The notes below the pieces were generated by a model. That model had not been told where the DNA came from, did not search any database, and saw nothing but the letters and a program-made list of their open reading frames with translations. The translations under genes and the position numbers were made by a program. 64,000 nucleotides of DNA from Muribaculaceae bacterium (GTDB lineage: Bacteria; Bacteroidota; Bacteroidia; Bacteroidales; Muribaculaceae), in NCBI GenBank assembly GCA_022508985.1, contig JAFLUA010000004.1, forward strand, positions 1-64,000, in the 5' to 3' direction. Positions 1 through 64,000 of the stretch are shown in pieces. How positions within the stretch are numbered: position 1 is the first letter of the stretch; each line of letters starts with the position of its first letter.

Positions 1-2
1 TT

Positions 3-419
3 GATCCCTCGATTGCGGTAGCAGCGATGGGTGCATCGCCCCGAAGTTTGGAACTTGACCTGCGAACTTTCGGATTCATTTTCGAATGTATGTGCATTCG
101 TGATTTGAAAGTGTACTCTCAATCATTAGGAGGCAAAGTTTCCTATTACCGAGACCGTTATGGGTTGGAGTCGGATATTGTTCTGCACCTTGAAGATGGT
201 CGTTATGCCCTGATAGAGTGCAAACTGGGTAGCAGAGATATCGAAGATGGCGCAAAACACCTGCTGGAAATTCAGCGATTGATACGGCAGAAAAACGAGA
301 CCGAGAAGCAGGTTCCGTTGCGTGAGCCGGATTTGATGATAGTCATAACAGGCGGCGAGTTCGCCTACACCCGTGAAGACGGTGTAAAGGTGATTCCGTT
401 GGGGTGTCTGAAAGACTAA
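3..419 (+). CDS. C-terminal part of a DUF4143-type AAA ATPase (5' end outside window)
   Basis: Frame is open from the window edge (DPSIAVAAMGASPRSLELDLRTFGFIFECMCIRDLKVYSQ...IECKLG), typical of the DUF4143 C-terminal domain. Confidence 0.75.
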   Translation, partial: DPSIAVAAMGASPRSLELDLRTFGFIFECMCIRDLKVYSQSLGGKVSYYRDRYGLESDIVLHLEDGRYALIECKLGSRDIEDGAKHLLEIQRLIRQKNETEKQVPLREPDLMIVITGGEFAYTREDGVKVIPLGCLKD

Positions 420-443
420 GAACTATATAAAATTGATTAACGA

Positions 444-737
444 ATGGAGCTATCTCAAATCGACATACGGGAGAATGAAATCTTTGAGCGGTCGCCCGAA
501 CTGCTTTCTGCATTGCTTAAAGACCATACTTTAAGCACGGAGACGCAGCAGGTCAATATCTTCTGGGCGATGAACAACTATGCCGATATGGGAGCCGGTT
601 ATCAGTATGGCGACCATATAACGATAGAGTCTATAACCGGCAAGAACGGCGATGTCATCAAACCCCGTGCAGTCAAGAGCCGCGAGATGCAGCAGCAGCG
701 CAGCCGTGAGATGGCTGAAGTTTTCACGCCGTCGTAG
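444..737 (+). pseudogene. N-terminal fragment of a type II restriction-modification DNA methylase
   Basis: 97 aa ending ...[20 protein letters not shown]; this motif normally continues into the methylase core (FTPSW.CN) but stops here. Confidence 0.65.
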
Positions 738-916
738 TATGCGATGTACTGAGTGGAGCCATGTGTTGCCAATGAGCTTTTACGGAAAATGGGGGTGTTG
801 ACCGAGGTGCGAGCGTAACCTTTGCCAACTTTAATTAGCCTGGCATGTAAATTGTGGCCGTAGGAGTTGGCCGCTAAGAGACTCCGTATTTTCGTAATGA
901 TGTCGTTGATAAGCAT
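733..916 (-). pseudogene. N-terminal fragment resembling BNR_4-type (sialidase-like) proteins
   Basis: Minus-strand frame reads ...[35 protein letters not shown], resembling the start of BNR_4 domains; truncated exactly where the methylase fragment ends. Confidence 0.4.
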
Positions 917-977
917 TGGCCTAAGTTTGTTACGCACAAAGTTAGCGCAAAAAACTTAAAAATAGAAGAGCGAAATA

Positions 978-1094
978 ATGAAGGAGGGGGGCAATCTGCC
1001 TATATATGAAACTGCAGCCAAGTATAAAGGGCCGACTTTAATACTGCAAGGGACACGCGACCAAATAGTTCCTCGCCTTCATAATGGTCGGTAA
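978..1094 (+). pseudogene. Alpha/beta-hydrolase internal fragment
   Basis: Frame reads GNLPIYETAAKYKGPTLILQGTRDQIVPRLHNGR*, resembling the region before the catalytic Asp of serine-aminopeptidase-like hydrolases. Confidence 0.5.
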
Positions 1095-1214
1095 AATCCA
1101 ATTGGCGAACAATCACTCCAAAAGAGGTCTACTGTATGAAAAAGCCCCGGTTTAACTCGCCTACGCTCGTTGAGCTGAAGGTTGCTTTCGCAGATCCGAG
1201 GCTTTATAAAATAT

Positions 1215-2381
1215 TTAGCGGTTGCCTTTGGCTCGATTATGAGTTTTACAGAGCATTTCGCAGTTGTCAAGGGTTGTAGTCCCTCCTCGACTCCAAGCCG
1301 TCACATGGTCGGCATCCATCTCTGCGAGAGTATAAATTTTAGTGCGGTTATTGTTGGTTCCCGAAGCACAAACGGGGCAATTTGAAACACCTTCGGCTTG
1401 CGCTTTTTCTGTCTGATTAGCATAGGCGGCACGTTTTGTGCGGTCATCGAATAGACGCACATCCAAAAGCTCAGGGCGTTGTTCTCCTCCAAGAAGATAT
1501 TCATAAATGTTTTTGGCGTTGCGCACATATTCGTCAGCCAAAAGTTCTTTTGCTCGTTGGTTCAGTTCAGTCATGTTGTATGGCTTGGAATGATATTCTT
1601 CGTAGAGTCTTCCCCATTCAAGACCTTTCATTTTGTCGGTCATGTCAAACAATCCCGATACCCAACCTATAACCGCATCAAAATAAGATTGCAGTTCGCT
1701 GATGTTGGTGTCGTGACGGTGTTGACTCATGTACCCCTCGATTGTTAACCCATTGGAAGCACTTATCCATTCGAGCGCACGTTCTAAGTAATCCTGACGG
1801 CTTACTTCACCTTTAATGTAATGTGACCATTTTTGGATATTTGAGTTAAGCGAATTACTGAAAACAGCCTTTGCCGTCGTTACAAATGGACCACTATAAA
1901 TTGCATTGCGTAGTTCCTGTTCGTTGAGAGGCACTCCTGCAATGTTGATAGTCTTGAACCATTCTTTGATTTCTTCTTCCTCTCCCTCACAAATGTAGAT
2001 TGTGAGCGGAGTATTAAGAATACGTTGTTTCAACTCCTCGGGCAAACCGCTGAAAAATTCCTCACGACCATTGTATTGAATAGCAAGTTTACCTGTTATA
2101 AAACGTCCGAAGGATGTAATGCGTTGTTGACCATCAAGCACTTCAAATCGACCGTCCGGAGTCTTATTAAAATAAATAAGACCAAGAGGATACTTCTTTA
2201 ATAGCGAGTCGATGACGGCAACATCTTTCTTTCCGTCGTTGTAGATATAATGACGTTGATATTCAGGCTGAATAGTAAGTTTGCCGTTCAACCCATATAG
2301 CCCTTTGCCTTCATATTGATTATATACAAACCCTTCGGCTATATGGCCAACAGTCCATTCAGTATGTAGTTCTGTTTTCAT
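1215..2381 (-). CDS. DUF262 (DGQQR motif) + C-terminal HNH endonuclease, GmrSD/restriction-like
   Basis: 388 aa; N-terminal [10 protein letters not shown]...[13 protein letters not shown]-terminal CPVCA...[32 protein letters not shown]. Confidence 0.9.
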
Positions 2382-3514
2382 GATTTCTTACGGATTAATA
2401 TTCTCTGATATACCTTTTCTTTTATGCCATTAACTATTATTACACCGCTTGCATTGAGATCATAAGTGCCAGATTTCTTAAATTTATCATAATATGCAGC
2501 TCGACATTCGTCGGCATTGTATATTTTTGTTTTAAGATTATATAAATCTAAATTTTCACACATGCCCAGAATTTCAAATTGCTCGGGACAATATTTTTCT
2601 ATCCATGAAATTGGCACGCCCATTATACCTTCATAATCTGAAGGTATAGAATCAGTAAACGGAATCTCTAAAGCATCATAATTATCGTAATGATAATAAC
2701 CTATACATCTAATTTCTTTATGTTTACTAAAACGGATATTATCTTCTTGTGTCATTAATGAAAGTGGTTGATGTCTTCTTCCATGTTCAATGTTAGTAAT
2801 AAAAATTGAACCAACATTCTTCATATTTTTCCCATCTATAACTTTATCAACATCTTCATTATTTGCAGTTTGAAACCACATTCCTCCTGACCAGGATGTA
2901 AATCCTGACCACACTTGATTCCTCATAATATGAGGAAAAACCTCCTTATATGTTATACAGTTCTTGTTTGATATTATAATAAATAATTTTCTACCCTCCA
3001 AAAGCCAACCAAAGAACTCTTTAAATAATGAAAAAGGTGGGTTAGTAACAATGATATCGGCTTCATCCCGAAGTCGGGTTACTTCCTCACTTCGGAAATC
3101 TCCGTTTCCATCCAAATAGCCCCATTCAAGGTCATCGATATTTATGCGGCCGTCTCCGGTAACATCACGTTCGAGAACAAAAATCTTCCCATGGTTTTTT
3201 GATTTATCGGCATCAAATTGTGGCGACTCTTGTTCCCATTCGGAGAAAAGACCACCAAGAACCATCTTCTTACTTTCGGGCGCAAAACTTGTTGAAATCA
3301 ATTTCTTTATTCCGAGGTCATCAAATTTAGCAGCGAAATATTTGGTGAAATTACTCCATTCAGGATCATCACAAGGGAGCAGAATTGTTTTGCCACGAAA
3401 CACATCCGGATTATATTCCAGATATGCATTCATTTCCATTTCTATGTCATGAAATTGAGTATAAAACTCGTCGTTTTTTGCATTTTTAGCTGACTGGAGT
3501 TTACTGTTTGCCAT
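2378..3514 (-). CDS. Adenine-specific DNA methyltransferase, M.EcoRI family
   Basis: 378 aa; [62 protein letters not shown]...[22 protein letters not shown], as in M.EcoRI. Confidence 0.93.
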
Positions 3515-3856
3515 AGAGCCATCAATCCGACGGCTCCTGTCGGTAAGATAATTGGTTAAAGAAAAGCGAGGAGCCTTACCAGCTCATTCCGCTCTCTTGG
3601 TCGTAGGATACCATTGCAACCGGAAGAGCAATGGTAGAATATCCTCGCCAAGTATGTATACGCAACTACCCTTTCCAAGCAATACTTGGAAAGCGAGTAC
3701 ATAAACGTACTTTAGGAGCACTAACATTGCCATTTCCTTGGTTGCTTTTCAAAATTTCCTACGTTTTGAGAGCAAGGAAATAAAGCGTGTTACCGCCTTT
3801 CTTATGTTATTGAACTTTCGCCGTTTTCATTCTTGAAAACATGGTGGCGATGTTCT
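3515..3856 (-). ncRNA. Long structured 5' leader RNA (candidate cis-regulatory or independent ncRNA) upstream of the methyltransferase
   Basis: At least six hairpins including perfect 9-bp stems (3671-3679/3685-3693; 3732-3740/3773-3781), a compound stem (3596-3652) and GTTTTCA/TGAAAAC nested in TCGCC/GGCGA (3818-3850); consensus promoter just upstream. Confidence 0.7.
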
Positions 3857-3860
3857 TCTG

Positions 3861-3890
3861 CAAAGTTACGAATTATTGATGAGTCTACAA
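3861..3890 (-). promoter_or_regulatory. Bacteroidetes-type promoter TTG-N19-TAACTTTG
   Basis: Minus strand: TTG at 3890-3888, 19-nt spacer, TAACTTTG at 3868-3861. Confidence 0.75.
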
Positions 3891-4033
3891 GATAAGGGAT
3901 TGGAATTTTAGTAAGCAAGCGGGAAAGGCCAACTAAAAGACGGCCTCTTTCTGATGGTTACGTTTGATAGAGATATAAGTTTTTCCAGGGGATGGTTGTT
4001 TGCTATCGTTGCGGGGGTGCGGTAGGGCACGAA

Positions 4034-4133
4034 AAAAGGGCAAGCTTACTACATCGCACCGCTACGACCCGACACCCTTGCTTCGGTCAAGACCTGGGGG
4101 ATTCACGGGGAGCTGGTCGTGTAGGACTTACCC
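4034..4133 (-). ncRNA. ffs: Signal recognition particle RNA (small bacterial type)
   Basis: Minus strand contains CCGTGAATCCCCCAGGTCTTGACCGAAGCAAGGGTGTCGGG, the SRP RNA apical core, with flanking complementary arms (ACGACC/GGTCGT; CTACA/TGTAG); boundaries approximate. Confidence 0.75.
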
Positions 4134-4137
4134 GTGG

Positions 4138-4167
4138 CAAAATTACAACCTTTTTAGCATACGGCAA
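4138..4167 (-). promoter_or_regulatory. Promoter of SRP RNA, TTG-N19-TAATTTTG
   Basis: Minus strand: TTG 4167-4165, 19-nt spacer, TAATTTTG 4145-4138. Confidence 0.7.
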
Positions 4168-4221
4168 TGCTATTGTGGTCTTTTTAACATTTTTTCAGCT
4201 CTAACAAGGGCTTAAAAAAAG

Positions 4222-4257
4222 GAAGTGTGCGACCATTATGTCAACGTCGCACACTTC
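4222..4257 (-). terminator. Intrinsic terminator of gdhA
   Basis: Perfect 12-bp stem GAAGTGTGCGAC/GTCGCACACTTC followed on the minus strand by CCTTTTTTT. Confidence 0.85.
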
Positions 4258-4279
4258 GATATGGAATGTCTGTTTATAT

Positions 4280-5617
4280 TTAGCAAACACCGAGGCCCAT
4301 CATAGCGTTGGCTACTTTCATGAAGCCAGCGATATTAGCGCCTTTCATATAGTTGATGTATCCGTCGCTTTCAACGCCATATTGGAGGCACTGTTCGTGG
4401 ATGTTTGTCATAATTGTATGCAATTTTTCGTCCACTTCTTCGGCGCTCCATTGCAGGTGCATAGCGTTTTGGCTCATTTCGAGGCCAGAGGTAGCGACAC
4501 CACCGGCGTTAACGGCTTTACCGGGAGCGTATACTGTGCGGCTCTCGATGAAGGCGTCGATAGCTTCGGGCGTACATCCCATATTCGATACTTCGGCTAC
4601 CATTTCTACGCCGTTAGCGATAAGCATTTTAGCGTCGTCGCCGTTAAGCTCATTCTGAGTAGCGCAGGGTAGAGCGATGTTAACTTTCTGTTCCCAAGGT
4701 TTGCGACCGGCATAGAAAGTTGAGCCGGGGAATTTGTCGGCATAGGGAGCGACGATGTCGTTGCCAGAAGCACGAAGTTCGAGCATGTAGTCGATTTTCT
4801 CGGCGTTAAGGCCAGCGGGGTCGTAGACGTATCCGTCGGGGCCAGAGATTGTTACTACTTTGGCGCCGAGTTCGGTAGCTTTGAGAGCCGCGCCCCACGC
4901 TACGTTACCGAAGCCTGAGATTGCCACGGTTTTGCCTTTAATGGAGTCGTTGCGCTGTTTGAGCATATTTTGCACAAAGTAGAGAGCGCCAAAACCGGTA
5001 GCTTCGGGTCGTATGCGGCTACCGCCGAATTCCATTGCTTTTCCGGTAAATGTGCCGTCGTGTTGATTTACGAGGCGTTTGTACATGCCGTACATATATC
5101 CTACTTCACGACCACCAACACCTATATCGCCAGCAGGTACGTCGCGGTCGGGCCCGAGGTTTTTCCACAAGCCGAGGATGAATGCTTGGCAGAAGCGCAT
5201 AATTTCGCGGTCGCTTTTGCCACGTGGCGAGAAGTCGCTACCGCCTTTAGCACCGCCCATAGGTAATGTCGTGAGGGCGTTTTTGAAAGTCTGCTCGAAT
5301 CCGAGGAATTTGAGAATTGAGAGGTTAACAGAAGCGTGGAAGCGTATACCGCCTTTGTACGGGCCGATAGCGTTGTTGAATTGCACGCGATAACCGATGT
5401 TGTTTTGCACTTCTCCTTTGTCGTCGATCCAGGTTACTCTAAAAGTAACGATGCGGTCGGGTTCGACCATGCGCTCTATAATTTTGTTGCGCTCAAATTC
5501 GGGATGTTGATTGTAAACATCTTCAACCGACATGAGGACCTCTCTGACAGCCTGGAGGTATTCTTTTTCGCCTGGGTGCTTAGCCTCGAGCGACGACATG
5601 ATACTGTTAATATCCAT
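4280..5617 (-). CDS. gdhA: NADP-specific glutamate dehydrogenase
   Basis: 445 aa; YKGGIRFHASVNLSILKFLGFEQ...TLPMGGAKGGSDFSPRGKS...ISGFGNVAWG. Confidence 0.95.
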   Translation of the reverse strand: MDINSIMSSLEAKHPGEKEYLQAVREVLMSVEDVYNQHPEFERNKIIERMVEPDRIVTFRVTWIDDKGEVQNNIGYRVQFNNAIGPYKGGIRFHASVNLSILKFLGFEQTFKNALTTLPMGGAKGGSDFSPRGKSDREIMRFCQAFILGLWKNLGPDRDVPAGDIGVGGREVGYMYGMYKRLVNQHDGTFTGKAMEFGGSRIRPEATGFGALYFVQNMLKQRNDSIKGKTVAISGFGNVAWGAALKATELGAKVVTISGPDGYVYDPAGLNAEKIDYMLELRASGNDIVAPYADKFPGSTFYAGRKPWEQKVNIALPCATQNELNGDDAKMLIANGVEMVAEVSNMGCTPEAIDAFIESRTVYAPGKAVNAGGVATSGLEMSQNAMHLQWSAEEVDEKLHTIMTNIHEQCLQYGVESDGYINYMKGANIAGFMKVANAMMGLGVC

Positions 5618-5848
5618 AATTTTGGTGTATTTTAGTATAATACTGCTTTCGCAGTTGATTTTAGGTTAACTTTCGGCAAAGATAACAACATTTTTTCAAT
5701 CGCGACATTTTTATTCTGTTTATTTTCGCTCATTTAATAAAAATTACGGCCGTCGCGGAAAAATATCAGCATCGGGCCGTAATATATATTGTTAAGGGCG
5801 ATTTAGCGCAATCAAAGAAGGTGTAGTTTGCGGGTGTCGAGTGAGTTT

Positions 5849-6226
5849 TTATTTTTTGTTAGCTTCGACCATTTCTAAAAGCTGTCGCAACTCGTCGACG
5901 CTCAATTTCTCTTCCTCGATTAGAGATGACACCGCCAGCAAAGCTGAGCCTCGGAAGTAGTTTTTAATGACGCTTCCGAGAGTTTTGCTGGCGAAATTAG
6001 AAGCTTGTACTATGGGATAGTATCGAAAAGAGGATCCTAAGACCTCATGTTTTATATAACCTTTATACTCGAGAATTCTTACGGTAGTGGAGACGGTGTT
6101 AACGTGAGGCCGCGGCTCGGGATAAAATGGCATCATTTCGCGGATGAAAAGGGGGCCATGTTCCCACAAGAGGCTCATTACTTCGGCTTCGCGTTCGGTA
6201 AGGCGCTCAAATTTTTTTCTGGCCAT
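5849..6226 (-). CDS. BlaI/MecI/CopY family transcriptional regulator
   Basis: 125 aa; LTEREAEVMSLLWEHGPLFIREMM...HVNTVSTTVRILEYKGYIKHE. Confidence 0.9.
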   Translation of the reverse strand: MARKKFERLTEREAEVMSLLWEHGPLFIREMMPFYPEPRPHVNTVSTTVRILEYKGYIKHEVLGSSFRYYPIVQASNFASKTLGSVIKNYFRGSALLAVSSLIEEEKLSVDELRQLLEMVEANKK

Positions 6227-6401
6227 AGATTTGAAGAGTAGATTTAAGTGAATACAAGTTATGGTTGCAAAAGTATAACTAAATTATTAGCAGGGCAATC
6301 ATTTAACTATTTTTAGTAATGTGAGGCGTTTTATTTTGTGGAGTGGAGCTGAAAAAGGGCCTAAAAGTGGTAGATTTAATAAAAAAAATGGCGCTATCGC
6401 T

Positions 6402-6430
6402 TGCAAGTTCAAAAAAAGTCCCTACCTTTG
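6402..6430 (+). promoter_or_regulatory. Promoter of tRNA-His, TTG-N19-TACCTTTG
   Basis: cTTGCAAGTTCAAAAAAAGTCCCTACCTTTG; 19-nt spacing. Confidence 0.65.
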
Positions 6431-6446
6431 CAGTGCCTTTAGAAAT

Positions 6447-6521
<75 letters not shown>

Positions 6522-6561
6522 CGACTGCAGTCCTTATAAAAGAGGGCTGCTTTTTGCTTAT

Positions 6562-7332
6562 ATGGACAATAAACTCAAAGAGCAACTTGACGGGCTGGTG
6601 GCGCAATATAATGTGCCGACGTTTGCCGACAGCGACCCAGTTCAGTTTCCGCGCCGCTATGAAGCTAAGCGCGATATTGAGATATCGGCGCTACTCACAT
6701 CATGCATAGCATGGGGTCGTAGGCCAATGATTTTGTCGAATGCGGAGAAGCTACACGGCCTTCTCGAGCATGAGCCTTATCGCTTTGTTGTCGAGGGCGA
6801 TATCGACTCGGTAAGCGACAATAATATCCATCGTACGTTTTTCGGGCGCCATCTCAGGTATTTTCTACGGGGGTTGCGCGAGATTTACTTATCGTATGGC
6901 AGTCTTGAGGACTTTGCCGTTAAATCGGGCGCTATTTACGTTGAAAGTGCGGCGTGGGCATTGGCCAACAATGTAAATGAGATTTTGCGTCGCGCTAATG
7001 CGCAACATCCACTGGAGGGACCTACGCGCTGTCTGCCCGACAATGTAGAGATCTCGGCGCTGAAGCGGTTTAACATGGCGTTGCGATGGCTTGTAAGGCA
7101 AGATGGTATCGTTGATATAGGTGCATGGACGGCTCTTACGCCGGCGCAGTTGTTTATTCCGCTCGACGTGCACAGTGCCAATACATCAAGGAAGCTGGGG
7201 CTGCTTCAAAGGAAGCAAAACGACCGTCGCGCAGTTGTCGAACTCACTGAAAAATTGCGAGATTTCAATGCCAGCGACCCAACTGTTTACGACTTTGCGC
7301 TATTTGGAGCCGGTGTTGTAGGTGATCTTTAA
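6562..7332 (+). CDS. TIGR02757 family protein
   Basis: Start placed at ATG 6562 after the tRNA; MDNKLKEQLDGLVAQYNVPTFADSDPVQFPRRY...ISALLTSCIAWGRRPMI. Confidence 0.85.
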   Translation: MDNKLKEQLDGLVAQYNVPTFADSDPVQFPRRYEAKRDIEISALLTSCIAWGRRPMILSNAEKLHGLLEHEPYRFVVEGDIDSVSDNNIHRTFFGRHLRYFLRGLREIYLSYGSLEDFAVKSGAIYVESAAWALANNVNEILRRANAQHPLEGPTRCLPDNVEISALKRFNMALRWLVRQDGIVDIGAWTALTPAQLFIPLDVHSANTSRKLGLLQRKQNDRRAVVELTEKLRDFNASDPTVYDFALFGAGVVGDL

Positions 7333-7485
7333 TCGATTTATAGCGGACGATATTTCAAAAAAGGGAGTAGTGGTGGTTTTTTTATGAAATTATTGCTAAC
7401 TTTGCGTATTACAATATCGGAAGATAAAGTTGAAAAAGCCTTAAATCAGTAATTAATCAAATACACAATCAAATTTTAAAAACTT

Positions 7486-8838
7486 ATGGCAACAACAGCG
7501 AAGGTGCAAAATGCTCCGGCAAGAGGAAATGTGGTGGCAATCGTGACTATGTTTTTCCTTTTTGCAATGATTTCGTTCGTTACCAATCTTGCCGCCCCTA
7601 TAGGCACGATATGGAAGAACAACTATGAATGGTCGGGAATGCTTGGAAATATGATGAATTTCCTTGCTTATCTGTTTATGGGAATTCCCGCCGGCAATCT
7701 GCTTGTAAAGATAGGCTATAAAAAGACGGCCCTTTATGCTATGGTGGTTGGCCTTGTAGGCTTGATACTACAGCGACTCTCGGGTGTTGTAGGCACTAAT
7801 TTGAGTGTTTTTGCGGTAGGCGGCCAGGTTGTAAATCTCAACTTTATAATTTATCTGCTTGGCGCTTTTATCTGCGGTTTCTGTGTATGTATGCTTAACA
7901 CCGTGGTTAACCCGATGCTCAACCAATTGGGCGGCGGTGGTAATCGCGGCAATCAGTTGGTGCAGATCGGCGGCTCTTTTAACTCGATGGCCGGCACGTT
8001 GACGCCGTTGTTTGTAGGTATGCTTATCGGTCAGGTGACTAAAACGACATCGATCAACGATGTTCAGTTGTTGCTGTATATCGCCATGAGTGTCTTTGTG
8101 CTCGCCTTTATCGTAATAAGTGTAGTATCTATCCCCGAGCCGTATCTTAACAAAGATGCAGCGGAAAAGGTAGAAAAAGTTAAATCGAAACACAGCCCGT
8201 GGAGCTTCCGCCATACAGTGCTTGGCGTTATCGGTATCTTCTTCTATGTAGGTATTGAGGTAGGTATTCCCGGCGTATTGATATTCTACTTGAGCGATAG
8301 TGCGGCTTCCGGTATCACGGAGAATGCCACTGCAGTAGCCGGTGGTGTTGCCGCAGTGTACTGGTTGCTAATGCTTGTAGGTCGTCTTATTTCGAGTGTA
8401 ATTTCGGGCAAGGTGTCGAGCCGTTCGCAGCTTATTACGGTGTCGATAGTAGCGATAGCATTTATCTGCGTTGCAATTATGATGCCGGGTGATATCCGCG
8501 TGTCGATGCCGGCCTATAGCGCCGCCGATGGGTTCACCATGGCCCAGGTTCCAGCTAAGGCGCTATTCTTAGTGCTTTGCGGATTGTGTACCTCTGTAAT
8601 GTGGGGTAATATATTCAATCTTGCCGTGGAAGGCCTTGGGAAATATACAGCACAAGCATCTGGAATCTTTATGATGATGGTTGTTGGTGGCGGAGTAATG
8701 CCGTTTATACAGAATGCTATCGCCACGAGTGTAGGCTATATGGCATCTTACTGGCTTGTAATAGCGATGCTTGCATACTTGATGTACTATGGTTTTGCAG
8801 GTAGCAAGAATGTAAACAAAGATATTCCGGTAGAATAA
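7486..8838 (+). CDS. MFS transporter (FucP-like)
   Basis: 450 aa, about 12 TM segments; LAAPIGTIWKNNYEWSG...NFLAYLFMGIPAGNLLVKIGYKKTAL. Confidence 0.8.
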   Translation: MATTAKVQNAPARGNVVAIVTMFFLFAMISFVTNLAAPIGTIWKNNYEWSGMLGNMMNFLAYLFMGIPAGNLLVKIGYKKTALYAMVVGLVGLILQRLSGVVGTNLSVFAVGGQVVNLNFIIYLLGAFICGFCVCMLNTVVNPMLNQLGGGGNRGNQLVQIGGSFNSMAGTLTPLFVGMLIGQVTKTTSINDVQLLLYIAMSVFVLAFIVISVVSIPEPYLNKDAAEKVEKVKSKHSPWSFRHTVLGVIGIFFYVGIEVGIPGVLIFYLSDSAASGITENATAVAGGVAAVYWLLMLVGRLISSVISGKVSSRSQLITVSIVAIAFICVAIMMPGDIRVSMPAYSAADGFTMAQVPAKALFLVLCGLCTSVMWGNIFNLAVEGLGKYTAQASGIFMMMVVGGGVMPFIQNAIATSVGYMASYWLVIAMLAYLMYYGFAGSKNVNKDIPVE

Positions 8839-8848
8839 AGACACGGAT

Positions 8849-8895
8849 ATATAAAGATAACGGAGCGTCGAAAAGGCGCTCCGTTATCTTTATAT
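8849..8895. terminator. Bidirectional intrinsic terminator between convergent MFS and serA genes
   Basis: Perfect 19-bp stem ATATAAAGATAACGGAGCG/CGCTCCGTTATCTTTATAT, 9-nt loop. Confidence 0.8.
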
Positions 8896-8912
8896 GCTTG
8901 TTGGATTGAGTG

Positions 8913-9836
8913 TTAGTTCACTCTGAAGCGGTCGGTGCCGTCGCGGAAGAAAGCGACAATCTGGTCGGCAGCGGCGAGTCCGGCATTAAGGTTTGCTTCA
9001 GCGGTTTGTGCGCCGCTCTTTTTAGGAGTGAAGAAAACGCGGTCGGCAAAACGCTGGTTAAGCACGTCGGCATTTGAAGGCTTCACGTCGGCGAAGTATT
9101 TCAAATCGGTGCGTTCTTCAAGGACTTGGAGGAGGTCATCTTCATTGATAACTTCTTTGCGAGCAGTGTTAATGAGGACAGCACCTTTCGGCATCAGAGA
9201 AATAAGATTTCTGCCAATCGAACCGACAGTTTCGGGCGTAGCGGGGATATGAATCGAAACGATGTCGTTGTTTCTATAAAGGTCTTCAATGCTATCGGCC
9301 GGAGTTACGCCTTTTTCTTTCAAAACTTCGGTGGGGCAGTATGGGTCGATTGCTGACACATTCATGCCAAACCCTTTTGCAATAGCGGCCACGTGCCGGC
9401 TCACTTGTCCAAAGGCTTGTAGACCAAGCCGTTTGCCTGAAATCTCGAAGCCTGTAGCGCCGCTATATTTATTTCGAGCGGCCATGATAGCGAGACCAAT
9501 TACGAGCTCGGCCACGGCATTAGCATTTTGGCCGGGCGTATTTTCAACGATAGCACCGGCGGCAGTAGCAGCTTTTAGGTCGATGTTGTCGTAACCAGCT
9601 CCGGCTCTAACCACAATTTTCAGGTTAGGCGCAGATTTGAACAAAACTTCGTCGACGATATCGCTACGGACAATGAGCGCGTCGGCGTCGGCCACTGCTT
9701 GTCGAAGCTGGTCGGGCGAAGAGTATTTTTCGAGTAAAGCGAACTCGTGCCCGGCGTTTTCAATTCGTTGGCGAATACCCTCGACAGCTTTCGCCGAGAA
9801 AGGTTTTTCAGTAGCAACAAGAACTTTCATAATCAA
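8913..9836 (-). CDS. serA: D-3-phosphoglycerate dehydrogenase
   Basis: 307 aa; D-isomer 2-hydroxyacid dehydrogenase signature, [32 protein letters not shown]; overlaps serC. Confidence 0.9.
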
Positions 9837-10903
9837 TGAGTTGTTTCAAAGTCGTGCATAGCTTCAACGAGAACTTGAACACTCGACAGTGGCAGTGCGT
9901 TGTATAGCGAAGCGCGGAAACCACCAACGGAGCGGTGCCCTTTAATACCGACGATACCCCTTGCGGCGCAGAATTCGACGAAAGCACTTTCGAGCGCGGC
10001 ATATTCGGGTTTCATAACGAAGCAAACGTTCATAATAGAACGGTCGGCGGGGTCGGTTACCGTGCCTTTGAACATTTTGCTATTGTCGATAGCATTGTAT
10101 AGTAGAGCCGCTTTTTCGAGGTCGCGACGTTCGAGTTCTTCAATACCGCCAAGCTGTTTGTAGTAGCGTAGCGTCTGAAGAGCAGAGAAAATAGGAAGCA
10201 CAGGGGGCGTGTTGAACATAGATCCTTTTTTGATGTGGGTGCGATAGTCGAGCATTGTCGGGATTGCACGATCAACGCGACCGAGCGCTTCTTCGCGTAC
10301 GATGACGAGAGTTACGCCAGCGGGTGCGAGGTTCTTTTGAGCGCCGGCATAGATGGCATCGTATCCTGAGAAGTCGATAGGACGCGAGAAAATGTCGGAG
10401 CTCATGTCGGCGACGATGCGGCAAGGCACTTTCGGGTCTTTACGAATCTCGGTGCCGTATATTGTATTGTTGGAAGTATAGTGGAAATAGTCGACGTCGG
10501 CCGGGACTTCATAGTCCTTAGGAATGAAAGTGTAGTTGCTGTCTTTAGAAGAGGCCAACACTTCCACCTCGCCGAAAAGGCGCGCTTCTTTGATAGCGTT
10601 AGAAGCCCATGTGCCGGTGTCGATATAAGCAGCTTTCTTTGCAAGCAGATTGTAAGGAATCATGCAGAATTGGAGCGAGGCGCCACCGCCGAGCCAAAGC
10701 ACTTCAAAGCCTGCCGGAATGTTTAGAATTTCTTTAACCAAGGCAGTTGCTTCGTCGATAACAGCTTGAAATTCTTTACCACGATGCGAAACTTCGAGAA
10801 TCGAAAGCCCTGTATTGGCAAAATTAAGGATAGCATCGGCCGTGTTCTGAATTGTGTACTCACTCAGAATGGATGGGCCTGCATAGAAGTTATGTTTTTT
10901 CAT
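9833..10903 (-). CDS. serC: 3-phosphoserine/phosphohydroxythreonine transaminase
   Basis: 356 aa; [24 protein letters not shown]...[14 protein letters not shown]. Confidence 0.95.
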
Positions 10904-11057
10904 TATAAGTTAGTTGTTAATTATCGAAAAGTGTCTTCGGGAGTTAGAGTGCAAATATAAGAAAGTTTTTTGTTAACGACAATAGTCAAATTAATAATGA
11001 GGCTATAAATTTCGGTATAAAATCGGGATAAAAATAAAAAATGTTTAGGCAATGTGC

Positions 11058-11405
11058 TTAATTACTCCGGATGAAAAAAAGCCTTTGTGCGAGGGAGTTT
11101 GTATTTTGTTGATTATTAAAGGATGGAGGACATCCAGTCGACAATATGGTTTCGGCCATCCCATGGTATTTGAACTCAGTAGGGGCACCGTAGCTCACGC
11201 CAATAGTCTGTCCGGTCCACCCACTTTTAATTTTGTTCAATAGGTCGGCTCGGCTGAGAGTGAGAGTCGGCGGCACAGTTGCAGCGCACAAACCAACACA
11301 AAAAACAAGCGCCACGCAGCACAGCAGTGCAGAACGGTGGCGCTTGTTTTCTATATTACGAAATGTTTTGCTCATTGTGCTATCTGCAAAAAATACAGAG
11401 AGCAA
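11058..11405 (-). pseudogene. N-terminal remnant of a secreted ADP-ribosylglycohydrolase family protein
   Basis: Signal peptide then LTLSRADLLNKIKSGWTGQTIGVSYGAPTEFKYHG, after which family similarity is lost and the ORF ends (115 aa). Confidence 0.6.
11302..11350 (-). terminator. Intrinsic terminator of the acyl-CoA dehydrogenase-etf operon
   Basis: 14-bp stem AAAACAAGCGCCAC/GTGGCGCTTGTTTT, followed by a short T-run on the minus strand. Confidence 0.65.
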
Positions 11406-11425
11406 TTTTAGGTTTTATGAAATCG

Positions 11426-13126
11426 TTAGATTCCGTAAGCCGATAGCTGAGCCGGGTCGAAGTTAGCTATAAAATCGCTATGACGAGCCACTTCGGCTTG
11501 AGCAAACTTGGCATAAACGAGAGCAGTGTTGCAGAAAGAGCTGTCGGTTTTAGCGTCTTGGAGCAAAAGATAAGCCATTATTATATCTCCAGCCATTTCA
11601 ACAAGGCGACGAGCCATGAAGTCGAGATATTTGGGGTCGTTAGCATCGGTAACTTTAGCCAAAGCGTTGTCGAAAAGAGCGGTAAGCTCTTTCAGTGAGT
11701 TGGCAACGGGCGCGAGTTCGGCCGGGTATTCGATCTGGGCGTACGAGTCGATGAGGCTACGATAAGTACCTGTTGTGACGTGGCGAATTGCCGCAACGAC
11801 TTGCAGTTGGGTCGTGCCTTCGTAAATAGACGTTATGCGCGCGTCGCGGTAAATGCGTTCGCAGGCATAGTCTTTCATGAAGCCGGAACCTCCGTGAATC
11901 TGAATACAATCGTAAGCATTTTGGTTGCAATATTCGCTTCCGAGCCCTTTTGCCAGAGGCGTTAGCGCGTCGGCGAGACGAGTATAGTGCTTCATTTCGG
12001 CACGTTCGTTTTCGTCGAGTTTGCGTTCGCGAGCGATGTCTTCGTAAATTTTGTACATGTCGACAAATCTCGAAGTCTCGTATAGTAGAGCACGCGAAGC
12101 ATCGAGTTTAGCTTTCATTACGGCTAACATTTCAGCCACGGCAGGGAATTCGATGATAGCTTTGCCAAATTGGCGACGCTCTTTAGCATATTGCAATGCT
12201 TCGCGATAAGCTATTTCGCTAACGCCGACGCTTTGAGCAGCAATGCCGAGACGTGCGCCGTTCATGAGCGCCATAACGTATTTGATTAGGCCCATACGTC
12301 GCGAGCCACACAATTCGGCGGGAGCGTTTTTATATACAAGTTCGCAAGTAGGCGAACCTTTGATACCCATCTTGTTTTCGATGCGACGCACCGTAACACC
12401 GCCATTTCGTTTGTCGTAAATGAACATTGAAAGGCCACGACCATCTTTTGTTCCTTCTTCGGAGCGAGCGAGGACGAGATGAATGTCGCTGTCGCCGTTA
12501 GTGATGAAACGTTTTACGCCGTTAAGCACCCACGAGCCATCTTCGCGTTGAGAAGCTTTGAGCATAACGGATTGCAGGTCGGAACCGGCGTCGGGCTCGG
12601 TGAGGTCCATCGACATAGTTTCGCCTTCACAGACACGCGGAATATATTTTTCGCGCTGCTCTTCGCTACCGAATTCGTATAAAGTTTCGGCGCAATCTTG
12701 AAGGCCCCAAAGGTTTTCGAATCCGGTGTCGGCTCGGCTGACGATTTCGGCAGCCATGATATAAGGTGTAATGGGGAAGTTAAGCCCGCCAAAACGACGC
12801 GGCATAGCCATACCCATGAGGCCAGCTTTACGGCAAAGGTCGAGGTTTTCAACAGTGCCATCGGCATAGAAAGCTCGGCCGTCGGCACAAGAAGCGCCTT
12901 GGTGGTCGACACCTTCGGCGTTTTCAGCTATTTTACCACCGCAAATTTCGCCAACAATTTCAAGGACTTTTTCGTAATTGTCCATAGCATCCTCAAAGTT
13001 GGAAGGAGCGTAGTCAAATTTTTCGGCGTCGGAGAAGTTTCGTTCTCTCAGTTCAACAATCTTATGCATCAAAGGGTGGTTAAGGTGATGCTTAAGGTTG
13101 GGGTTATCGGTATAGAAATTAGCCAT
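11426..13126 (-). CDS. Acyl-CoA dehydrogenase
   Basis: 566 aa; MGMAMPRRFGGLNFP, MDLTEPDAGSDLQSV, QIHGGSGFMKDYACERIYRDARITSIYEGTTQLQ. Confidence 0.95.
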   Translation of the reverse strand: MANFYTDNPNLKHHLNHPLMHKIVELRERNFSDAEKFDYAPSNFEDAMDNYEKVLEIVGEICGGKIAENAEGVDHQGASCADGRAFYADGTVENLDLCRKAGLMGMAMPRRFGGLNFPITPYIMAAEIVSRADTGFENLWGLQDCAETLYEFGSEEQREKYIPRVCEGETMSMDLTEPDAGSDLQSVMLKASQREDGSWVLNGVKRFITNGDSDIHLVLARSEEGTKDGRGLSMFIYDKRNGGVTVRRIENKMGIKGSPTCELVYKNAPAELCGSRRMGLIKYVMALMNGARLGIAAQSVGVSEIAYREALQYAKERRQFGKAIIEFPAVAEMLAVMKAKLDASRALLYETSRFVDMYKIYEDIARERKLDENERAEMKHYTRLADALTPLAKGLGSEYCNQNAYDCIQIHGGSGFMKDYACERIYRDARITSIYEGTTQLQVVAAIRHVTTGTYRSLIDSYAQIEYPAELAPVANSLKELTALFDNALAKVTDANDPKYLDFMARRLVEMAGDIIMAYLLLQDAKTDSSFCNTALVYAKFAQAEVARHSDFIANFDPAQLSAYGI

Positions 13127-13129
13127 TGC

Positions 13130-14158
13130 TTACTTGGAATTTTTCTTGTAATACTTGATTAGTTTAGGCACGATATCTTCCATGTCGCCAGTAATAACGT
13201 AATCGGCGATAGTGTTGATAGGTGCGTTTGGGTCGTTGTTGATAGATATAATAATCGAGCTTTCTTGCATACCTGCAATGTGCTGAATCTGGCCTGAAAT
13301 ACCGCAAGCGATATAAAGTTTAGGACGCACGGTAACACCTGTTTGTCCAATCTGACGGTCGTGCTCGATGAATCCGGCATCGACGGCAGCACGCGAAGCA
13401 CCCACTTCAGCGCCGAGGGTGTCGGCGAGGTCGAAGAGGAGTTGGAAGTTTTCTTTAGACCCAACGCCATAACCACCGGCAACGATAATAGGAGCGTTTT
13501 TGATGTTTACTTTCGATTTTTCGATGTGACGGTCGATAACTTCAACAACAAAGTCGGTGTCGCTAACGTAATCGGCGGCTTTAAGGTCGACCACTTTACC
13601 TTTGTGGTTGGCATCGTATATCTCTTTTTTCATAACGCCTTCGCGCACAGTAGCCATCTGCGGGCGGCAGTCGGGGTTGACGATAGTAGCAACGATGTTA
13701 CCACCAAAAGCGGGTCGAATTTGATAAAGGAGGTCGGTGTATTCTTTACCTGTTTTAATGTCTTTGTGGTCGCCTATTTCGAGCGCGGTACAGTCGGCAG
13801 TAAGGCCGCTGTGCAGGCAAGAGCTAACTCTTGGGCCGAGGTCACGACCGATGCAAGTAGCACCCATAAGGCAAATCTGCGGTTGTATTTCGCGGAAAAG
13901 CTTTATTAAGATGGCCGCATGCGGATTAGAAGTGTAAGGGAAGAGACGACTATCTTCTACTTTATAAACGGTGTCGGCGCCATAAGGGAAAATTTGACTT
14001 TCGATTCCTTGAAGATTGTCGCCAATGACGAGGGCTTCAAGATTTACGCCAAGGCGGTCGGCTAAGACACGACCTTTTGTGAGGAGCTCGAGGCTGACGT
14101 CGGCAACCCGACCTTCGTCGAACTCGCAATAAACTATGAGGTTATTTTTTTCAGACAT
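13130..14158 (-). CDS. etfA: Electron transfer flavoprotein subunit alpha
   Basis: 342 aa; VGASRAAVDAGFIEHDRQIGQTGVTVRPKLYIACGISGQIQH...ISINNDPNAPI. Confidence 0.95.
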   Translation of the reverse strand: MSEKNNLIVYCEFDEGRVADVSLELLTKGRVLADRLGVNLEALVIGDNLQGIESQIFPYGADTVYKVEDSRLFPYTSNPHAAILIKLFREIQPQICLMGATCIGRDLGPRVSSCLHSGLTADCTALEIGDHKDIKTGKEYTDLLYQIRPAFGGNIVATIVNPDCRPQMATVREGVMKKEIYDANHKGKVVDLKAADYVSDTDFVVEVIDRHIEKSKVNIKNAPIIVAGGYGVGSKENFQLLFDLADTLGAEVGASRAAVDAGFIEHDRQIGQTGVTVRPKLYIACGISGQIQHIAGMQESSIIISINNDPNAPINTIADYVITGDMEDIVPKLIKYYKKNSK

Positions 14159-14182
14159 AGATGTAATATGAAAATAAGGGCC

Positions 14183-15055
14183 TTAGCCGATAGTGTGGTT
14201 AGCAATGAGTTCTTTAATGAGCTCTTCAATCTGGTTATCATCGTTATCAAGACGTCGGCTTTCTTTAGCGGTGAAAACGACGTTTTCGATAGCTTTAACT
14301 TTGGTAGGAGAACCCGGGAGCCCGATTTGATCAGGGTCAGCGTTGACGAAAGCGGCACTCCATTCAGCTATATTAAGCTCGGGGTTGGCTTGGATACGTG
14401 CTTTAGCGATGTCGCTGAGATTAGCAACTTCGGAAGTAGAAGCGGCGTATTTATATTTCATAACGCGTTTAGCGTTTCGTGGGCGACATTCGGCAGCTGA
14501 ACCGTTAACGGTAACGACGCAAGGAAGCGGTGCCACGACAGTCTCGACACCGTGTTCGAGACGACGCTTAATTGTAACTTTTCCGTTGTTTACGCTGATA
14601 ATCTCTTCGGCGTATGTAACTTGAGGCAACCCCAATTTTTCAGCAATTTGAGGGCCTACTTGTGCGGTGTCGCCATCGATAGCTTGTCGCCCACCAAGAA
14701 TGATATCGTATTTGCCGAATTTCTTAACGGCCTGAGCGAGCGAGTATGAAGTAGCGAGGGTGTCGGCCCCACCGAGTGCGCGGTCGGTAAGAACGATTCC
14801 GGCATCTGCGCCGCGGAAAATTGCTTCGCGAATAATTTCGGCAGCACGAGGAAGCCCCATTGTGAGAATCGTAACTTTGCTACCGGGATGTGTATCTTTC
14901 AATCTAAGAGCCTGCTCGAGAGCGTTAAGGTCTTCGGGATTGAAAATAGCAGGAAGCGCGGCGCGATTAATAGTGCCGTCTTCCTTCATTGCATCTTTGC
15001 CTACGTTGCGGGTGTCGGGCACCTGCTTGGCAAGCACTATGATGTTCAAACTCAT
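14183..15055 (-). CDS. etfB: Electron transfer flavoprotein subunit beta
   Basis: 290 aa; IIVLAKQVPDTRNV...NPEDLNALEQALRLK...GRQAIDGDTAQVGPQIAEKLGLPQVTYAEE. Confidence 0.95.
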   Translation of the reverse strand: MSLNIIVLAKQVPDTRNVGKDAMKEDGTINRAALPAIFNPEDLNALEQALRLKDTHPGSKVTILTMGLPRAAEIIREAIFRGADAGIVLTDRALGGADTLATSYSLAQAVKKFGKYDIILGGRQAIDGDTAQVGPQIAEKLGLPQVTYAEEIISVNNGKVTIKRRLEHGVETVVAPLPCVVTVNGSAAECRPRNAKRVMKYKYAASTSEVANLSDIAKARIQANPELNIAEWSAAFVNADPDQIGLPGSPTKVKAIENVVFTAKESRRLDNDDNQIEELIKELIANHTIG

Positions 15056-15188
15056 AAAATACGTAATTTTATTGATTTATACTTTTAGTCATATTTAGCC
15101 CACAAAAGTACTAATTTTTTGTTTTACAATCAAAAGAATAGGACAGTCGTGGCGCCCGAGTGTAGTTAAAATTTCTTAATTGGCATGC

Positions 15189-18100
15189 TTAAGCTTTAGT
15201 AGCTTTCTCAATCCATCGACGAGCATTAACGAAAGCTTTAATCCACACGGCTACTTCGTCGTTACTACGTTGGTGAGGGTAATATGCCCATTGCCAAGGG
15301 AATATAGCGCGTTCGAGGTGAGGCATAATAGCGAGGTGCCGTCCATCGGCCGAAGCTAAAGCCGCAATGTCGTGTTCACTACCGTTGGGATTACCGGGGT
15401 ATGATGAATAAGCGTACTTGCCAACGACTTGAAGGCCGCTTGCCTTAAGACCATTAGAAAAATGGAATCGCCCTTCGCCGTGCGCAACCCAGATACCAGC
15501 CTTCATTCCTGAAAGGTTACCAAACATAACACTATTATTTTGAGGCACTTTCACTGACAAGAACGTAGACTCGAATTTACCGGATCTGTTGTGGCACATT
15601 TCAACATGTTTTTCGCCTTTATCGTTTGTTCCAGCTCCTAACAAATCGAGTTCAACCATCAGTTGACAGCCGTTACAAACGCCGAGGCTTAAAGTGTCGG
15701 GGCGGTCGTAGAAACGTTTCAGAGTGTTTCTTGCTGTGTCGTTCCATCTGAATCCACTGGCCCAACCTTTGGCAGAGCCTAAAACGTCGCTGTTAGAGAA
15801 GCCTCCACAGAACACTATCATGTTGATATCGTCGAGCATCTCTCGACCGCTCATAAGGTCGGTCATATGCACGTCTTTAACGTCGAAACCGGCGAGGTGC
15901 AGTGAGTAAGCCATTTCGCGGTCGCCGTTAACGCCTTTTTCGCGTATAATAGCCGCTCTCGTACCGCTTGCTTTTCTTCGGCGAGGAGTTATTCCGAGAG
16001 ATTTGAAAGTTCCGTCGAAAGAAGCCGGGAGGCGGTATTTCACCGGTTGGCAATCGAAGTTTTCAAAACGGCTGTCGGCGCAATCCTTCGCTGTTTGAAT
16101 GCAATCGAAATGATATGACGGTTCATACCAGCGACGACGTAGTGCGGGTATCTCAGCGGAGTATGCACAATTGCCGTTATGGCTAATTGTAATGGTATTC
16201 TCTTTAGAAGTAGCGGCTATGGCAATGCAGCGCAGGCGAGCTGCATTGATGGCCTTTACGAATTTCCTTTCATTTTTGTCAGTTACTTGCACCACGACAG
16301 CCGGGTTTTCAGCGAATAGGATTTTCACCAAGTCGGATTCTCCGAAGGCGTTGAAGTTGTCGGTGTAAAAGTTTAATCCGCCGTTGGTGTTGGCGAAACA
16401 CATTTCGAGCAGTGCAGTGATAAGACCGCCAGCGCTAACGTCGTGCAAAGCTTCGGCAAGCCCTTGTCGGCATATTTCGCTAACACAAGCATAGGCTTTG
16501 CGGAAGTATGAAGCATTTTTAACGTCGGGGGCGTCGCCACCCATTTTACCGAGAGACTGTGCAAGCGCCGAGCCACCGAGAGCGAGAGGGGTATTGCAGA
16601 AATCGATGTAATATAATGTGGAGTTTAGCGACGGGTTAATTACCGGCCCTACACACATGCGGATATCGTGAACCGGCGCCGATGCTGAAATAATGACAGT
16701 ACCCGGTGCCGTTACTTTAGATCCGTCGGGATATTTCTGGGTCATCGAGAGGCTGTCTTTACCCGTTGGGATGTTGCATCCGAGAGCGCAAGCGAAATCG
16801 CTACAAGCTTCAACGGCGCGATATAAAGCGGCATCTTCGCCCGGATTTTTACACGGCCACATCCAGTTGGCGCTGAGCGAGACCGCGTTTAGCGACTTAG
16901 GTGTTACCGCTCCGACAAGGTTGGTTAGTGCTTCTGCAATAGCGAGACGCGAAGCTGCTTCGGGGTTAGTGAGAGCTATTTGTGGAGCATGACCTATTGA
17001 TGTGGCAATGCCTTCTTTGCCGTGATAGTCGAGTGCAACAGCACCGAAGTCGCTTAATGGAAGTTGGAGCTGTCCTTGGCATTGTTGACGAGCAACATGC
17101 CCAGTTACGCTACGGTCGACTTTATTTGTGAGCCAATCTTTGCAAGCGACGGCGTCGAGGCTCAGCACTGCATCGATGTATTCTCCAATATTATTGGAGT
17201 CGTATTCAGCTTGTGCGAAATGCGGAGTAACAGTAGAGTCGGTGATGACCGTCTTCGGCGGATTCCCAAGCATGTCTTCGACAGCGAGGTCGATAGCAGC
17301 TTGACCTTTTTTACGACGGAACAGGAGTCGATGATCGTTGGTTGTTTGTCCTACGATATATAGAGGCGCACGTTCGCGGCTGGCAATACGTTCGATAAGC
17401 GGGATGTCTTTTTCGTTAACAATAAAGCCCATTCTTTCTTGACTTTCGTTTCCGATAATCTCTTTGTCGGAAAGAGTAGGGTCTCCAACGGGGAGAGCAT
17501 CGATATCGATATTGCCGCCAGTAGACTCTATGAGTTCAGAAAGAGCGTTAAGGTGGCCACCGGCGCCATGGTCGTGTATTGAAACGATTGGGTTTTCTTT
17601 GCTTTCAGCCAAAGAGCGGATGAGATTGGCCACACGTTTTTGCATTTCGGGGTTTGCCCTTTGCACGGCATTGAGTTCAATAGCGCCGGCATATCTTCCG
17701 GTGTCTACAGAAGAAACGGCGCCCCCACCCATACCGATACGATAGTTGTCGCCACCGGCTAAGACAACGCTTTGTCCGGCTTCGGGTTGGCCTTTTAGAG
17801 CCTGGTCGGCGGTAGCATATCCAACGCCACCGGCCAACATAATCACTTTGTCGAAGCCGTAGATGCGGTTGTCTTCTTTATGCTCAAAAGTGAGCAGTGA
17901 GCCACATATCAGCGGTTGTCCGAATTTGTTGCCGAAGTCGGAAGCACCATTCGAAGCTTTAATCAAAATGTCGGCCGGAGACTGATATAGCCATTTACGC
18001 TCGGGTATGGCATTTTCCCAACGGCGAGATACTTTTTCGATGCGAGGGTATGAAGTCATGTACACAGCTGTACCGGCCAATGGGAGGCTTGCCCGACCAC

Positions 18101-18923
18101 CGCCGAGACGGTCGCGTATTTCGCCACCGCTACCTGTTGCAGCTCCGTTGAAAGGCTCTACCGTAGTAGGGAAATTATGTGTTTCGGCTTTTAATGACAA
18201 TACCGTGTCGATTTTGCGCTCGGAGAAAAAAGCCGGTTCGTCGCCGCGTTCAGGCGCAAATTGCATAACGGCAGGACCTTCTACGAAAGCAACGTTATCT
18301 TTGTAAGCCGATACTAATTTTCCGGGGTTTACTTGGCTTGTGCGTTTTATGAGTTTGAAAAGCGTCGACGGTTTTTCTTCGCCGTCGATTATGAATGTGC
18401 CGTTGAAAATTTTGTGTCGGCAGTGCTCTGAGTTAACTTGAGAAAAGCCAAACACTTCGCTGTCGGTGAGAGGTCGGCCGAGTCGTTTAGAGAGCTCGGC
18501 GAGGTATTCCTCTTCTTCTTTGCTAAGCGCAAGACCTTCACGCGCGTTGTATTCGGCAATGTCGCTTATGAATTCTTGCGGTGCCGGTGCTGTGTCGATA
18601 TTGAAAACGTCGGCACCGGGGTTGCTGTAGATGGCTTGCAACATAGGGTCGAAGTTCTTATCGCTATCGACCGGAATAAACATTTCAATACGAGAAATGC
18701 CGTCGAGCCCCATGTTTTGAGTAATCTCAACGGCATTTGTACTCCAAGGAGTAATCATTTCTTTGCGTGGGCCAACGAATGTGCCAGACAATGCAACACC
18801 TTGGCCAAGAGGAAGTGCGCCACTGAATAGCCAGCGCAGACGTTCGTTCTCACTGTCGCTAAAACAGTGGTCGGTGTCAACGGCATAAGCAATGCCGTTA
18901 GGGGTGGTAAAGAAAACAACCAT
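15189..18923 (-). CDS. purL: Phosphoribosylformylglycinamidine synthase
   Basis: 1244 aa; SEHCRHKIFNGTFIIDGEEK, KAETHNFPTTVEPFNGAATGSGGEIRD, C-terminal glutaminase LGVCNGCQL. Confidence 0.97.
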   Translation of the reverse strand: MVVFFTTPNGIAYAVDTDHCFSDSENERLRWLFSGALPLGQGVALSGTFVGPRKEMITPWSTNAVEITQNMGLDGISRIEMFIPVDSDKNFDPMLQAIYSNPGADVFNIDTAPAPQEFISDIAEYNAREGLALSKEEEEYLAELSKRLGRPLTDSEVFGFSQVNSEHCRHKIFNGTFIIDGEEKPSTLFKLIKRTSQVNPGKLVSAYKDNVAFVEGPAVMQFAPERGDEPAFFSERKIDTVLSLKAETHNFPTTVEPFNGAATGSGGEIRDRLGGGRASLPLAGTAVYMTSYPRIEKVSRRWENAIPERKWLYQSPADILIKASNGASDFGNKFGQPLICGSLLTFEHKEDNRIYGFDKVIMLAGGVGYATADQALKGQPEAGQSVVLAGGDNYRIGMGGGAVSSVDTGRYAGAIELNAVQRANPEMQKRVANLIRSLAESKENPIVSIHDHGAGGHLNALSELIESTGGNIDIDALPVGDPTLSDKEIIGNESQERMGFIVNEKDIPLIERIASRERAPLYIVGQTTNDHRLLFRRKKGQAAIDLAVEDMLGNPPKTVITDSTVTPHFAQAEYDSNNIGEYIDAVLSLDAVACKDWLTNKVDRSVTGHVARQQCQGQLQLPLSDFGAVALDYHGKEGIATSIGHAPQIALTNPEAASRLAIAEALTNLVGAVTPKSLNAVSLSANWMWPCKNPGEDAALYRAVEACSDFACALGCNIPTGKDSLSMTQKYPDGSKVTAPGTVIISASAPVHDIRMCVGPVINPSLNSTLYYIDFCNTPLALGGSALAQSLGKMGGDAPDVKNASYFRKAYACVSEICRQGLAEALHDVSAGGLITALLEMCFANTNGGLNFYTDNFNAFGESDLVKILFAENPAVVVQVTDKNERKFVKAINAARLRCIAIAATSKENTITISHNGNCAYSAEIPALRRRWYEPSYHFDCIQTAKDCADSRFENFDCQPVKYRLPASFDGTFKSLGITPRRRKASGTRAAIIREKGVNGDREMAYSLHLAGFDVKDVHMTDLMSGREMLDDINMIVFCGGFSNSDVLGSAKGWASGFRWNDTARNTLKRFYDRPDTLSLGVCNGCQLMVELDLLGAGTNDKGEKHVEMCHNRSGKFESTFLSVKVPQNNSVMFGNLSGMKAGIWVAHGEGRFHFSNGLKASGLQVVGKYAYSSYPGNPNGSEHDIAALASADGRHLAIMPHLERAIFPWQWAYYPHQRSNDEVAVWIKAFVNARRWIEKATKA

Positions 18924-18992
18924 CGGGTGATTTTGATAATAATTTTAGACTACAAAATTACAAAAAAATCCGCGAAGGGCAAAAATAAAAAA

Positions 18993-19026
18993 GAGGGTGT
19001 GTCGGCTTATGCTTCGACACACCCTC
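18993..19026 (-). terminator. Intrinsic terminator of the TPR gene
   Basis: Perfect 12-bp stem GAGGGTGTGTCG/CGACACACCCTC followed on the minus strand by TTTTTTATTTTT. Confidence 0.8.
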
Positions 19027-19045
19027 GAAAGGCTACAGGCAGAGT

Positions 19046-20662
19046 TTAATTCTGAGAAAGGAGCTCTTTTACCTGATTATATTTTTCTGTGAATAACGCC
19101 GCTTTGTCTTTGTCGATGTTGAAGTTGGCGTAGTACATGATTTCGAAAGAATAAGCTTCGCGATACATCTCGAGCGTGTTAGCAGGATTAGCGGGATTCA
19201 TGTTCTGAGAATCGGCGTCGAGAATGCGTAGCATATTGTCGTAAGCCTCGATAGCTTGTGCGTCGGGCTTTTTGTCGTTAGCAGCGATGAAAAGACGGCC
19301 TTGGCGCTGATAGAAAAGAGCGTTTTCGTCGGCAGCACGAGAGATAACTTGATTTACGTATTCGAGACCGCGGTTGGCAAGGTCTTTCGCTTGTTCGTCG
19401 TTTTCAGCGTTAAGTGCGGCGTTGAGGTATCGTCCGGACATACCGAAAAGATCGTTCAGCGAAGGATTTTCTTGCAATTTAAGATAAGCGTCATAAGCTT
19501 CGGCGCTCTTAGCATATTGTTTATTTTGAGAATAAACGGTAGAGAGGTCTTTAAGCAGGTCGCCATTTTCGGGGTCGCGTTTAACGGCGATTTCGTATTG
19601 CTCAACAGCGAGGTCGTCTTTACCGGCACCGCTTAGAGCTTCAGCGAATGTGATGTAGTCGTTAGTAGTAAAATTAGCTCCGGGATTATCGCCAAAGAAC
19701 TTCTGAGCATTCACAATAGCGGCCTCATAGTCTTTCAAAGCTGTTTGGTCGAGGAATCTTACGCGTTGCATCAAGAAGTTAGAAGGATCAGCACTAAGAA
19801 TTTCGTTGGCAACGTTTAGTGATTCGTTATATTTTTCGCCCCAGTATAGAAGGACAGCGTAACGCGCTTTGTCTTCGGGGAAGTGGTTTGGGTTTTGGAT
19901 GTACTTGCCGTAAAGATCGGAAGCTTTTTTCCAGTGGTCGGCGAGGAAGTATTTTTCGGCGAGTTCACGCTGAGCCATAGCCGAGTTGGGTTGTTTTACG
20001 AGCAGTTCTTCCAATTTCTGGATAGCGTAGTCGCGGTTTACATAGAAATATGAATTAGCGTATTTAACGTAACCTTCCGAGTTAGAGGGGTCGTTGAAAA
20101 TAGCGTTTTCATATTTAGCCGCAGCCGAGCCGTAATCTTTTTTGTCGGCGAGCATATCACCTTCAAGGATGTAAATCGAGGGGGCTTGGCTCTTAGAATA
20201 TTTGCGCGCGTTGTCGATGTTTTTCTGGATTTCTTTAGCATATTTAACGGGGTCGGCATTATAATATGCGCGAGCAATCGAAACTGAAACGTCGGCATCT
20301 TTTTTAGCGAAGTTTTGAGCTTTTTTGAAGTTTTCGTTAGCAGCGGCTTCTTGTCCTGAGAGCAGGTTTAGAGCGCCGAGGCCTACGAAGTTGTAAGCGC
20401 TCTGAGCGTTAATGCCCAAACCTTTGTCGAAGTAAGCTTTAGCAGCAGCTTTGTCGCCGTTAGATAGGGCAACTTGACCGAGGTAATAGTAAGCCAAAGA
20501 CTTGTCGGTAGAAGCGTCGTTTAGCGTGCGTTCGAGAATAGTCTTAGCGTTGTCGTACTGACCGGCTTTGTAATACTCAATGCCATCTTTGTAGCCTTGA
20601 GTCTGGGCCGAAGCAAAAAGCGATCCGGCCAAAAGCAAGGATAAGAAAAGTTTACTCTTCAT
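19046..20662 (-). CDS. Tetratricopeptide repeat protein
   Basis: 538 aa with signal peptide and many TPR-like units (KSLAYYYLGQVALSNGDKAAAKAYFDKGL). Confidence 0.88.
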   Translation of the reverse strand: MKSKLFLSLLLAGSLFASAQTQGYKDGIEYYKAGQYDNAKTILERTLNDASTDKSLAYYYLGQVALSNGDKAAAKAYFDKGLGINAQSAYNFVGLGALNLLSGQEAAANENFKKAQNFAKKDADVSVSIARAYYNADPVKYAKEIQKNIDNARKYSKSQAPSIYILEGDMLADKKDYGSAAAKYENAIFNDPSNSEGYVKYANSYFYVNRDYAIQKLEELLVKQPNSAMAQRELAEKYFLADHWKKASDLYGKYIQNPNHFPEDKARYAVLLYWGEKYNESLNVANEILSADPSNFLMQRVRFLDQTALKDYEAAIVNAQKFFGDNPGANFTTNDYITFAEALSGAGKDDLAVEQYEIAVKRDPENGDLLKDLSTVYSQNKQYAKSAEAYDAYLKLQENPSLNDLFGMSGRYLNAALNAENDEQAKDLANRGLEYVNQVISRAADENALFYQRQGRLFIAANDKKPDAQAIEAYDNMLRILDADSQNMNPANPANTLEMYREAYSFEIMYYANFNIDKDKAALFTEKYNQVKELLSQN

Positions 20663-20699
20663 TTTGTGATATTTAAATTATTACTTTTTCCAAATATTA

Positions 20700-21710
20700 T
20701 TAACGTTCAGGTAGCTCTACTTGTTGGATGCTAACGCGCGCAGGTAGAATACCTGTTTTCATTATAATTTTCTGTCCGATAGGTCCTGTGACGAAAGAAT
20801 AGAAACCGCCAGCGACATTAGATGTCGAAGCCGTTGTTATCATATATATCTGACGGAATAATGGGTAAGAGCCGTCGAATATATACTGCTGATATGGCTT
20901 GTAAGCCGTAACTTCGTTGTCGCGGTTCACTTTAAGGACTTTTACTCGCTTAGTAAGGGTAGCGCCGATAACGGCGTCGTCGGAAAGCACGCTTTCGGCA
21001 AGCTCTTCGCGAGAAAGGTCGGCTGCTTCCATGTCGGAGGTAATCCAACTAACGCCTAAAACGCCAATAGCGTTAGGTGTGTTTTCTACAATTTTGAACA
21101 CTTCTTGGATAGATCCTGCGGCAAAGACGTTAGGACCGAGCTGTCGGCCTTGCAACAGAGAGTCGCTAAGGAATGTGGCGAGCGAAGAGCCGGTCTGGTC
21201 GAGTATTACTTTAATGTCGCCGAGCGATGATGGCTCGAGGTCGTTCCAGTGCGAAGATTCGCCCGACATAATATCGGCGAGCTCGCTTACGGTGAGTTTT
21301 TCGCAAGTGTTTTTCGGGTTAACGATGAAAGCGACGGCATCGACCGCGATTTTAGCAGAACGGACAGTTACATTAGCGCCTCTTTCCTTTTTGTATTTAG
21401 CTCTGAGCGCTCGTTTTTCATCGGGCGTAATGTCGCGGCTTGCCACAATGCTCCGAGTGTTTAGGCTGAAAAGTGAGTCGAAAGCTTCGGCCTGAGTGGC
21501 ATATCTAACGAGGATGTGCGCGTCGGGATATTGATATTCAAAAACATCGACTTCCTGGTTGAAAATATTCTCAAAAGTGTTGTCACACACCATCGTCGTT
21601 GTTCCCGAGGTGGATGAGTGCGGGTCTTTTTCGTATTTCAAACAAGACGTAGCACCTAAGACCGAGCAGAGGTTTAGGGCTACAATCGCAATATTAATTG
21701 GTAATTTCAT
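20700..21710 (-). CDS. PstS-like phosphate/substrate-binding lipoprotein
   Basis: 336 aa; lipobox LGATSC; VDAVAFIVNPKNTCEKLTVSELADIMSGESSHWNDL, GVLGVSWI. Confidence 0.85.
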   Translation of the reverse strand: MKLPINIAIVALNLCSVLGATSCLKYEKDPHSSTSGTTTMVCDNTFENIFNQEVDVFEYQYPDAHILVRYATQAEAFDSLFSLNTRSIVASRDITPDEKRALRAKYKKERGANVTVRSAKIAVDAVAFIVNPKNTCEKLTVSELADIMSGESSHWNDLEPSSLGDIKVILDQTGSSLATFLSDSLLQGRQLGPNVFAAGSIQEVFKIVENTPNAIGVLGVSWITSDMEAADLSREELAESVLSDDAVIGATLTKRVKVLKVNRDNEVTAYKPYQQYIFDGSYPLFRQIYMITTASTSNVAGGFYSFVTGPIGQKIIMKTGILPARVSIQQVELPER

Positions 21711-21725
21711 AGTTAACGTTGTTAA

Positions 21726-21989
21726 TCAGTCGATACCTTTAACTTGACGATAGGCTCGCCAAAAACCATAAACGATGAGTAGAACGCCGATGCCATATCG
21801 CGTCCATTCCCAATCACCACTCCAATTAAAGAAGTTGATGAGCAGGAGGATGCCCATGCCTACATATATTATTATCATGATGACGCCAAAAATGGCACGC
21901 ATAGCGCGCCCGGACTTTCCTTCCGGGTCATATTCTTCATGGTGTTGGAGACGCTCTTGGTCGTTTGTAGTGAAATTGTTGTCGCTCAT
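21726..21989 (-). CDS. Small conserved two-TM membrane protein
   Basis: 87 aa, hydrophobic segments AIFGVIMIIIYVGMGILLLINF and YGIGVLLIVYGFWRAY. Confidence 0.7.
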   Translation of the reverse strand: MSDNNFTTNDQERLQHHEEYDPEGKSGRAMRAIFGVIMIIIYVGMGILLLINFFNWSGDWEWTRYGIGVLLIVYGFWRAYRQVKGID

Positions 21990-22192
21990 AATACTGTCTT
22001 TATTTTGTTAAACTTTTAATAAGGGTGAATGAGAAGGATCTCTGTTTTTCAACCCGGTAAAAGATTAACATTTTAAGACTTCAAAAGTTCGGTTATAGTA
22101 TCGAAAAAAAACTTCGGTATACTATTTAGCGGTAAAGTTACAAATATATCTCAGTTTTGCGAGCAAAATAAGTAAAAAAGATTGTTAATTTG

Positions 22193-23176
22193 CTAAACAA
22201 AGTATGGATTATTACCATTTTCGCCGGGTCGCAAGCCCCTCAGGAAGTCGGCTCCGGGCATTGGTTTTTTACCAGCCGGTTGGACAGATTCGAGTATAAG
22301 AGCTTTTTTGTCGGCCGTGCCAACGGCTGCTTTTTTGCCTACGAATGCGAGTTGGCCGGGCATTAGGCCCGAGATGTCGCAATGGGCGGTGCGTAGTATT
22401 TTCACCGTAGTGGTAATATCGCCGTCGCGCCCTGTTGCAGAGAGATTTGACCAGGCGGCTGGGTATGGAGCGAGCCCCCGCACATGGTTGTGTATGGCGT
22501 TGGCCGACCAAGACCAATCTATTTTGCAATCTTCTTTGAAAATTTTCGGAGCAGGTGTCGGTATCTCTTCCGTTGCAAGTTGGCACTGTGGTATTGGCGA
22601 AAGGTTTCCTGCAATTATTCTTTCGACGGTGTCGACAGTGAGGTTTGCGCCGATTGACATAAGGCGGTCGTGAACGGATCCGGCATCTTCATCGGGCCCG
22701 ATGTCGATTTTCTGACGACTGATTACGTCGCCGGTATCGATTTCGTGCTTTAGGAAAAAAGTAGTGACGCCCGTCTCGGTCTCGCCATTCATCACAGCAC
22801 GGTTTATAGGCGCAGCGCCGCGATATTTTGGCAGGAGCGAAGCGTGAAGGTTGAAAGTGCCGAGTGGAGGCATAGCCCAAACCGCTTGCGGCAACATACG
22901 GAATGCGATAACAATAAACAGGTCGGCTGCTATCTTCTTGAGGCTATTGATGAAGTCGTCGCTTTTAAGGTTCTCAGGCTGCAGCAGAGTTAGATTGTGT
23001 TCCAGAGCGTACTTTTTTACGGCGGAGTGTGATATCTTTTGTCCTCTTCCGGCCGCCTTATCGGGCATGGTTACTACCGCCGATATGTTGTAGCCTTGTT
23101 GAACGAGGGCGTCGAGGCTTTCAACGGCAAACTCCGGTGTGCCAAAAAAAACTATTTTGAGGTCTGATTTATTCAT
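22193..23176 (-). CDS. fmt: Methionyl-tRNA formyltransferase
   Basis: 327 aa; IVFFGTPEFAVESLDAL...FNLHASLLPKYRGAAPINRAVMNGETETGVTTF. Confidence 0.97.
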   Translation of the reverse strand: MNKSDLKIVFFGTPEFAVESLDALVQQGYNISAVVTMPDKAAGRGQKISHSAVKKYALEHNLTLLQPENLKSDDFINSLKKIAADLFIVIAFRMLPQAVWAMPPLGTFNLHASLLPKYRGAAPINRAVMNGETETGVTTFFLKHEIDTGDVISRQKIDIGPDEDAGSVHDRLMSIGANLTVDTVERIIAGNLSPIPQCQLATEEIPTPAPKIFKEDCKIDWSWSANAIHNHVRGLAPYPAAWSNLSATGRDGDITTTVKILRTAHCDISGLMPGQLAFVGKKAAVGTADKKALILESVQPAGKKPMPGADFLRGLRPGENGNNPYFV

Positions 23177-23867
23177 TTGAAAAAGGCTTAGAGGCGGCGC
23201 TCTCGAGAGCTCGCCAAAGGTTGTCGTTGAGCGGAGTAGAGGCTACAATGTCGATTTGTTTTTGCGAAACTGGGTGCACGAATTGAATTCTGCGCGCGTG
23301 AAGCGAAATGCTGCCGTCGTTGTTGCTTCGTTTATCGCCATATTTGAGGTCTCCTTTCACGGGGCATCCAATAGTTGATAGCTGCACTCGTATTTGATGT
23401 TTGCGCCCGGTCATGAGATTTACTTCCAGCAGGAAGTATCGGTCGCTTGAAGCGATTAGGCGGTAGGCGAGTCTCGCCTCTTTAGCACCGGCCTTAGGGG
23501 TGGCCGAAGCATAAGATTTATTGTTTCGTTCTACCGACGATATGTAGTGAGTGATAGTGTCGGCGGTCTTAGGCGGCATATTTCGGGTGATGGCCCAATA
23601 AGTTTTATGCACGTTACCTTCGGCAAACATTTTATTAAGACGAGTGAGCGCTTTCGAAGTCTTAGCGAAAACGACAACACCGCTGACGGGTCTATCTAAA
23701 CGGTGCACGACACCCAAAAACACGTCGCCCGGTTTATTGTCGCGCACTTTGATTAGTTTTTTCAGAGTTTCGACAAGGGGTTCGTCTCCCGTTTTATCGC
23801 CTTGAACAATCTCTCCGGCGGACTTGTTCACGATAATGATGTGATTGTCTTCGTATAAAATCTCCAT
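23169..23867 (-). CDS. RluA-family pseudouridine synthase
   Basis: 232 aa; VVHRLDRPVSGVVVFAKTSKA...MTGRKHQIRVQLS; overlaps fmt by 8 nt. Confidence 0.93.
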   Translation of the reverse strand: MEILYEDNHIIIVNKSAGEIVQGDKTGDEPLVETLKKLIKVRDNKPGDVFLGVVHRLDRPVSGVVVFAKTSKALTRLNKMFAEGNVHKTYWAITRNMPPKTADTITHYISSVERNNKSYASATPKAGAKEARLAYRLIASSDRYFLLEVNLMTGRKHQIRVQLSTIGCPVKGDLKYGDKRSNNDGSISLHARRIQFVHPVSQKQIDIVASTPLNDNLWRALESAASKPFSNE

Positions 23868-23944
23868 TATTATAAAAATCTGAATGCAAATTTACAGATA
23901 ATTCCCCAAAACAGCGTAATTTTGTTGGCAAAACGAGATAAGCA

Positions 23945-24970
23945 ATGCTACAAGCACAATGGTGTAAATATCGCTTAAATTTTGTCTTTGATGCCATAAC
24001 GTCGCGAGAGACGATGCGCGCTAAAGACACATATTTCGTACGAGTGTTCGACAGTGATAGGCCGGATGCTACTATCGGTGTTGGCGAGTGTGCCCTCTTC
24101 AAAGGGCTGTCGGCCGATGATTTAGCTGATTACGAGGCGACGTTGAGCGCAATGTGTAGAGCTCCTCGGTCGGCCCTTACGTCGTCGTATAGCTCTATTC
24201 GCTTTGGCTTTGAGATGGCATTGAGGAGATGCGAGAGCACGGAATGGAGCCGTGGCGACTTGGGGATACCAATAAACGGGCTTATCTGGATGGGCGATAA
24301 AGCAACGATGGTCCGTCGCATAAAAGAAAAACTTGATGCCGGCTTCAAGGTGCTGAAGCTGAAAATCGGTGGCATAAATTTCGATGATGAATTAGATTTG
24401 CTCCGCTACATCAGGCGCGAGTATAGAGCCGACATACTCGAGATACGTCTTGATGCCAATGGTAGTTTTAAGGCAGAAGAGGCCCTTGATAGGCTGAACA
24501 AGTTGTCGGAATATGGTATCCATTCTCTTGAACAGCCAATTAAGGCCGGCCAGGCAGAAGCTATGGCTTTGATATGTAGTAGGAGCCCTATCGCAATAGC
24601 CCTTGATGAGGAACTAATCGGAACGCGCAGCTATGATGGTGCGCGCCGGTTAGTAGAGGATATACGACCGCAGTATCTTGTTCTGAAGCCGGCATTGTGT
24701 GGCGGTTTTTCGGGTGCTGACGATTATGTAGATATCGCCAATACTCTTGGCATCGGTTGGTGGGCTACGTCGGCCTTAGAATCGAATGTGGGTCTCTACG
24801 CAATAGCACGATGGGTTGCGTCGAAGGCTGTTGCCATGCCTCAAGGCTTAGGTACGGGGCAATTATATAGTAATAACATACCATCGCCTCTTGAGCTTCG
24901 AGGGAGCTCTTTGTGGTGCAATCAAGCGCGAGCTTGGGGCGACATGACAGATATGCCGTGGCGACAGTAA
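23945..24970 (+). CDS. menC: o-succinylbenzoate synthase
   Basis: 341 aa enolase-superfamily; FKVLKLKIGGINFDDEL, EIRLDANGSF, SLEQPIKAGQ, IALDEELIG. Confidence 0.88.
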   Translation: MLQAQWCKYRLNFVFDAITSRETMRAKDTYFVRVFDSDRPDATIGVGECALFKGLSADDLADYEATLSAMCRAPRSALTSSYSSIRFGFEMALRRCESTEWSRGDLGIPINGLIWMGDKATMVRRIKEKLDAGFKVLKLKIGGINFDDELDLLRYIRREYRADILEIRLDANGSFKAEEALDRLNKLSEYGIHSLEQPIKAGQAEAMALICSRSPIAIALDEELIGTRSYDGARRLVEDIRPQYLVLKPALCGGFSGADDYVDIANTLGIGWWATSALESNVGLYAIARWVASKAVAMPQGLGTGQLYSNNIPSPLELRGSSLWCNQARAWGDMTDMPWRQ

Positions 24971-25917
24971 ACGACTTCATAAGGGAGTGGTGTAATGGCA
25001 GCGACTACGTGCTTGCACATACATCGGGCTCGACGGGCAAACCAAAAGAAATACGGTTGCTCAAAGCCGATATGATAGCGTCGGCTCGGGCCACCAATGA
25101 GTTTTTTTGCATAGATGCCGCGTCGGTGTTGGCATTAGTGCTGTCGCCCGACTACATAGCAGGGAAAATGATGATTGTCAGGGCTCTTGAATCAGGCGCC
25201 AGGTTGTTGGAATTGCCTGTATCAAATAAAATAGAGGTAAAAGAGCCGGTGGATTTGATAGCAATCGTTCCTTCGCAAATAGAGTCGCTGATAGAGAATG
25301 ACCTGCAAGCTAATTTTATAAGGAATGTGCTCATAGGAGGAGCTTCGCCTACCAAACAACAGTGCGAGGCGTTGCTTTCTCGAGGCTATAAGGTGTATAT
25401 AAGTTATGGCATGACGGAGACGTGTAGTCATGTAGCCCTTGCCGACGGAGCGGATGCTGATCGGATATTTCATGCGATGCCCGGGATTAGTTTCTCTACG
25501 ACAGCTGATGGCCGACTCGTGGTAAATGGTAGGGAGTTTTCGTTTAATAGCCTTGAAACCAATGATGTAGTAGAGTTGTGCTCGCCGACCTCGTTTCGTT
25601 GGCGCGGTCGAGCCGATGGCGTGATAAATAGCGGTGGTCTGAAATTTTTTCCAGAGGAGCTTGAGGCAGAATATGCAGCATCGCTACGAGGTTGGAACTT
25701 CTATGTCAGTTCGGTCGAAGATGAGATATGGGGCCACGCCATAGCGCTTGTCTTCGAGGGGGGCGCAGCCGATGAGCGTGTCTTGCGTGATCTTTTGCGC
25801 AGTTCGGATATCGATAAACGAAAATTGCCGAAACGATACTATGCCATTTCGCACTTGCCAAGGACATCAAACGGTAAGGTGAAACGTATCGCTCCAGATG
25901 ATTTTGCGCCTGAGTAA
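24913..25917 (+). CDS. menE: o-succinylbenzoate-CoA ligase-like AMP-binding enzyme
   Basis: 334 aa; LAHTSGSTGKPKEIRL, YISYGMTETCSHVAL, WRGRADGVINSGGLKFFPEELE; overlaps menC. Confidence 0.85.
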   Translation: MVQSSASLGRHDRYAVATVNDFIREWCNGSDYVLAHTSGSTGKPKEIRLLKADMIASARATNEFFCIDAASVLALVLSPDYIAGKMMIVRALESGARLLELPVSNKIEVKEPVDLIAIVPSQIESLIENDLQANFIRNVLIGGASPTKQQCEALLSRGYKVYISYGMTETCSHVALADGADADRIFHAMPGISFSTTADGRLVVNGREFSFNSLETNDVVELCSPTSFRWRGRADGVINSGGLKFFPEELEAEYAASLRGWNFYVSSVEDEIWGHAIALVFEGGAADERVLRDLLRSSDIDKRKLPKRYYAISHLPRTSNGKVKRIAPDDFAPE

Positions 25918-25948
25918 TAGTGTGTTAGGTTTTGTTGTTCAAAAAAAT

Positions 25949-25979
25949 TTGGAGCATAATAAAAAAAATAGTAACTTTG
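25949..25979 (+). promoter_or_regulatory. Promoter of tRNA-Lys, TTG-N20-TAACTTTG
   Basis: TTG 25949-25951, TAACTTTG 25972-25979. Confidence 0.6.
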
Positions 25980-26007
25980 CACCGCTATTGAGGCAGAGCC
26001 TCATTAA

Positions 26008-26080
26008 GACTCCGTAGCTCAGTTGGTAGAGCAACTGACTCTTAATCAGTGGGTCGAGGGTTCGAGCCCCTCCGGGGTCA
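26008..26080 (+). tRNA. tRNA-Lys(CTT)
   Basis: Acceptor GACTCCG/CGGGGTC, anticodon loop CTCTTAA, T-arm GAGGGTTCGAGCCCCTC. Confidence 0.95.
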
Positions 26081-26086
26081 CAGATA

Positions 26087-26113
26087 AAGTCGCAACGTCA
26101 TGGTTGTGACTTT
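26087..26113 (+). terminator. Intrinsic terminator after tRNA-Lys
   Basis: AAGTCGCAAC/GTTGTGACTT stem (one G.U) followed by TTTTT. Confidence 0.6.
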
Positions 26114-26165
26114 TTTGTTATCCGGGCACAGTTCGCTGCGCTCGCGTACCCGGTTATCTATGGTG

Positions 26166-26490
26166 TCGCCCGTCCCGGGCGAGATCGAGTCGGAGACTCG
26201 ATAATAAGGAAAATCGACGAAGTCGCTTGCAAAGCAAGAAACCCCTGTCAAGCAAGCCTGTAGGGCGCAGCGCAGGCTGGGGCCACACATCGGCATCTCA
26301 CCACACCGACGTCGGCTCGGCGAGCCGACAATATTGGCGAATCTCCGAGAGAAAGAGGAGAGTAGTATCGCGCACCCCAGCCTCCGCGCTATTGTGCTCG
26401 ACTGGGGTTGTCTTTACATCGGCTCTCCGAGCCTCCGCCACAGTCCCGGGCGATATCCGAGTCGGGTAGACATTGGCGGCTCTCCGAGCC
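26166..26490. repeat. Cluster of perfect short hairpins with 3-nt loops (REP-like island)
   Basis: TCGCCCG-TCC-CGGGCGA (26166-26182), ATCGAGTC-GGA-GACTCGAT (26184-26202), GTCGGCTC-GGC-GAGCCGAC (26311-26329), GGCTC-TCC-GAGCC (26421-26433 and 26478-26490). Confidence 0.7.
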
Positions 26491-26586
26491 TCGTCTCCAT
26501 CACCCATTGACATAGTCAGGCATAAAAAAGGAGGGAGCACTGCTCCCTCCTTGGTATTATTTCGACGAAAAGTCGGATTTGCGTTA

Positions 26587-28446
26587 TTATTCAAATTCGA
26601 TTAGTACGGAGTCGGTGTTGACAACGTCGTTGGCCTTGACGAAAATGCGCTTGATAGTGTGGTCGGCATCGGCTGTAACATCGTTTTCCATCTTCATGGC
26701 TTCGTAAACGAGGAGAAGGTCGCCTTTCTTAACAACGTCGCCTGGGTTTACGTCAACAGAGATTATGCGTCCGCCCATGGGTGCGCGCAGTGTTGGGCCG
26801 GTGATAGGTTCTTGAGAAACAGCTTCTTCAACTTTTTCTTCTACGACAGCAGGCGCACTGGCTTTGTATTCTTCTTCGCGGCGTTTGCGCAAGAAGGTAT
26901 TTGCTACTGTCGGGAGGAGTTCGAGAAGGAGTTCTTCTTCGTGGTTAGCGGCCAAAGTAACGTTTCCAAATTCGGGGATAGTAGGATTAGCAGGTTTTTT
27001 ATAAGAGCTAACGTCGTAAGGTTTCTCAACGGGGCTGCCTGTGATTTTTTCGCGGAAAGCAGGAACGACAGGCACCGGAGTGTGGCCATATTCACCTTTA
27101 ACAAGGCTGATGAATTGGTTGGAAGGATTGGAGTAGTCGGGTTGTCCTTTCTTACGGTCGAGAGCAACACTTACGGCCTGAGAACCAACAATCTGGCTTG
27201 TGGGCGTTACGAGAGGTACGAGGCCTGCATCGCGGCGTACCATTGGGATTAGTCGCATAGCGTCTTCGAGGAGGTCTTCGGCTCCGAGGCTCTTTAGTTG
27301 AGCCACCATGTTAGAGTACATACCGCCGGGTACTTCGGCATTCTTAACGATTTCGTTTGGTTTCGGGAATCCGAAATATTCTTCGATTTTGTGGCAAGCA
27401 TCGAGGAGTGTATCTTCGTCGCCGGCTTTAGCAGCGGCAATAGCTCGGTCGAATTGAGCGTCGACATCGGCAGGCAGCGTGTCTTTCAATGGGTCGAATT
27501 CGCGAGGCATTTTCCCGAGGTCGAATGCTTTGAGCGATTCGCGCGCGCCGCGTAGGCGAGAGCGTATTTCTCCGACAACTTCCATGTTTGCTTCGAGCTC
27601 GATTCCGAGTTTCTTAGTAAAGACATAGACGAGTTCAATTGCGGGAGCGGCCGAGCCACCACCAAACCACCATATATTAGTATCGAGGATGTCGACACCG
27701 TTGATTATGGCCATTAAGCTTGAAGCCAAACCATAACCCGGAGTACAGTGAGTGTGGAAATCGACAGGTACTTTCAGCGCTGCTTTGAGTTTTGAGATAA
27801 TAGATGCGGCACGCGACGGAGTAACGAGGCCTGCCATGTCTTTTAGAGTTATGATTTTAGCGCCGAGGCGTTCCATCTCGAGTGCTTTCTCAACGAAGTA
27901 TTCGTCGGTGAAAATTTTCTTAGGCTCTTCAGGTTTTTTGCCAAATAGTTTGCTGAAGAAACCAGCTTTTTCGGCGGGTTTTTCGTCTTTTGGGTCGACC
28001 GTGTAGCACACAGCGCCGTCGGGTACACCGCCGAGGTTATTGATGAGTCGGATTGATTCTTTAACGTTATCAATGTCGTTGAGGGCGTCGAAAATACGCA
28101 TAACGTTCAGGCCGTTAGCGATAGCTTCTTTGTAGAAACCTTCGAGGACAGAGTCGGGGTAAGGCACATAACCAAAAAGGTTACGACCACGAGAAAGTGC
28201 CGAAAGGAGAGATTTTCCTTTAGTAGCTTTAGATATAATGCGGAGGCGATCCCACGGAGATTCGTCGAGATAGCGCATTACGGAGTCGGGCACAGCACCA
28301 CCCCAAACTTCCATGATATAGAAGCCGGCATTTTCGTAAAAAGGCAGTAATTTGTCTATTTCAGCCTGGCTAAGACGAGTAGCAAACAGCGATTGCTGTC
28401 CATCGCGAAGAGTAAGGTCGCGGATTTTTAGTTTGCGTGATTCCAT
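26587..28446 (-). CDS. Oxaloacetate decarboxylase alpha / pyruvate carboxylase subunit B-type biotin carrier carboxyltransferase
   Basis: 619 aa; IRDLTLRDGQQSLFATRL, FHTHCTPGYGL, C-terminal biotinyl site VYEAMKMEND. Confidence 0.93.
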   Translation of the reverse strand: MESRKLKIRDLTLRDGQQSLFATRLSQAEIDKLLPFYENAGFYIMEVWGGAVPDSVMRYLDESPWDRLRIISKATKGKSLLSALSRGRNLFGYVPYPDSVLEGFYKEAIANGLNVMRIFDALNDIDNVKESIRLINNLGGVPDGAVCYTVDPKDEKPAEKAGFFSKLFGKKPEEPKKIFTDEYFVEKALEMERLGAKIITLKDMAGLVTPSRAASIISKLKAALKVPVDFHTHCTPGYGLASSLMAIINGVDILDTNIWWFGGGSAAPAIELVYVFTKKLGIELEANMEVVGEIRSRLRGARESLKAFDLGKMPREFDPLKDTLPADVDAQFDRAIAAAKAGDEDTLLDACHKIEEYFGFPKPNEIVKNAEVPGGMYSNMVAQLKSLGAEDLLEDAMRLIPMVRRDAGLVPLVTPTSQIVGSQAVSVALDRKKGQPDYSNPSNQFISLVKGEYGHTPVPVVPAFREKITGSPVEKPYDVSSYKKPANPTIPEFGNVTLAANHEEELLLELLPTVANTFLRKRREEEYKASAPAVVEEKVEEAVSQEPITGPTLRAPMGGRIISVDVNPGDVVKKGDLLLVYEAMKMENDVTADADHTIKRIFVKANDVVNTDSVLIEFE

Positions 28447-28570
28447 TTTATGGTTCTGTTTTAATGGATATTCTTTAAGGTTTTTTTATTTTGCGCAAAT
28501 ATATAATATAGTTTTGAATTGCGGAAATAATTCCGCAATTATTTACAAAAAACACTTTGACAACAAATTA

Positions 28571-29860
28571 TTATAGCTCATAAAAAGCAGTAAAAGCTTT
28601 AATTGTATTTAAGTGGTCGGAAACAGAGGCAGTCTCGCAGGCTGAATGCATAGCCCATAGCGGTGCGCCCATGTCGACGCCTCTCAGAGGAATCTGCGAA
28701 GTGAGAATGTTGCCGAGAGTAGAACCTCCGGCGACATCGCTGTGGTTTACGAAGTATTGAACGGGGACCTCTGCTTTTTGGCAAATGGCAGCGAAAACGG
28801 CCGCCGAGTCGGCATCGGTCATATATTTGCAGTTAGCGTTTACTTTGATGCACGGCCCGCCACCGAGTACGGGATGGTTTGTCGGGTCGTATTTTTCGGA
28901 GTAGTTAGGGTGCCATCCATGCGCATTGTCGGCCGAAATCATAAAAGAAGAAGCAACGGCCCGCATATATGCTGTTTCATCGCCACCGAGCGCGTATGTT
29001 ATACGCCGCAAGATATGTTGTAAAACGGGCGAAGCCGCGCCTTGCTTAGTTCCGGAGCCGGTTTCTTCGTTATCAAAAACAGCGAGTACGCGAGTGTGCC
29101 GACTCGAAGTTGCTGCAGCGTCGATCAAAGCCGATAGGCCTGCGTGCACCATTGAGAGGTCGTCGAGGCGCCCCGAGCATATCATCTCGTTGTTAATGCC
29201 CGTGACAGTAGCCGGCGAAACGTTGTATAAAGATAAATCGTAGTCTATAATGTCGTCGGCCTTTTCATTGGTATATTCAGCCACGAGGTTGCGGATGAGG
29301 TTGCGGTGAGATTTAGAAGAAAGGGCAATAACCGGTAGCATGTCTTTCTGTTTCGAAAGGTTATTTCCTTCGTTAACGGCGCGGTTGAAATGTATTGCCA
29401 GATGAGGTATTACGAGCAAAGGTTGTTGAATTTTGACCAGTTTGCTAATTGGCCTTAGCGGATTGTCGGAGCGTAGGATAATTCGACCGGCTAAAGAAAG
29501 TGGGCGGTCGAACCATGTGTAAAGAATAGGGCCTCCGTAGACTTCGGTATTCAGTTTTACGATGTTTCCTTCGCAAAGCATTTCGCAGCCGGGTTTTAGA
29601 CGAAAACCGGGCGAATCGCTATGAGCGGCTATCATGTTAAAACCGGCATTAGCAGGAGCATCCGAGCCCACGATGAAAGCAAAAATGGCCGAGCCGTTCG
29701 TTACTACATATCGGCGGTCGCCCTTGGTTAGCGACCATTGGTCGCGCATCTCGAGTTGTGTAAAACCGTTCTTTTCAAGGAGCGTTCGGGTTGACTCGAC
29801 AGCCCAGAAATTAACGGGAGAGTTGTCGAGGAAATTACAGAGGTCGTTTATTTTGTTCAT
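28571..29860 (-). CDS. M18 family aminopeptidase
   Basis: 429 aa; MIAAHSDSPGFRLKP, DNEETGSGTKQGA, NHSDVAGGSTLGNI. Confidence 0.95.
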   Translation of the reverse strand: MNKINDLCNFLDNSPVNFWAVESTRTLLEKNGFTQLEMRDQWSLTKGDRRYVVTNGSAIFAFIVGSDAPANAGFNMIAAHSDSPGFRLKPGCEMLCEGNIVKLNTEVYGGPILYTWFDRPLSLAGRIILRSDNPLRPISKLVKIQQPLLVIPHLAIHFNRAVNEGNNLSKQKDMLPVIALSSKSHRNLIRNLVAEYTNEKADDIIDYDLSLYNVSPATVTGINNEMICSGRLDDLSMVHAGLSALIDAAATSSRHTRVLAVFDNEETGSGTKQGAASPVLQHILRRITYALGGDETAYMRAVASSFMISADNAHGWHPNYSEKYDPTNHPVLGGGPCIKVNANCKYMTDADSAAVFAAICQKAEVPVQYFVNHSDVAGGSTLGNILTSQIPLRGVDMGAPLWAMHSACETASVSDHLNTIKAFTAFYEL

Positions 29861-30393
29861 TCGTTATCGAGGTTAGCGTTAAGGTAAATGAAATTGGCTG
29901 CTTTAAGGGCCGAGCAGATAGTTTCGGATAGATATTCCGAGAAACGGAATTTGAGGTCGGCAAGCACATCGGGAATCATGTCTTCGACGGCTTGACCTAC
30001 TGTTGCGGCATAGTCGGCTAAGTCTTGATATAAGTCGGCTAATTTCTCGGCTAAAGAAACGGCCACGGGAGAGTCGGAGTATCGCATGTCGTCGACCATA
30101 GTATCGAGGTACATATCGTTTTCGCCGAGCGTAGCCTCAATAGCCAAACGAGCCTCGTTGTATTGGTCTTCGGTTAAAGTGTCGTATATCGCCATTGTCT
30201 CTTCTACAATGGCGTCGGGACCGTCTCCGTAAGGGTCAATGTCGGCGATAGTAATGTAAATACGCGGCAAATAACGCAAAATATCGCGCAAGAATAGTTT
30301 CGTAGAAGTATTCCGGCAATTAGCTATCACTTTGCAGTATTCTACAGAAAGGGCAGCCAAGCTGATAGCGGCAGGAGAAATCGATTCGTTCAT
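29857..30393 (-). CDS. DUF5063 domain-containing protein
   Basis: 178 aa; pattern LSVEYCKVIANCRNTSTKLFLRDILRYLPRIYI; ATGA-type overlap with the next gene. Confidence 0.75.
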   Translation of the reverse strand: MNESISPAAISLAALSVEYCKVIANCRNTSTKLFLRDILRYLPRIYITIADIDPYGDGPDAIVEETMAIYDTLTEDQYNEARLAIEATLGENDMYLDTMVDDMRYSDSPVAVSLAEKLADLYQDLADYAATVGQAVEDMIPDVLADLKFRFSEYLSETICSALKAANFIYLNANLDNE

Positions 30394-30977
30394 TTCTTGA
30401 GGACAGAGCTATAAAGGTGATTTTCGGATATGTATTTATAGACGCCGTTTGGCAAAAAATAGCTCATATTCTTACCTTTAGCGATGGCGTTACGAATAAA
30501 AGTAGAAGAGATGTGCACCATAGGCGCGTCGACGAGTTCCATCCCGGCTGTGTCGTCGCGCATTACCGGATATCCCGGGCGGGGATACACCAAAACGCCA
30601 TAATCGTCGAGTATGCGTTGTGCTTCTTTCCATTGGTCGAAAATCCTCCAGTTGTCGCTGCCTATGATTAGTTTGAAGCGATTGTCGGGATATCGATCGG
30701 CGAGAAGGTCGAGCGTATTTATGGTGTAAGAAGGTCTTGGCATCGATAATTCGATATCGCAGATGTCGATATCGTCAGCCCCTTTAGCCGCAATAGAAAG
30801 CATGGACAGGCGCTTCATGTCGGGCAACAACTCGCCGGGGTCTTTGAGGGGGTTTCGCGGCGAAAGCAAGAGCCAAACCTTGTCGACATAAGACCATTGA
30901 ACCAGATATGAAGCGAGCATCATGTGGCCTATATGCACAGGGTTGAACGAACCACCGAGTAAACCTATCGTCTCCAT
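30390..30977 (-). CDS. nadD: Nicotinate-nucleotide adenylyltransferase
   Basis: 195 aa; IGLLGGSFNPVHIGHMMLA, ISSTFIRNAIAKGKNMSYFLP. Confidence 0.95.
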   Translation of the reverse strand: METIGLLGGSFNPVHIGHMMLASYLVQWSYVDKVWLLLSPRNPLKDPGELLPDMKRLSMLSIAAKGADDIDICDIELSMPRPSYTINTLDLLADRYPDNRFKLIIGSDNWRIFDQWKEAQRILDDYGVLVYPRPGYPVMRDDTAGMELVDAPMVHISSTFIRNAIAKGKNMSYFLPNGVYKYISENHLYSSVLKK

Positions 30978-30982
30978 TGTCG

Positions 30983-31564
30983 TTATTTGTTGATAAATTC
31001 CAGCATGGCGCTGCGAGTGTCGTTAATAGCCTTGTCGAGATTGTCGTTCACTATAATTTTGTCAAACTCTGGCGCTCTTGAAATCTCGTATTTAGCGCGA
31101 CTTATGCGCACATCAATCACGTCGGCAGCTTCAGTGCCACGATTTTCGAGTCTTTGTCGCAGGGCATCGATGCTTGGGGGATTTATAAATATAGTTAGAG
31201 CTTGTTTGCCGTAAATATTTTTTACGCCGAGCGCGCCATTAACGTCGATGTCGAGGATAATGTTCAGGCCATTATCGGTGATACGCTCTATTTCGCTACG
31301 CAAGGTGCCGTAGAAACGACCGGGATACACTTCTTCGTATTCGACGAAAAGGTTGTCGGCGATAGCTTTACGGAAAGCCTCTTCGCTCATGAAGTAGTAG
31401 TTAACGCCCTCTTTTTCGCCCTCGCGTGGCAGGCGAGTAGTAGCAGAGACGGCAAAGCCAAGATTTAGGTTACAATTCTTGTCGTTGAGCAAAGCATTAA
31501 TTATAGTAGATTTGCCGCAACCAGAAGGGGCCGCCACCACTATTATTTTGCCTTTATTATCCAT
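30983..31564 (-). CDS. gmk: Guanylate kinase
   Basis: 193 aa; IIVVAAPSGCGKSTII, VSATTRLPREGEKEGVNYYFMSEEAF. Confidence 0.97.
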   Translation of the reverse strand: MDNKGKIIVVAAPSGCGKSTIINALLNDKNCNLNLGFAVSATTRLPREGEKEGVNYYFMSEEAFRKAIADNLFVEYEEVYPGRFYGTLRSEIERITDNGLNIILDIDVNGALGVKNIYGKQALTIFINPPSIDALRQRLENRGTEAADVIDVRISRAKYEISRAPEFDKIIVNDNLDKAINDTRSAMLEFINK

Positions 31565-31575
31565 ACGTGTTGGTG

Positions 31576-33114
31576 TTATTGATGGGCTTTACGAAGAAGG
31601 TCGTTAACTGTTTTCACCGGGTTAAAAGTCGCCGCCGGCACTTCGACAAAAACAGTGTTCCAATTGCTCATCGCCCCGTTCCAGAGTCCTGGGAGCTCGA
31701 GAGCACGAAGATCGCGCCCACCGGCGGATTTTTCGGATATAAAACCTGTAGCGTGGTCGACATAGTCGGGAAGGTTAAACCGGCTACCGTCCGGTCGTTT
31801 GAGGAAACAAACGAGGTCGACGGGATTGAAGTAGGCAGCCGATTTCATCATTTCGATGTTTTCGGGCTTAGAGACATCAATCTGCGTAGATTCAAGAATC
31901 TGAGGAGCGATAGAGTTACAATCCGACGACATGGCATTGTATGGACCGCCACCCGGTTCTCCCTCATTGCGAACCATGCCGCAAACTCTGAGCGGACGAT
32001 TAAGGGCATCTTTCAGCGCTGCAAGACGTTTTTCAAATGGGACGTCGGTCGATTGGTCTTTAGAGAAGTAAGAGAGGCAGTTTTGGCAGAATCTAATACC
32101 TTCGGCCACAATTTCTTCGGTTGGGTTTTCGAGCTTTTCTAAGATGTCAACGATTGAATCGTGAATCTCAATGAGTAGGCCGCCTATGATTTTTTTGTAT
32201 TCGATAGTAGAAGCTCGATGCTTATCGGCAACGACGTTGTCGATGTTTTTAATGAAGACGACAGAAGCGTCAATGTCGTTAAGATTTTCAATTAGAGCGC
32301 CATGACCACCAGGTCGGAAAACGAGATTGCCGTTGTCGTCACGGAAAAGTTGATTATCGGGAGTGACGGCAATAGTATCGGTCGACGGTTTTTGCTCGGA
32401 TAACGATACTTCATATTTTACGCCAAACAATTTTTCCATAGCCGGCACCGCATGTTTCAGTTTTTCTTTGAAAAGGAGGCGGTGATTAGACGAAACGGTG
32501 AAGTGTAAACGCACCTTTCCGTCATTGGAAGTGGCAGTCTGCGCTCCTTCGGCGAGTTGTTCTTCGAGTGCCGTTCTAACCGATCCATCGTCGTAGCGGT
32601 GGAATGACAGCAGGGCTTTAGGCAATTGACCGTAGTTTAGCCCATCGGGCAATATAATGGCACCAACCAGGTCTTTATATCGTTTATCGACAATAAGTTT
32701 TTCTATAGTAGTGTCGTTGCCATACATTTGTTTTACGGCGAGCTGAAGTTCGCCATAAAAGGCAAAATCGGAGATATTGTTGATTAGTTGCTCAACGGGG
32801 CTACCAATAGCCGGGTAGTCGTCGTTTCCGTTGACAAAAGCAAACAATGCTTTGAACATACGCGATGCCGCGCCCGAAGCGGGGACGAACTTTAGCACGT
32901 CGCCACCATCATTGAGGAATGAGTTCCATCGCTCCAAGGCTAAATCGATAGAGGCTTTGTCTAAAACTAAAAGCCCATGCTCGGGAGAAGATGGAGATTC
33001 GATACGAAGATAGGGGAAGCCGGAGCGAAAACGCTCAAGCTGTTTGTTGACGATATCGGGAGTAAGGCCCTGCGAACGCAGTTGCTCAAGGTCGGCTGGA
33101 GTAAACGTAGTCAT
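31576..33114 (-). CDS. DUF4301 family protein
   Basis: 512 aa; FVPASGAASRMFKALFAF, FRPGGHGALIENLNDIDASVVFIKNIDNV, GMVRNEGEPGGGPY. Confidence 0.85.
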   Translation of the reverse strand: MTTFTPADLEQLRSQGLTPDIVNKQLERFRSGFPYLRIESPSSPEHGLLVLDKASIDLALERWNSFLNDGGDVLKFVPASGAASRMFKALFAFVNGNDDYPAIGSPVEQLINNISDFAFYGELQLAVKQMYGNDTTIEKLIVDKRYKDLVGAIILPDGLNYGQLPKALLSFHRYDDGSVRTALEEQLAEGAQTATSNDGKVRLHFTVSSNHRLLFKEKLKHAVPAMEKLFGVKYEVSLSEQKPSTDTIAVTPDNQLFRDDNGNLVFRPGGHGALIENLNDIDASVVFIKNIDNVVADKHRASTIEYKKIIGGLLIEIHDSIVDILEKLENPTEEIVAEGIRFCQNCLSYFSKDQSTDVPFEKRLAALKDALNRPLRVCGMVRNEGEPGGGPYNAMSSDCNSIAPQILESTQIDVSKPENIEMMKSAAYFNPVDLVCFLKRPDGSRFNLPDYVDHATGFISEKSAGGRDLRALELPGLWNGAMSNWNTVFVEVPAATFNPVKTVNDLLRKAHQ

Positions 33115-33330
33115 TGCTATTATTTTGTAATTTTACATGCCCAAAAATACAATAATTTTGTTGTTTTGGCAAAAAATAATTGAAGGAATCTATCGAAGAA
33201 ATCGTCGTTGTAAGAGAAATTGGAAAGAAATAGGAATAATTCGTGGGAACAGGCGATGAAAGAGGTATGGAAAAGCCCATGATGAGCGATGGAAGAGTGA
33301 TGGAAGAGGAATGGAAGTGAAGATAGTGTT

Positions 33331-33361
33331 TTGGTCGTTCGGTCTTTTTTTATTATGTTTG
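33331..33361 (+). promoter_or_regulatory. Promoter of glycosyltransferase gene, TTG-N20-TATGTTTG
   Basis: TTG 33331-33333; TATGTTTG 33354-33361. Confidence 0.55.
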
Positions 33362-33377
33362 CAGAAAACAATAGGCT

Positions 33378-34430
33378 ATGCAAGTAAAACTTAAAATACT
33401 GCACTGCGTATATTCGATGACAATAGGCGGCCTTGAAACAATGCTCGTTGATATAGTTAATGGTCAAGTTGCCGCCGGGCATGATGTGAGTGTATTGATT
33501 ATCAATGATATAATTGATGATGCGCTTGTGGCAAAAATTAATCCGTGCGTGAAAATAATAGCGATGCGTCGTCGACAAGGAGATCGGCCGCTATTACTCA
33601 TGGCCAAGCTTAACCTTATGATCTTGCGACAAGGTTACGATATAGTGCATATTCACAATCATAAGTTGTGTCGACTGATTCAAGTTAGGCGCAATCGACT
33701 TTTATTTACGGTTCACGACATTGATACCCCGATGCATTACGCTTCAAGGACAAATATGGCAGCGATAACCGATGCAGTGCGTGAAGATGTGAAGCGGCGC
33801 GTGCCAAACGCAAAAATCAGGACTGTTTTTAATGGAATACGTACGACCGATATCGCGCGCAGGGAGCCTGTTACTCCTACCGTGATGCGCATAGTGCAGG
33901 TAGCACGTTTAGACTATAAGAAAAAGGGACAGGATGTTCTCATAAAGGCCGTCGGGACCCTTGCTCGCAGCGGTTATGACAAAGTCGAGGTGAGTTTTAT
34001 AGGCGGCGGTAACGATATCGACTACCTGAAAAATATGGCGCAAGAAGAGGGTGTTGCAGATAGAATACACTTTGAGGGCGAGCGCGATAGGGATTATGTG
34101 TATGGGCATCTTAAAGATTTTGATGTGATGTGCCATCCCTCTCGTTATGAAGGGTTTGGCCTCACTATAGCCGAAGGGATGGCCGCCGGATTACCACTCG
34201 TTGTAAGTGAGGGCGATGGACCTTATGAGGTGGCTGATTCGGGTCGCTTGTGTATAGGAGTACCCAGCGGCGATGTAGCGGCATTAGCCACGGCTATCAT
34301 GACCTTAAAAAACGATTGGGATAAAGCAGAAAATAGGGCCACCGAAGCTACCGGATATGTCAAGCGCTTTGATATATGCCACACCGTGGAGGCATACGAG
34401 AGATATTATCGCGACTTGATAAGAAAATAA
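33378..34430 (+). CDS. Glycosyltransferase family 4/1 (GT-B)
   Basis: 350 aa; YSMTIGGLETMLVDIVNG, HPSRYEGFGLTIAEGMAAGLPLVVSEGDGPYEV. Confidence 0.92.
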   Translation: MQVKLKILHCVYSMTIGGLETMLVDIVNGQVAAGHDVSVLIINDIIDDALVAKINPCVKIIAMRRRQGDRPLLLMAKLNLMILRQGYDIVHIHNHKLCRLIQVRRNRLLFTVHDIDTPMHYASRTNMAAITDAVREDVKRRVPNAKIRTVFNGIRTTDIARREPVTPTVMRIVQVARLDYKKKGQDVLIKAVGTLARSGYDKVEVSFIGGGNDIDYLKNMAQEEGVADRIHFEGERDRDYVYGHLKDFDVMCHPSRYEGFGLTIAEGMAAGLPLVVSEGDGPYEVADSGRLCIGVPSGDVAALATAIMTLKNDWDKAENRATEATGYVKRFDICHTVEAYERYYRDLIRK

Positions 34431-34442
34431 CCGATTATTTTG

Positions 34443-35813
34443 TTAGCCGAAGAGCTCGCGGAAAGCATCCGCGACCTTAGCGACCTCATGTAGCCTAATA
34501 GACAAAGCCGAAGTATCGAAACCTTTGATGTTTCCGGCTGGGATGATGATGTCGGTCATACCCAATTTTTCAGCTTCGGTAATGCGCTGCTCAATGCGCG
34601 TTACGGGGCGTATTTCGCCGGAGAGCCCTACTTCGCCAGTCATACACCAACCGCGGGGGATAGGGATGTCGACATTGCTTGATAGGATAGCCGAAATAAC
34701 GCCGAGGTCGAGCGCCGGGTCGTTTACTTTGAGGCCTCCGGCAATATTTAGGAAGACGTCTTTTGCGCCGAGCTTGAAGCCCACACGTTTTTCGAGAACA
34801 GCAAGTAACATATTCATTCGTTTAGCGTCAAAACCGGTGACGGAGCGCTGAGGTGTGCCATAAGCAGCGGTGCTGACCAAAGCCTGGACCTCGATTAAGA
34901 AAGGCCGAATACCTTCGACGGTAACTCCGGTGGCGACGCCCGAAAGATCTTCATCGTGATGCGAAAGCAGCATTTCGGAAGGATTTGAGACTTCGCGTAG
35001 GCCACGCCGCCCCATTTCATAAATGCCAATTTCGGAAGTGCTCCCAAAACGATTTTTGATAGCTCTTAGCAAACGATACATATATTGGCTGTCGCCTTCG
35101 AATTGCAACACCGCGTCGACGATGTGCTCAAGAACTTTAGGCCCGGCGATAGAGCCCTCTTTGTTGATGTGTCCTATAAGCAAAACGGGCACGCCGCTTT
35201 CTTTGGCGTATTTAAGAAGAGAAGCAGCGCATTCTCTGACCTGGCTCACACTACCGGCAGAGGAATCGAGGGTGTCGGTTGCAATAGTCTGAATAGAGTC
35301 GACCACCAGGATGTCGGGTTGCACGTCTTCGATATGGTTGAAAATATTTTCGAGCGAAGTTTCACATACGATAAAAAGATTGTCGCTGCCGCGCCCGATA
35401 CGGTCGGCACGTAATTTCAATTGCGAAGCACTCTCTTCGCCTGAAACATATAGTATGCGCAAGGTGTGAATTGCCAACAGGCTCTGTAGCACCAGAGTTG
35501 ATTTGCCGATACCCGGCTCTCCGCCAATAAGCACGATAGAACCTTTTACGAGCCCTCCACCGAGGACACGGTTTAGCTCCTGCCCCGGCATACGATATCG
35601 CGGTTCGTCGACAGCTTCAATTTGGTTGACGGGCTTTGGTGTAGCCAAGCTCCTCGCCGACAATGGTAAGGCAGACGAAGCCGATGACGTGCTAACTTTT
35701 TCTTCAACCATAGTGTTCCACTCCCCACAGGCAGGACATCGTCCCGTCCATTTTGGCGAGTCGGCCCCGCAGGAGGTGCAGAACCACATTGTTTTTTGTT
35801 TCGCTTTAGCCAT
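34443..35813 (-). CDS. radA: DNA repair protein RadA
   Basis: 456 aa; zinc finger WFCTSCGADSPKWTGRCPACGEWNT, GGEPGIGKSTL, KNRFGSTSEIGIYEM. Confidence 0.97.
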   Translation of the reverse strand: MAKAKQKTMWFCTSCGADSPKWTGRCPACGEWNTMVEEKVSTSSASSALPLSARSLATPKPVNQIEAVDEPRYRMPGQELNRVLGGGLVKGSIVLIGGEPGIGKSTLVLQSLLAIHTLRILYVSGEESASQLKLRADRIGRGSDNLFIVCETSLENIFNHIEDVQPDILVVDSIQTIATDTLDSSAGSVSQVRECAASLLKYAKESGVPVLLIGHINKEGSIAGPKVLEHIVDAVLQFEGDSQYMYRLLRAIKNRFGSTSEIGIYEMGRRGLREVSNPSEMLLSHHDEDLSGVATGVTVEGIRPFLIEVQALVSTAAYGTPQRSVTGFDAKRMNMLLAVLEKRVGFKLGAKDVFLNIAGGLKVNDPALDLGVISAILSSNVDIPIPRGWCMTGEVGLSGEIRPVTRIEQRITEAEKLGMTDIIIPAGNIKGFDTSALSIRLHEVAKVADAFRELFG

Positions 35814-35826
35814 ATCGAGGAGGATG

Positions 35827-36510
35827 TTATTTTATGCGGAAGTTATATCCGAGCGTAAACTCAAGCGACAAAGAACGCGAAGCGCTGAAAGTGTCGGCTT
35901 TAGTAGCGTGGAAAATATTTCCCAGACCAAAATAGAAACGCGCTTCGAGCAATATTGATTGTCGAGGCTGTATAAAGAACTCACCGCCGGCAGAAGCGCA
36001 GATGCCATAGTCGACTTTGTTGGCAATATCGGCGCTCAATTGCTCTGTCATTCTATTTCGCGTTGGGAAGTCGGGATTTGAAGTCGGGTTGTTATAGTCG
36101 AAATTAGAGCTCTTAGACTCGCCTATCAAATAAGAAAGTTGCGGGCCGAGGTTGATAAAAGCCTTGAAGCGACGACTGCCGAAATATATGTGAGTAAGGA
36201 TTGGCAAGTTGACGTATGTCAGGGAGCGGCTATAGTTAAGTGGCAACTGCTCGAAATCTTCTTTCCAACCTCTTTGTACCCAACCAATTTCTGCAATTAG
36301 ACCAAATAATTTTTCTTCGGAATATCTAAAAGAGATAGCACCGGTAGTGCCAGGAGTCCACGTCTGCTTAACAGCCGGAGTAAACGACATTTTTGCCATT
36401 GTAGCGCCGGCGCGACCGCCGATAGAAATTCTGGGTTTGTAATGAGTCTCAGCCACCATCGACAGCGCGGCAAAGGCAAAAAAGAGAGCAAAAATAAACG
36501 ACCTTTTCAT
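35827..36510 (-). CDS. Outer membrane beta-barrel (PorT-like) protein
   Basis: 227 aa; signal peptide, KPRISIGGRAGATMAKMSF, alternating beta pattern, terminal LEFTLGYNFRIK. Confidence 0.8.
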   Translation of the reverse strand: MKRSFIFALFFAFAALSMVAETHYKPRISIGGRAGATMAKMSFTPAVKQTWTPGTTGAISFRYSEEKLFGLIAEIGWVQRGWKEDFEQLPLNYSRSLTYVNLPILTHIYFGSRRFKAFINLGPQLSYLIGESKSSNFDYNNPTSNPDFPTRNRMTEQLSADIANKVDYGICASAGGEFFIQPRQSILLEARFYFGLGNIFHATKADTFSASRSLSLEFTLGYNFRIK

Positions 36511-37979
36511 TGTATTCGAGCAGAAATGCTATTTCCCGGTAAGTAGTCGATAATATATACAGAATCGTTGACAAAACCATTCGCGGCTTTGACGAAGTTG
36601 AAAGCGGATTGTACCCCCGAGAACGAGTCTAATAAATCGGGGTCGAAAACGCCGTCGTTGTCACTGATAGCTTTCAATAGGAAAGACGCGGTGTCATATC
36701 CCAGCGGGCCGTATGCCGGAATGCTTTCGATATAAGAAGCACCATACCATTTTTTGAACTCTGCGACAAAAGCTTTTGTGTCGCTTGCCTCGCTATCGTC
36801 GAGAAAGCGAGAGTATACAGTGGCACCGATGCGGTGTAGTGTGTCGAGCGCGTCGCCCCGGAAAGCCGTCCAGTCGGGATATCCAAAAATTTCAATTTCT
36901 ACCGGAGTTTCATAGCTATCGGGCTCTAACGCAAGTGCTTTCTGTTTATCTCGAAACGACTTGAAGGTGTAAGCAAATTTGTTAAATTCGGCCAAAGATC
37001 CCGAAGATGGAATTACTACAAATTTCCCGTTTTCAGTGTTTTGCAGTTTCTCGAGGTCGGACATTAGCAGGTGAGCATGGTATTTGATAATAGTCGGTTC
37101 GATGCCTAACTGCGCATATCTTTCGGAAAGATATTCGATGAAAGATTCTTTTTCGTTTTTACCGTCGTCGCTACGCAAAATCACAGGGTGGAAATCGGAA
37201 TATTTAGCTAATAAAGCATCGACTGCGAGTTCATACATACGGCGAGGCTGTATATTAGCCTGAAAAACATAGGCGTTGTCTTCAAAAGAAGCATCGCGAG
37301 TATTAAGGGTGTTGAAAACGAAAGAAGCGTTCTCTTTTGCCGCTTGGGCTATAGTTTTAATAGCCGAGTCGTCGTCGGGTGCAATAATAACTGAGGCATT
37401 AGCGACGGCAGAGTCGTTCAGCATGATATATCTAATAGCGTCGGTACTCAAAGCATCGATGTCGCGCGCTACAATTTCAATATTGCAAGATAGATTTCGG
37501 GCTTCGTTTGCCGCAATCATCATGCCTTTGTAGAAGTCTATTGCGAGTTGGTTTTGGCGGTTTTGTTCGGCTTTGTCTAATCCAAAGGGCATTAATACAG
37601 CTATTGCCGGTTTTTTAGGGTTGAAATCGGCGGCAGCGCTATCGGAAGCTTCAAAGGCGATATCGTCTTCTTGCACAGCGACGTCGTCGACATCGGGTTG
37701 TGCATAATCCTCAAAAGGAAAAACTAATAAATCGCCTTTTTTGATGCCATTAGCAGCCGAGGGGTTGTTGATTGTAATATCCTCGATAGAGATACCGAGG
37801 CTTTTAGAAATGCCGTATAGCGATTCTCCTTTTTTTACTTTGTGGTAGAAATATTGCTTGCCGTTTACAGTTTTGACGGGCAAGTCGAGCGCTGCAGCCG
37901 CAAAAAAGCACGACAAGATGAAAACGGCGGATAATATGTTTCTGTAGATGTTATTCATTGTGTAGGTTTTATCTTGCAA
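36507..37979 (-). CDS. LysM domain protein with periplasmic-binding (amino-acid ABC substrate-like) domain
   Basis: 490 aa; FYHKVKKGESLYGISKSLGISIEDITINNPSAANGIKKGDLLVFP followed by PAIAVLMPFGLDK... Confidence 0.85.
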   Translation of the reverse strand: MQDKTYTMNNIYRNILSAVFILSCFFAAAALDLPVKTVNGKQYFYHKVKKGESLYGISKSLGISIEDITINNPSAANGIKKGDLLVFPFEDYAQPDVDDVAVQEDDIAFEASDSAAADFNPKKPAIAVLMPFGLDKAEQNRQNQLAIDFYKGMMIAANEARNLSCNIEIVARDIDALSTDAIRYIMLNDSAVANASVIIAPDDDSAIKTIAQAAKENASFVFNTLNTRDASFEDNAYVFQANIQPRRMYELAVDALLAKYSDFHPVILRSDDGKNEKESFIEYLSERYAQLGIEPTIIKYHAHLLMSDLEKLQNTENGKFVVIPSSGSLAEFNKFAYTFKSFRDKQKALALEPDSYETPVEIEIFGYPDWTAFRGDALDTLHRIGATVYSRFLDDSEASDTKAFVAEFKKWYGASYIESIPAYGPLGYDTASFLLKAISDNDGVFDPDLLDSFSGVQSAFNFVKAANGFVNDSVYIIDYLPGNSISARIQ

Positions 37980-38162
37980 AGGTAATGTTTTTGTTGAGTC
38001 TTACCAAACAAATGTAGGCAGATGAAAATAAAATTTGATGAAAATTTTATAACTTTGCAGCATCTAAAAGCATTAAAGACAGTGCTTGGATATGAATAAT
38101 GAAGATAACTAAACAGGCATGCCACGGAATGCAACAGGCATAACACAGAAAGGAAAACATAT

Positions 38163-40439
38163 TTGAAAATGAGACAAAAATTATTGATATTGGCATTAGC
38201 CGCAGCAACAATAGCGCAGGCGCAGAATACCCTTGACTTAGAGAGCCGTATGGCTTTACATCGAATGCATGAAGGCATTAATTGTAAAGGAGCGGCTAAT
38301 AAGTCGGTACAAGCACGTCGCCCATCGTCGAAAGTGTCGCAAGGAATGAGTTTGGGCTTTATCAAACTATCAGACGGCGCGACAGTCGACTCTCTTATAG
38401 AGCAGGGCGTGGAGGTGTATAGCCGTAGAGGTAATATATTAATAGCCTCTTTCCCGACCGAAAAAGCAGAGGCGATAAGTGGTACTGCCGGAGTAGTACA
38501 GATGCAGTTGTCGCGAGATGTTCAACCGCAACTTGATATAGCACGGTCGGTTAGCGGTGTTGATAAAATACATTCCGGGCTCGACCTGCCGCAGTCGTAT
38601 ACGGGAAAAGGAGTCGTATGCGGAATCGTTGATGCCGGGCTTGATCCTAATCATGTCAATTTCAAAGATGCATCCGGTAATCCGCGAATTAAGAGTTTTG
38701 CCTATCGTAGGCCTAACGATGCCGGCACCACGATACTGACCTCGACATACACACCGGAGCAGTTGCCACAATTCAGCACCGACGATGCTACAACATATCA
38801 TGGCACCCACACACTCGGAATAATGGCTGGGAGCTATCGCGGTGACGTCAGATTGGTAAAGCCACAGGGCGTCCTCGGCCAGCTGCGAGGCGTTACGGAA
38901 GAGAACCCATATTACGGCGTTGCCTACGAAGCCGATATCGCTGCATCGTGTGGACGGACACAAGATGCGTTTGTGGCCTATGGTGTAGAGGGGATATTAG
39001 ACTATGCCTACAATGAGCAAAAGCCGGCAGTAATCAATCTGTCGTTAGGAAGCGCGTTGGGGCCCCACGATGGCAACAGTATGTTCTCGCAGTATCTTGA
39101 GTTGGCGTCGGAAGAGGCGATAATATGTGTGTCGGCTGGTAATTACGGCGATTTGCCGTTGCATATAAGCAAGACATTCAGCGAGGGCGATACAGAGTTG
39201 CAAACCTTTATCTTTCCATATTATTATGGTCCGACGGAAGGGAATGTACGCTACGACCAGGTGCAGATATATTCTAATGATGACACAGAATTTGACGTAC
39301 AAGGGTTGGTCTACAGCAAAACGCGCGATAGAGTATCGTTCCGTATGCCTATAAGCGGGAATACGGGCGGTGTGCCCAGCTATTATGTAAGCAGTAGTGA
39401 CTACGGCTCTGGCGTTGTTGCCCCACAGTTTGCCAAAGCCTTTGACGGCTATTTCGGCTTAGGCTCGATGATACACGAAGAAACCGGACGCTTTTACGCC
39501 CTTGCCGATTATTTTACGATTGATAACCAAGAAAATAACTCCGACGGGACATATCTGCTCGGCTTATTGGTTACGGGAAAGCCTGGCCAACGCATAGATA
39601 TATATTGTGAGGGTTATTTTACCTATTTTACCGATGAGGGTATTGCGGGATGGACCGCAGGAAGCTGCGATGGTACTATAAGCGACGTTGCGACATCGCG
39701 AGGCTGTGTTGCCGTCGGGTCATATGATACCCGCGATTCGTGGTATTCACTTGATAATAATGCATATAGCTATGAAGGGTACTTCGAAGAAGGTACGATA
39801 AGCGAATTCTCAGGTTATGGCACCCTTGCCGATGGCCGAGCGTTGCCCCATGTGTGTGCGCCCGGTGCGACAATAATCTCATCGACAAGTACACCTTATG
39901 TGTCATATCCAAGTAATTATATCACAAATGCTTATCTGCAAGCGTCGGCCGACAACAACGGTCGTACCGACTATTGGCAACAATCGGTAGGCACCTCAAT
40001 GTCGTCTCCCTTTGTGGCCGGAGCGATAGCGCTGTGGCTTGAGGCCGATCCTACACTAACATCTGAAGATGTTATTGATATAATCCAACGAACGTCGACC
40101 GTCGATGATGATGTATTAACGACAGGAAATTCAGTACAATGGGGCGCCGGCAAATTTAATGCCTATGCCGGATTAAAAGAAGTGTTGCGCAACAGTGGCT
40201 TGAGCAATGTTGCGGCCGATAGACGAAGTCCTATTATAAGCGCACTTGGGAACCGTTGCTTCCAGGTAGTTGATGGCGGCGCAGCTGCACTTGATGTAAG
40301 CGTATGCGATATGTCGGGTAGGGTGGTGCTGGCGTCGAAGAGTGAGGCAGACGAACTTACAATCGACCTTGGAAATGTTGCAACAGGAGTTTACATTGTT
40401 AATGTAAACGGAATAGCGACAAAACTTATAGTAAAATAA
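38163..40439 (+). CDS. S8 family (subtilisin-like) serine peptidase with T9SS type A sorting domain
   Basis: 758 aa; triad motifs GIVDAGLDPNHVNF, YHGTHTLGIMAGS, GTSMSSPFVAGAIALW; C-terminal DMSGRVVLASK...VATGVYIVNVNGIATKLIVK. Confidence 0.92.
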   Translation: MKMRQKLLILALAAATIAQAQNTLDLESRMALHRMHEGINCKGAANKSVQARRPSSKVSQGMSLGFIKLSDGATVDSLIEQGVEVYSRRGNILIASFPTEKAEAISGTAGVVQMQLSRDVQPQLDIARSVSGVDKIHSGLDLPQSYTGKGVVCGIVDAGLDPNHVNFKDASGNPRIKSFAYRRPNDAGTTILTSTYTPEQLPQFSTDDATTYHGTHTLGIMAGSYRGDVRLVKPQGVLGQLRGVTEENPYYGVAYEADIAASCGRTQDAFVAYGVEGILDYAYNEQKPAVINLSLGSALGPHDGNSMFSQYLELASEEAIICVSAGNYGDLPLHISKTFSEGDTELQTFIFPYYYGPTEGNVRYDQVQIYSNDDTEFDVQGLVYSKTRDRVSFRMPISGNTGGVPSYYVSSSDYGSGVVAPQFAKAFDGYFGLGSMIHEETGRFYALADYFTIDNQENNSDGTYLLGLLVTGKPGQRIDIYCEGYFTYFTDEGIAGWTAGSCDGTISDVATSRGCVAVGSYDTRDSWYSLDNNAYSYEGYFEEGTISEFSGYGTLADGRALPHVCAPGATIISSTSTPYVSYPSNYITNAYLQASADNNGRTDYWQQSVGTSMSSPFVAGAIALWLEADPTLTSEDVIDIIQRTSTVDDDVLTTGNSVQWGAGKFNAYAGLKEVLRNSGLSNVAADRRSPIISALGNRCFQVVDGGAAALDVSVCDMSGRVVLASKSEADELTIDLGNVATGVYIVNVNGIATKLIVK

Positions 40440-40467
40440 ATATCAGCATATTAAGAAATTAACAGTA

Positions 40468-43400
40468 ATGGTTGTAAAAAATATATTAAGGAGCGTTGTG
40501 GTAGCGGCGCTTGTCGTGAGCACGATACCCACAGTTGCGGCAGCAGCTGCCGAGGAGCCGATAATATCGTTTCATACATCGATATATGATACTTATGGGT
40601 CAACTAATACCTTTACGATTGTAGTAGGCGGAATCTCAGAAGGGTATATCGACGTTGATTGCGGGTATGGCCCGGTAGAGTATGAACTTGAGAAGTCGAC
40701 ATTTGACGCAGTCAATGGCGCTGTAAGTGGCACTTATATTACATGTGCCGTGAGTGGAGCCGGCGATGTTAAAATATATGGCGACGCGTCTCTAATCGAT
40801 TATGTCAATGCCAGTGGTTGCTATATAAGGAATATCGACATATCGAGATTGTCCAATCTTGCTATACTTAATCTGGAACACAACGAACTTGAGGGGCTGG
40901 ACCTTACACCGTTTAGCAAACTTCAGTTTGCCTATTTAGCCGACAATCCTTATACTGAGAAAACGCCTCTTGTGATAGGTAAAAATAAACCCGAATTGGT
41001 TCTATTGCAGATTGGAATGACAGACTATATAGACCCGACGTTTAATCTGTCGGACTATCCTGCAATGACCTCGTTCGATGCCTATGCTGCCGGCAGTTTG
41101 ACGACAATCGACCCTACGGGGTGCCCCGAATTGGTTCAGCTGTCGATAGATGTTACTCCGGTAAGCACACTTGATGTAACGAAAAACCCCAAGCTGCAGA
41201 TACTCAATATATCAGATACAAAAATTACGGATATCGACCTCAGTCATAATCCGTTGCTGTCACAGTTATATGCCGATCATTCGGGCTCAACCTACGGCGA
41301 ATATAAACTTAAGAGCTTAGATGTGAGCAAAAACCCTGAATTGTTTTATCTTTTTGCGGGCTATAACGATTTGACGAGCATTGATTTGTCGAAAAACCCG
41401 AAATTATTCGATTTGTCCTTGCCTTATAACAAACTTACAGAGCTTGATTTGTCGAAGAATACCAATCTTTACAATGTAAATATCCGCAGAAATAATCTAT
41501 CGTTTGCAACGATGCCGGAGAATCCCGGAACGTGGGGGAATTTCCTATACGACCAACGAGAAATAGCTATGGCTCGCTCGTATAAAGTAGGAGAAGAACT
41601 TGATTTCTCCAATACGATGTTGCGAGAAGGAACGGAGACCGTCGCCACCCTTTATTACCGCGACGATAGCGGCTTGGACGAGCCACAGCCGGTGTCGGCG
41701 AGTGCATACAGCTTCGAATCCGGCAAATTGACGTTTAAGTCGTTGATGCCTGATAGCGTGTATGTTGTTTTTGACAATTCAATGTTTGCTGAATATCCGA
41801 TATATAGTAGCAACTTTGTTGTAAAGTCGGAAGCCGACTTTGGTAAGGATATCAAGACCTTAGTTTTTTCGCCGGCAGTAAATACGGGCGCTCCGTTAGT
41901 ATTTACTATTGGAGTAGCCGGAGCTACGCTTGATGCGCCAAAAACATTTACCGTCGATTTCGGCGATGGCGTTCTCGAAGAGTATGAAGCCACGGGGTCG
42001 TCGCTTGCCACCGGTTGTGAAGTCAAGGGCATCCGCAAAGGAGATGGATATGTTGAGGTATATGTACCGGAGGGAGTAGACCTTAGTGCATTTGCTATAG
42101 AAAATGTAGGCTTGAACTATTTGGATTTATCATCGGCACCGGTGCTTCGCGAATTGTCGTTGACGGGAACAAAGCTCAATACAATCGACTTGTCGACGCT
42201 TCGTTGCCTGCAGCAACTTTATCTTACAGGAAATAACTTCAACGTATTCTCGTTGGTTGGTAAAAACGGCTTATATATAAAGAATGAGTTGACCGATTTA
42301 CAAGTTCCCAATAATGGAATAAGCTATTTCGAGCACGACGGCTTATATGCATTGAAAAATATTGATATTTCAAAGAATAATCTTGAGGATTTCAACTTTG
42401 AAACGGCGCTACAGGCCGAAACAATCAATATCTCAAAGAATAAGCTTATCGAAGTTGATTTGACCTCCTGCGAGTCATTAAGAAGTATAGATTTGACGTC
42501 GAACAAGATATCAGACCTCACACTTCCTGAAGAATCGGTACTTGAAAACTTATATATAGGAGGCAACGCCATGACGCTTGCCAACCTGCCGGCACCATCT
42601 ACTATTGTCGGAGAATATATATATGCGCCGCAGGCCAAGGTTGGAATACCCGTTAAGGCTCCCGGAGCCGATTTGTCGTCGCAATATCTCGTTATAGATG
42701 GCGCGACAACGCAATATGCCTGGTTTAAGTCAGATGGTACGGAAATAAGCGAAGGCACCGATTATACAATCGAAGGCGGTAAAACGCGATTTCTAAACAC
42801 TGATCTCGGGAAGGTTTATTGTGAGCTCACTCATTCGGCATATCCACAATTCTCGGCAGCCGGTGGGGGAGCGTTAAAAACGACAGAACTTGAAGTAGCC
42901 GCTATGCCGCAGAATGTGATAGCATCGTTTACTACCCCTGTCGGCGGCGAATCGGTGATGGTGTCGCTTGCATCCACCCTTCCGAATACTACGATATATT
43001 TCGACTGGAAAGGCGATGGAATAGAGCTTGAGGCATACGACCTTGATACGACTTATCGTTTGTTCACAGCGACAACTACGAAGGGCTCTAATGTCAAAGT
43101 CTACAGCTATGACGATGCCGCTCCGCTATCAATATTCAGCATATCGGGGGCGTCGATGTCGGATATAGATGTGTCGAAACTAACCAGTTTGAGTACTTTG
43201 ACACTACGCTATGCCGGCCTCAATGCAATAACTCTACCCGCGACTCCGGCTCTTGAAGAACTCATTCTCGACGGCAATAAGTTGACATCGATAGATTTGT
43301 CTAAATATCCGAAGCTTAGGTCGTTGTCTCTTCCCAATAATAAATTTTCGGGCACGTTCGATTTGTCGCCGCTAAAGAACCTTGAGGTTGTCTCCCTCGC

Positions 43401-44160
43401 GGCAAACAATCTCTCAGAAGTGATAATAGAAAATCCGTTGCTTGGGCACATTGACTTGTCGCAGAACAATTTGACAGGAGTAAATCTTGAAGGCGCCCCG
43501 GCCGTTTATCAAGCGTTTTTTAGCGGCAATCAGTTGAGCGCCATCGATATAAGAGGGCTTAATTCGTTGCGAGTACTCTTTATCGATGCCAACTGCTTTA
43601 CATTTGCGACGCTTCCGATGCCAACAAAATCGTTGATGCTCTACGAGTATAGCAATCAGGCACGACTTGATGTAGTAGCCGAAGGTCTTACGATAGATTT
43701 GAGCTCGCAAGCGCGAGTAGGTGATACCGCCACGCAGTTTACGTGGTTTATAGATGAACCATCACAAGATGAAGAAGGCAATTGGATTGGCGAAGATTTA
43801 TACGAAGACGACGAATATGTGATAGAAGAGGGTGTAGTAACATTCTCTCGCCCATACATTCATCTTGTGGGCTTAATGCAAAACGAAGTATTCCCCAATC
43901 TTGACCTCTTTACGAATATTACCGACTTATCGGGCGTTGAAAATGTATCATCTAACGATGATGTGAAAGTTTCGGTTAAGAATGGCAATATAATTATAAG
44001 CTCAGATGGTACGAAGGGTGCTGCGCAAATTTACACCATAGCAGGTAGCCTTGTACGCGCCGTGCCTACGATTTATGGAGATACGATTGTGGGTAATCTG
44101 ACATCGGGAGTGTATATTGTTACTCTCGGCGGAAAAACAGCCAAAGTTGCGCTTCGATAA
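40468..44160 (+). CDS. Leucine-rich repeat protein with T9SS type A sorting domain
   Basis: 1230 aa; many LRRs (LKSLDVSKNPELFYLFAGYNDLTSIDLSKNPKLFDLSLPYNKLTELDLS), C-terminal GAAQIYTIAGSLVRAV...TSGVYIVTLGGKTAKVALR. Confidence 0.9.
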   Translation: MVVKNILRSVVVAALVVSTIPTVAAAAAEEPIISFHTSIYDTYGSTNTFTIVVGGISEGYIDVDCGYGPVEYELEKSTFDAVNGAVSGTYITCAVSGAGDVKIYGDASLIDYVNASGCYIRNIDISRLSNLAILNLEHNELEGLDLTPFSKLQFAYLADNPYTEKTPLVIGKNKPELVLLQIGMTDYIDPTFNLSDYPAMTSFDAYAAGSLTTIDPTGCPELVQLSIDVTPVSTLDVTKNPKLQILNISDTKITDIDLSHNPLLSQLYADHSGSTYGEYKLKSLDVSKNPELFYLFAGYNDLTSIDLSKNPKLFDLSLPYNKLTELDLSKNTNLYNVNIRRNNLSFATMPENPGTWGNFLYDQREIAMARSYKVGEELDFSNTMLREGTETVATLYYRDDSGLDEPQPVSASAYSFESGKLTFKSLMPDSVYVVFDNSMFAEYPIYSSNFVVKSEADFGKDIKTLVFSPAVNTGAPLVFTIGVAGATLDAPKTFTVDFGDGVLEEYEATGSSLATGCEVKGIRKGDGYVEVYVPEGVDLSAFAIENVGLNYLDLSSAPVLRELSLTGTKLNTIDLSTLRCLQQLYLTGNNFNVFSLVGKNGLYIKNELTDLQVPNNGISYFEHDGLYALKNIDISKNNLEDFNFETALQAETINISKNKLIEVDLTSCESLRSIDLTSNKISDLTLPEESVLENLYIGGNAMTLANLPAPSTIVGEYIYAPQAKVGIPVKAPGADLSSQYLVIDGATTQYAWFKSDGTEISEGTDYTIEGGKTRFLNTDLGKVYCELTHSAYPQFSAAGGGALKTTELEVAAMPQNVIASFTTPVGGESVMVSLASTLPNTTIYFDWKGDGIELEAYDLDTTYRLFTATTTKGSNVKVYSYDDAAPLSIFSISGASMSDIDVSKLTSLSTLTLRYAGLNAITLPATPALEELILDGNKLTSIDLSKYPKLRSLSLPNNKFSGTFDLSPLKNLEVVSLAANNLSEVIIENPLLGHIDLSQNNLTGVNLEGAPAVYQAFFSGNQLSAIDIRGLNSLRVLFIDANCFTFATLPMPTKSLMLYEYSNQARLDVVAEGLTIDLSSQARVGDTATQFTWFIDEPSQDEEGNWIGEDLYEDDEYVIEEGVVTFSRPYIHLVGLMQNEVFPNLDLFTNITDLSGVENVSSNDDVKVSVKNGNIIISSDGTKGAAQIYTIAGSLVRAVPTIYGDTIVGNLTSGVYIVTLGGKTAKVALR

Positions 44161-44180
44161 ACCGAAGATACATATAAAGA

Positions 44181-44215
44181 TTATGCACGGAAAACGCAAT
44201 GTTGACCGTGCATAA
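44181..44215. terminator. Bidirectional intrinsic terminator
   Basis: Perfect 10-bp stem TTATGCACGG/CCGTGCATAA between convergent genes, followed by TTTTT. Confidence 0.75.
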
Positions 44216-44244
44216 TTTTTAGGTATAAAATCGAGGAATAAGTT

Positions 44245-44991
44245 TTAGCTGAAGGCTTGATTGTTGAGAACCGTTTTGGAAAGAGTATCCATATCGGAGT
44301 GCGCAAGCTTAGTTGTTAGATATTTGTTTATCGTATCGATGTGAGCTTGACGGTGGATGTCGGTGCCAATAAAATCGACCAAACCTTGCTCCATGAGATA
44401 TTCGGCAAATTTCCTCTCGCCTTTACCGTATTCACCAGCAAGGCTTAAAAGGTTTATCTGGAACAACAAGCCGGCATTATGCAACTCGGAGTACCTGTTT
44501 TTGCGAGTGTAGTAATAAGAATACCTTTCGGGATGAGCCAAAATGGGGCGAAAGCCCTTCACTTGCAGGTCGAAAATGAGTTGATCGATATTCCAAGGCT
44601 CTTGGATAAATGAGTTTTCGATAAGGATGTAATTGTTAGGAAGAAGCATGACATCGCCTTTTTCGAGACGATGCATAAACAGTTCGTCGATGCGGTATTC
44701 GGCGGCGTGGCTTAGTTTTAAGCTATTCCCGCGCGCATCAAGTTCAGCTTTTAGTTTTTCAATAGCCGGAGTAATAGTAGAGAGGTCGTTTTCAAAAGTG
44801 TATTGAGTAACGTGCGGAGAAGCGATAATTTGCTTGATGCCCCACTGTTGCATCTGTTCGATTAGCGTTACCGAAGTTTCGACGTTGCGCGAGCCATCAT
44901 CAACACCGGGGATGATGTGGCAGTGAATGTCGGTGTCGAAGCAAAGCTCGGTCGGAGATTCGTTTTTATTTCGGCTAAAAAAGTTGAACAT
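44245..44991 (-). CDS. CpsB/CapC family tyrosine-protein phosphatase (PHP fold)
   Basis: 248 aa; TDIHCHIIPGVDDGSRN, ILAHPERYSYY, DFIGTDIHRQAH. Confidence 0.92.
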   Translation of the reverse strand: MFNFFSRNKNESPTELCFDTDIHCHIIPGVDDGSRNVETSVTLIEQMQQWGIKQIIASPHVTQYTFENDLSTITPAIEKLKAELDARGNSLKLSHAAEYRIDELFMHRLEKGDVMLLPNNYILIENSFIQEPWNIDQLIFDLQVKGFRPILAHPERYSYYYTRKNRYSELHNAGLLFQINLLSLAGEYGKGERKFAEYLMEQGLVDFIGTDIHRQAHIDTINKYLTTKLAHSDMDTLSKTVLNNQAFS

Positions 44992-45001
44992 AAATAGGTT
45001 A

Positions 45002-45538
45002 TTATTTCGATTTTACGGAACTGCGTCTCCGCGAAGTAGTGTCAAGGATGAATGGGCAAGGCTCTTTCATAGGCATGGGGCTCTCCTCCTTAATTTTTTT
45101 AAGGGCCTTGGCGGCTTCAAAAACATCGTCGTACGACTCGGCAACGATGTAGTAATAAGGTTCAGCCGTTTCAACGACAAAAGCAGCCGGATATCCGGCT
45201 TTTATGTATCTGTCGCATAGTGATTTGGCATTAAACACCTGCTTGAATTGCCCGACGACAACATTGAATTGGTTGTAATTATCAATGTCGCCGGTTCCGT
45301 CGGTTAGGCGCGCCAATTGCGTATGGATATCGACAGTTCCATCGGGAGTCTTAATGGGATATGTACCCATTAGCTTCCTTTCGGTGCCATATATAGCAGA
45401 TTCTAAAGGCGCGTCGTCGTCGGTTTTAGCGACGGTTTTTTCGTAGGCCGCACGATAATTCTCTTCTGTTGTCTTGCAAGAGTAGAGCAAGGGCAACAGA
45501 AAGAGAATTAGAGTGAAGCTAACTATATAATTTTTCAT
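45002..45538 (-). CDS. SPOR domain-like lipoprotein
   Basis: 178 aa; lipobox LLYSCK; FNVVVGQFKQVFNAKSLCDRYIKAGYPAAFVVETAEPYYYIVAESYD. Confidence 0.75.
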   Translation of the reverse strand: MKNYIVSFTLILFLLPLLYSCKTTEENYRAAYEKTVAKTDDDAPLESAIYGTERKLMGTYPIKTPDGTVDIHTQLARLTDGTGDIDNYNQFNVVVGQFKQVFNAKSLCDRYIKAGYPAAFVVETAEPYYYIVAESYDDVFEAAKALKKIKEESPMPMKEPCPFILDTTSRRRSSVKSK

Positions 45539-46734
45539 TTAAGATTCAATTTAGCGGCAATGGTTTTGGGTATGCTGTCGCGATTAACCATAATCGACAC
45601 TGTTTTAGCGAGGAAATACTGCTCAGAGACGTAGAAATAGCCTTTGTATATGTGGGTGCTATCCCAAGAATTTTTAACTCTGTAGTAGCGTTTCCCGGTT
45701 TGGTCGGTAGCTGTGCCAACAATTTCCATAAGGTGGTCGTCGACAGTTTCTTGGCGGTCGAACATGTCTTGTCTCATCTCGGTAGTGACATTTATTTCGT
45801 CGACCGGGCCATTGAAGTTGTTTTTTTCGTTTTCACGCTCTTTAGTAGAAAGGTTTACCCATCGGGCGAGTTCTGTTCCTTCGAGGTCGGATTCGTTTTT
45901 CCCTAAAGGCATAAGCGCCACGCCCTTATCCCACTTGAAGCTATCTTCGCTGATGTCGGCAGCCCACAATACGGTAAAACCATTTTCGAGTGAATTGTCT
46001 ACTACGGCTTTGAATTCATCGAGAGGCAGGTTGTAATATTGGTCCCACAACCAGTTGTCGGGAACTTCGAGGGGGAATGTGGAGTAATAGGGATGATGAG
46101 AGAACGACGACATAGGCACGTATTTCTCCGTTTTTAGCGGTTGAGCATCGGCAAAGCTACGCGGAGTGTAAGTTTTACCGTTGTATTGGAAGGTTTCGGG
46201 CACTTCACCGAGATACGCGTCGAGAATGTCGTTAACGACTGTTCTCCAAGAAGTTGACAATCTTTTATTAGGTTTGTTGACAACGGCTTTGAGATAAGCC
46301 GACAATGCGGCTTGCAATTCTCCGTGAACGTGTTTTTCTTCGCCATAATTTATTCCCGGATAAGCCTCTTCGGGCATAGCACCATATCGCTGCCATACGT
46401 GAGCCACGTCGGGTGCAGCACCGCCGGGTGAGAAATTAGCCTGCCCATAAAGACGGATAAAGCGCTCGGCCTTTTCTTCATAGCATTTACGTACAAAAAA
46501 CATTTCGGAAATATCGAGCGAGTCACCACCCAGGCGCATAATTTCGTTTTCGAAATATGATGTTCCGGCAAAAGCCCAGCAAGTGCCTGATTTGTTTTGG
46601 TCTTTGACCGAAGTGGTGGGTATTGTTATCACGTCGGTGAAGACGAAAGCGGTATCGGCATCGGCCGGTATAGAAGCCGTAGCGATAGAATAGCCAAAGA
46701 AAGGGGCTAAGGCGAGGAGTGCTAATTTTTTCAT
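45535..46734 (-). CDS. C1 family peptidase (aminopeptidase C/bleomycin hydrolase-like)
   Basis: 399 aa; KNSGTCWAF-like KDQNKSGTCWAFAGTSYFENE, VDDHLMEIVGTATDQTGKRYYRVKNSWD. Confidence 0.93.
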   Translation of the reverse strand: MKKLALLALAPFFGYSIATASIPADADTAFVFTDVITIPTTSVKDQNKSGTCWAFAGTSYFENEIMRLGGDSLDISEMFFVRKCYEEKAERFIRLYGQANFSPGGAAPDVAHVWQRYGAMPEEAYPGINYGEEKHVHGELQAALSAYLKAVVNKPNKRLSTSWRTVVNDILDAYLGEVPETFQYNGKTYTPRSFADAQPLKTEKYVPMSSFSHHPYYSTFPLEVPDNWLWDQYYNLPLDEFKAVVDNSLENGFTVLWAADISEDSFKWDKGVALMPLGKNESDLEGTELARWVNLSTKERENEKNNFNGPVDEINVTTEMRQDMFDRQETVDDHLMEIVGTATDQTGKRYYRVKNSWDSTHIYKGYFYVSEQYFLAKTVSIMVNRDSIPKTIAAKLNLK

Positions 46735-46747
46735 AATTATGGTGTTA

Positions 46748-47944
46748 TTAGTTCAATACAGAATATCCTTTATCCAATAGAGCCATACGAATAGAATCGA
46801 TGTGGTCTTTGTCGCGTGTCTCAAGTTCGAGGCGAATTGTGCAGCCATTTATTGCCGTGCTGGTGTTTATGCGCTCGTGGGTAACGGCAATGATGTTACC
46901 ACCTTGCTCACCAACGACACTGCACACGCCCGATAACTGTCCGGGTTTATCGGCGAGGTCGATGATGAAAGAGAAGTTGCGACCGCTTTTGCTTAAGCCG
47001 CGAGTTATGACACGGCTAAGGGTGTTGACGTCGATATTGCCACCTGATACGAGGCATACGGTTTTCTTCCCATCTATCGGAAGTTTGCCAAACATTGCGG
47101 CCGCCACAGCAACGGCGCCGGCACCTTCGGCCACGAGTTTTTGTTGTTCAATCAAAGCGAGAATAGCGGCTGCTATTTCGTCGTCGGTTACGGTAACGAC
47201 CTCGTCGACATATCGATTGCACATATCGAAGGTGTTGATGCCGGGTTCTTTGACAGCAATACCGTCGGCAATGGTGGATACGTCGTTGAGGTGGCACAAC
47301 TTGCCTTCTTTAAGCGAGGCTGCCATTGACGGCGCGCCTGACGACTGAACGCCATATACTTTAATGTCGGGGCGAAGCGATTTGATAGCAAATGCCACAC
47401 CTGAAATGAGACCGCCCCCACCGATAGGTACAATGATAGCATCGACGTCGGGCATTTGGTCGAGAATTTCGAGCCCGATCGTGCCTTGTCCTGCAATAAC
47501 CTTTGGGTCGTCGAAGGGATGCACGAAACAGTATCCGTGTTTTTTCTGGAGTTCCATGGCATAGGCATAAGCGTCGTCGTAAACGCCCGGTACGAGGCAA
47601 ACTTCGGCGCCATATCCTTTTGTTGCTTCAATCTTTGAAATTGGGGCACCTGCCGGCAGGCATATAATGGCCTTTATACCATTATGAGTGGCGCCGAGAG
47701 CAACACCTTGCGCATGGTTGCCGGCCGAACAAGCGATAACGCCTCTTGCTTTTTCCTCGTCGGAGAGCTGCGATATTTTATAGTATGCTCCTCTAAGCTT
47801 GAAAGAACCGGTTAGTTGCAGGTTTTCAGCTTTCAAGAAAATTTCGGTTCCGGGCCTTAACTTAGGGGCCGGTATGATAGCGGTTTTACGCGCAACGTTT
47901 TTGAGCACAGCCGCCGCATTGAATATTTCGCTGATATCAAGCAT
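46748..47944 (-). CDS. ilvA: Threonine ammonia-lyase
   Basis: 398 aa; ENLQLTGSFKLRGAYYKI, SAGNHAQGVALGA, VPIGGGGLISGVA, C-terminal ACT-like domain. Confidence 0.93.
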   Translation of the reverse strand: MLDISEIFNAAAVLKNVARKTAIIPAPKLRPGTEIFLKAENLQLTGSFKLRGAYYKISQLSDEEKARGVIACSAGNHAQGVALGATHNGIKAIICLPAGAPISKIEATKGYGAEVCLVPGVYDDAYAYAMELQKKHGYCFVHPFDDPKVIAGQGTIGLEILDQMPDVDAIIVPIGGGGLISGVAFAIKSLRPDIKVYGVQSSGAPSMAASLKEGKLCHLNDVSTIADGIAVKEPGINTFDMCNRYVDEVVTVTDDEIAAAILALIEQQKLVAEGAGAVAVAAAMFGKLPIDGKKTVCLVSGGNIDVNTLSRVITRGLSKSGRNFSFIIDLADKPGQLSGVCSVVGEQGGNIIAVTHERINTSTAINGCTIRLELETRDKDHIDSIRMALLDKGYSVLN

Positions 47945-48060
47945 GACAATAGTGATTTCGTTATTGCAAAGTTAATTTTTTTAATCTAAACACGCAATAG
48001 AGGCCAGTTTTTTCGATAATTATATGTAATTTTACGCTCGAAACATGAAAACGAAATATT

Positions 48061-48996
48061 ATGGCAACCATAAAACAAAAAAATATGAAATTGAATTTAG
48101 TCGTAATGACGCTTGCAGCGGCAAGCATGACGCTAACATCGTGTTCGGTAGTTGAAAAGATATTGGGCAAAAACGAACCTAAGCCGCAACCAGCCCCTGA
48201 GGTTGTTGTTAACGCCCCAGTGATAGAAAAAACGACAGAAGATAATAAAAAGAAAGAAGAGGTGGAACGCAAAGCTTTATATCAGAAACCCACGACAGAA
48301 GAGTTGTGTGGCGGCCAATGGATAATAGAATCGGTTGGCGAATATGTGATAGAAGAGGAAGAGAACGGCCCCTATGTAAATTTCGACAATACCGGTCGCT
48401 TCTATGCCTTTGACGGCTGCAATGTACTCAATGGTGATTATGTACTCCGTCCCGACGGCACATTGGTGTTCGACAATCCTCTTTCTACGATGAAGTATTG
48501 TGGTGAAATAGAGTATGCACCGCTCGTAGCTACAATTTTTAGAGAGGCAGTGGTAGTAGATTGTCAACGTATAGGACAAGATACATATTTATATCTCAAA
48601 AATGAAAAGGGCAAGACGAAGGCGACGCTACGTAGACATAATATGGAATTCCTTAATGGTAATTGGCAGATAACCTCAATAGAGGGCGATAAGATAGATG
48701 ATGATCAAGCTAATATCTTTATTGACATAGCCGAACTTAAGGTGCATGGAAACACCGGTTGCAATTTCTTTAACGGGCAGCTGTATATCGATCCGATGCG
48801 TTCAAACGCTATCGACTTCAGCAATATGATAGTTACGTTGATGGCCTGTCACAAAGGAGATCAAGAGCGTCGTATGCTTGTAGCCCTTGAAGAGACTGTT
48901 ACCGCGATATCAGGTAAAAACGACGACACGGTGTTGTTGCTCGGCAAAGATAACAAGGAGTTGCTAACGCTGAAGCGTATACCTGTTGAAAAGTAA
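48061..48996 (+). CDS. META domain-containing (HslJ-like) protein
   Basis: 311 aa; lipobox LTSCS; LNGNWQITSIEGDKIDD...GNTGCNFFNGQLY...MIVTLMACHKGDQE. Confidence 0.85.
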   Translation: MATIKQKNMKLNLVVMTLAAASMTLTSCSVVEKILGKNEPKPQPAPEVVVNAPVIEKTTEDNKKKEEVERKALYQKPTTEELCGGQWIIESVGEYVIEEEENGPYVNFDNTGRFYAFDGCNVLNGDYVLRPDGTLVFDNPLSTMKYCGEIEYAPLVATIFREAVVVDCQRIGQDTYLYLKNEKGKTKATLRRHNMEFLNGNWQITSIEGDKIDDDQANIFIDIAELKVHGNTGCNFFNGQLYIDPMRSNAIDFSNMIVTLMACHKGDQERRMLVALEETVTAISGKNDDTVLLLGKDNKELLTLKRIPVEK

Positions 48997-49002
48997 AAAA
49001 GG

Positions 49003-49740
49003 ATGAGCCTCGATTTCTTCAATAGTCGCGCTACGGTACGTAATTTCAGCAGCGCCCGGCGAGTGTCGGACGCGACTCTCGATGCGTTGTTAGAGTCGGC
49101 CACGCATGCGCCGTCGACGGGTAATATGCAGTTGTATAGCGTGATAGTTACGCGAGATGAATTGCGAAAATCCGAGCTTACGGCTTTGCATTTAGGGCAG
49201 CCTGCTGCCAAAAAAGCCGACGCGATGCTCACATTCTGTGCCGATGTGTCACGTTTTGGACAATGGTGTGCGCAAGGTGAAGCCGAGAGCGGGTTAGATA
49301 ATATGGGCGGGAAGATAACTGCCATTATCGATGCCGTGATTTTTGCGCAACAATTTGTAACAGCGGCAGAAATGACTGGTATCGGTTGTTGCTATCTTGG
49401 CACGGTAATGTATAATCTGAAAGGCTATAGCGAGTTTTTAGGCCTGCCGCAAGGTGTTATACCCTTGTTTACGGTCGCTGTGGGCTATCCTGCCGATGAT
49501 AATGAGTCGCGACCCTCCGACCGTCTTCCACTTGATGCCATAGTCAGTCGCGAGAAATATCACACGCCGACGGCTGAAGAGATAAGCCGCTATTATGCCG
49601 AAAAAGAAGCTCTTGAAGAGTCTCGGCGCTTTGTTATCGAGAACAACAAGAAAACGCTTGCGCAAGTTTATGCCGAGATTCGCTATCCTAAGGATTTGAA
49701 CGAAAAAATAGGCGCGGATATATTGGCTATGCTGAAGTAA
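49003..49740 (+). CDS. Nitroreductase family protein
   Basis: 245 aa; FNSRATVRNFSSARRVSDATLDALLESATHAPSTGNMQLYSVIVTRD. Confidence 0.92.
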   Translation: MSLDFFNSRATVRNFSSARRVSDATLDALLESATHAPSTGNMQLYSVIVTRDELRKSELTALHLGQPAAKKADAMLTFCADVSRFGQWCAQGEAESGLDNMGGKITAIIDAVIFAQQFVTAAEMTGIGCCYLGTVMYNLKGYSEFLGLPQGVIPLFTVAVGYPADDNESRPSDRLPLDAIVSREKYHTPTAEEISRYYAEKEALEESRRFVIENNKKTLAQVYAEIRYPKDLNEKIGADILAMLK

Positions 49741-49810
49741 TCAGATAGCATTGGTCTCGAGGCCGTAAAGGAGATTTGAATAGATAGTGAGTTGAAATTC
49801 AATAAATAAA

Positions 49811-49846
49811 AAAGATGTGCAGTAGTGACTGTACATCTTTTTTTTG
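49811..49846. terminator. Intrinsic terminator between nitroreductase gene and tRNA-Cys
   Basis: AAAGATGT-G-CAGT...ACTG-T-ACATCTTT stem flanked by A-run and T-run. Confidence 0.7.
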
Positions 49847-49917
49847 AGGTTCCTAGCAGAATCGAACTGCTGTAAACGGTTTTGCAGACCGGCGCCTAAC
49901 CACTCGGCCAAGGAACC
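49847..49917 (-). tRNA. tRNA-Cys(GCA)
   Basis: Minus strand GGTTCCTTGGCCGAGTGG...CTGCAAA anticodon loop...GCAGTTCGATTCTGC TAGGAACCT. Confidence 0.93.
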
Positions 49918-50050
49918 ATCTTGCCGTTAGCGAGTGCAAAGATAGTATATTTTTCTAAAAGCTCCAAATTTTTTTTGAACGTGGGAGAAAATGTGATTTA
50001 GAGTTGTAGGTGTAGCTGGGTGTTATTCAGCCGTTTGAAGTATCGGGTGG

Positions 50051-51112
50051 TTACCACAAGTCGAAGCGGTATCCGAACACGAGTTCGCCGCTGATAAGGC
50101 CGCTTGTGTATATAGTCTGCCTGTCGTTGATGATAGCGACGTCGAATTTGCCAATAGCACCAAAGAAGCAGTGGCCTTTGTTCCAAACGATAGAGGCCTT
50201 AAAACGGTTATACAGAGAAAACGACACCTTTTCTTTCCAAGCTGCAATGACGCCTTTTCTTAGCCCTATGATAGGCGATTCGCTAACACCGAAGACCCAA
50301 TTTGGCTTGAACACCCAGTTATATCCGTAACCTACGCGAATAGCGTAGTTCTGAGTATCGACGGTGTAGCGGTAGTCGTTCCAGTAGTCGGGCAGTTGGT
50401 TTCGCAAATCGACGGGCAGCTCACTGAAATCGAAGTCGAGGTTTTGCGCGTATATAGAAATGCCGGTGTAGAAAGAACCGTGGCTGCGTTTTTGTATTCT
50501 GCCGAAGCTGAAAGCGGCCGACTCGGAATATCGTTTGTGAGTGAAGAAGTAGTATGCATCGATACCCCAAGTTGTGTTGTTTATGCCGTTAAAGGGTAGG
50601 TTAACGCGACCCTCGGCATCTCTTGAGCCGAAGTATTTTATAGTGTTGCCGAGATTGTTGTGAATGAGATATGCTTCGGCCCCGAAAAGCATACAGTTGA
50701 ACCCCACACGCAGTCGTTGCCTCGAATGGTCGACACCTGTGAGTAATTTGTTGACATTTACGTCGTATCCAATCGATACTGCGAGGTAGTTGAGGTGCAG
50801 GCCAATTGAAGTAGAAGGCTTGCTATCCATGAAGATGTATTTCTTGCCGGGCAGCTCGAAGTGGTATCCGTCGAGCCAACTCTCGGTGGTTACGCGCGCG
50901 CTGAACTTGTGTCCGGTCGCGGCGACGTAGGTAGAGTCGTAGCCGTTGAAAAACTTATCGCCCCAACGGTAAGCGTTGACGCAAAAGCGCGGGAATTTAC
51001 CCCACTCGGCGATAGAGTCGAGTTTTAGGGAAAAGGCAGCCGTTTTCGGCGTGAATAACGCCGAAAAAAGTAAGGCTAATGCGCAGGCGGCTAAAAGTCG
51101 ATATCGTTTCAT
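50051..51112 (-). CDS. DUF4421 domain-containing protein
   Basis: Start placed at MKRYRLLAACALALLF; FCVNAYRWGDKFFNGYDSTYVAATGHKFSARVTTESWLDGYHFELPGKKYIFMDSKPSTSIGLHLNYLAVSIGYDVNVN. Confidence 0.8.
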   Translation of the reverse strand: MKRYRLLAACALALLFSALFTPKTAAFSLKLDSIAEWGKFPRFCVNAYRWGDKFFNGYDSTYVAATGHKFSARVTTESWLDGYHFELPGKKYIFMDSKPSTSIGLHLNYLAVSIGYDVNVNKLLTGVDHSRQRLRVGFNCMLFGAEAYLIHNNLGNTIKYFGSRDAEGRVNLPFNGINNTTWGIDAYYFFTHKRYSESAAFSFGRIQKRSHGSFYTGISIYAQNLDFDFSELPVDLRNQLPDYWNDYRYTVDTQNYAIRVGYGYNWVFKPNWVFGVSESPIIGLRKGVIAAWKEKVSFSLYNRFKASIVWNKGHCFFGAIGKFDVAIINDRQTIYTSGLISGELVFGYRFDLW

Positions 51113-51231
51113 TGTTTTGAGGTGCAAAATTACAAAAAATAGCTGATAAAGATGAAGCGCATTAAAAGAATGCATCGTATTACGGCAAAAATTTGTACCT
51201 TTGCATGGTAATTTATCCCCTTATTTATATT

Positions 51232-52761
51232 ATGCAGGAGAAAATTTTAATCCTTGATTTCGGTTCTCAGACGACCCAGTTGATAGGGCGTCGTATCCGC
51301 GAACTCAATATCTATAGTGAGATAGTACCTTATAATAAATATCCTTACGGTCGCGAGCAGGAGGAGGGTATAATAGGAGTGATACTCTCGGGAAGTCCGT
51401 TGTCGGTCTACGACAAAGATGCCTTTACGGTAGATATCCAAACGATAGCCGCAGCCGTACCGGTGTTAGGTATTTGCTATGGCGCCCAGTTGATGTCGCA
51501 TCAGAATGGCGGCAGGGTAGAGCCTGCGCCGTCGCGCGAATATGGACGCGCCAATCTTAGCTATATCGACGGAAGCTGTCCGATATTCAAGGGAATTGAG
51601 GTCGGAGCCCAGGTGTGGATGAGTCATGGCGACACAATAACGGAATTGCCGTCGACGTATCGCTGTGTGGCCTCGACGGCCGAAGTGCGTTTTGCGGCTT
51701 TTGCGGCGTCGGACACGATGTGGGGCGTACAGTTTCACCCGGAAGTGTTCCACAGCACGTGCGGCATGGCCTTGCTTGAGAATTTTGCCGTAGGCGTGTG
51801 CGGCGCGTCACGGTCGTGGAGTGCCGAGTCGTTTATAGAAAGCACCGTAGCCGAGCTTAAGGCAAAGCTCGGTGACGACCGTGTTATCTTGGGCCTTAGC
51901 GGCGGCGTTGACTCGTCGGTTGCTGCCGTGTTGCTCAACCGGGCGATAGGGTCGAACCTGACATGTATCTTTGTCGACCATGGCATGCTGCGTAAAAATG
52001 AGTTTGCGGAAGTGCTGCGCGACTATGAGTGCCTCGGCTTGAATGTCCGTGGTGTCGATGCCTCTGAAAAATTCTTTTCAGACCTTTCGGGCGCAACCGA
52101 TCCGGAACGTAAACGTAAGATTATAGGAGCCGACTTCATAGAGGTGTTCGATGAGGAGGCCTCGAAAATAAGTGATGCACGATGGCTCGCACAGGGGACC
52201 ATCTATCCTGATTGCATTGAGTCGCTGTCGATTACGGGCACGGTAATCAAGAGCCATCACAATGTGGGAGGTCTTCCCGAGCGAATGAATCTTCGCTTGT
52301 GTGAGCCACTCCGTCTTTTGTTTAAAGATGAGGTTCGAGCCGTTGGTCGCGCTCTTGGTATGCCCGAGCACCTCATTAGCCGTCATCCGTTCCCGGGGCC
52401 GGGCCTTGCGGTGCGTATCCTTGGCGAAGTTACGAGAGAGAAGGTTGGCATACTGCAAGAGGCCGATCATATCTTTATCCAGGGGTTGCGGGACAGTGGC
52501 CTTTATAACGATGTGTGGCAGGCCGGCGCCATACTGCTGCCGGTGCAGAGTGTAGGCGTGATGGGTGATGAGCGTACATACGAGCGCGCTGTAGCCCTCC
52601 GGGCAGTAACGTCGACCGATGCCATGACAGCCGATTGGGCCCATCTGCCATACGAATTCCTTGCCAAAGTGTCGAACGAAATCATCAACAAGGTGCGAGG
52701 CGTCAATCGCGTATGCTATGATATTTCGTCAAAACCGCCGGCAACGATAGAATGGGAATAA
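51232..52761 (+). CDS. guaA: GMP synthase (glutamine-hydrolysing)
   Basis: Start at [50 protein letters not shown]-terminal KPPATIEWE. Confidence 0.97.
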
Positions 52762-52901
52762 AAACTTGTGATAAAATTTGCATAGAAAACAATATTTTAC
52801 TACTTTTGTGGGCTGATTTTCCGCAATAGGCTCAACAAAGCAAAGGGTGTGTATGTAAACTCTTTCGCCTCAGCGGGTTAACTTTAATTATAAAACAATT
52901 A

Positions 52902-53222
52902 ATGTACGTAATCGTAGAAATCCAAGGACAGCAGTTTAAGGCAGAGAAAGACAAATTTCTCTATGTACACTACCTTGGAGAAAATGTGAAAGAAGGCGAA
53001 ACGGTAGAATTTGACCGCGTTCTCCTTGCCGATCTCGATGGCACAGTAAAAGTGGGTGCCCCTGTAGTTGAAGGCGCTAAAGTTGTTTGCGAAGTAGAGA
53101 AATCACTTGTAAAGGGCGACAAAGTTATCGTTTTCAAGAAAAAACGTCGTAAAGGCTATCGCCGTAAAAACGGACATCGCCAATACTTCACCAAAGTTGT
53201 CATCAAAGACATCTTAGCTTAA
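52902..53222 (+). CDS. rplU: 50S ribosomal protein L21
   Basis: 106 aa; [17 protein letters not shown]...[22 protein letters not shown]. Confidence 0.98.
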
Positions 53223-53261
53223 CATTATTGTCTCACTACCAGAAAAAATTAAGAACAGACT

Positions 53262-53525
53262 ATGGCACATAAAAAAGGCGTCGGTAGTTCTAAGAACGGC
53301 CGTGAGTCAGAAAGCAAACGACTCGGTGTAAAGATTTATGGCGGACAATTCGCTAAAGCAGGCAACATTCTGAAACGTCAGCGTGGCACAGTGCATCATC
53401 CGGGCCTAAACGTAGGTATCGGAAAGGATCACACCCTTTATGCCCTCGTGAGTGGCACAGTACGCTTCTCGGAAGGACGTAACGGACGCAAGTTTATCAA
53501 CGTAGAGCCTGTAGGCGAAGCGTAA
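53262..53525 (+). CDS. rpmA: 50S ribosomal protein L27
   Basis: 87 aa; [43 protein letters not shown]. Confidence 0.98.
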
Positions 53526-53608
53526 AACGCATTGAATTTGTAGAATACGGTGTGCTGTTGCAGCCTCTAAGCGGGTGGTGGCAGCACATTGTTTTTATAT
53601 TATAAGAT

Positions 53609-54409
53609 ATGAAGAAATTAGCACTATTACTATTAGCAGGCGCTACGGCCTTAACGACTTTTGCGTGGGGCCAGAAAGGGCACGATGTGGTTGCTTATAT
53701 AGCCGAATGTCATCTCACCCAAGCCGCAGCTGACTCCGTCGCAGCCATCTTCAATGGGCGCTCGGCAGTCTATTGGTCTAACTGGCTCGATAATGCGAGT
53801 CATACGCCCGAGTATGCATATACCAAATCGTGGCACTACAAAAATATAAATGAGGATGTTGCCTATGCCGATGCGCCGTTGAACCCTGAAGGCGATGTGG
53901 TAAGAGCTATACGAGAGCAGATAGCGCTTCTCTCAGATGTCAAGTCGACCAAAGGACAGAAAGAGCTTGCCCTGAAGATACTTATACACTGTGTTGGCGA
54001 TATGCACCAGCCGATGCACATGGGCCGATTGAGCGACCGTGGGGGAAATAACCATAAGCTGAAATATTTCGACCACGATTCAAATCTTCATTCGATATGG
54101 GATGGCTCGCTACTCAATTCGGGGCACGCGTGGTCGTATACCGAATGGCAGAATCAAATAGACCGTCTCGGCGAGATAGATGAGGCGATGGAAGCCATGG
54201 GTAATGTTGACGATTGGGCCCAGCAGACGCACACTATAGCGATACGCGTCTATAATTATTTCCCGCAGGGTATGAAGGTGTCGTATGATCAAATAGCCGC
54301 GTGGACTCCGGTGATAGAGCAGCAGTTGCTTCGCGGCGGTTTGCGATTGGCCCGCATCTTAAACGCAATTTTTGACCCTGAGAGCAAGGACAACCCGGCA
54401 GATTTTTGA
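53609..54409 (+). CDS. S1/P1 nuclease
   Basis: 266 aa; FAWGQKGHDVVAYIAECHL, HCVGDMHQPMHMGRLSDRGGN, LHSIWDGSLL. Confidence 0.93.
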   Translation: MKKLALLLLAGATALTTFAWGQKGHDVVAYIAECHLTQAAADSVAAIFNGRSAVYWSNWLDNASHTPEYAYTKSWHYKNINEDVAYADAPLNPEGDVVRAIREQIALLSDVKSTKGQKELALKILIHCVGDMHQPMHMGRLSDRGGNNHKLKYFDHDSNLHSIWDGSLLNSGHAWSYTEWQNQIDRLGEIDEAMEAMGNVDDWAQQTHTIAIRVYNYFPQGMKVSYDQIAAWTPVIEQQLLRGGLRLARILNAIFDPESKDNPADF

Positions 54410-54557
54410 TGTCGAGGGTCCACTCGCTTGTCGATTAGGATGATAAATCAAGGCGCTTCGGTATGTTTATATTGAGGCGCCTATGTTTTTAGCTGCCTTT
54501 AAGTGTTTGGATAATAGCCGTTTGGAGTGAGTTTGCTGAAAAAGTGGTGAAAAAATT

Positions 54558-54587
54558 TTGTCAATTAAAAAAAAGAGAGTAACTTTG
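54558..54587 (+). promoter_or_regulatory. Promoter of tRNA-Phe, TTG-N19-TAACTTTG
   Basis: TTG 54558-54560; TAACTTTG 54580-54587. Confidence 0.7.
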
Positions 54588-54618
54588 CAACGCAAAACGG
54601 CTGAGGCCAACATAGCGC

Positions 54619-54691
54619 GGTGCCATAGCTCAGTTGGTAGAGCAAAGGACTGAAAATCCTTGTGTCCCCGGTTCGATTCCTGGTGGCACCA
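54619..54691 (+). tRNA. tRNA-Phe(GAA)
   Basis: Acceptor GGTGCCA/TGGCACC, anticodon loop CTGAAAA, T-arm GGTTCGATTCC. Confidence 0.95.
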
Positions 54692-54987
54692 CAAAAAGCC
54701 CAAGTAATTGACAATCAATTATTTGGGTTGTTTTTATCTTCAACTCCCACCCAAAATTGGTCACGTTTTGGTTACAAATTAGTAGATTCAAAACCGAAGT
54801 GCAAAACTTCGAGTTACGAATCTCCTCTCTCAAACTCCTCTCGTGAGGGGATGCTTTAGCGGCGGGGGGCTGACGAGACAACCCCCAAGAGCGAAAAAAA
54901 CAGCGTCCAACTGACAAAACTGCGGCTTTCCAAAAACACGTGGCCGAAATCTTCGGCTGGACTCTCGAAGAAATAGAATAACAAGTA

Positions 54988-56043
54988 ATGACATTAGTTT
55001 TTTTGAAAATGCTATTATCGACATCTTTTGGTGATACAATAATTGACTTTGGTAAACAATATGGCTTCAACATATGGGATTGGAGTGCTGTGTTGATATC
55101 CTTTTGTTCAGTCCAAATTGCTGTTGTTTCTCTGATTGTAGCCACTAAAACTTTAAAATCTCAGCGGAAGACAGAAAAAAATACGTTACCTATTATTAAC
55201 AAATCAGTTCAACTATCTTTATTGGCTCAATCACTGAGAGGACTTTTTGATTCGTATTCTATTTTATTTGCTTTTGATTATATCTTATATATCACTGAAT
55301 ATAAAGCTAAACCTTCTTATCATTTTTGGCAGCACGCATTATTAGATGAATCAACTATCCATGAATCCTTATTTTTTTCATCATCACAAAAATATGAGCC
55401 CATACATCAATTAAAACTAGCTATTTCTGAATTTAATCAAAGCGTAATTTCTTTTAAAACAGTATTAAATTCCTCAAGTGAAAGTATGAAAAAAATGGAA
55501 TTGAATCATTTATATGATGAGATTGGGTACTTCATTTCATTATATCATGCTGTATTAAAAGAAACGTTTCAAATGAAAGAAGAAAATATAATAGATTTTT
55601 TTGACAAGAATTTTTTTCAAGATAAACGAGGAGGTAAATTTGCAAAGAGATTCCGTTCTAAATACATGGCTACTGCAGATACAAATTCAGTTTTACTCCC
55701 CGCAATTGAAAACTCTTTGTCTTCTCAATATCTTAATGACAAGTTTGAATTATTTTATGAACATGCTTCAGGTGACAATCTTTCCAAATTAAACAAAAAA
55801 GAATTTTCACATATTTTATCCCTACATGTTGACCTAATCCTAATGAACGTACATAGTTTGGGGCACCCAATTGAATTAACATCTAAGGAGGATAATCATA
55901 TAAAATTGAAGATTAACCCTTCTCCTGAAAACAGTGATTCAACTGCATCCTGGACAACACCTTTCCCAAATATTAGAAACCATAAAGATGACTCGAATAA
56001 AAAATTAAAACTCCTAAGCACCTGGATTTTTTATATCGAATAA
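54988..56043 (+). CDS. Hypothetical membrane-anchored protein
   Basis: 351 aa open frame, AT-rich; one N-terminal TM segment (WSAVLISFCSVQIAVVSLIVATKTLK) and a long probably helical domain. Confidence 0.65.
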   Translation: MTLVFLKMLLSTSFGDTIIDFGKQYGFNIWDWSAVLISFCSVQIAVVSLIVATKTLKSQRKTEKNTLPIINKSVQLSLLAQSLRGLFDSYSILFAFDYILYITEYKAKPSYHFWQHALLDESTIHESLFFSSSQKYEPIHQLKLAISEFNQSVISFKTVLNSSSESMKKMELNHLYDEIGYFISLYHAVLKETFQMKEENIIDFFDKNFFQDKRGGKFAKRFRSKYMATADTNSVLLPAIENSLSSQYLNDKFELFYEHASGDNLSKLNKKEFSHILSLHVDLILMNVHSLGHPIELTSKEDNHIKLKINPSPENSDSTASWTTPFPNIRNHKDDSNKKLKLLSTWIFYIE

Positions 56044-56278
56044 TAATTCCTATAAGAAATTTGTATTAATTTTGCGGTTAACTAATGTATAACTCCAATA
56101 GAAAACTTGCCTCGTTTTCCAACCTACTCGATTTGCCTAATTGAGCGTTACTATATAATTTTATATTATCAATTGGGGCCATATAGTGGCCGGAGGTTAA
56201 AATTACAATTATTATAATTGAAAGAGGATTTTATCTAAATCAATTGATTTCAAATCGCCATAACGGACTTATTTGCAC

Positions 56279-56833
56279 ATGAAGGAAATTATAAACTTAA
56301 TTAGATCAGATTATTATCGTTATAGGGGTGGAGATACAAAGATTCCCGTCTATAAGATTTTGATTCATCTGCTTTTTGGGCGAAATTATCCTTTCAATTA
56401 TTCATTTTGGCTAAGACTTTCGCATAAAAAGAATCCATTGTATATTTTGGCCAAGTTTATGCATCGTAGACTTTCAAAAAAATATTGTTTGCAGATTCCC
56501 TCCAAATGTAAAATTGGGTATGGCTTATATTTAGGTCATGGTATATGCATCGTTATAAATGGAAATACTGTAATTGGTAACAATGTAAATCTTAGTCAAT
56601 TCTTAAATATAGGCACTAATCATAAAACACCGGCAATTATTGGCGACGATGTATATATCGGTCCTAATGTCAGCATAGTTGAAGATGTAAAGATTGGGAG
56701 CAATTCATGCATTGGGGCAGGTGCTGTGGTGGTAAAAGATGTTCCCGAAAATGCAACAGTGGCAGGTGTGCCTGCGAAAGTAATTTCATATAAAAAACAC
56801 GATTTCATAAAGAATAGGTGGCCCGTTTCTTAG
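56279..56833 (+). CDS. Serine O-acetyltransferase-like left-handed beta-helix acetyltransferase
   Basis: Start at ATG 56279; IGYGLYLGHGICIVINGNTVIGNNVNLSQFLNIGTNHKTPAIIGDDVYIGPNVSIVEDVKIGSNSCIGAGAVVVKDVP. Confidence 0.9.
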   Translation: MKEIINLIRSDYYRYRGGDTKIPVYKILIHLLFGRNYPFNYSFWLRLSHKKNPLYILAKFMHRRLSKKYCLQIPSKCKIGYGLYLGHGICIVINGNTVIGNNVNLSQFLNIGTNHKTPAIIGDDVYIGPNVSIVEDVKIGSNSCIGAGAVVVKDVPENATVAGVPAKVISYKKHDFIKNRWPVS

Positions 56834-57198
56834 GATTATTGGAAAAGGAATTATTAACTGAAAAATCTCTTAATCGCCAAAAGAAAGGGTTATGTGAGAG
56901 GGCCGTGATACCAATAACGGGTTGAGTCAATTTTGTAAGATTTTGTAAAAAAAACTTTTCCAATCTTTGATAAATTGGTAAAGTTTGGGTGTTTATTGGC
57001 TCGGCGGGCGGCTCGCTTGGCACCGGCTACTCCTTTTCTTCTGCTTTCAAATGCTCCTGAAATGTAGTCGTGCATTTGGTGGCTTCAATGCTTCGGCGGC
57101 AAGCGCGGTCTAATTTTTAGGTTTGGCAAGATTAATGTTTTGCCAGTGAAATTGAGAAAATGCACGAAGAATATAATGTGCAGGTTATCAATGTGTTA

Positions 57199-57207
57199 CC
57201 CCCCCCC
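57199..57207 (+). repeat. C9 homopolymer tract upstream of the fimbrial operon promoter
   Basis: gttaCCCCCCCCCtat read directly. Confidence 0.8.
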
Positions 57208-57241
57208 TATAATTTATTTTGATTGTGTAGGTGTGAAAAAT

Positions 57242-57272
57242 TTGCGTATGCGGTAAAAAAGTCGTAAATTTG
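57242..57272 (+). promoter_or_regulatory. Putative promoter of fimbrial operon, TTG-N20-TAAATTTG
   Basis: TTG 57242-57244; TAAATTTG 57265-57272. Confidence 0.6.
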
Positions 57273-57416
57273 CGCGTTACGAGTGTCTTGACCTATGAGA
57301 TGAAAAACACTAAGAGGCACAATAGTAGCGTAAATGTGGGAATGAAATAATCTATAAAGCAATACGGTTAACCTTATAACTCGAAATAATTGAAAAACAA
57401 AATAAATAAACAAACA

Positions 57417-58004
57417 ATGTCAAAATCACTTAGATTTGCGCTGGTGGCAGTCTTGATGACTGTTGTCGGCATGGGCTTAAAAGCTCAGGGGGTAGGCTTG
57501 AAGACCAACCTCTTGTATGATGCAACAGCAACGATAAACGCGGGCCTTGAATTTGGCTTGGCCCCGAAGTGGTCGTTAGATGTATCCGGAAACTTTAATG
57601 GCTGGACGATCTCGGAGCAAACGTGGAAGCACTGGATGCTACAGCCGGAAGCACGCTATTGGTTCTGCGATCGTTTTGCAGGTCATTTCTTAGGAGTGCA
57701 TGCAATAGGCGGACAGTTCAACTGGGGCCATTTGAAACATGCTAACGACTTTTTGAACTCACCGTTCTCGTATCTGAAAGACCACCGCGTACAAGGATGG
57801 GGCGTTGGCGCCGGTATCGCATATGGCTATACATGGGTATTGAATCGCCACTGGAATTTCGAGGCTGAAATCGGCGTAGGTTTCATCCAGACCTGGTATG
57901 ACGTTTACAACTGTCAGGATTGTGCCAGCAAGATAGCCTCAGACAAAAAACATACTTACTATGGCCCGACCAAGGCGGCCCTAAATTTGGTTTATGTATT
58001 CTAA
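57417..58004 (+). CDS. DUF3575 domain-containing protein (fimbrial operon outer-membrane protein)
   Basis: Start at MSKSLRFALVAVLMTVVG; GLKTNLLYDATATINAGLEFGLAPKWSLDVSGNFNGW...MLQPEARYWFCDRFAGHFLGVHAIGG. Confidence 0.9.
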   Translation: MSKSLRFALVAVLMTVVGMGLKAQGVGLKTNLLYDATATINAGLEFGLAPKWSLDVSGNFNGWTISEQTWKHWMLQPEARYWFCDRFAGHFLGVHAIGGQFNWGHLKHANDFLNSPFSYLKDHRVQGWGVGAGIAYGYTWVLNRHWNFEAEIGVGFIQTWYDVYNCQDCASKIASDKKHTYYGPTKAALNLVYVF

Positions 58005-58017
58005 AAGACTATTCACT

Positions 58018-59472
58018 ATGAGAAGAATAAATACAATAAAAGGAATTTTGGCGGCGGCTGTAGTTAGTGTATCGCTCCAATGTGTAGCGCAACAAGTGCA
58101 AGAGGGCGCCCCGATGAATGTAGTGTGCAAAAAGTCGACGTTGGCACGCAACTATGACGAAATCACTGCAAAAATGGAGATCGACCTCACCGATGTAAAG
58201 GTAAAGAGCAATCAAGCTGCCATTTTTACCCCGATGATTGTAAATGCGGAAGACACTCTTCGTCTTCCGGGCGTAGGCGTATATGGCCGCACACGTTGGT
58301 ATCAATTTGAACGCAACGGCATGCGTCCCATCAGCGGTGCCGATGAAATATCGATGCGCGCAGGCAACCGTCAAGGCGTGGTAAAATATTCACAGACAGT
58401 AGAATATGATAGCTGGATGAACGGTTCGACCCTTATACTGCAACGCACCGACTATGGTTGTGCGGGTTGTGAGGCCACAGTAGATTATTTGCCGGAAGAA
58501 CTCGCTAACTATCGTATGGTTATCTATGAGCCGGAACTCATCTTCCAAGCAGCCATAGCCGAAGAGGTAAAGACTCGCGAGCTTGCCGGCCGTGCATACG
58601 TAGATTTCCCTGTAAACCTCACCACTATCTATCCTGAATATCGTCGCAACTCGATAGAGCTCGGTAAGATTATAGCAACTATCGACTCGGTGCGCAACGA
58701 TAAAGATATAACAGTTAAGTCGTTGTCGATTAAAGGTTTTGCTTCGCCCGAAGGCCCGTATGACAATAATATACGATTGGCAAAAGGCCGTACGGAGGCT
58801 CTCCGCAACTATGTACAGCAGCTTTATATGTTCCCCTACGGCTTCATCGAGACATCGTATGAACCGGAAGACTGGGAAGGGTTGCGTGAATATGTTGTTA
58901 ACTCGACAATGCCCGGACGTGAAGGCATCTTAGCAATTATCGATTCTTATATGGCTCCCGACCCCAAGAACTCGAAACTTGAAAAAGACTACCCCGAGCA
59001 GTATAAATTCCTCCTCGAGACAGTATATCCGGCGTTACGTCACTCCGACTACCGCATAGAGTATACAATCCGAGGCTTCAACGATATATCGGAAATTGCG
59101 GAACTTATGCGTACACATCCGTCGAAGCTGTCGCTCAACGAAATGTATATGCTTGCAGGCACCCTCGTGCCGGGTACTCCCGAATATAATGAGGTAATGG
59201 AGACAGCTGTTAAGATGTATCCCAGCGATGAAGTAGCAATCCTCAATGCCGCTACCGCCGCTATGCAACGCGACGACCTCAATCAGGCCGATCGCTATCT
59301 GTCGAAGGCCGGCAGCAGTGCCGACGCGCTCTATGCCCGCGGCGTTCTCTGCGGCTTGCAGAAAGAATATGCCAAGGCTATCTGGTATATGGAGCAGGCA
59401 GAAGCGAAAGGACATCCGTCGGCAGCCGGCGAAATAGAAAAGCTGAAATTAGCTAAGCAGTACTCTAAATAA
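58018..59472 (+). CDS. DUF3868/OmpA-like protein of fimbrial operon
   Basis: Start at MRRINTIKGILAAAV; DUF3868-type N-terminus, OmpA-like KSLSIKGFASPEGPYDNNIRLAKGRTEALRNYV. Confidence 0.85.
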   Translation: MRRINTIKGILAAAVVSVSLQCVAQQVQEGAPMNVVCKKSTLARNYDEITAKMEIDLTDVKVKSNQAAIFTPMIVNAEDTLRLPGVGVYGRTRWYQFERNGMRPISGADEISMRAGNRQGVVKYSQTVEYDSWMNGSTLILQRTDYGCAGCEATVDYLPEELANYRMVIYEPELIFQAAIAEEVKTRELAGRAYVDFPVNLTTIYPEYRRNSIELGKIIATIDSVRNDKDITVKSLSIKGFASPEGPYDNNIRLAKGRTEALRNYVQQLYMFPYGFIETSYEPEDWEGLREYVVNSTMPGREGILAIIDSYMAPDPKNSKLEKDYPEQYKFLLETVYPALRHSDYRIEYTIRGFNDISEIAELMRTHPSKLSLNEMYMLAGTLVPGTPEYNEVMETAVKMYPSDEVAILNAATAAMQRDDLNQADRYLSKAGSSADALYARGVLCGLQKEYAKAIWYMEQAEAKGHPSAAGEIEKLKLAKQYSK

Positions 59473-59488
59473 AAAATACTCTAATTTA

Positions 59489-61585
59489 ATGGAGGTAAAT
59501 AAATTAATGAAACACAATTTATGGATAGCGTTGTTGGCGGTGTCGTCGCTGGGCTTGTGGAGTTGTACCCAAGACCTTGACGACCCGACTACGACGGATC
59601 CCAACACAAGTATTTCGGGTACGGCAGGCTATCTTGGCTTTCAGCTTGAAGACGCAGAAGCGAGCAGCCGTTCTACCCATAAGGAATACGATGATGACTA
59701 CGAGCGTTTTGAGTGGTTCAACAAAGGGACAGCCAACGAGCGAGCTATTATCGATAATTCCGAAAGCAATAGAGTTTTGTTCTTCAACAGTGACTATTCC
59801 TACTATGGTAGCGGCAAGTTGTCTCGTCCGGAAATTACGGGACTGAAGTCGAATATCTATGTAGCACAAAAGCCCTTAGAAGTAGAAGGCCTTCCCGCCT
59901 ACGCGCTGGTAGTGCTCAATGCCGATCCGGAGCGTATGGACGTTCTTGATACCGATCTTTATGCAGCCGGCACATCGGCTGTAAAGACGGTGCTCAACTA
60001 TATCAATGAGGTAGATACCGACAACCCCGAGTCGTTGGCAATGTACGACGGTCATTTCACGATGTCGTCGACAGCATACCGAGGAGAAGAGGTTGATACA
60101 ATCAGCGTTCTGACACCGCTAAACCCTGCTGGTCCGGTATTCTATGAGACAGTAGAAGAGGCCGTTATGCCAGAAAACTTGACAACTTTCTACGTAGAGC
60201 GCTTGTTGTCGAAGTTTACCCTTATAATAAAAGATGGCAACCGTCGCTTCAACACAACCGATGCCATTATCATTAATGGACCCAACAAGCTCAAAATCCG
60301 CCAGGAATATGCCCCCGCCGATGGCTTGGCAAAAGACATTATGTCGGATTGGAAGATAAACTTGGTGAACTGGGGCATTAATGGCTTAGAGAAAAACACC
60401 TACTTGGTTAAAACCCTTGTAGAGAATCCCGTAGCATTCCCATGGGATCTTAAAGAAAACTTCTATATCGGATGGAACTCACCGACGTTATATCGCTCAT
60501 ACTGGGCTCTTGACGAGAATTATTCGACCGGTATCTATCCCGACCAATATCGTCAGGCACTCGATGTTGAAGGCGTCTTGGCCGCTACGACCAATAATAT
60601 CTATACAGCGGACTATAGCGCAACGGAAGGCCTTGCGAAGGGTGATTATACTTTGATTTACAAGCCTTACAATGCATATACCGACAGGACAGAGAATAAG
60701 TATTCGTTAGAGAATACATTTGATGTGTCGGTTATGAACGACCAAGATATAGCAAGCCAGCCGTGGTTGCGTTGTGGCACACATATCATTTTGACAGCGC
60801 AGTTTATAGTCAACGAAATCGACAAGGATGTAGATCTTACAAATGTCGATGCTACGGGCTTTATATCGGGCGTTGCCGATAAGTATTTCTCAAATGGCTT
60901 GTATTGGAGTGAGAAAGCCTTAAAAGAACAGGCAATCGCAACTCTGATGACCAACATTTATTATAATAAGAAAGGCGATCAAATAGCCGATGTAGTAAAT
61001 GGTGGTTTTGTAGAATATATCAACAGTGACGAGCACGTACTCGACGACGTAGCACCTGTGGCCGACGGCGAAGGAAACGCCCTTACACACGAAGAATTAG
61101 CGGTTAATGCCGATAAGTATTTTGAGTTTGGCCCTGCCTTTATCAAAGGCGGCGACGGCTGGGTGTCGTTGAAGAAGAAAGATGACGTTACATTGAAAGC
61201 GCGGTATATAAATAAGGATACGGGTGAGATCACCTTAGGCGAAATCACCGATGCTCAGCTTGTGAGCTATATCTATCGCTTTACCAACCTTGCCAAGCAC
61301 TACAAGGAAGGACGTATGTATTATGCATTGCCAATCAGGCACAATCTCGAAAGTGAAAGCTTTGAGTCGAATCCTGTTACCACAGTTGTTACGGGAGATT
61401 ATGGCGTAGTTCGCAATACATGGTATCGACTGACAATCAACTCAATACAGCGTCCGGGCACACCGGTAGACGATCCTGACCAACCAATTATTCCCAATCC
61501 GGAACCGGATGATAAGAGCCTTGGTGTAGAAGTAGAAATCTTACCATGGCGCACAGTAGAAATAAATGTAAACGAATTACACTAA
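59489..61585 (+). CDS. Mfa1-like major fimbrial subunit lipoprotein
   Basis: 698 aa; lipobox LGLWSC; KSNIYVAQKPLEVEGLPAYALVVLNAD; C-terminal VVRNTWYRLTINSIQRPGTPVDDPDQP...VEVEILPWRTVEINVNELH. Confidence 0.85.
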   Translation: MEVNKLMKHNLWIALLAVSSLGLWSCTQDLDDPTTTDPNTSISGTAGYLGFQLEDAEASSRSTHKEYDDDYERFEWFNKGTANERAIIDNSESNRVLFFNSDYSYYGSGKLSRPEITGLKSNIYVAQKPLEVEGLPAYALVVLNADPERMDVLDTDLYAAGTSAVKTVLNYINEVDTDNPESLAMYDGHFTMSSTAYRGEEVDTISVLTPLNPAGPVFYETVEEAVMPENLTTFYVERLLSKFTLIIKDGNRRFNTTDAIIINGPNKLKIRQEYAPADGLAKDIMSDWKINLVNWGINGLEKNTYLVKTLVENPVAFPWDLKENFYIGWNSPTLYRSYWALDENYSTGIYPDQYRQALDVEGVLAATTNNIYTADYSATEGLAKGDYTLIYKPYNAYTDRTENKYSLENTFDVSVMNDQDIASQPWLRCGTHIILTAQFIVNEIDKDVDLTNVDATGFISGVADKYFSNGLYWSEKALKEQAIATLMTNIYYNKKGDQIADVVNGGFVEYINSDEHVLDDVAPVADGEGNALTHEELAVNADKYFEFGPAFIKGGDGWVSLKKKDDVTLKARYINKDTGEITLGEITDAQLVSYIYRFTNLAKHYKEGRMYYALPIRHNLESESFESNPVTTVVTGDYGVVRNTWYRLTINSIQRPGTPVDDPDQPIIPNPEPDDKSLGVEVEILPWRTVEINVNELH

Positions 61586-61603
61586 CGATATAGAACGCAA
61601 ACG

Positions 61604-63973
61604 ATGAAAAAATATAGTTTAAGAAAATTTTTCGGCCAAGTGAGCAAATTATTCATGGCGTTGGCGCTCATGGCAGGCTTGAATTCATGCGATAACATCA
61701 TTTATGATTATGGTGAAAATTGCGATCCGGAACCGGAAGCGCCGGCACCCGACCTCAAACCGGGCAACGTGCGCATTTATGTACGCACTAATCCCGGCAG
61801 TGGCGGCACAAGTAAGGTTCAGGAAGTTAATAACAAAATGAACAGTGCAGAGACCGAAGAGGGTATCTATGTGAGCATTGATATCGAAGAAAACGGCACG
61901 TATACACTTACGGCCACCGAGAGCAATCCCGATTACAAATTCGTAAGATGGCACGACGACACCAACGACGGCGATCTTACCGAGGGTGTGAAGGTTATTT
62001 CTAATATCAAGGCAGAGGCAACGGCCAAGTATACGGCAGTCTTTGAAAAGATCGAAGATCCGCTACCCGAACCCGAGCCCGGCTTCGTAAGAATCTATGT
62101 AAGAAGTAATCCCGGCAGCGGTGGTACGAGTAACGTAACCGAGGTTGCCAACAAAAATAACGCAGCAGAGACCGAAGAAGGTATCTATGTTAGCATCGAC
62201 GTAAAAGAAAACGAAGCATATACACTTACAGCATCGGAGACCAATCCCGATTACAAGTTTGTAAGATGGCACGACGACACCAACGACGGTGATCTTACCG
62301 AAGGTGTGAAGGTTATTTCTAATATCAAGGCTGCAGCAACAGCAAGATACACAGCAGTCTTTGAAAAGATAGAAACACCGGAACCCGAACCGGAACCCGG
62401 TATGGTAAAAATATATGTTAGAACGAACCCCGGCAGCGGCGGTACGAGCAAGGTACACGAAGATGCCGATCTTACAAATAGCGCTGAAACACAAGAAGGC
62501 ATATATGTGGGTGTCGAACTCGAAGAAAATGGCACATATACACTTACTGCTACCGAAACCAATCCTAAATACAAGTTTGTAAGATGGCACGATGATACTA
62601 ACGATGGTTACCTTACCGAAGGTATGAAAGTTGTGAGCGGTTTGACGGCCGAAGTAACGACCAAGTATACAGCAGTCTTTGAAAAGATAGAAACACCAGA
62701 ACCCGAACCGGAACCTGGTATGGTAAAAATATACGTTAGAACGAACCCCGGCAGCGGCGGTACGAGCAAGGTACACGAAGATGCCGATCTTACAAATAGC
62801 GCTGAAACACAAGAAGGCATATATGTGGGTATCGAACTCGAAGAAAATGGCACATATACACTTACCGCTACCGAAACCAATCCTGAATACAAGTTTGTAA
62901 GATGGCACGATGATACTAACGATGGTTCCCTTACCGAAGGTATGAAAGTTGTGAGCGGTTTGACTGCCGGAGTAACGACCAAGTATACAGCAGTCTTTGA
63001 AAAGATAGTAGTTCCCGACGAACCGGTAGAGCCGGAGCTTGAGGGCTATTACGTGAAGTTTGTCTTTGAAAGAAATATGCAGTTTACCGACGGCTTCAGC
63101 CAGCGTGTTAACTCGGTAGACCTCTATGTATTCAATACCTCAGGCACATTCATCACCAAGTATCATGAAGATGGCGTGGCACTTAAAGATCCGGAATACT
63201 TGATGGAACTTACCGATCTGCCGGCCGGCGAATATGAATTTATCGCATGGTGTGGTTTGACCAACAATGGTGGATTGTTTACAGTGCCGAGCGATGCCCA
63301 GATAAACCGCGACACTCAAGTAATCTGTACGATGGCCGTATCGTCGGATACTAATGCAAGTGCATATCAGAATAAGAATCTACCGGCATTGTTCCATGGC
63401 AGGACACAAAAAGCAACATACGTAGAGAAGACAGCTAAGAAACAGATACAAACAGTATATCTGACCAAAGACACCAACAATGTGAATATCACCTTGCAGC
63501 ATAAAGATGGCTTGGAATTCACAAAAGATCGCTTCGTTGTAACTCTTATAGATAAGAACGATGTCCTCAGACACGACAATGAAATACATCCCGATGCAAC
63601 GATGGTAGAATATCGTCCGTATCGTACGGTACTTGGTAAAACGACCTCATCACGTGCCGACGCAGGCTCAACGATGGGTAACTTTATGCAAGTAGAGCTA
63701 TCGACCTCGCGCTTGATGGCAAATAACAATCCGATAATCAGTGTAGTTGACACCGAAAGCGGTAAGACAATCTTCTCGATACCGTTGGTTAAGTGGGCAC
63801 TGCAACTCCGCAGCTCAAATTATAAGAGCATGGATGACCAGGAATATCTCGACCGCGAAGACAATTACAACTTGATGCTCTGGCTTGACAGCAATAAAGA
63901 AGACGGCTGGTTTGGTGCTGAAATCAACATCAACGACTGGCATGTTATCGACGACAGCATGGACATCCAATAA
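61604..63973 (+). CDS. FimB/Mfa2-family fimbrial protein with four N-terminal InlB-B-like repeats
   Basis: 789 aa; lipoprotein N-terminus LNSCDNIIYDYGENCD, four ~106-aa repeats, then YYVKFVFERNMQFTDGFSQRVNSVDLYVFNTSGTF... Confidence 0.85.
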   Translation: MKKYSLRKFFGQVSKLFMALALMAGLNSCDNIIYDYGENCDPEPEAPAPDLKPGNVRIYVRTNPGSGGTSKVQEVNNKMNSAETEEGIYVSIDIEENGTYTLTATESNPDYKFVRWHDDTNDGDLTEGVKVISNIKAEATAKYTAVFEKIEDPLPEPEPGFVRIYVRSNPGSGGTSNVTEVANKNNAAETEEGIYVSIDVKENEAYTLTASETNPDYKFVRWHDDTNDGDLTEGVKVISNIKAAATARYTAVFEKIETPEPEPEPGMVKIYVRTNPGSGGTSKVHEDADLTNSAETQEGIYVGVELEENGTYTLTATETNPKYKFVRWHDDTNDGYLTEGMKVVSGLTAEVTTKYTAVFEKIETPEPEPEPGMVKIYVRTNPGSGGTSKVHEDADLTNSAETQEGIYVGIELEENGTYTLTATETNPEYKFVRWHDDTNDGSLTEGMKVVSGLTAGVTTKYTAVFEKIVVPDEPVEPELEGYYVKFVFERNMQFTDGFSQRVNSVDLYVFNTSGTFITKYHEDGVALKDPEYLMELTDLPAGEYEFIAWCGLTNNGGLFTVPSDAQINRDTQVICTMAVSSDTNASAYQNKNLPALFHGRTQKATYVEKTAKKQIQTVYLTKDTNNVNITLQHKDGLEFTKDRFVVTLIDKNDVLRHDNEIHPDATMVEYRPYRTVLGKTTSSRADAGSTMGNFMQVELSTSRLMANNNPIISVVDTESGKTIFSIPLVKWALQLRSSNYKSMDDQEYLDREDNYNLMLWLDSNKEDGWFGAEININDWHVIDDSMDIQ
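61769..63008 (+). repeat. Four tandem 318-bp coding repeats (last lacks linker)
   Basis: Equivalent points (GxVxIYVRxNPGSGGTS) start at 61769, 62087, 62405 and 62723, spacing exactly 318 nt each. Confidence 0.9.
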
Positions 63974-64000
63974 TTAAAGAGAAAGGAATTATCCAATGAT

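What the first reader, a model, noticed from the sequence alone, without database searches (positions are those of the whole stretch)
3515..3890. ~340-nt highly structured leader RNA between a consensus promoter and the methyltransferase gene
Seen: minus-strand promoter TTG-N19-TAACTTTG (3890-3861), then a dense series of hairpins up to the ATG at 3514: nested TCGCC[GTTTTCA-TTCT-TGAAAAC]GGCGA (3818-3850), ATTTCCTTG/CAAGGAAAT with inner CAAAA/TTTTG (3732-3781), CTTTCCAAG-CAATA-CTTGGAAAG (3671-3693), AGTAC/GTACT (3696-3711), and a compound stem CTTGG+AGGATA+CCATTGC with exact partners (3596-3652). Ordinary R-M leaders are short. Inference: a riboregulator timing methylase/nuclease expression, or an RNA partner of the system.
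Basis: partly seen in the sequence, partly recalled or inferred. Interest (0 to 1): 0.8.

Follow-up and report, generated by a model that had tools for sequence, protein, structure and literature searches.

The report
Widespread uncatalogued Bacteroidales leader RNA
The structured RNA in front of this DNA-methylase gene is one copy of a large, apparently undescribed family of ~300-base leader RNAs that gut-type Bacteroidales place, at a fixed distance, in front of many unrelated genes, defence operons and surface proteins among them, probably to control whether those genes are expressed.

Summary
The leader is real (fold z = -6.6), but it is not specific to this restriction-modification system. 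A covariance model of it finds copies in 338 of 399 genomes of the same family, 11 in this genome, 42 of 248 across the order, and none in the rest of the phylum sample. The nested long-range arm is supported by heavy compensatory change (68 of 72 pairs; 1292 double-changed cells against 332 in shuffles). Rfam 15 has no match.

Copies share an architecture: TAnnTTTG promoter, P1, P2, long arm C-B-A-P3, a terminator-like hairpin T, then a small hairpin H whose loop pairs with T's 3' arm, then a start codon, usually 40-68 nt after T. The genes behind are unrelated: PLD/SNF2-helicase and type III R-M operons, Zorya, this EcoRI-type methylase, lipoproteins, BspA, vWA and T9SS proteins. A distinct subclass heads mainly defence operons. 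In a related genus the same methylase family carries two other ~300-nt structured leaders.

Best reading: a cis-acting attenuator whose T 3' arm is shared between terminator and start-codon hairpin. Trigger, transcript and regulation are untested. Prior description cannot be excluded, because supplements and preprints were not searchable.

The parts
3861..3868 (-). -7 promoter box TAACTTTG (Bacteroidota TAnnTTTG type); TTG at 3888-3890 in the -33 position
   Evidence: Sequence. TAnnTTTG lies within -30..+14 of the model start in 87 of 99 family copies, against 3.8 expected in shuffles.
3558..3859 (-). Leader RNA core, full-length match to covariance model R1
   Evidence: 210.2 bits, E 2.7e-46; the window copy is one of the 21 sequences the model was built from. 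BLAST finds the ~250-nt core elsewhere at 67-80% identity.
3812..3855 (-). P1 domain GAACATCGCC..GGCGAAAGTTC with inner hairpin GTTTTCAAGAATGAAAAC (3823-3840)
   Evidence: P1 helix pairs change on both sides in the family; L052, also before an EcoRI-type methylase, has the same short form.
3782..3800 (-). P2 hairpin AAAGGCG..CGCTTT
   Evidence: Most conserved hairpin; CG/GC pairs 97-98 of 99 copies.
3733..3780 (-). Conserved D strands TTTCCTTG / CAAGGAAA, possible pseudoknot or alternative pairing
   Evidence: Sequence-conserved in 99 copies with few compensated changes.
3591..3773 (-). Long arm, outer helix C: GCTCTC (3768-3773) with GAGAGC (3591-3596)
   Evidence: 98% of cells paired, all 7 pairs with double changes; present in unconstrained MFE.
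3602..3763 (-). Long arm, helix B: CGTAGGA (3757-3763) with TCCTACG (3602-3608)
   Evidence: 97.5% of cells paired, all 7 pairs with double changes.
3616..3745 (-). Long arm, helix A: GCAACC (3740-3745) with GGTTGC (3616-3621)
   Evidence: 97.2% of cells paired, all 7 pairs with double changes.
3628..3731 (-). P3 arm: GGCAATGTTAG with TTCTACCATTGC, then GTACGTTTATG (3700-3710) with CGTATACATAC (3652-3662), variable tip hairpin 3671-3693
3558..3592 (-). T: terminator-like hairpin GCGGAATGAGC..GGCTCCTCGC (3566-3592) followed by TTTTCTTT (3558-3565)
   Evidence: 90 of 99 copies have at least 8 T in the 16 nt at this end; paralogues have stronger U-runs such as GGCTCTCACGTTTTTTTT.
3527..3543 (-). 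H: start-codon-proximal hairpin CCGAC AGGAGCC GTCGG; loop AGGAGCC (3532-3538) is a 7/7 complement of the T 3' arm GGCTCCT
   Evidence: Family-wide cis pairing beats swapped partners (z 6.6) and shuffled sequence (z 15).
3516..3520 (-). GGCTC next to the ATG, a second possible partner of the H loop (H-type pseudoknot in the R-M subclass)
   Evidence: Sequence; not tested separately.
2378..3514 (-). First gene behind the leader: EcoRI-type adenine methyltransferase (PF13651)
   Evidence: E 6.8e-112.
1215..2381 (-). Second gene: GmrSD_N (DUF262) + HNH nuclease, PADLOC type II REase

Best explanation
The leader is a member of a widespread Bacteroidales family of ~270-350 nt cis-acting leader RNAs. 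SHOWN by sequence: one conserved and covarying fold; a promoter directly in front; a terminator-like hairpin T at its end; a hairpin H between T and the start codon whose loop is complementary to T's 3' arm; a near-constant distance to the start codons of unrelated genes; an R-M/defence-biased subclass. INFERRED mechanism: transcription starts at the TAnnTTTG promoter, the P1-P2-(C-B-A-P3) domain folds, and by default T stops most transcripts, leaving a ~300-nt RNA. When folding of the domain, or something that binds it, weakens T, RNA polymerase reads through. T's 3' arm then changes partner and pairs with the H loop just upstream of the AUG, setting access of the ribosome. The operon is thus held low until a signal shared by the whole leader family appears. 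The signal (metabolite, protein, trans RNA or elongation state) is unknown.
For: Copies: BLAST hits mostly at other loci, 338 of 399 family genomes, 11 in this genome, 42 of 248 in the order, none in 249 other genomes of a phylum sample. Fold: MAFFT alignment not fitted to structure, 90.6% of cells paired against 40-46% when slid, 90 double-changed cells against 27; 99 copies, 68 of 72 pairs with double changes, 1292 cells against 332, none of 500 shuffles as high. Leader geometry: promoter box in 87 of 99; same-strand ORF start within 260 nt in 94 of 99, most at 40-68 nt. H-T pairing: z 6.6 against swapped partners, z 15 against shuffles, and z 5.7 for the 36 copies with an unusual arm, e.g. 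AAGCACTCA/TGGGTGCTT, CAGACTCCCG/CGGGAGTCTG, TGAAGCTCC/GGAGTTTCA. Unrelated downstream genes.
Against: No transcript, termination or expression data. In the window copy the U-run is imperfect (TTTTCTTT). H is transcribed after T, so H cannot itself prevent termination; the anti-terminator is not identified, since D against C/B/A is only a candidate and D barely covaries. H alone is not unusually stable (mean z -0.6). The A3 alignment was fitted to the model, so its counts lean towards the structure; A2 was not. Genes behind the leader share no obvious signal.
Confidence: 0.62

Rival explanations
1. Constitutive translation-initiation element (standby or IRES-like): the folded leader with its H-T kissing interaction recruits or positions the ribosome in a phylum that makes little use of Shine-Dalgarno pairing (own knowledge), and T is mainly structural.
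For: Near-constant spacing to start codons of unrelated genes; the covarying H-T pairing lies directly upstream of the AUG. A pseudoknot needed for standby translation is known in E. coli tisB (PMC7708055, abstract).
Against: T followed by a U-run is conserved in 90 of 99 copies, as expected for a terminator; most genes of these genomes do without such a leader.
Confidence: 0.17
2. Independent trans-acting ~300-nt RNA ending at T; the genes behind it are neighbours by chance, or the terminated leader acts on other mRNAs through the H-like loops.
For: Own promoter and terminator-like end; T arm and H loop are complementary, and many copies share the same arm and loop, so cross-pairing is possible.
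Against: A same-strand start codon follows in 94 of 99 copies, most at 40-68 nt, and the H-T match is better in cis than between copies.
Confidence: 0.12
3. R-M-specific riboregulator that delays or balances methylase and nuclease.
For: A subclass scoring above 180 bits heads mostly defence operons: at least 24 of 36 first genes are PLD/SNF2 helicases, type III or EcoRI-type methylases, or ZorA. EcoRI-type methylases in a related genus have dedicated leaders of two other types.
Against: The family at large precedes lipoproteins, BspA, vWA and T9SS proteins. In most R-M loci it precedes a helicase gene rather than the methylase. The methylase homologues do not carry it, apart from diverged L052.
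Confidence: 0.07
4. A DNA element (mobile repeat, recombination site, cruciform) rather than an RNA.
For: Many dispersed copies; some P1 loops carry the same short inserted hairpin (L035, L048, L054, L055).
Against: Fixed orientation between promoter and start codon; compensatory changes include G-U pairs; copies in different places are diverged, unlike recent transposition.
Confidence: 0.02

Closest known systems
Riboswitch-type attenuators with a terminator expression platform
   Same: Promoter, large conserved structured domain, terminator-like hairpin, then the regulated gene at close range; many unrelated genes under one RNA class.
   Different: No Rfam match, no known ligand, about 300 nt; an extra hairpin after the terminator is covariantly paired to the terminator arm.
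EAR / epsC motif (RF01735), a processive antitermination leader RNA
   Same: Structured RNA early in a transcript that may act on RNA polymerase (PMC2864571 reports antitermination activity for EAR).
   Different: Found in Bacillales exopolysaccharide operons; no Rfam match here; here a terminator-like hairpin sits inside the element and unrelated single genes follow.
tisB standby leader with an essential pseudoknot (PMC7708055)
   Same: Structured leader and pseudoknot thought to control ribosome access to one mRNA.
   Different: Single E. coli toxin gene; no family of leaders before unrelated genes, no terminator-like hairpin at the junction.
Bacteroidales-1, Bacteroides-1 and other Bacteroidota motifs of Weinberg et al. 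2010 (PMC2864571)
   Same: Structured RNAs restricted to Bacteroidota.
   Different: Those with Rfam models (e.g. RF01693, RF01694) do not match any copy tested.
Candidate structured RNAs of human microbiomes (Fremin and Bhatt 2021, PMC8040213)
   Same: A large unlabelled list from comparative genomics; could contain fragments of this RNA.
   Different: Main text names no R-M, helicase or methylase association; its supplementary list could not be read here.

Membership tests
Any Rfam 15 family | Covariance-model score at or above the curated threshold | tested here: not met
   Window leader and nine loci with other copies at E up to 1: no credible match.
Leader-RNA family defined here (model R1) | Full-length match to the model | tested here: met
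   210 bits, but the window copy was in the training set; independent BLAST matches at 67-80% identity.
Leader-RNA family defined here (model R1) | Promoter box in front, T hairpin with U-run, H loop complementary to T arm, start codon close behind | tested here: met
   Window: TAACTTTG, TTTTCTTT, AGGAGCC/GGCTCCT, ATG 43 nt after T.
Metabolite riboswitch | Conserved structured domain joined to an expression platform | tested here: met
Metabolite riboswitch | Ligand binding that changes expression | not testable with these tools
   Needs in-line probing and reporter assays.
R-M-specific regulatory leader | Association restricted to R-M genes | tested here: not met
   Most copies outside the defence subclass head lipoprotein, BspA, vWA and other genes.
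Retron or toxin-antitoxin RNA | A constant partner protein next to the RNA | tested here: not met
   No constant partner; first genes are unrelated.
EAR-type processive antiterminator | Match to RF01735 | tested here: not met
EAR-type processive antiterminator | RNA makes RNA polymerase ignore terminators | not testable with these tools
   Needs in vitro transcription.

The most novel reading that the evidence does not exclude
A genome-wide RNA-controlled regulon in Bacteroidales: around ten or more paralogous ~300-nt leader RNAs per genome sense one common signal or factor and release both defence operons and surface or secreted proteins, with the covarying terminator-arm/H-loop match giving subclass specificity.
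Probability: 0.3. Interest if true: 0.93.

Novelty: new variant of a known kind. Interest (0 to 1): 0.76.

Why it matters
A structured RNA class present in about 85% of sampled genomes of one Bacteroidales family, with about a dozen copies in a genome, that is absent from Rfam would rank among the larger uncharacterised leader RNAs. It would link control of defence systems and surface proteins at the RNA level in a phylum where RNA-based control is little understood, and it makes 'what do these leaders sense?' directly testable by reporter fusions. It also warns that a leader seen next to an R-M gene need not belong to the R-M system.

Tried and rejected
Rfam for the window and homologues: nothing. 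BLASTn of one R-M-subclass copy against plasmid and phage collections: no match. Exact conserved pattern in viral contigs: none, so no sign of phage carriage, though that pattern is strict. Literature searches and passages of four papers gave no description; supplements and preprints were not available. Broader models from the diverse alignments A3, A6, A7 and A8 were not built, because they exceed 400 columns. Organism names could not be obtained, since genome search gives none. The number of copies per genome is a lower bound: family searches scored only the best few candidates, and model R1 is biased to the R-M subclass.

Full report
CHECK OF THE OBSERVATION. The minus strand between a TAACTTTG box (3861-3868) and the ATG at 3514 is a non-coding leader of about 340 nt. 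As RNA it folds at -121.5 kcal/mol, z = -6.56 against dinucleotide shuffles, none of 100 as good. The genes behind it are an EcoRI-type adenine methyltransferase (PF13651, E 6.8e-112) and a GmrSD_N/HNH nuclease (PADLOC type II MTase and REase). Rfam 15 gives no match for the leader.

IT IS A DISPERSED FAMILY. BLASTn of the leader against 399 genomes of the same family finds a ~250-nt core (query 94-343, window about 3807-3558) in some 27 genomes at 67-80% identity, almost always away from this methylase. Aligned, these copies begin directly after a TAnnTTTG box and share blocks such as GAACCCCGCGATGCGTGGTGCCTC, GAAAGGCGTTTAC, GCATATACATACTTCGCGGGG and TTCTACCATTGC. A covariance model, R1, was built from 21 copies with a structure I drew by hand from the alignment. 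It finds 11 copies in this genome, a copy in 338 of 399 family genomes at E <= 0.01, 42 of 248 genomes sampled across the order at E <= 0.001, and none in 249 other genomes of a phylum sample at E <= 1e-4. E-values are rough, but the empty phylum sample shows that false positives are rare.

STRUCTURE. The core is P1, P2, and a long arm of nested helices C, B, A and P3 with a variable tip. Entire helix blocks are replaced with their partner: for B, CGTAGGA/TCCTACG, CCTGAGA/TCTCAGG, CTACCAC/GTGGTAG, CGACCAA/TTGGTCG, ATTTGGCC/GGCCAAAT. On alignment A2, which MAFFT made without structure, 90.6% of cells pair, against 40-46% when the partner is slid by 1-3 columns, with 90 double-changed cells against 27 in shuffles. 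On 99 copies aligned by the model, 68 of 72 pairs have double changes, 1292 cells against 332 in shuffles, 0 of 500 as high; helices A, B and C are 97-98% paired. The second alignment leans to the model; the first does not. The unconstrained fold of the window alone contains helices A, B and C.

THE JUNCTION WITH THE GENE. After the core comes T, a hairpin with a U-run (at least 8 T in 16 nt in 90 of 99 copies); paralogues in this genome have strong intrinsic terminators such as CGTGGGAGGAGCAAT..GGCTCTCACGTTTTTTTT. Between T and the start codon lies a small hairpin H whose stem varies and whose loop is complementary to T's 3' arm. Scoring hairpins with an arm-complementary loop, true cis pairs beat swapped pairs with z = 6.6 and shuffled sequence with z = 15. 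For the 36 copies without the common GGCTC arm z is 5.7, with matched changes such as AAGCACTCA/TGGGTGCTT (L154), CAGACTCCCG/CGGGAGTCTG (L184), TGAAGCTCC/GGAGTTTCA (L052) and CCGCTC/GAGCGG (L188). In the window the pair is GGCTCCT with AGGAGCC, 7 of 7. A start codon on the same strand follows within 260 nt in 94 of 99 copies, most at 40-68 nt. A promoter box is present in 87 of 99. This is the anatomy of a cis leader.

WHAT LIES BEHIND THE LEADERS. The 36 best-scoring copies head mainly defence operons: 18 PLD/SNF2 helicases (PADLOC HKD+Snf2), four type III methylases, this EcoRI-type methylase and a ZorA-like protein, often followed by type III mod and res genes. The other 57 first genes are different: BspA-type LRR proteins, DUF6567 lipoproteins, T9SS-tailed, vWA and Ig-like proteins and many others; few are defence genes. 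In this genome the paralogues precede secreted, PEGA, BspA, vWA and LytTR genes. So the family is general, with a defence-biased subclass to which the window copy belongs.

THE METHYLASE'S OWN HISTORY. The methylase relatives gathered do not carry this leader; the one other methylase with it, L052, has a diverged copy (87 bits, E 4.5e-18). About half of the relatives have leaders of about 290-345 nt of two other kinds, including the closest one, L005 at 72% identity. Models R2 and R3, searched in 35 genomes, hit almost only directly in front of methylase genes of one genus: by comparing coordinates, 18 of 19 R2 hits abut a PF13651 methylase, with 31-61% identity to the window's; seven strong R3 hits do too, and weaker R3 hits precede a type III mod gene and a Dam-like gene. 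R2 also covaries (90 double-changed cells against 29). Whether R1, R2 and R3 share ancestry is open; they share layout and a GACAT motif after P1.

MECHANISM. I favour attenuation with partner exchange: T's 3' arm is complementary both to its own 5' arm (terminator) and to the H loop next to the AUG. Shown by sequence: the pieces and their covariation. Inferred: that T terminates, that the core domain or a factor modulates it, and that T-H pairing sets translation. Since H is transcribed after T, H acts only in read-through RNA. A constitutive ribosome-positioning element is the strongest rival; a trans-acting RNA and an R-M-specific device fit worse.

NOVELTY. No Rfam family and no paper found here describes it, but supplementary motif lists and preprints could not be read, so an unnamed earlier listing is possible. 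As a kind it is a cis-regulatory leader RNA; as a class, with its size, range, constant start-codon geometry and terminator-arm/H-loop pairing, it appears new.

Noticed in passing
window 4034-4140 (-): Bacteroidales small SRP RNA (RF04183, 108.5 bits) lies directly upstream of the leader's promoter.
   Followed up: no
L002, L005, L008, L011, L013, L016, L019, L020, L021, L025, L028, L029, L030, L032, L033: Two further sequence-distinct ~290-345 nt structured leaders (models R2, R3) sit directly before EcoRI-type methylases, mostly in one genus; no Rfam match.
   Followed up: partly
L202-L220 (R2 copies, end of the leader): A near-invariant inverted repeat GATTGATAG..CTATCAATC ends a few bases before the methylase ATG; it is conserved in sequence more than by compensation, so it may be a DNA operator, for example for autorepression.
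   Followed up: no
L005, L008, L011, L013, L016, L020, L021, L025, L028: R3 leaders hold three segments (ACTTGCAGG, CCTGCAAGTACCTT, AAGGTGCTTGCAGG) of which the middle one can pair with either neighbour, as in a two-state switch.
   Followed up: no
L035, L048, L054, L055 (P1 region): The same ~30 nt hairpin (GGCTTGCCGCTTGCGCAGCAAG-like), longer in L035, is inserted in the P1 loop of several leaders; possibly a small repeat element.
   Followed up: no
L072:951-1205 and L074:4371-4625: Two defence-subclass leaders precede a small lipoprotein gene (MKKQTSFIAT..) instead of a defence gene, in two species of one genus.
   Followed up: no
L179: A leader copy precedes a ZorA/ZorB-like gene pair (Zorya-type defence).
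   Followed up: partly
L139 and L140 (own genome): Leader copies precede a vWA gene followed by a tubulin-like gene, and a LytTR gene followed by FHA and caspase-like genes.
   Followed up: no
window 27-419 (+): 130-aa ORF matching the DUF4143 C-terminal part of an ATPase (PF13635) and a PADLOC candidate (PDC-S01); looks truncated.
   Followed up: no
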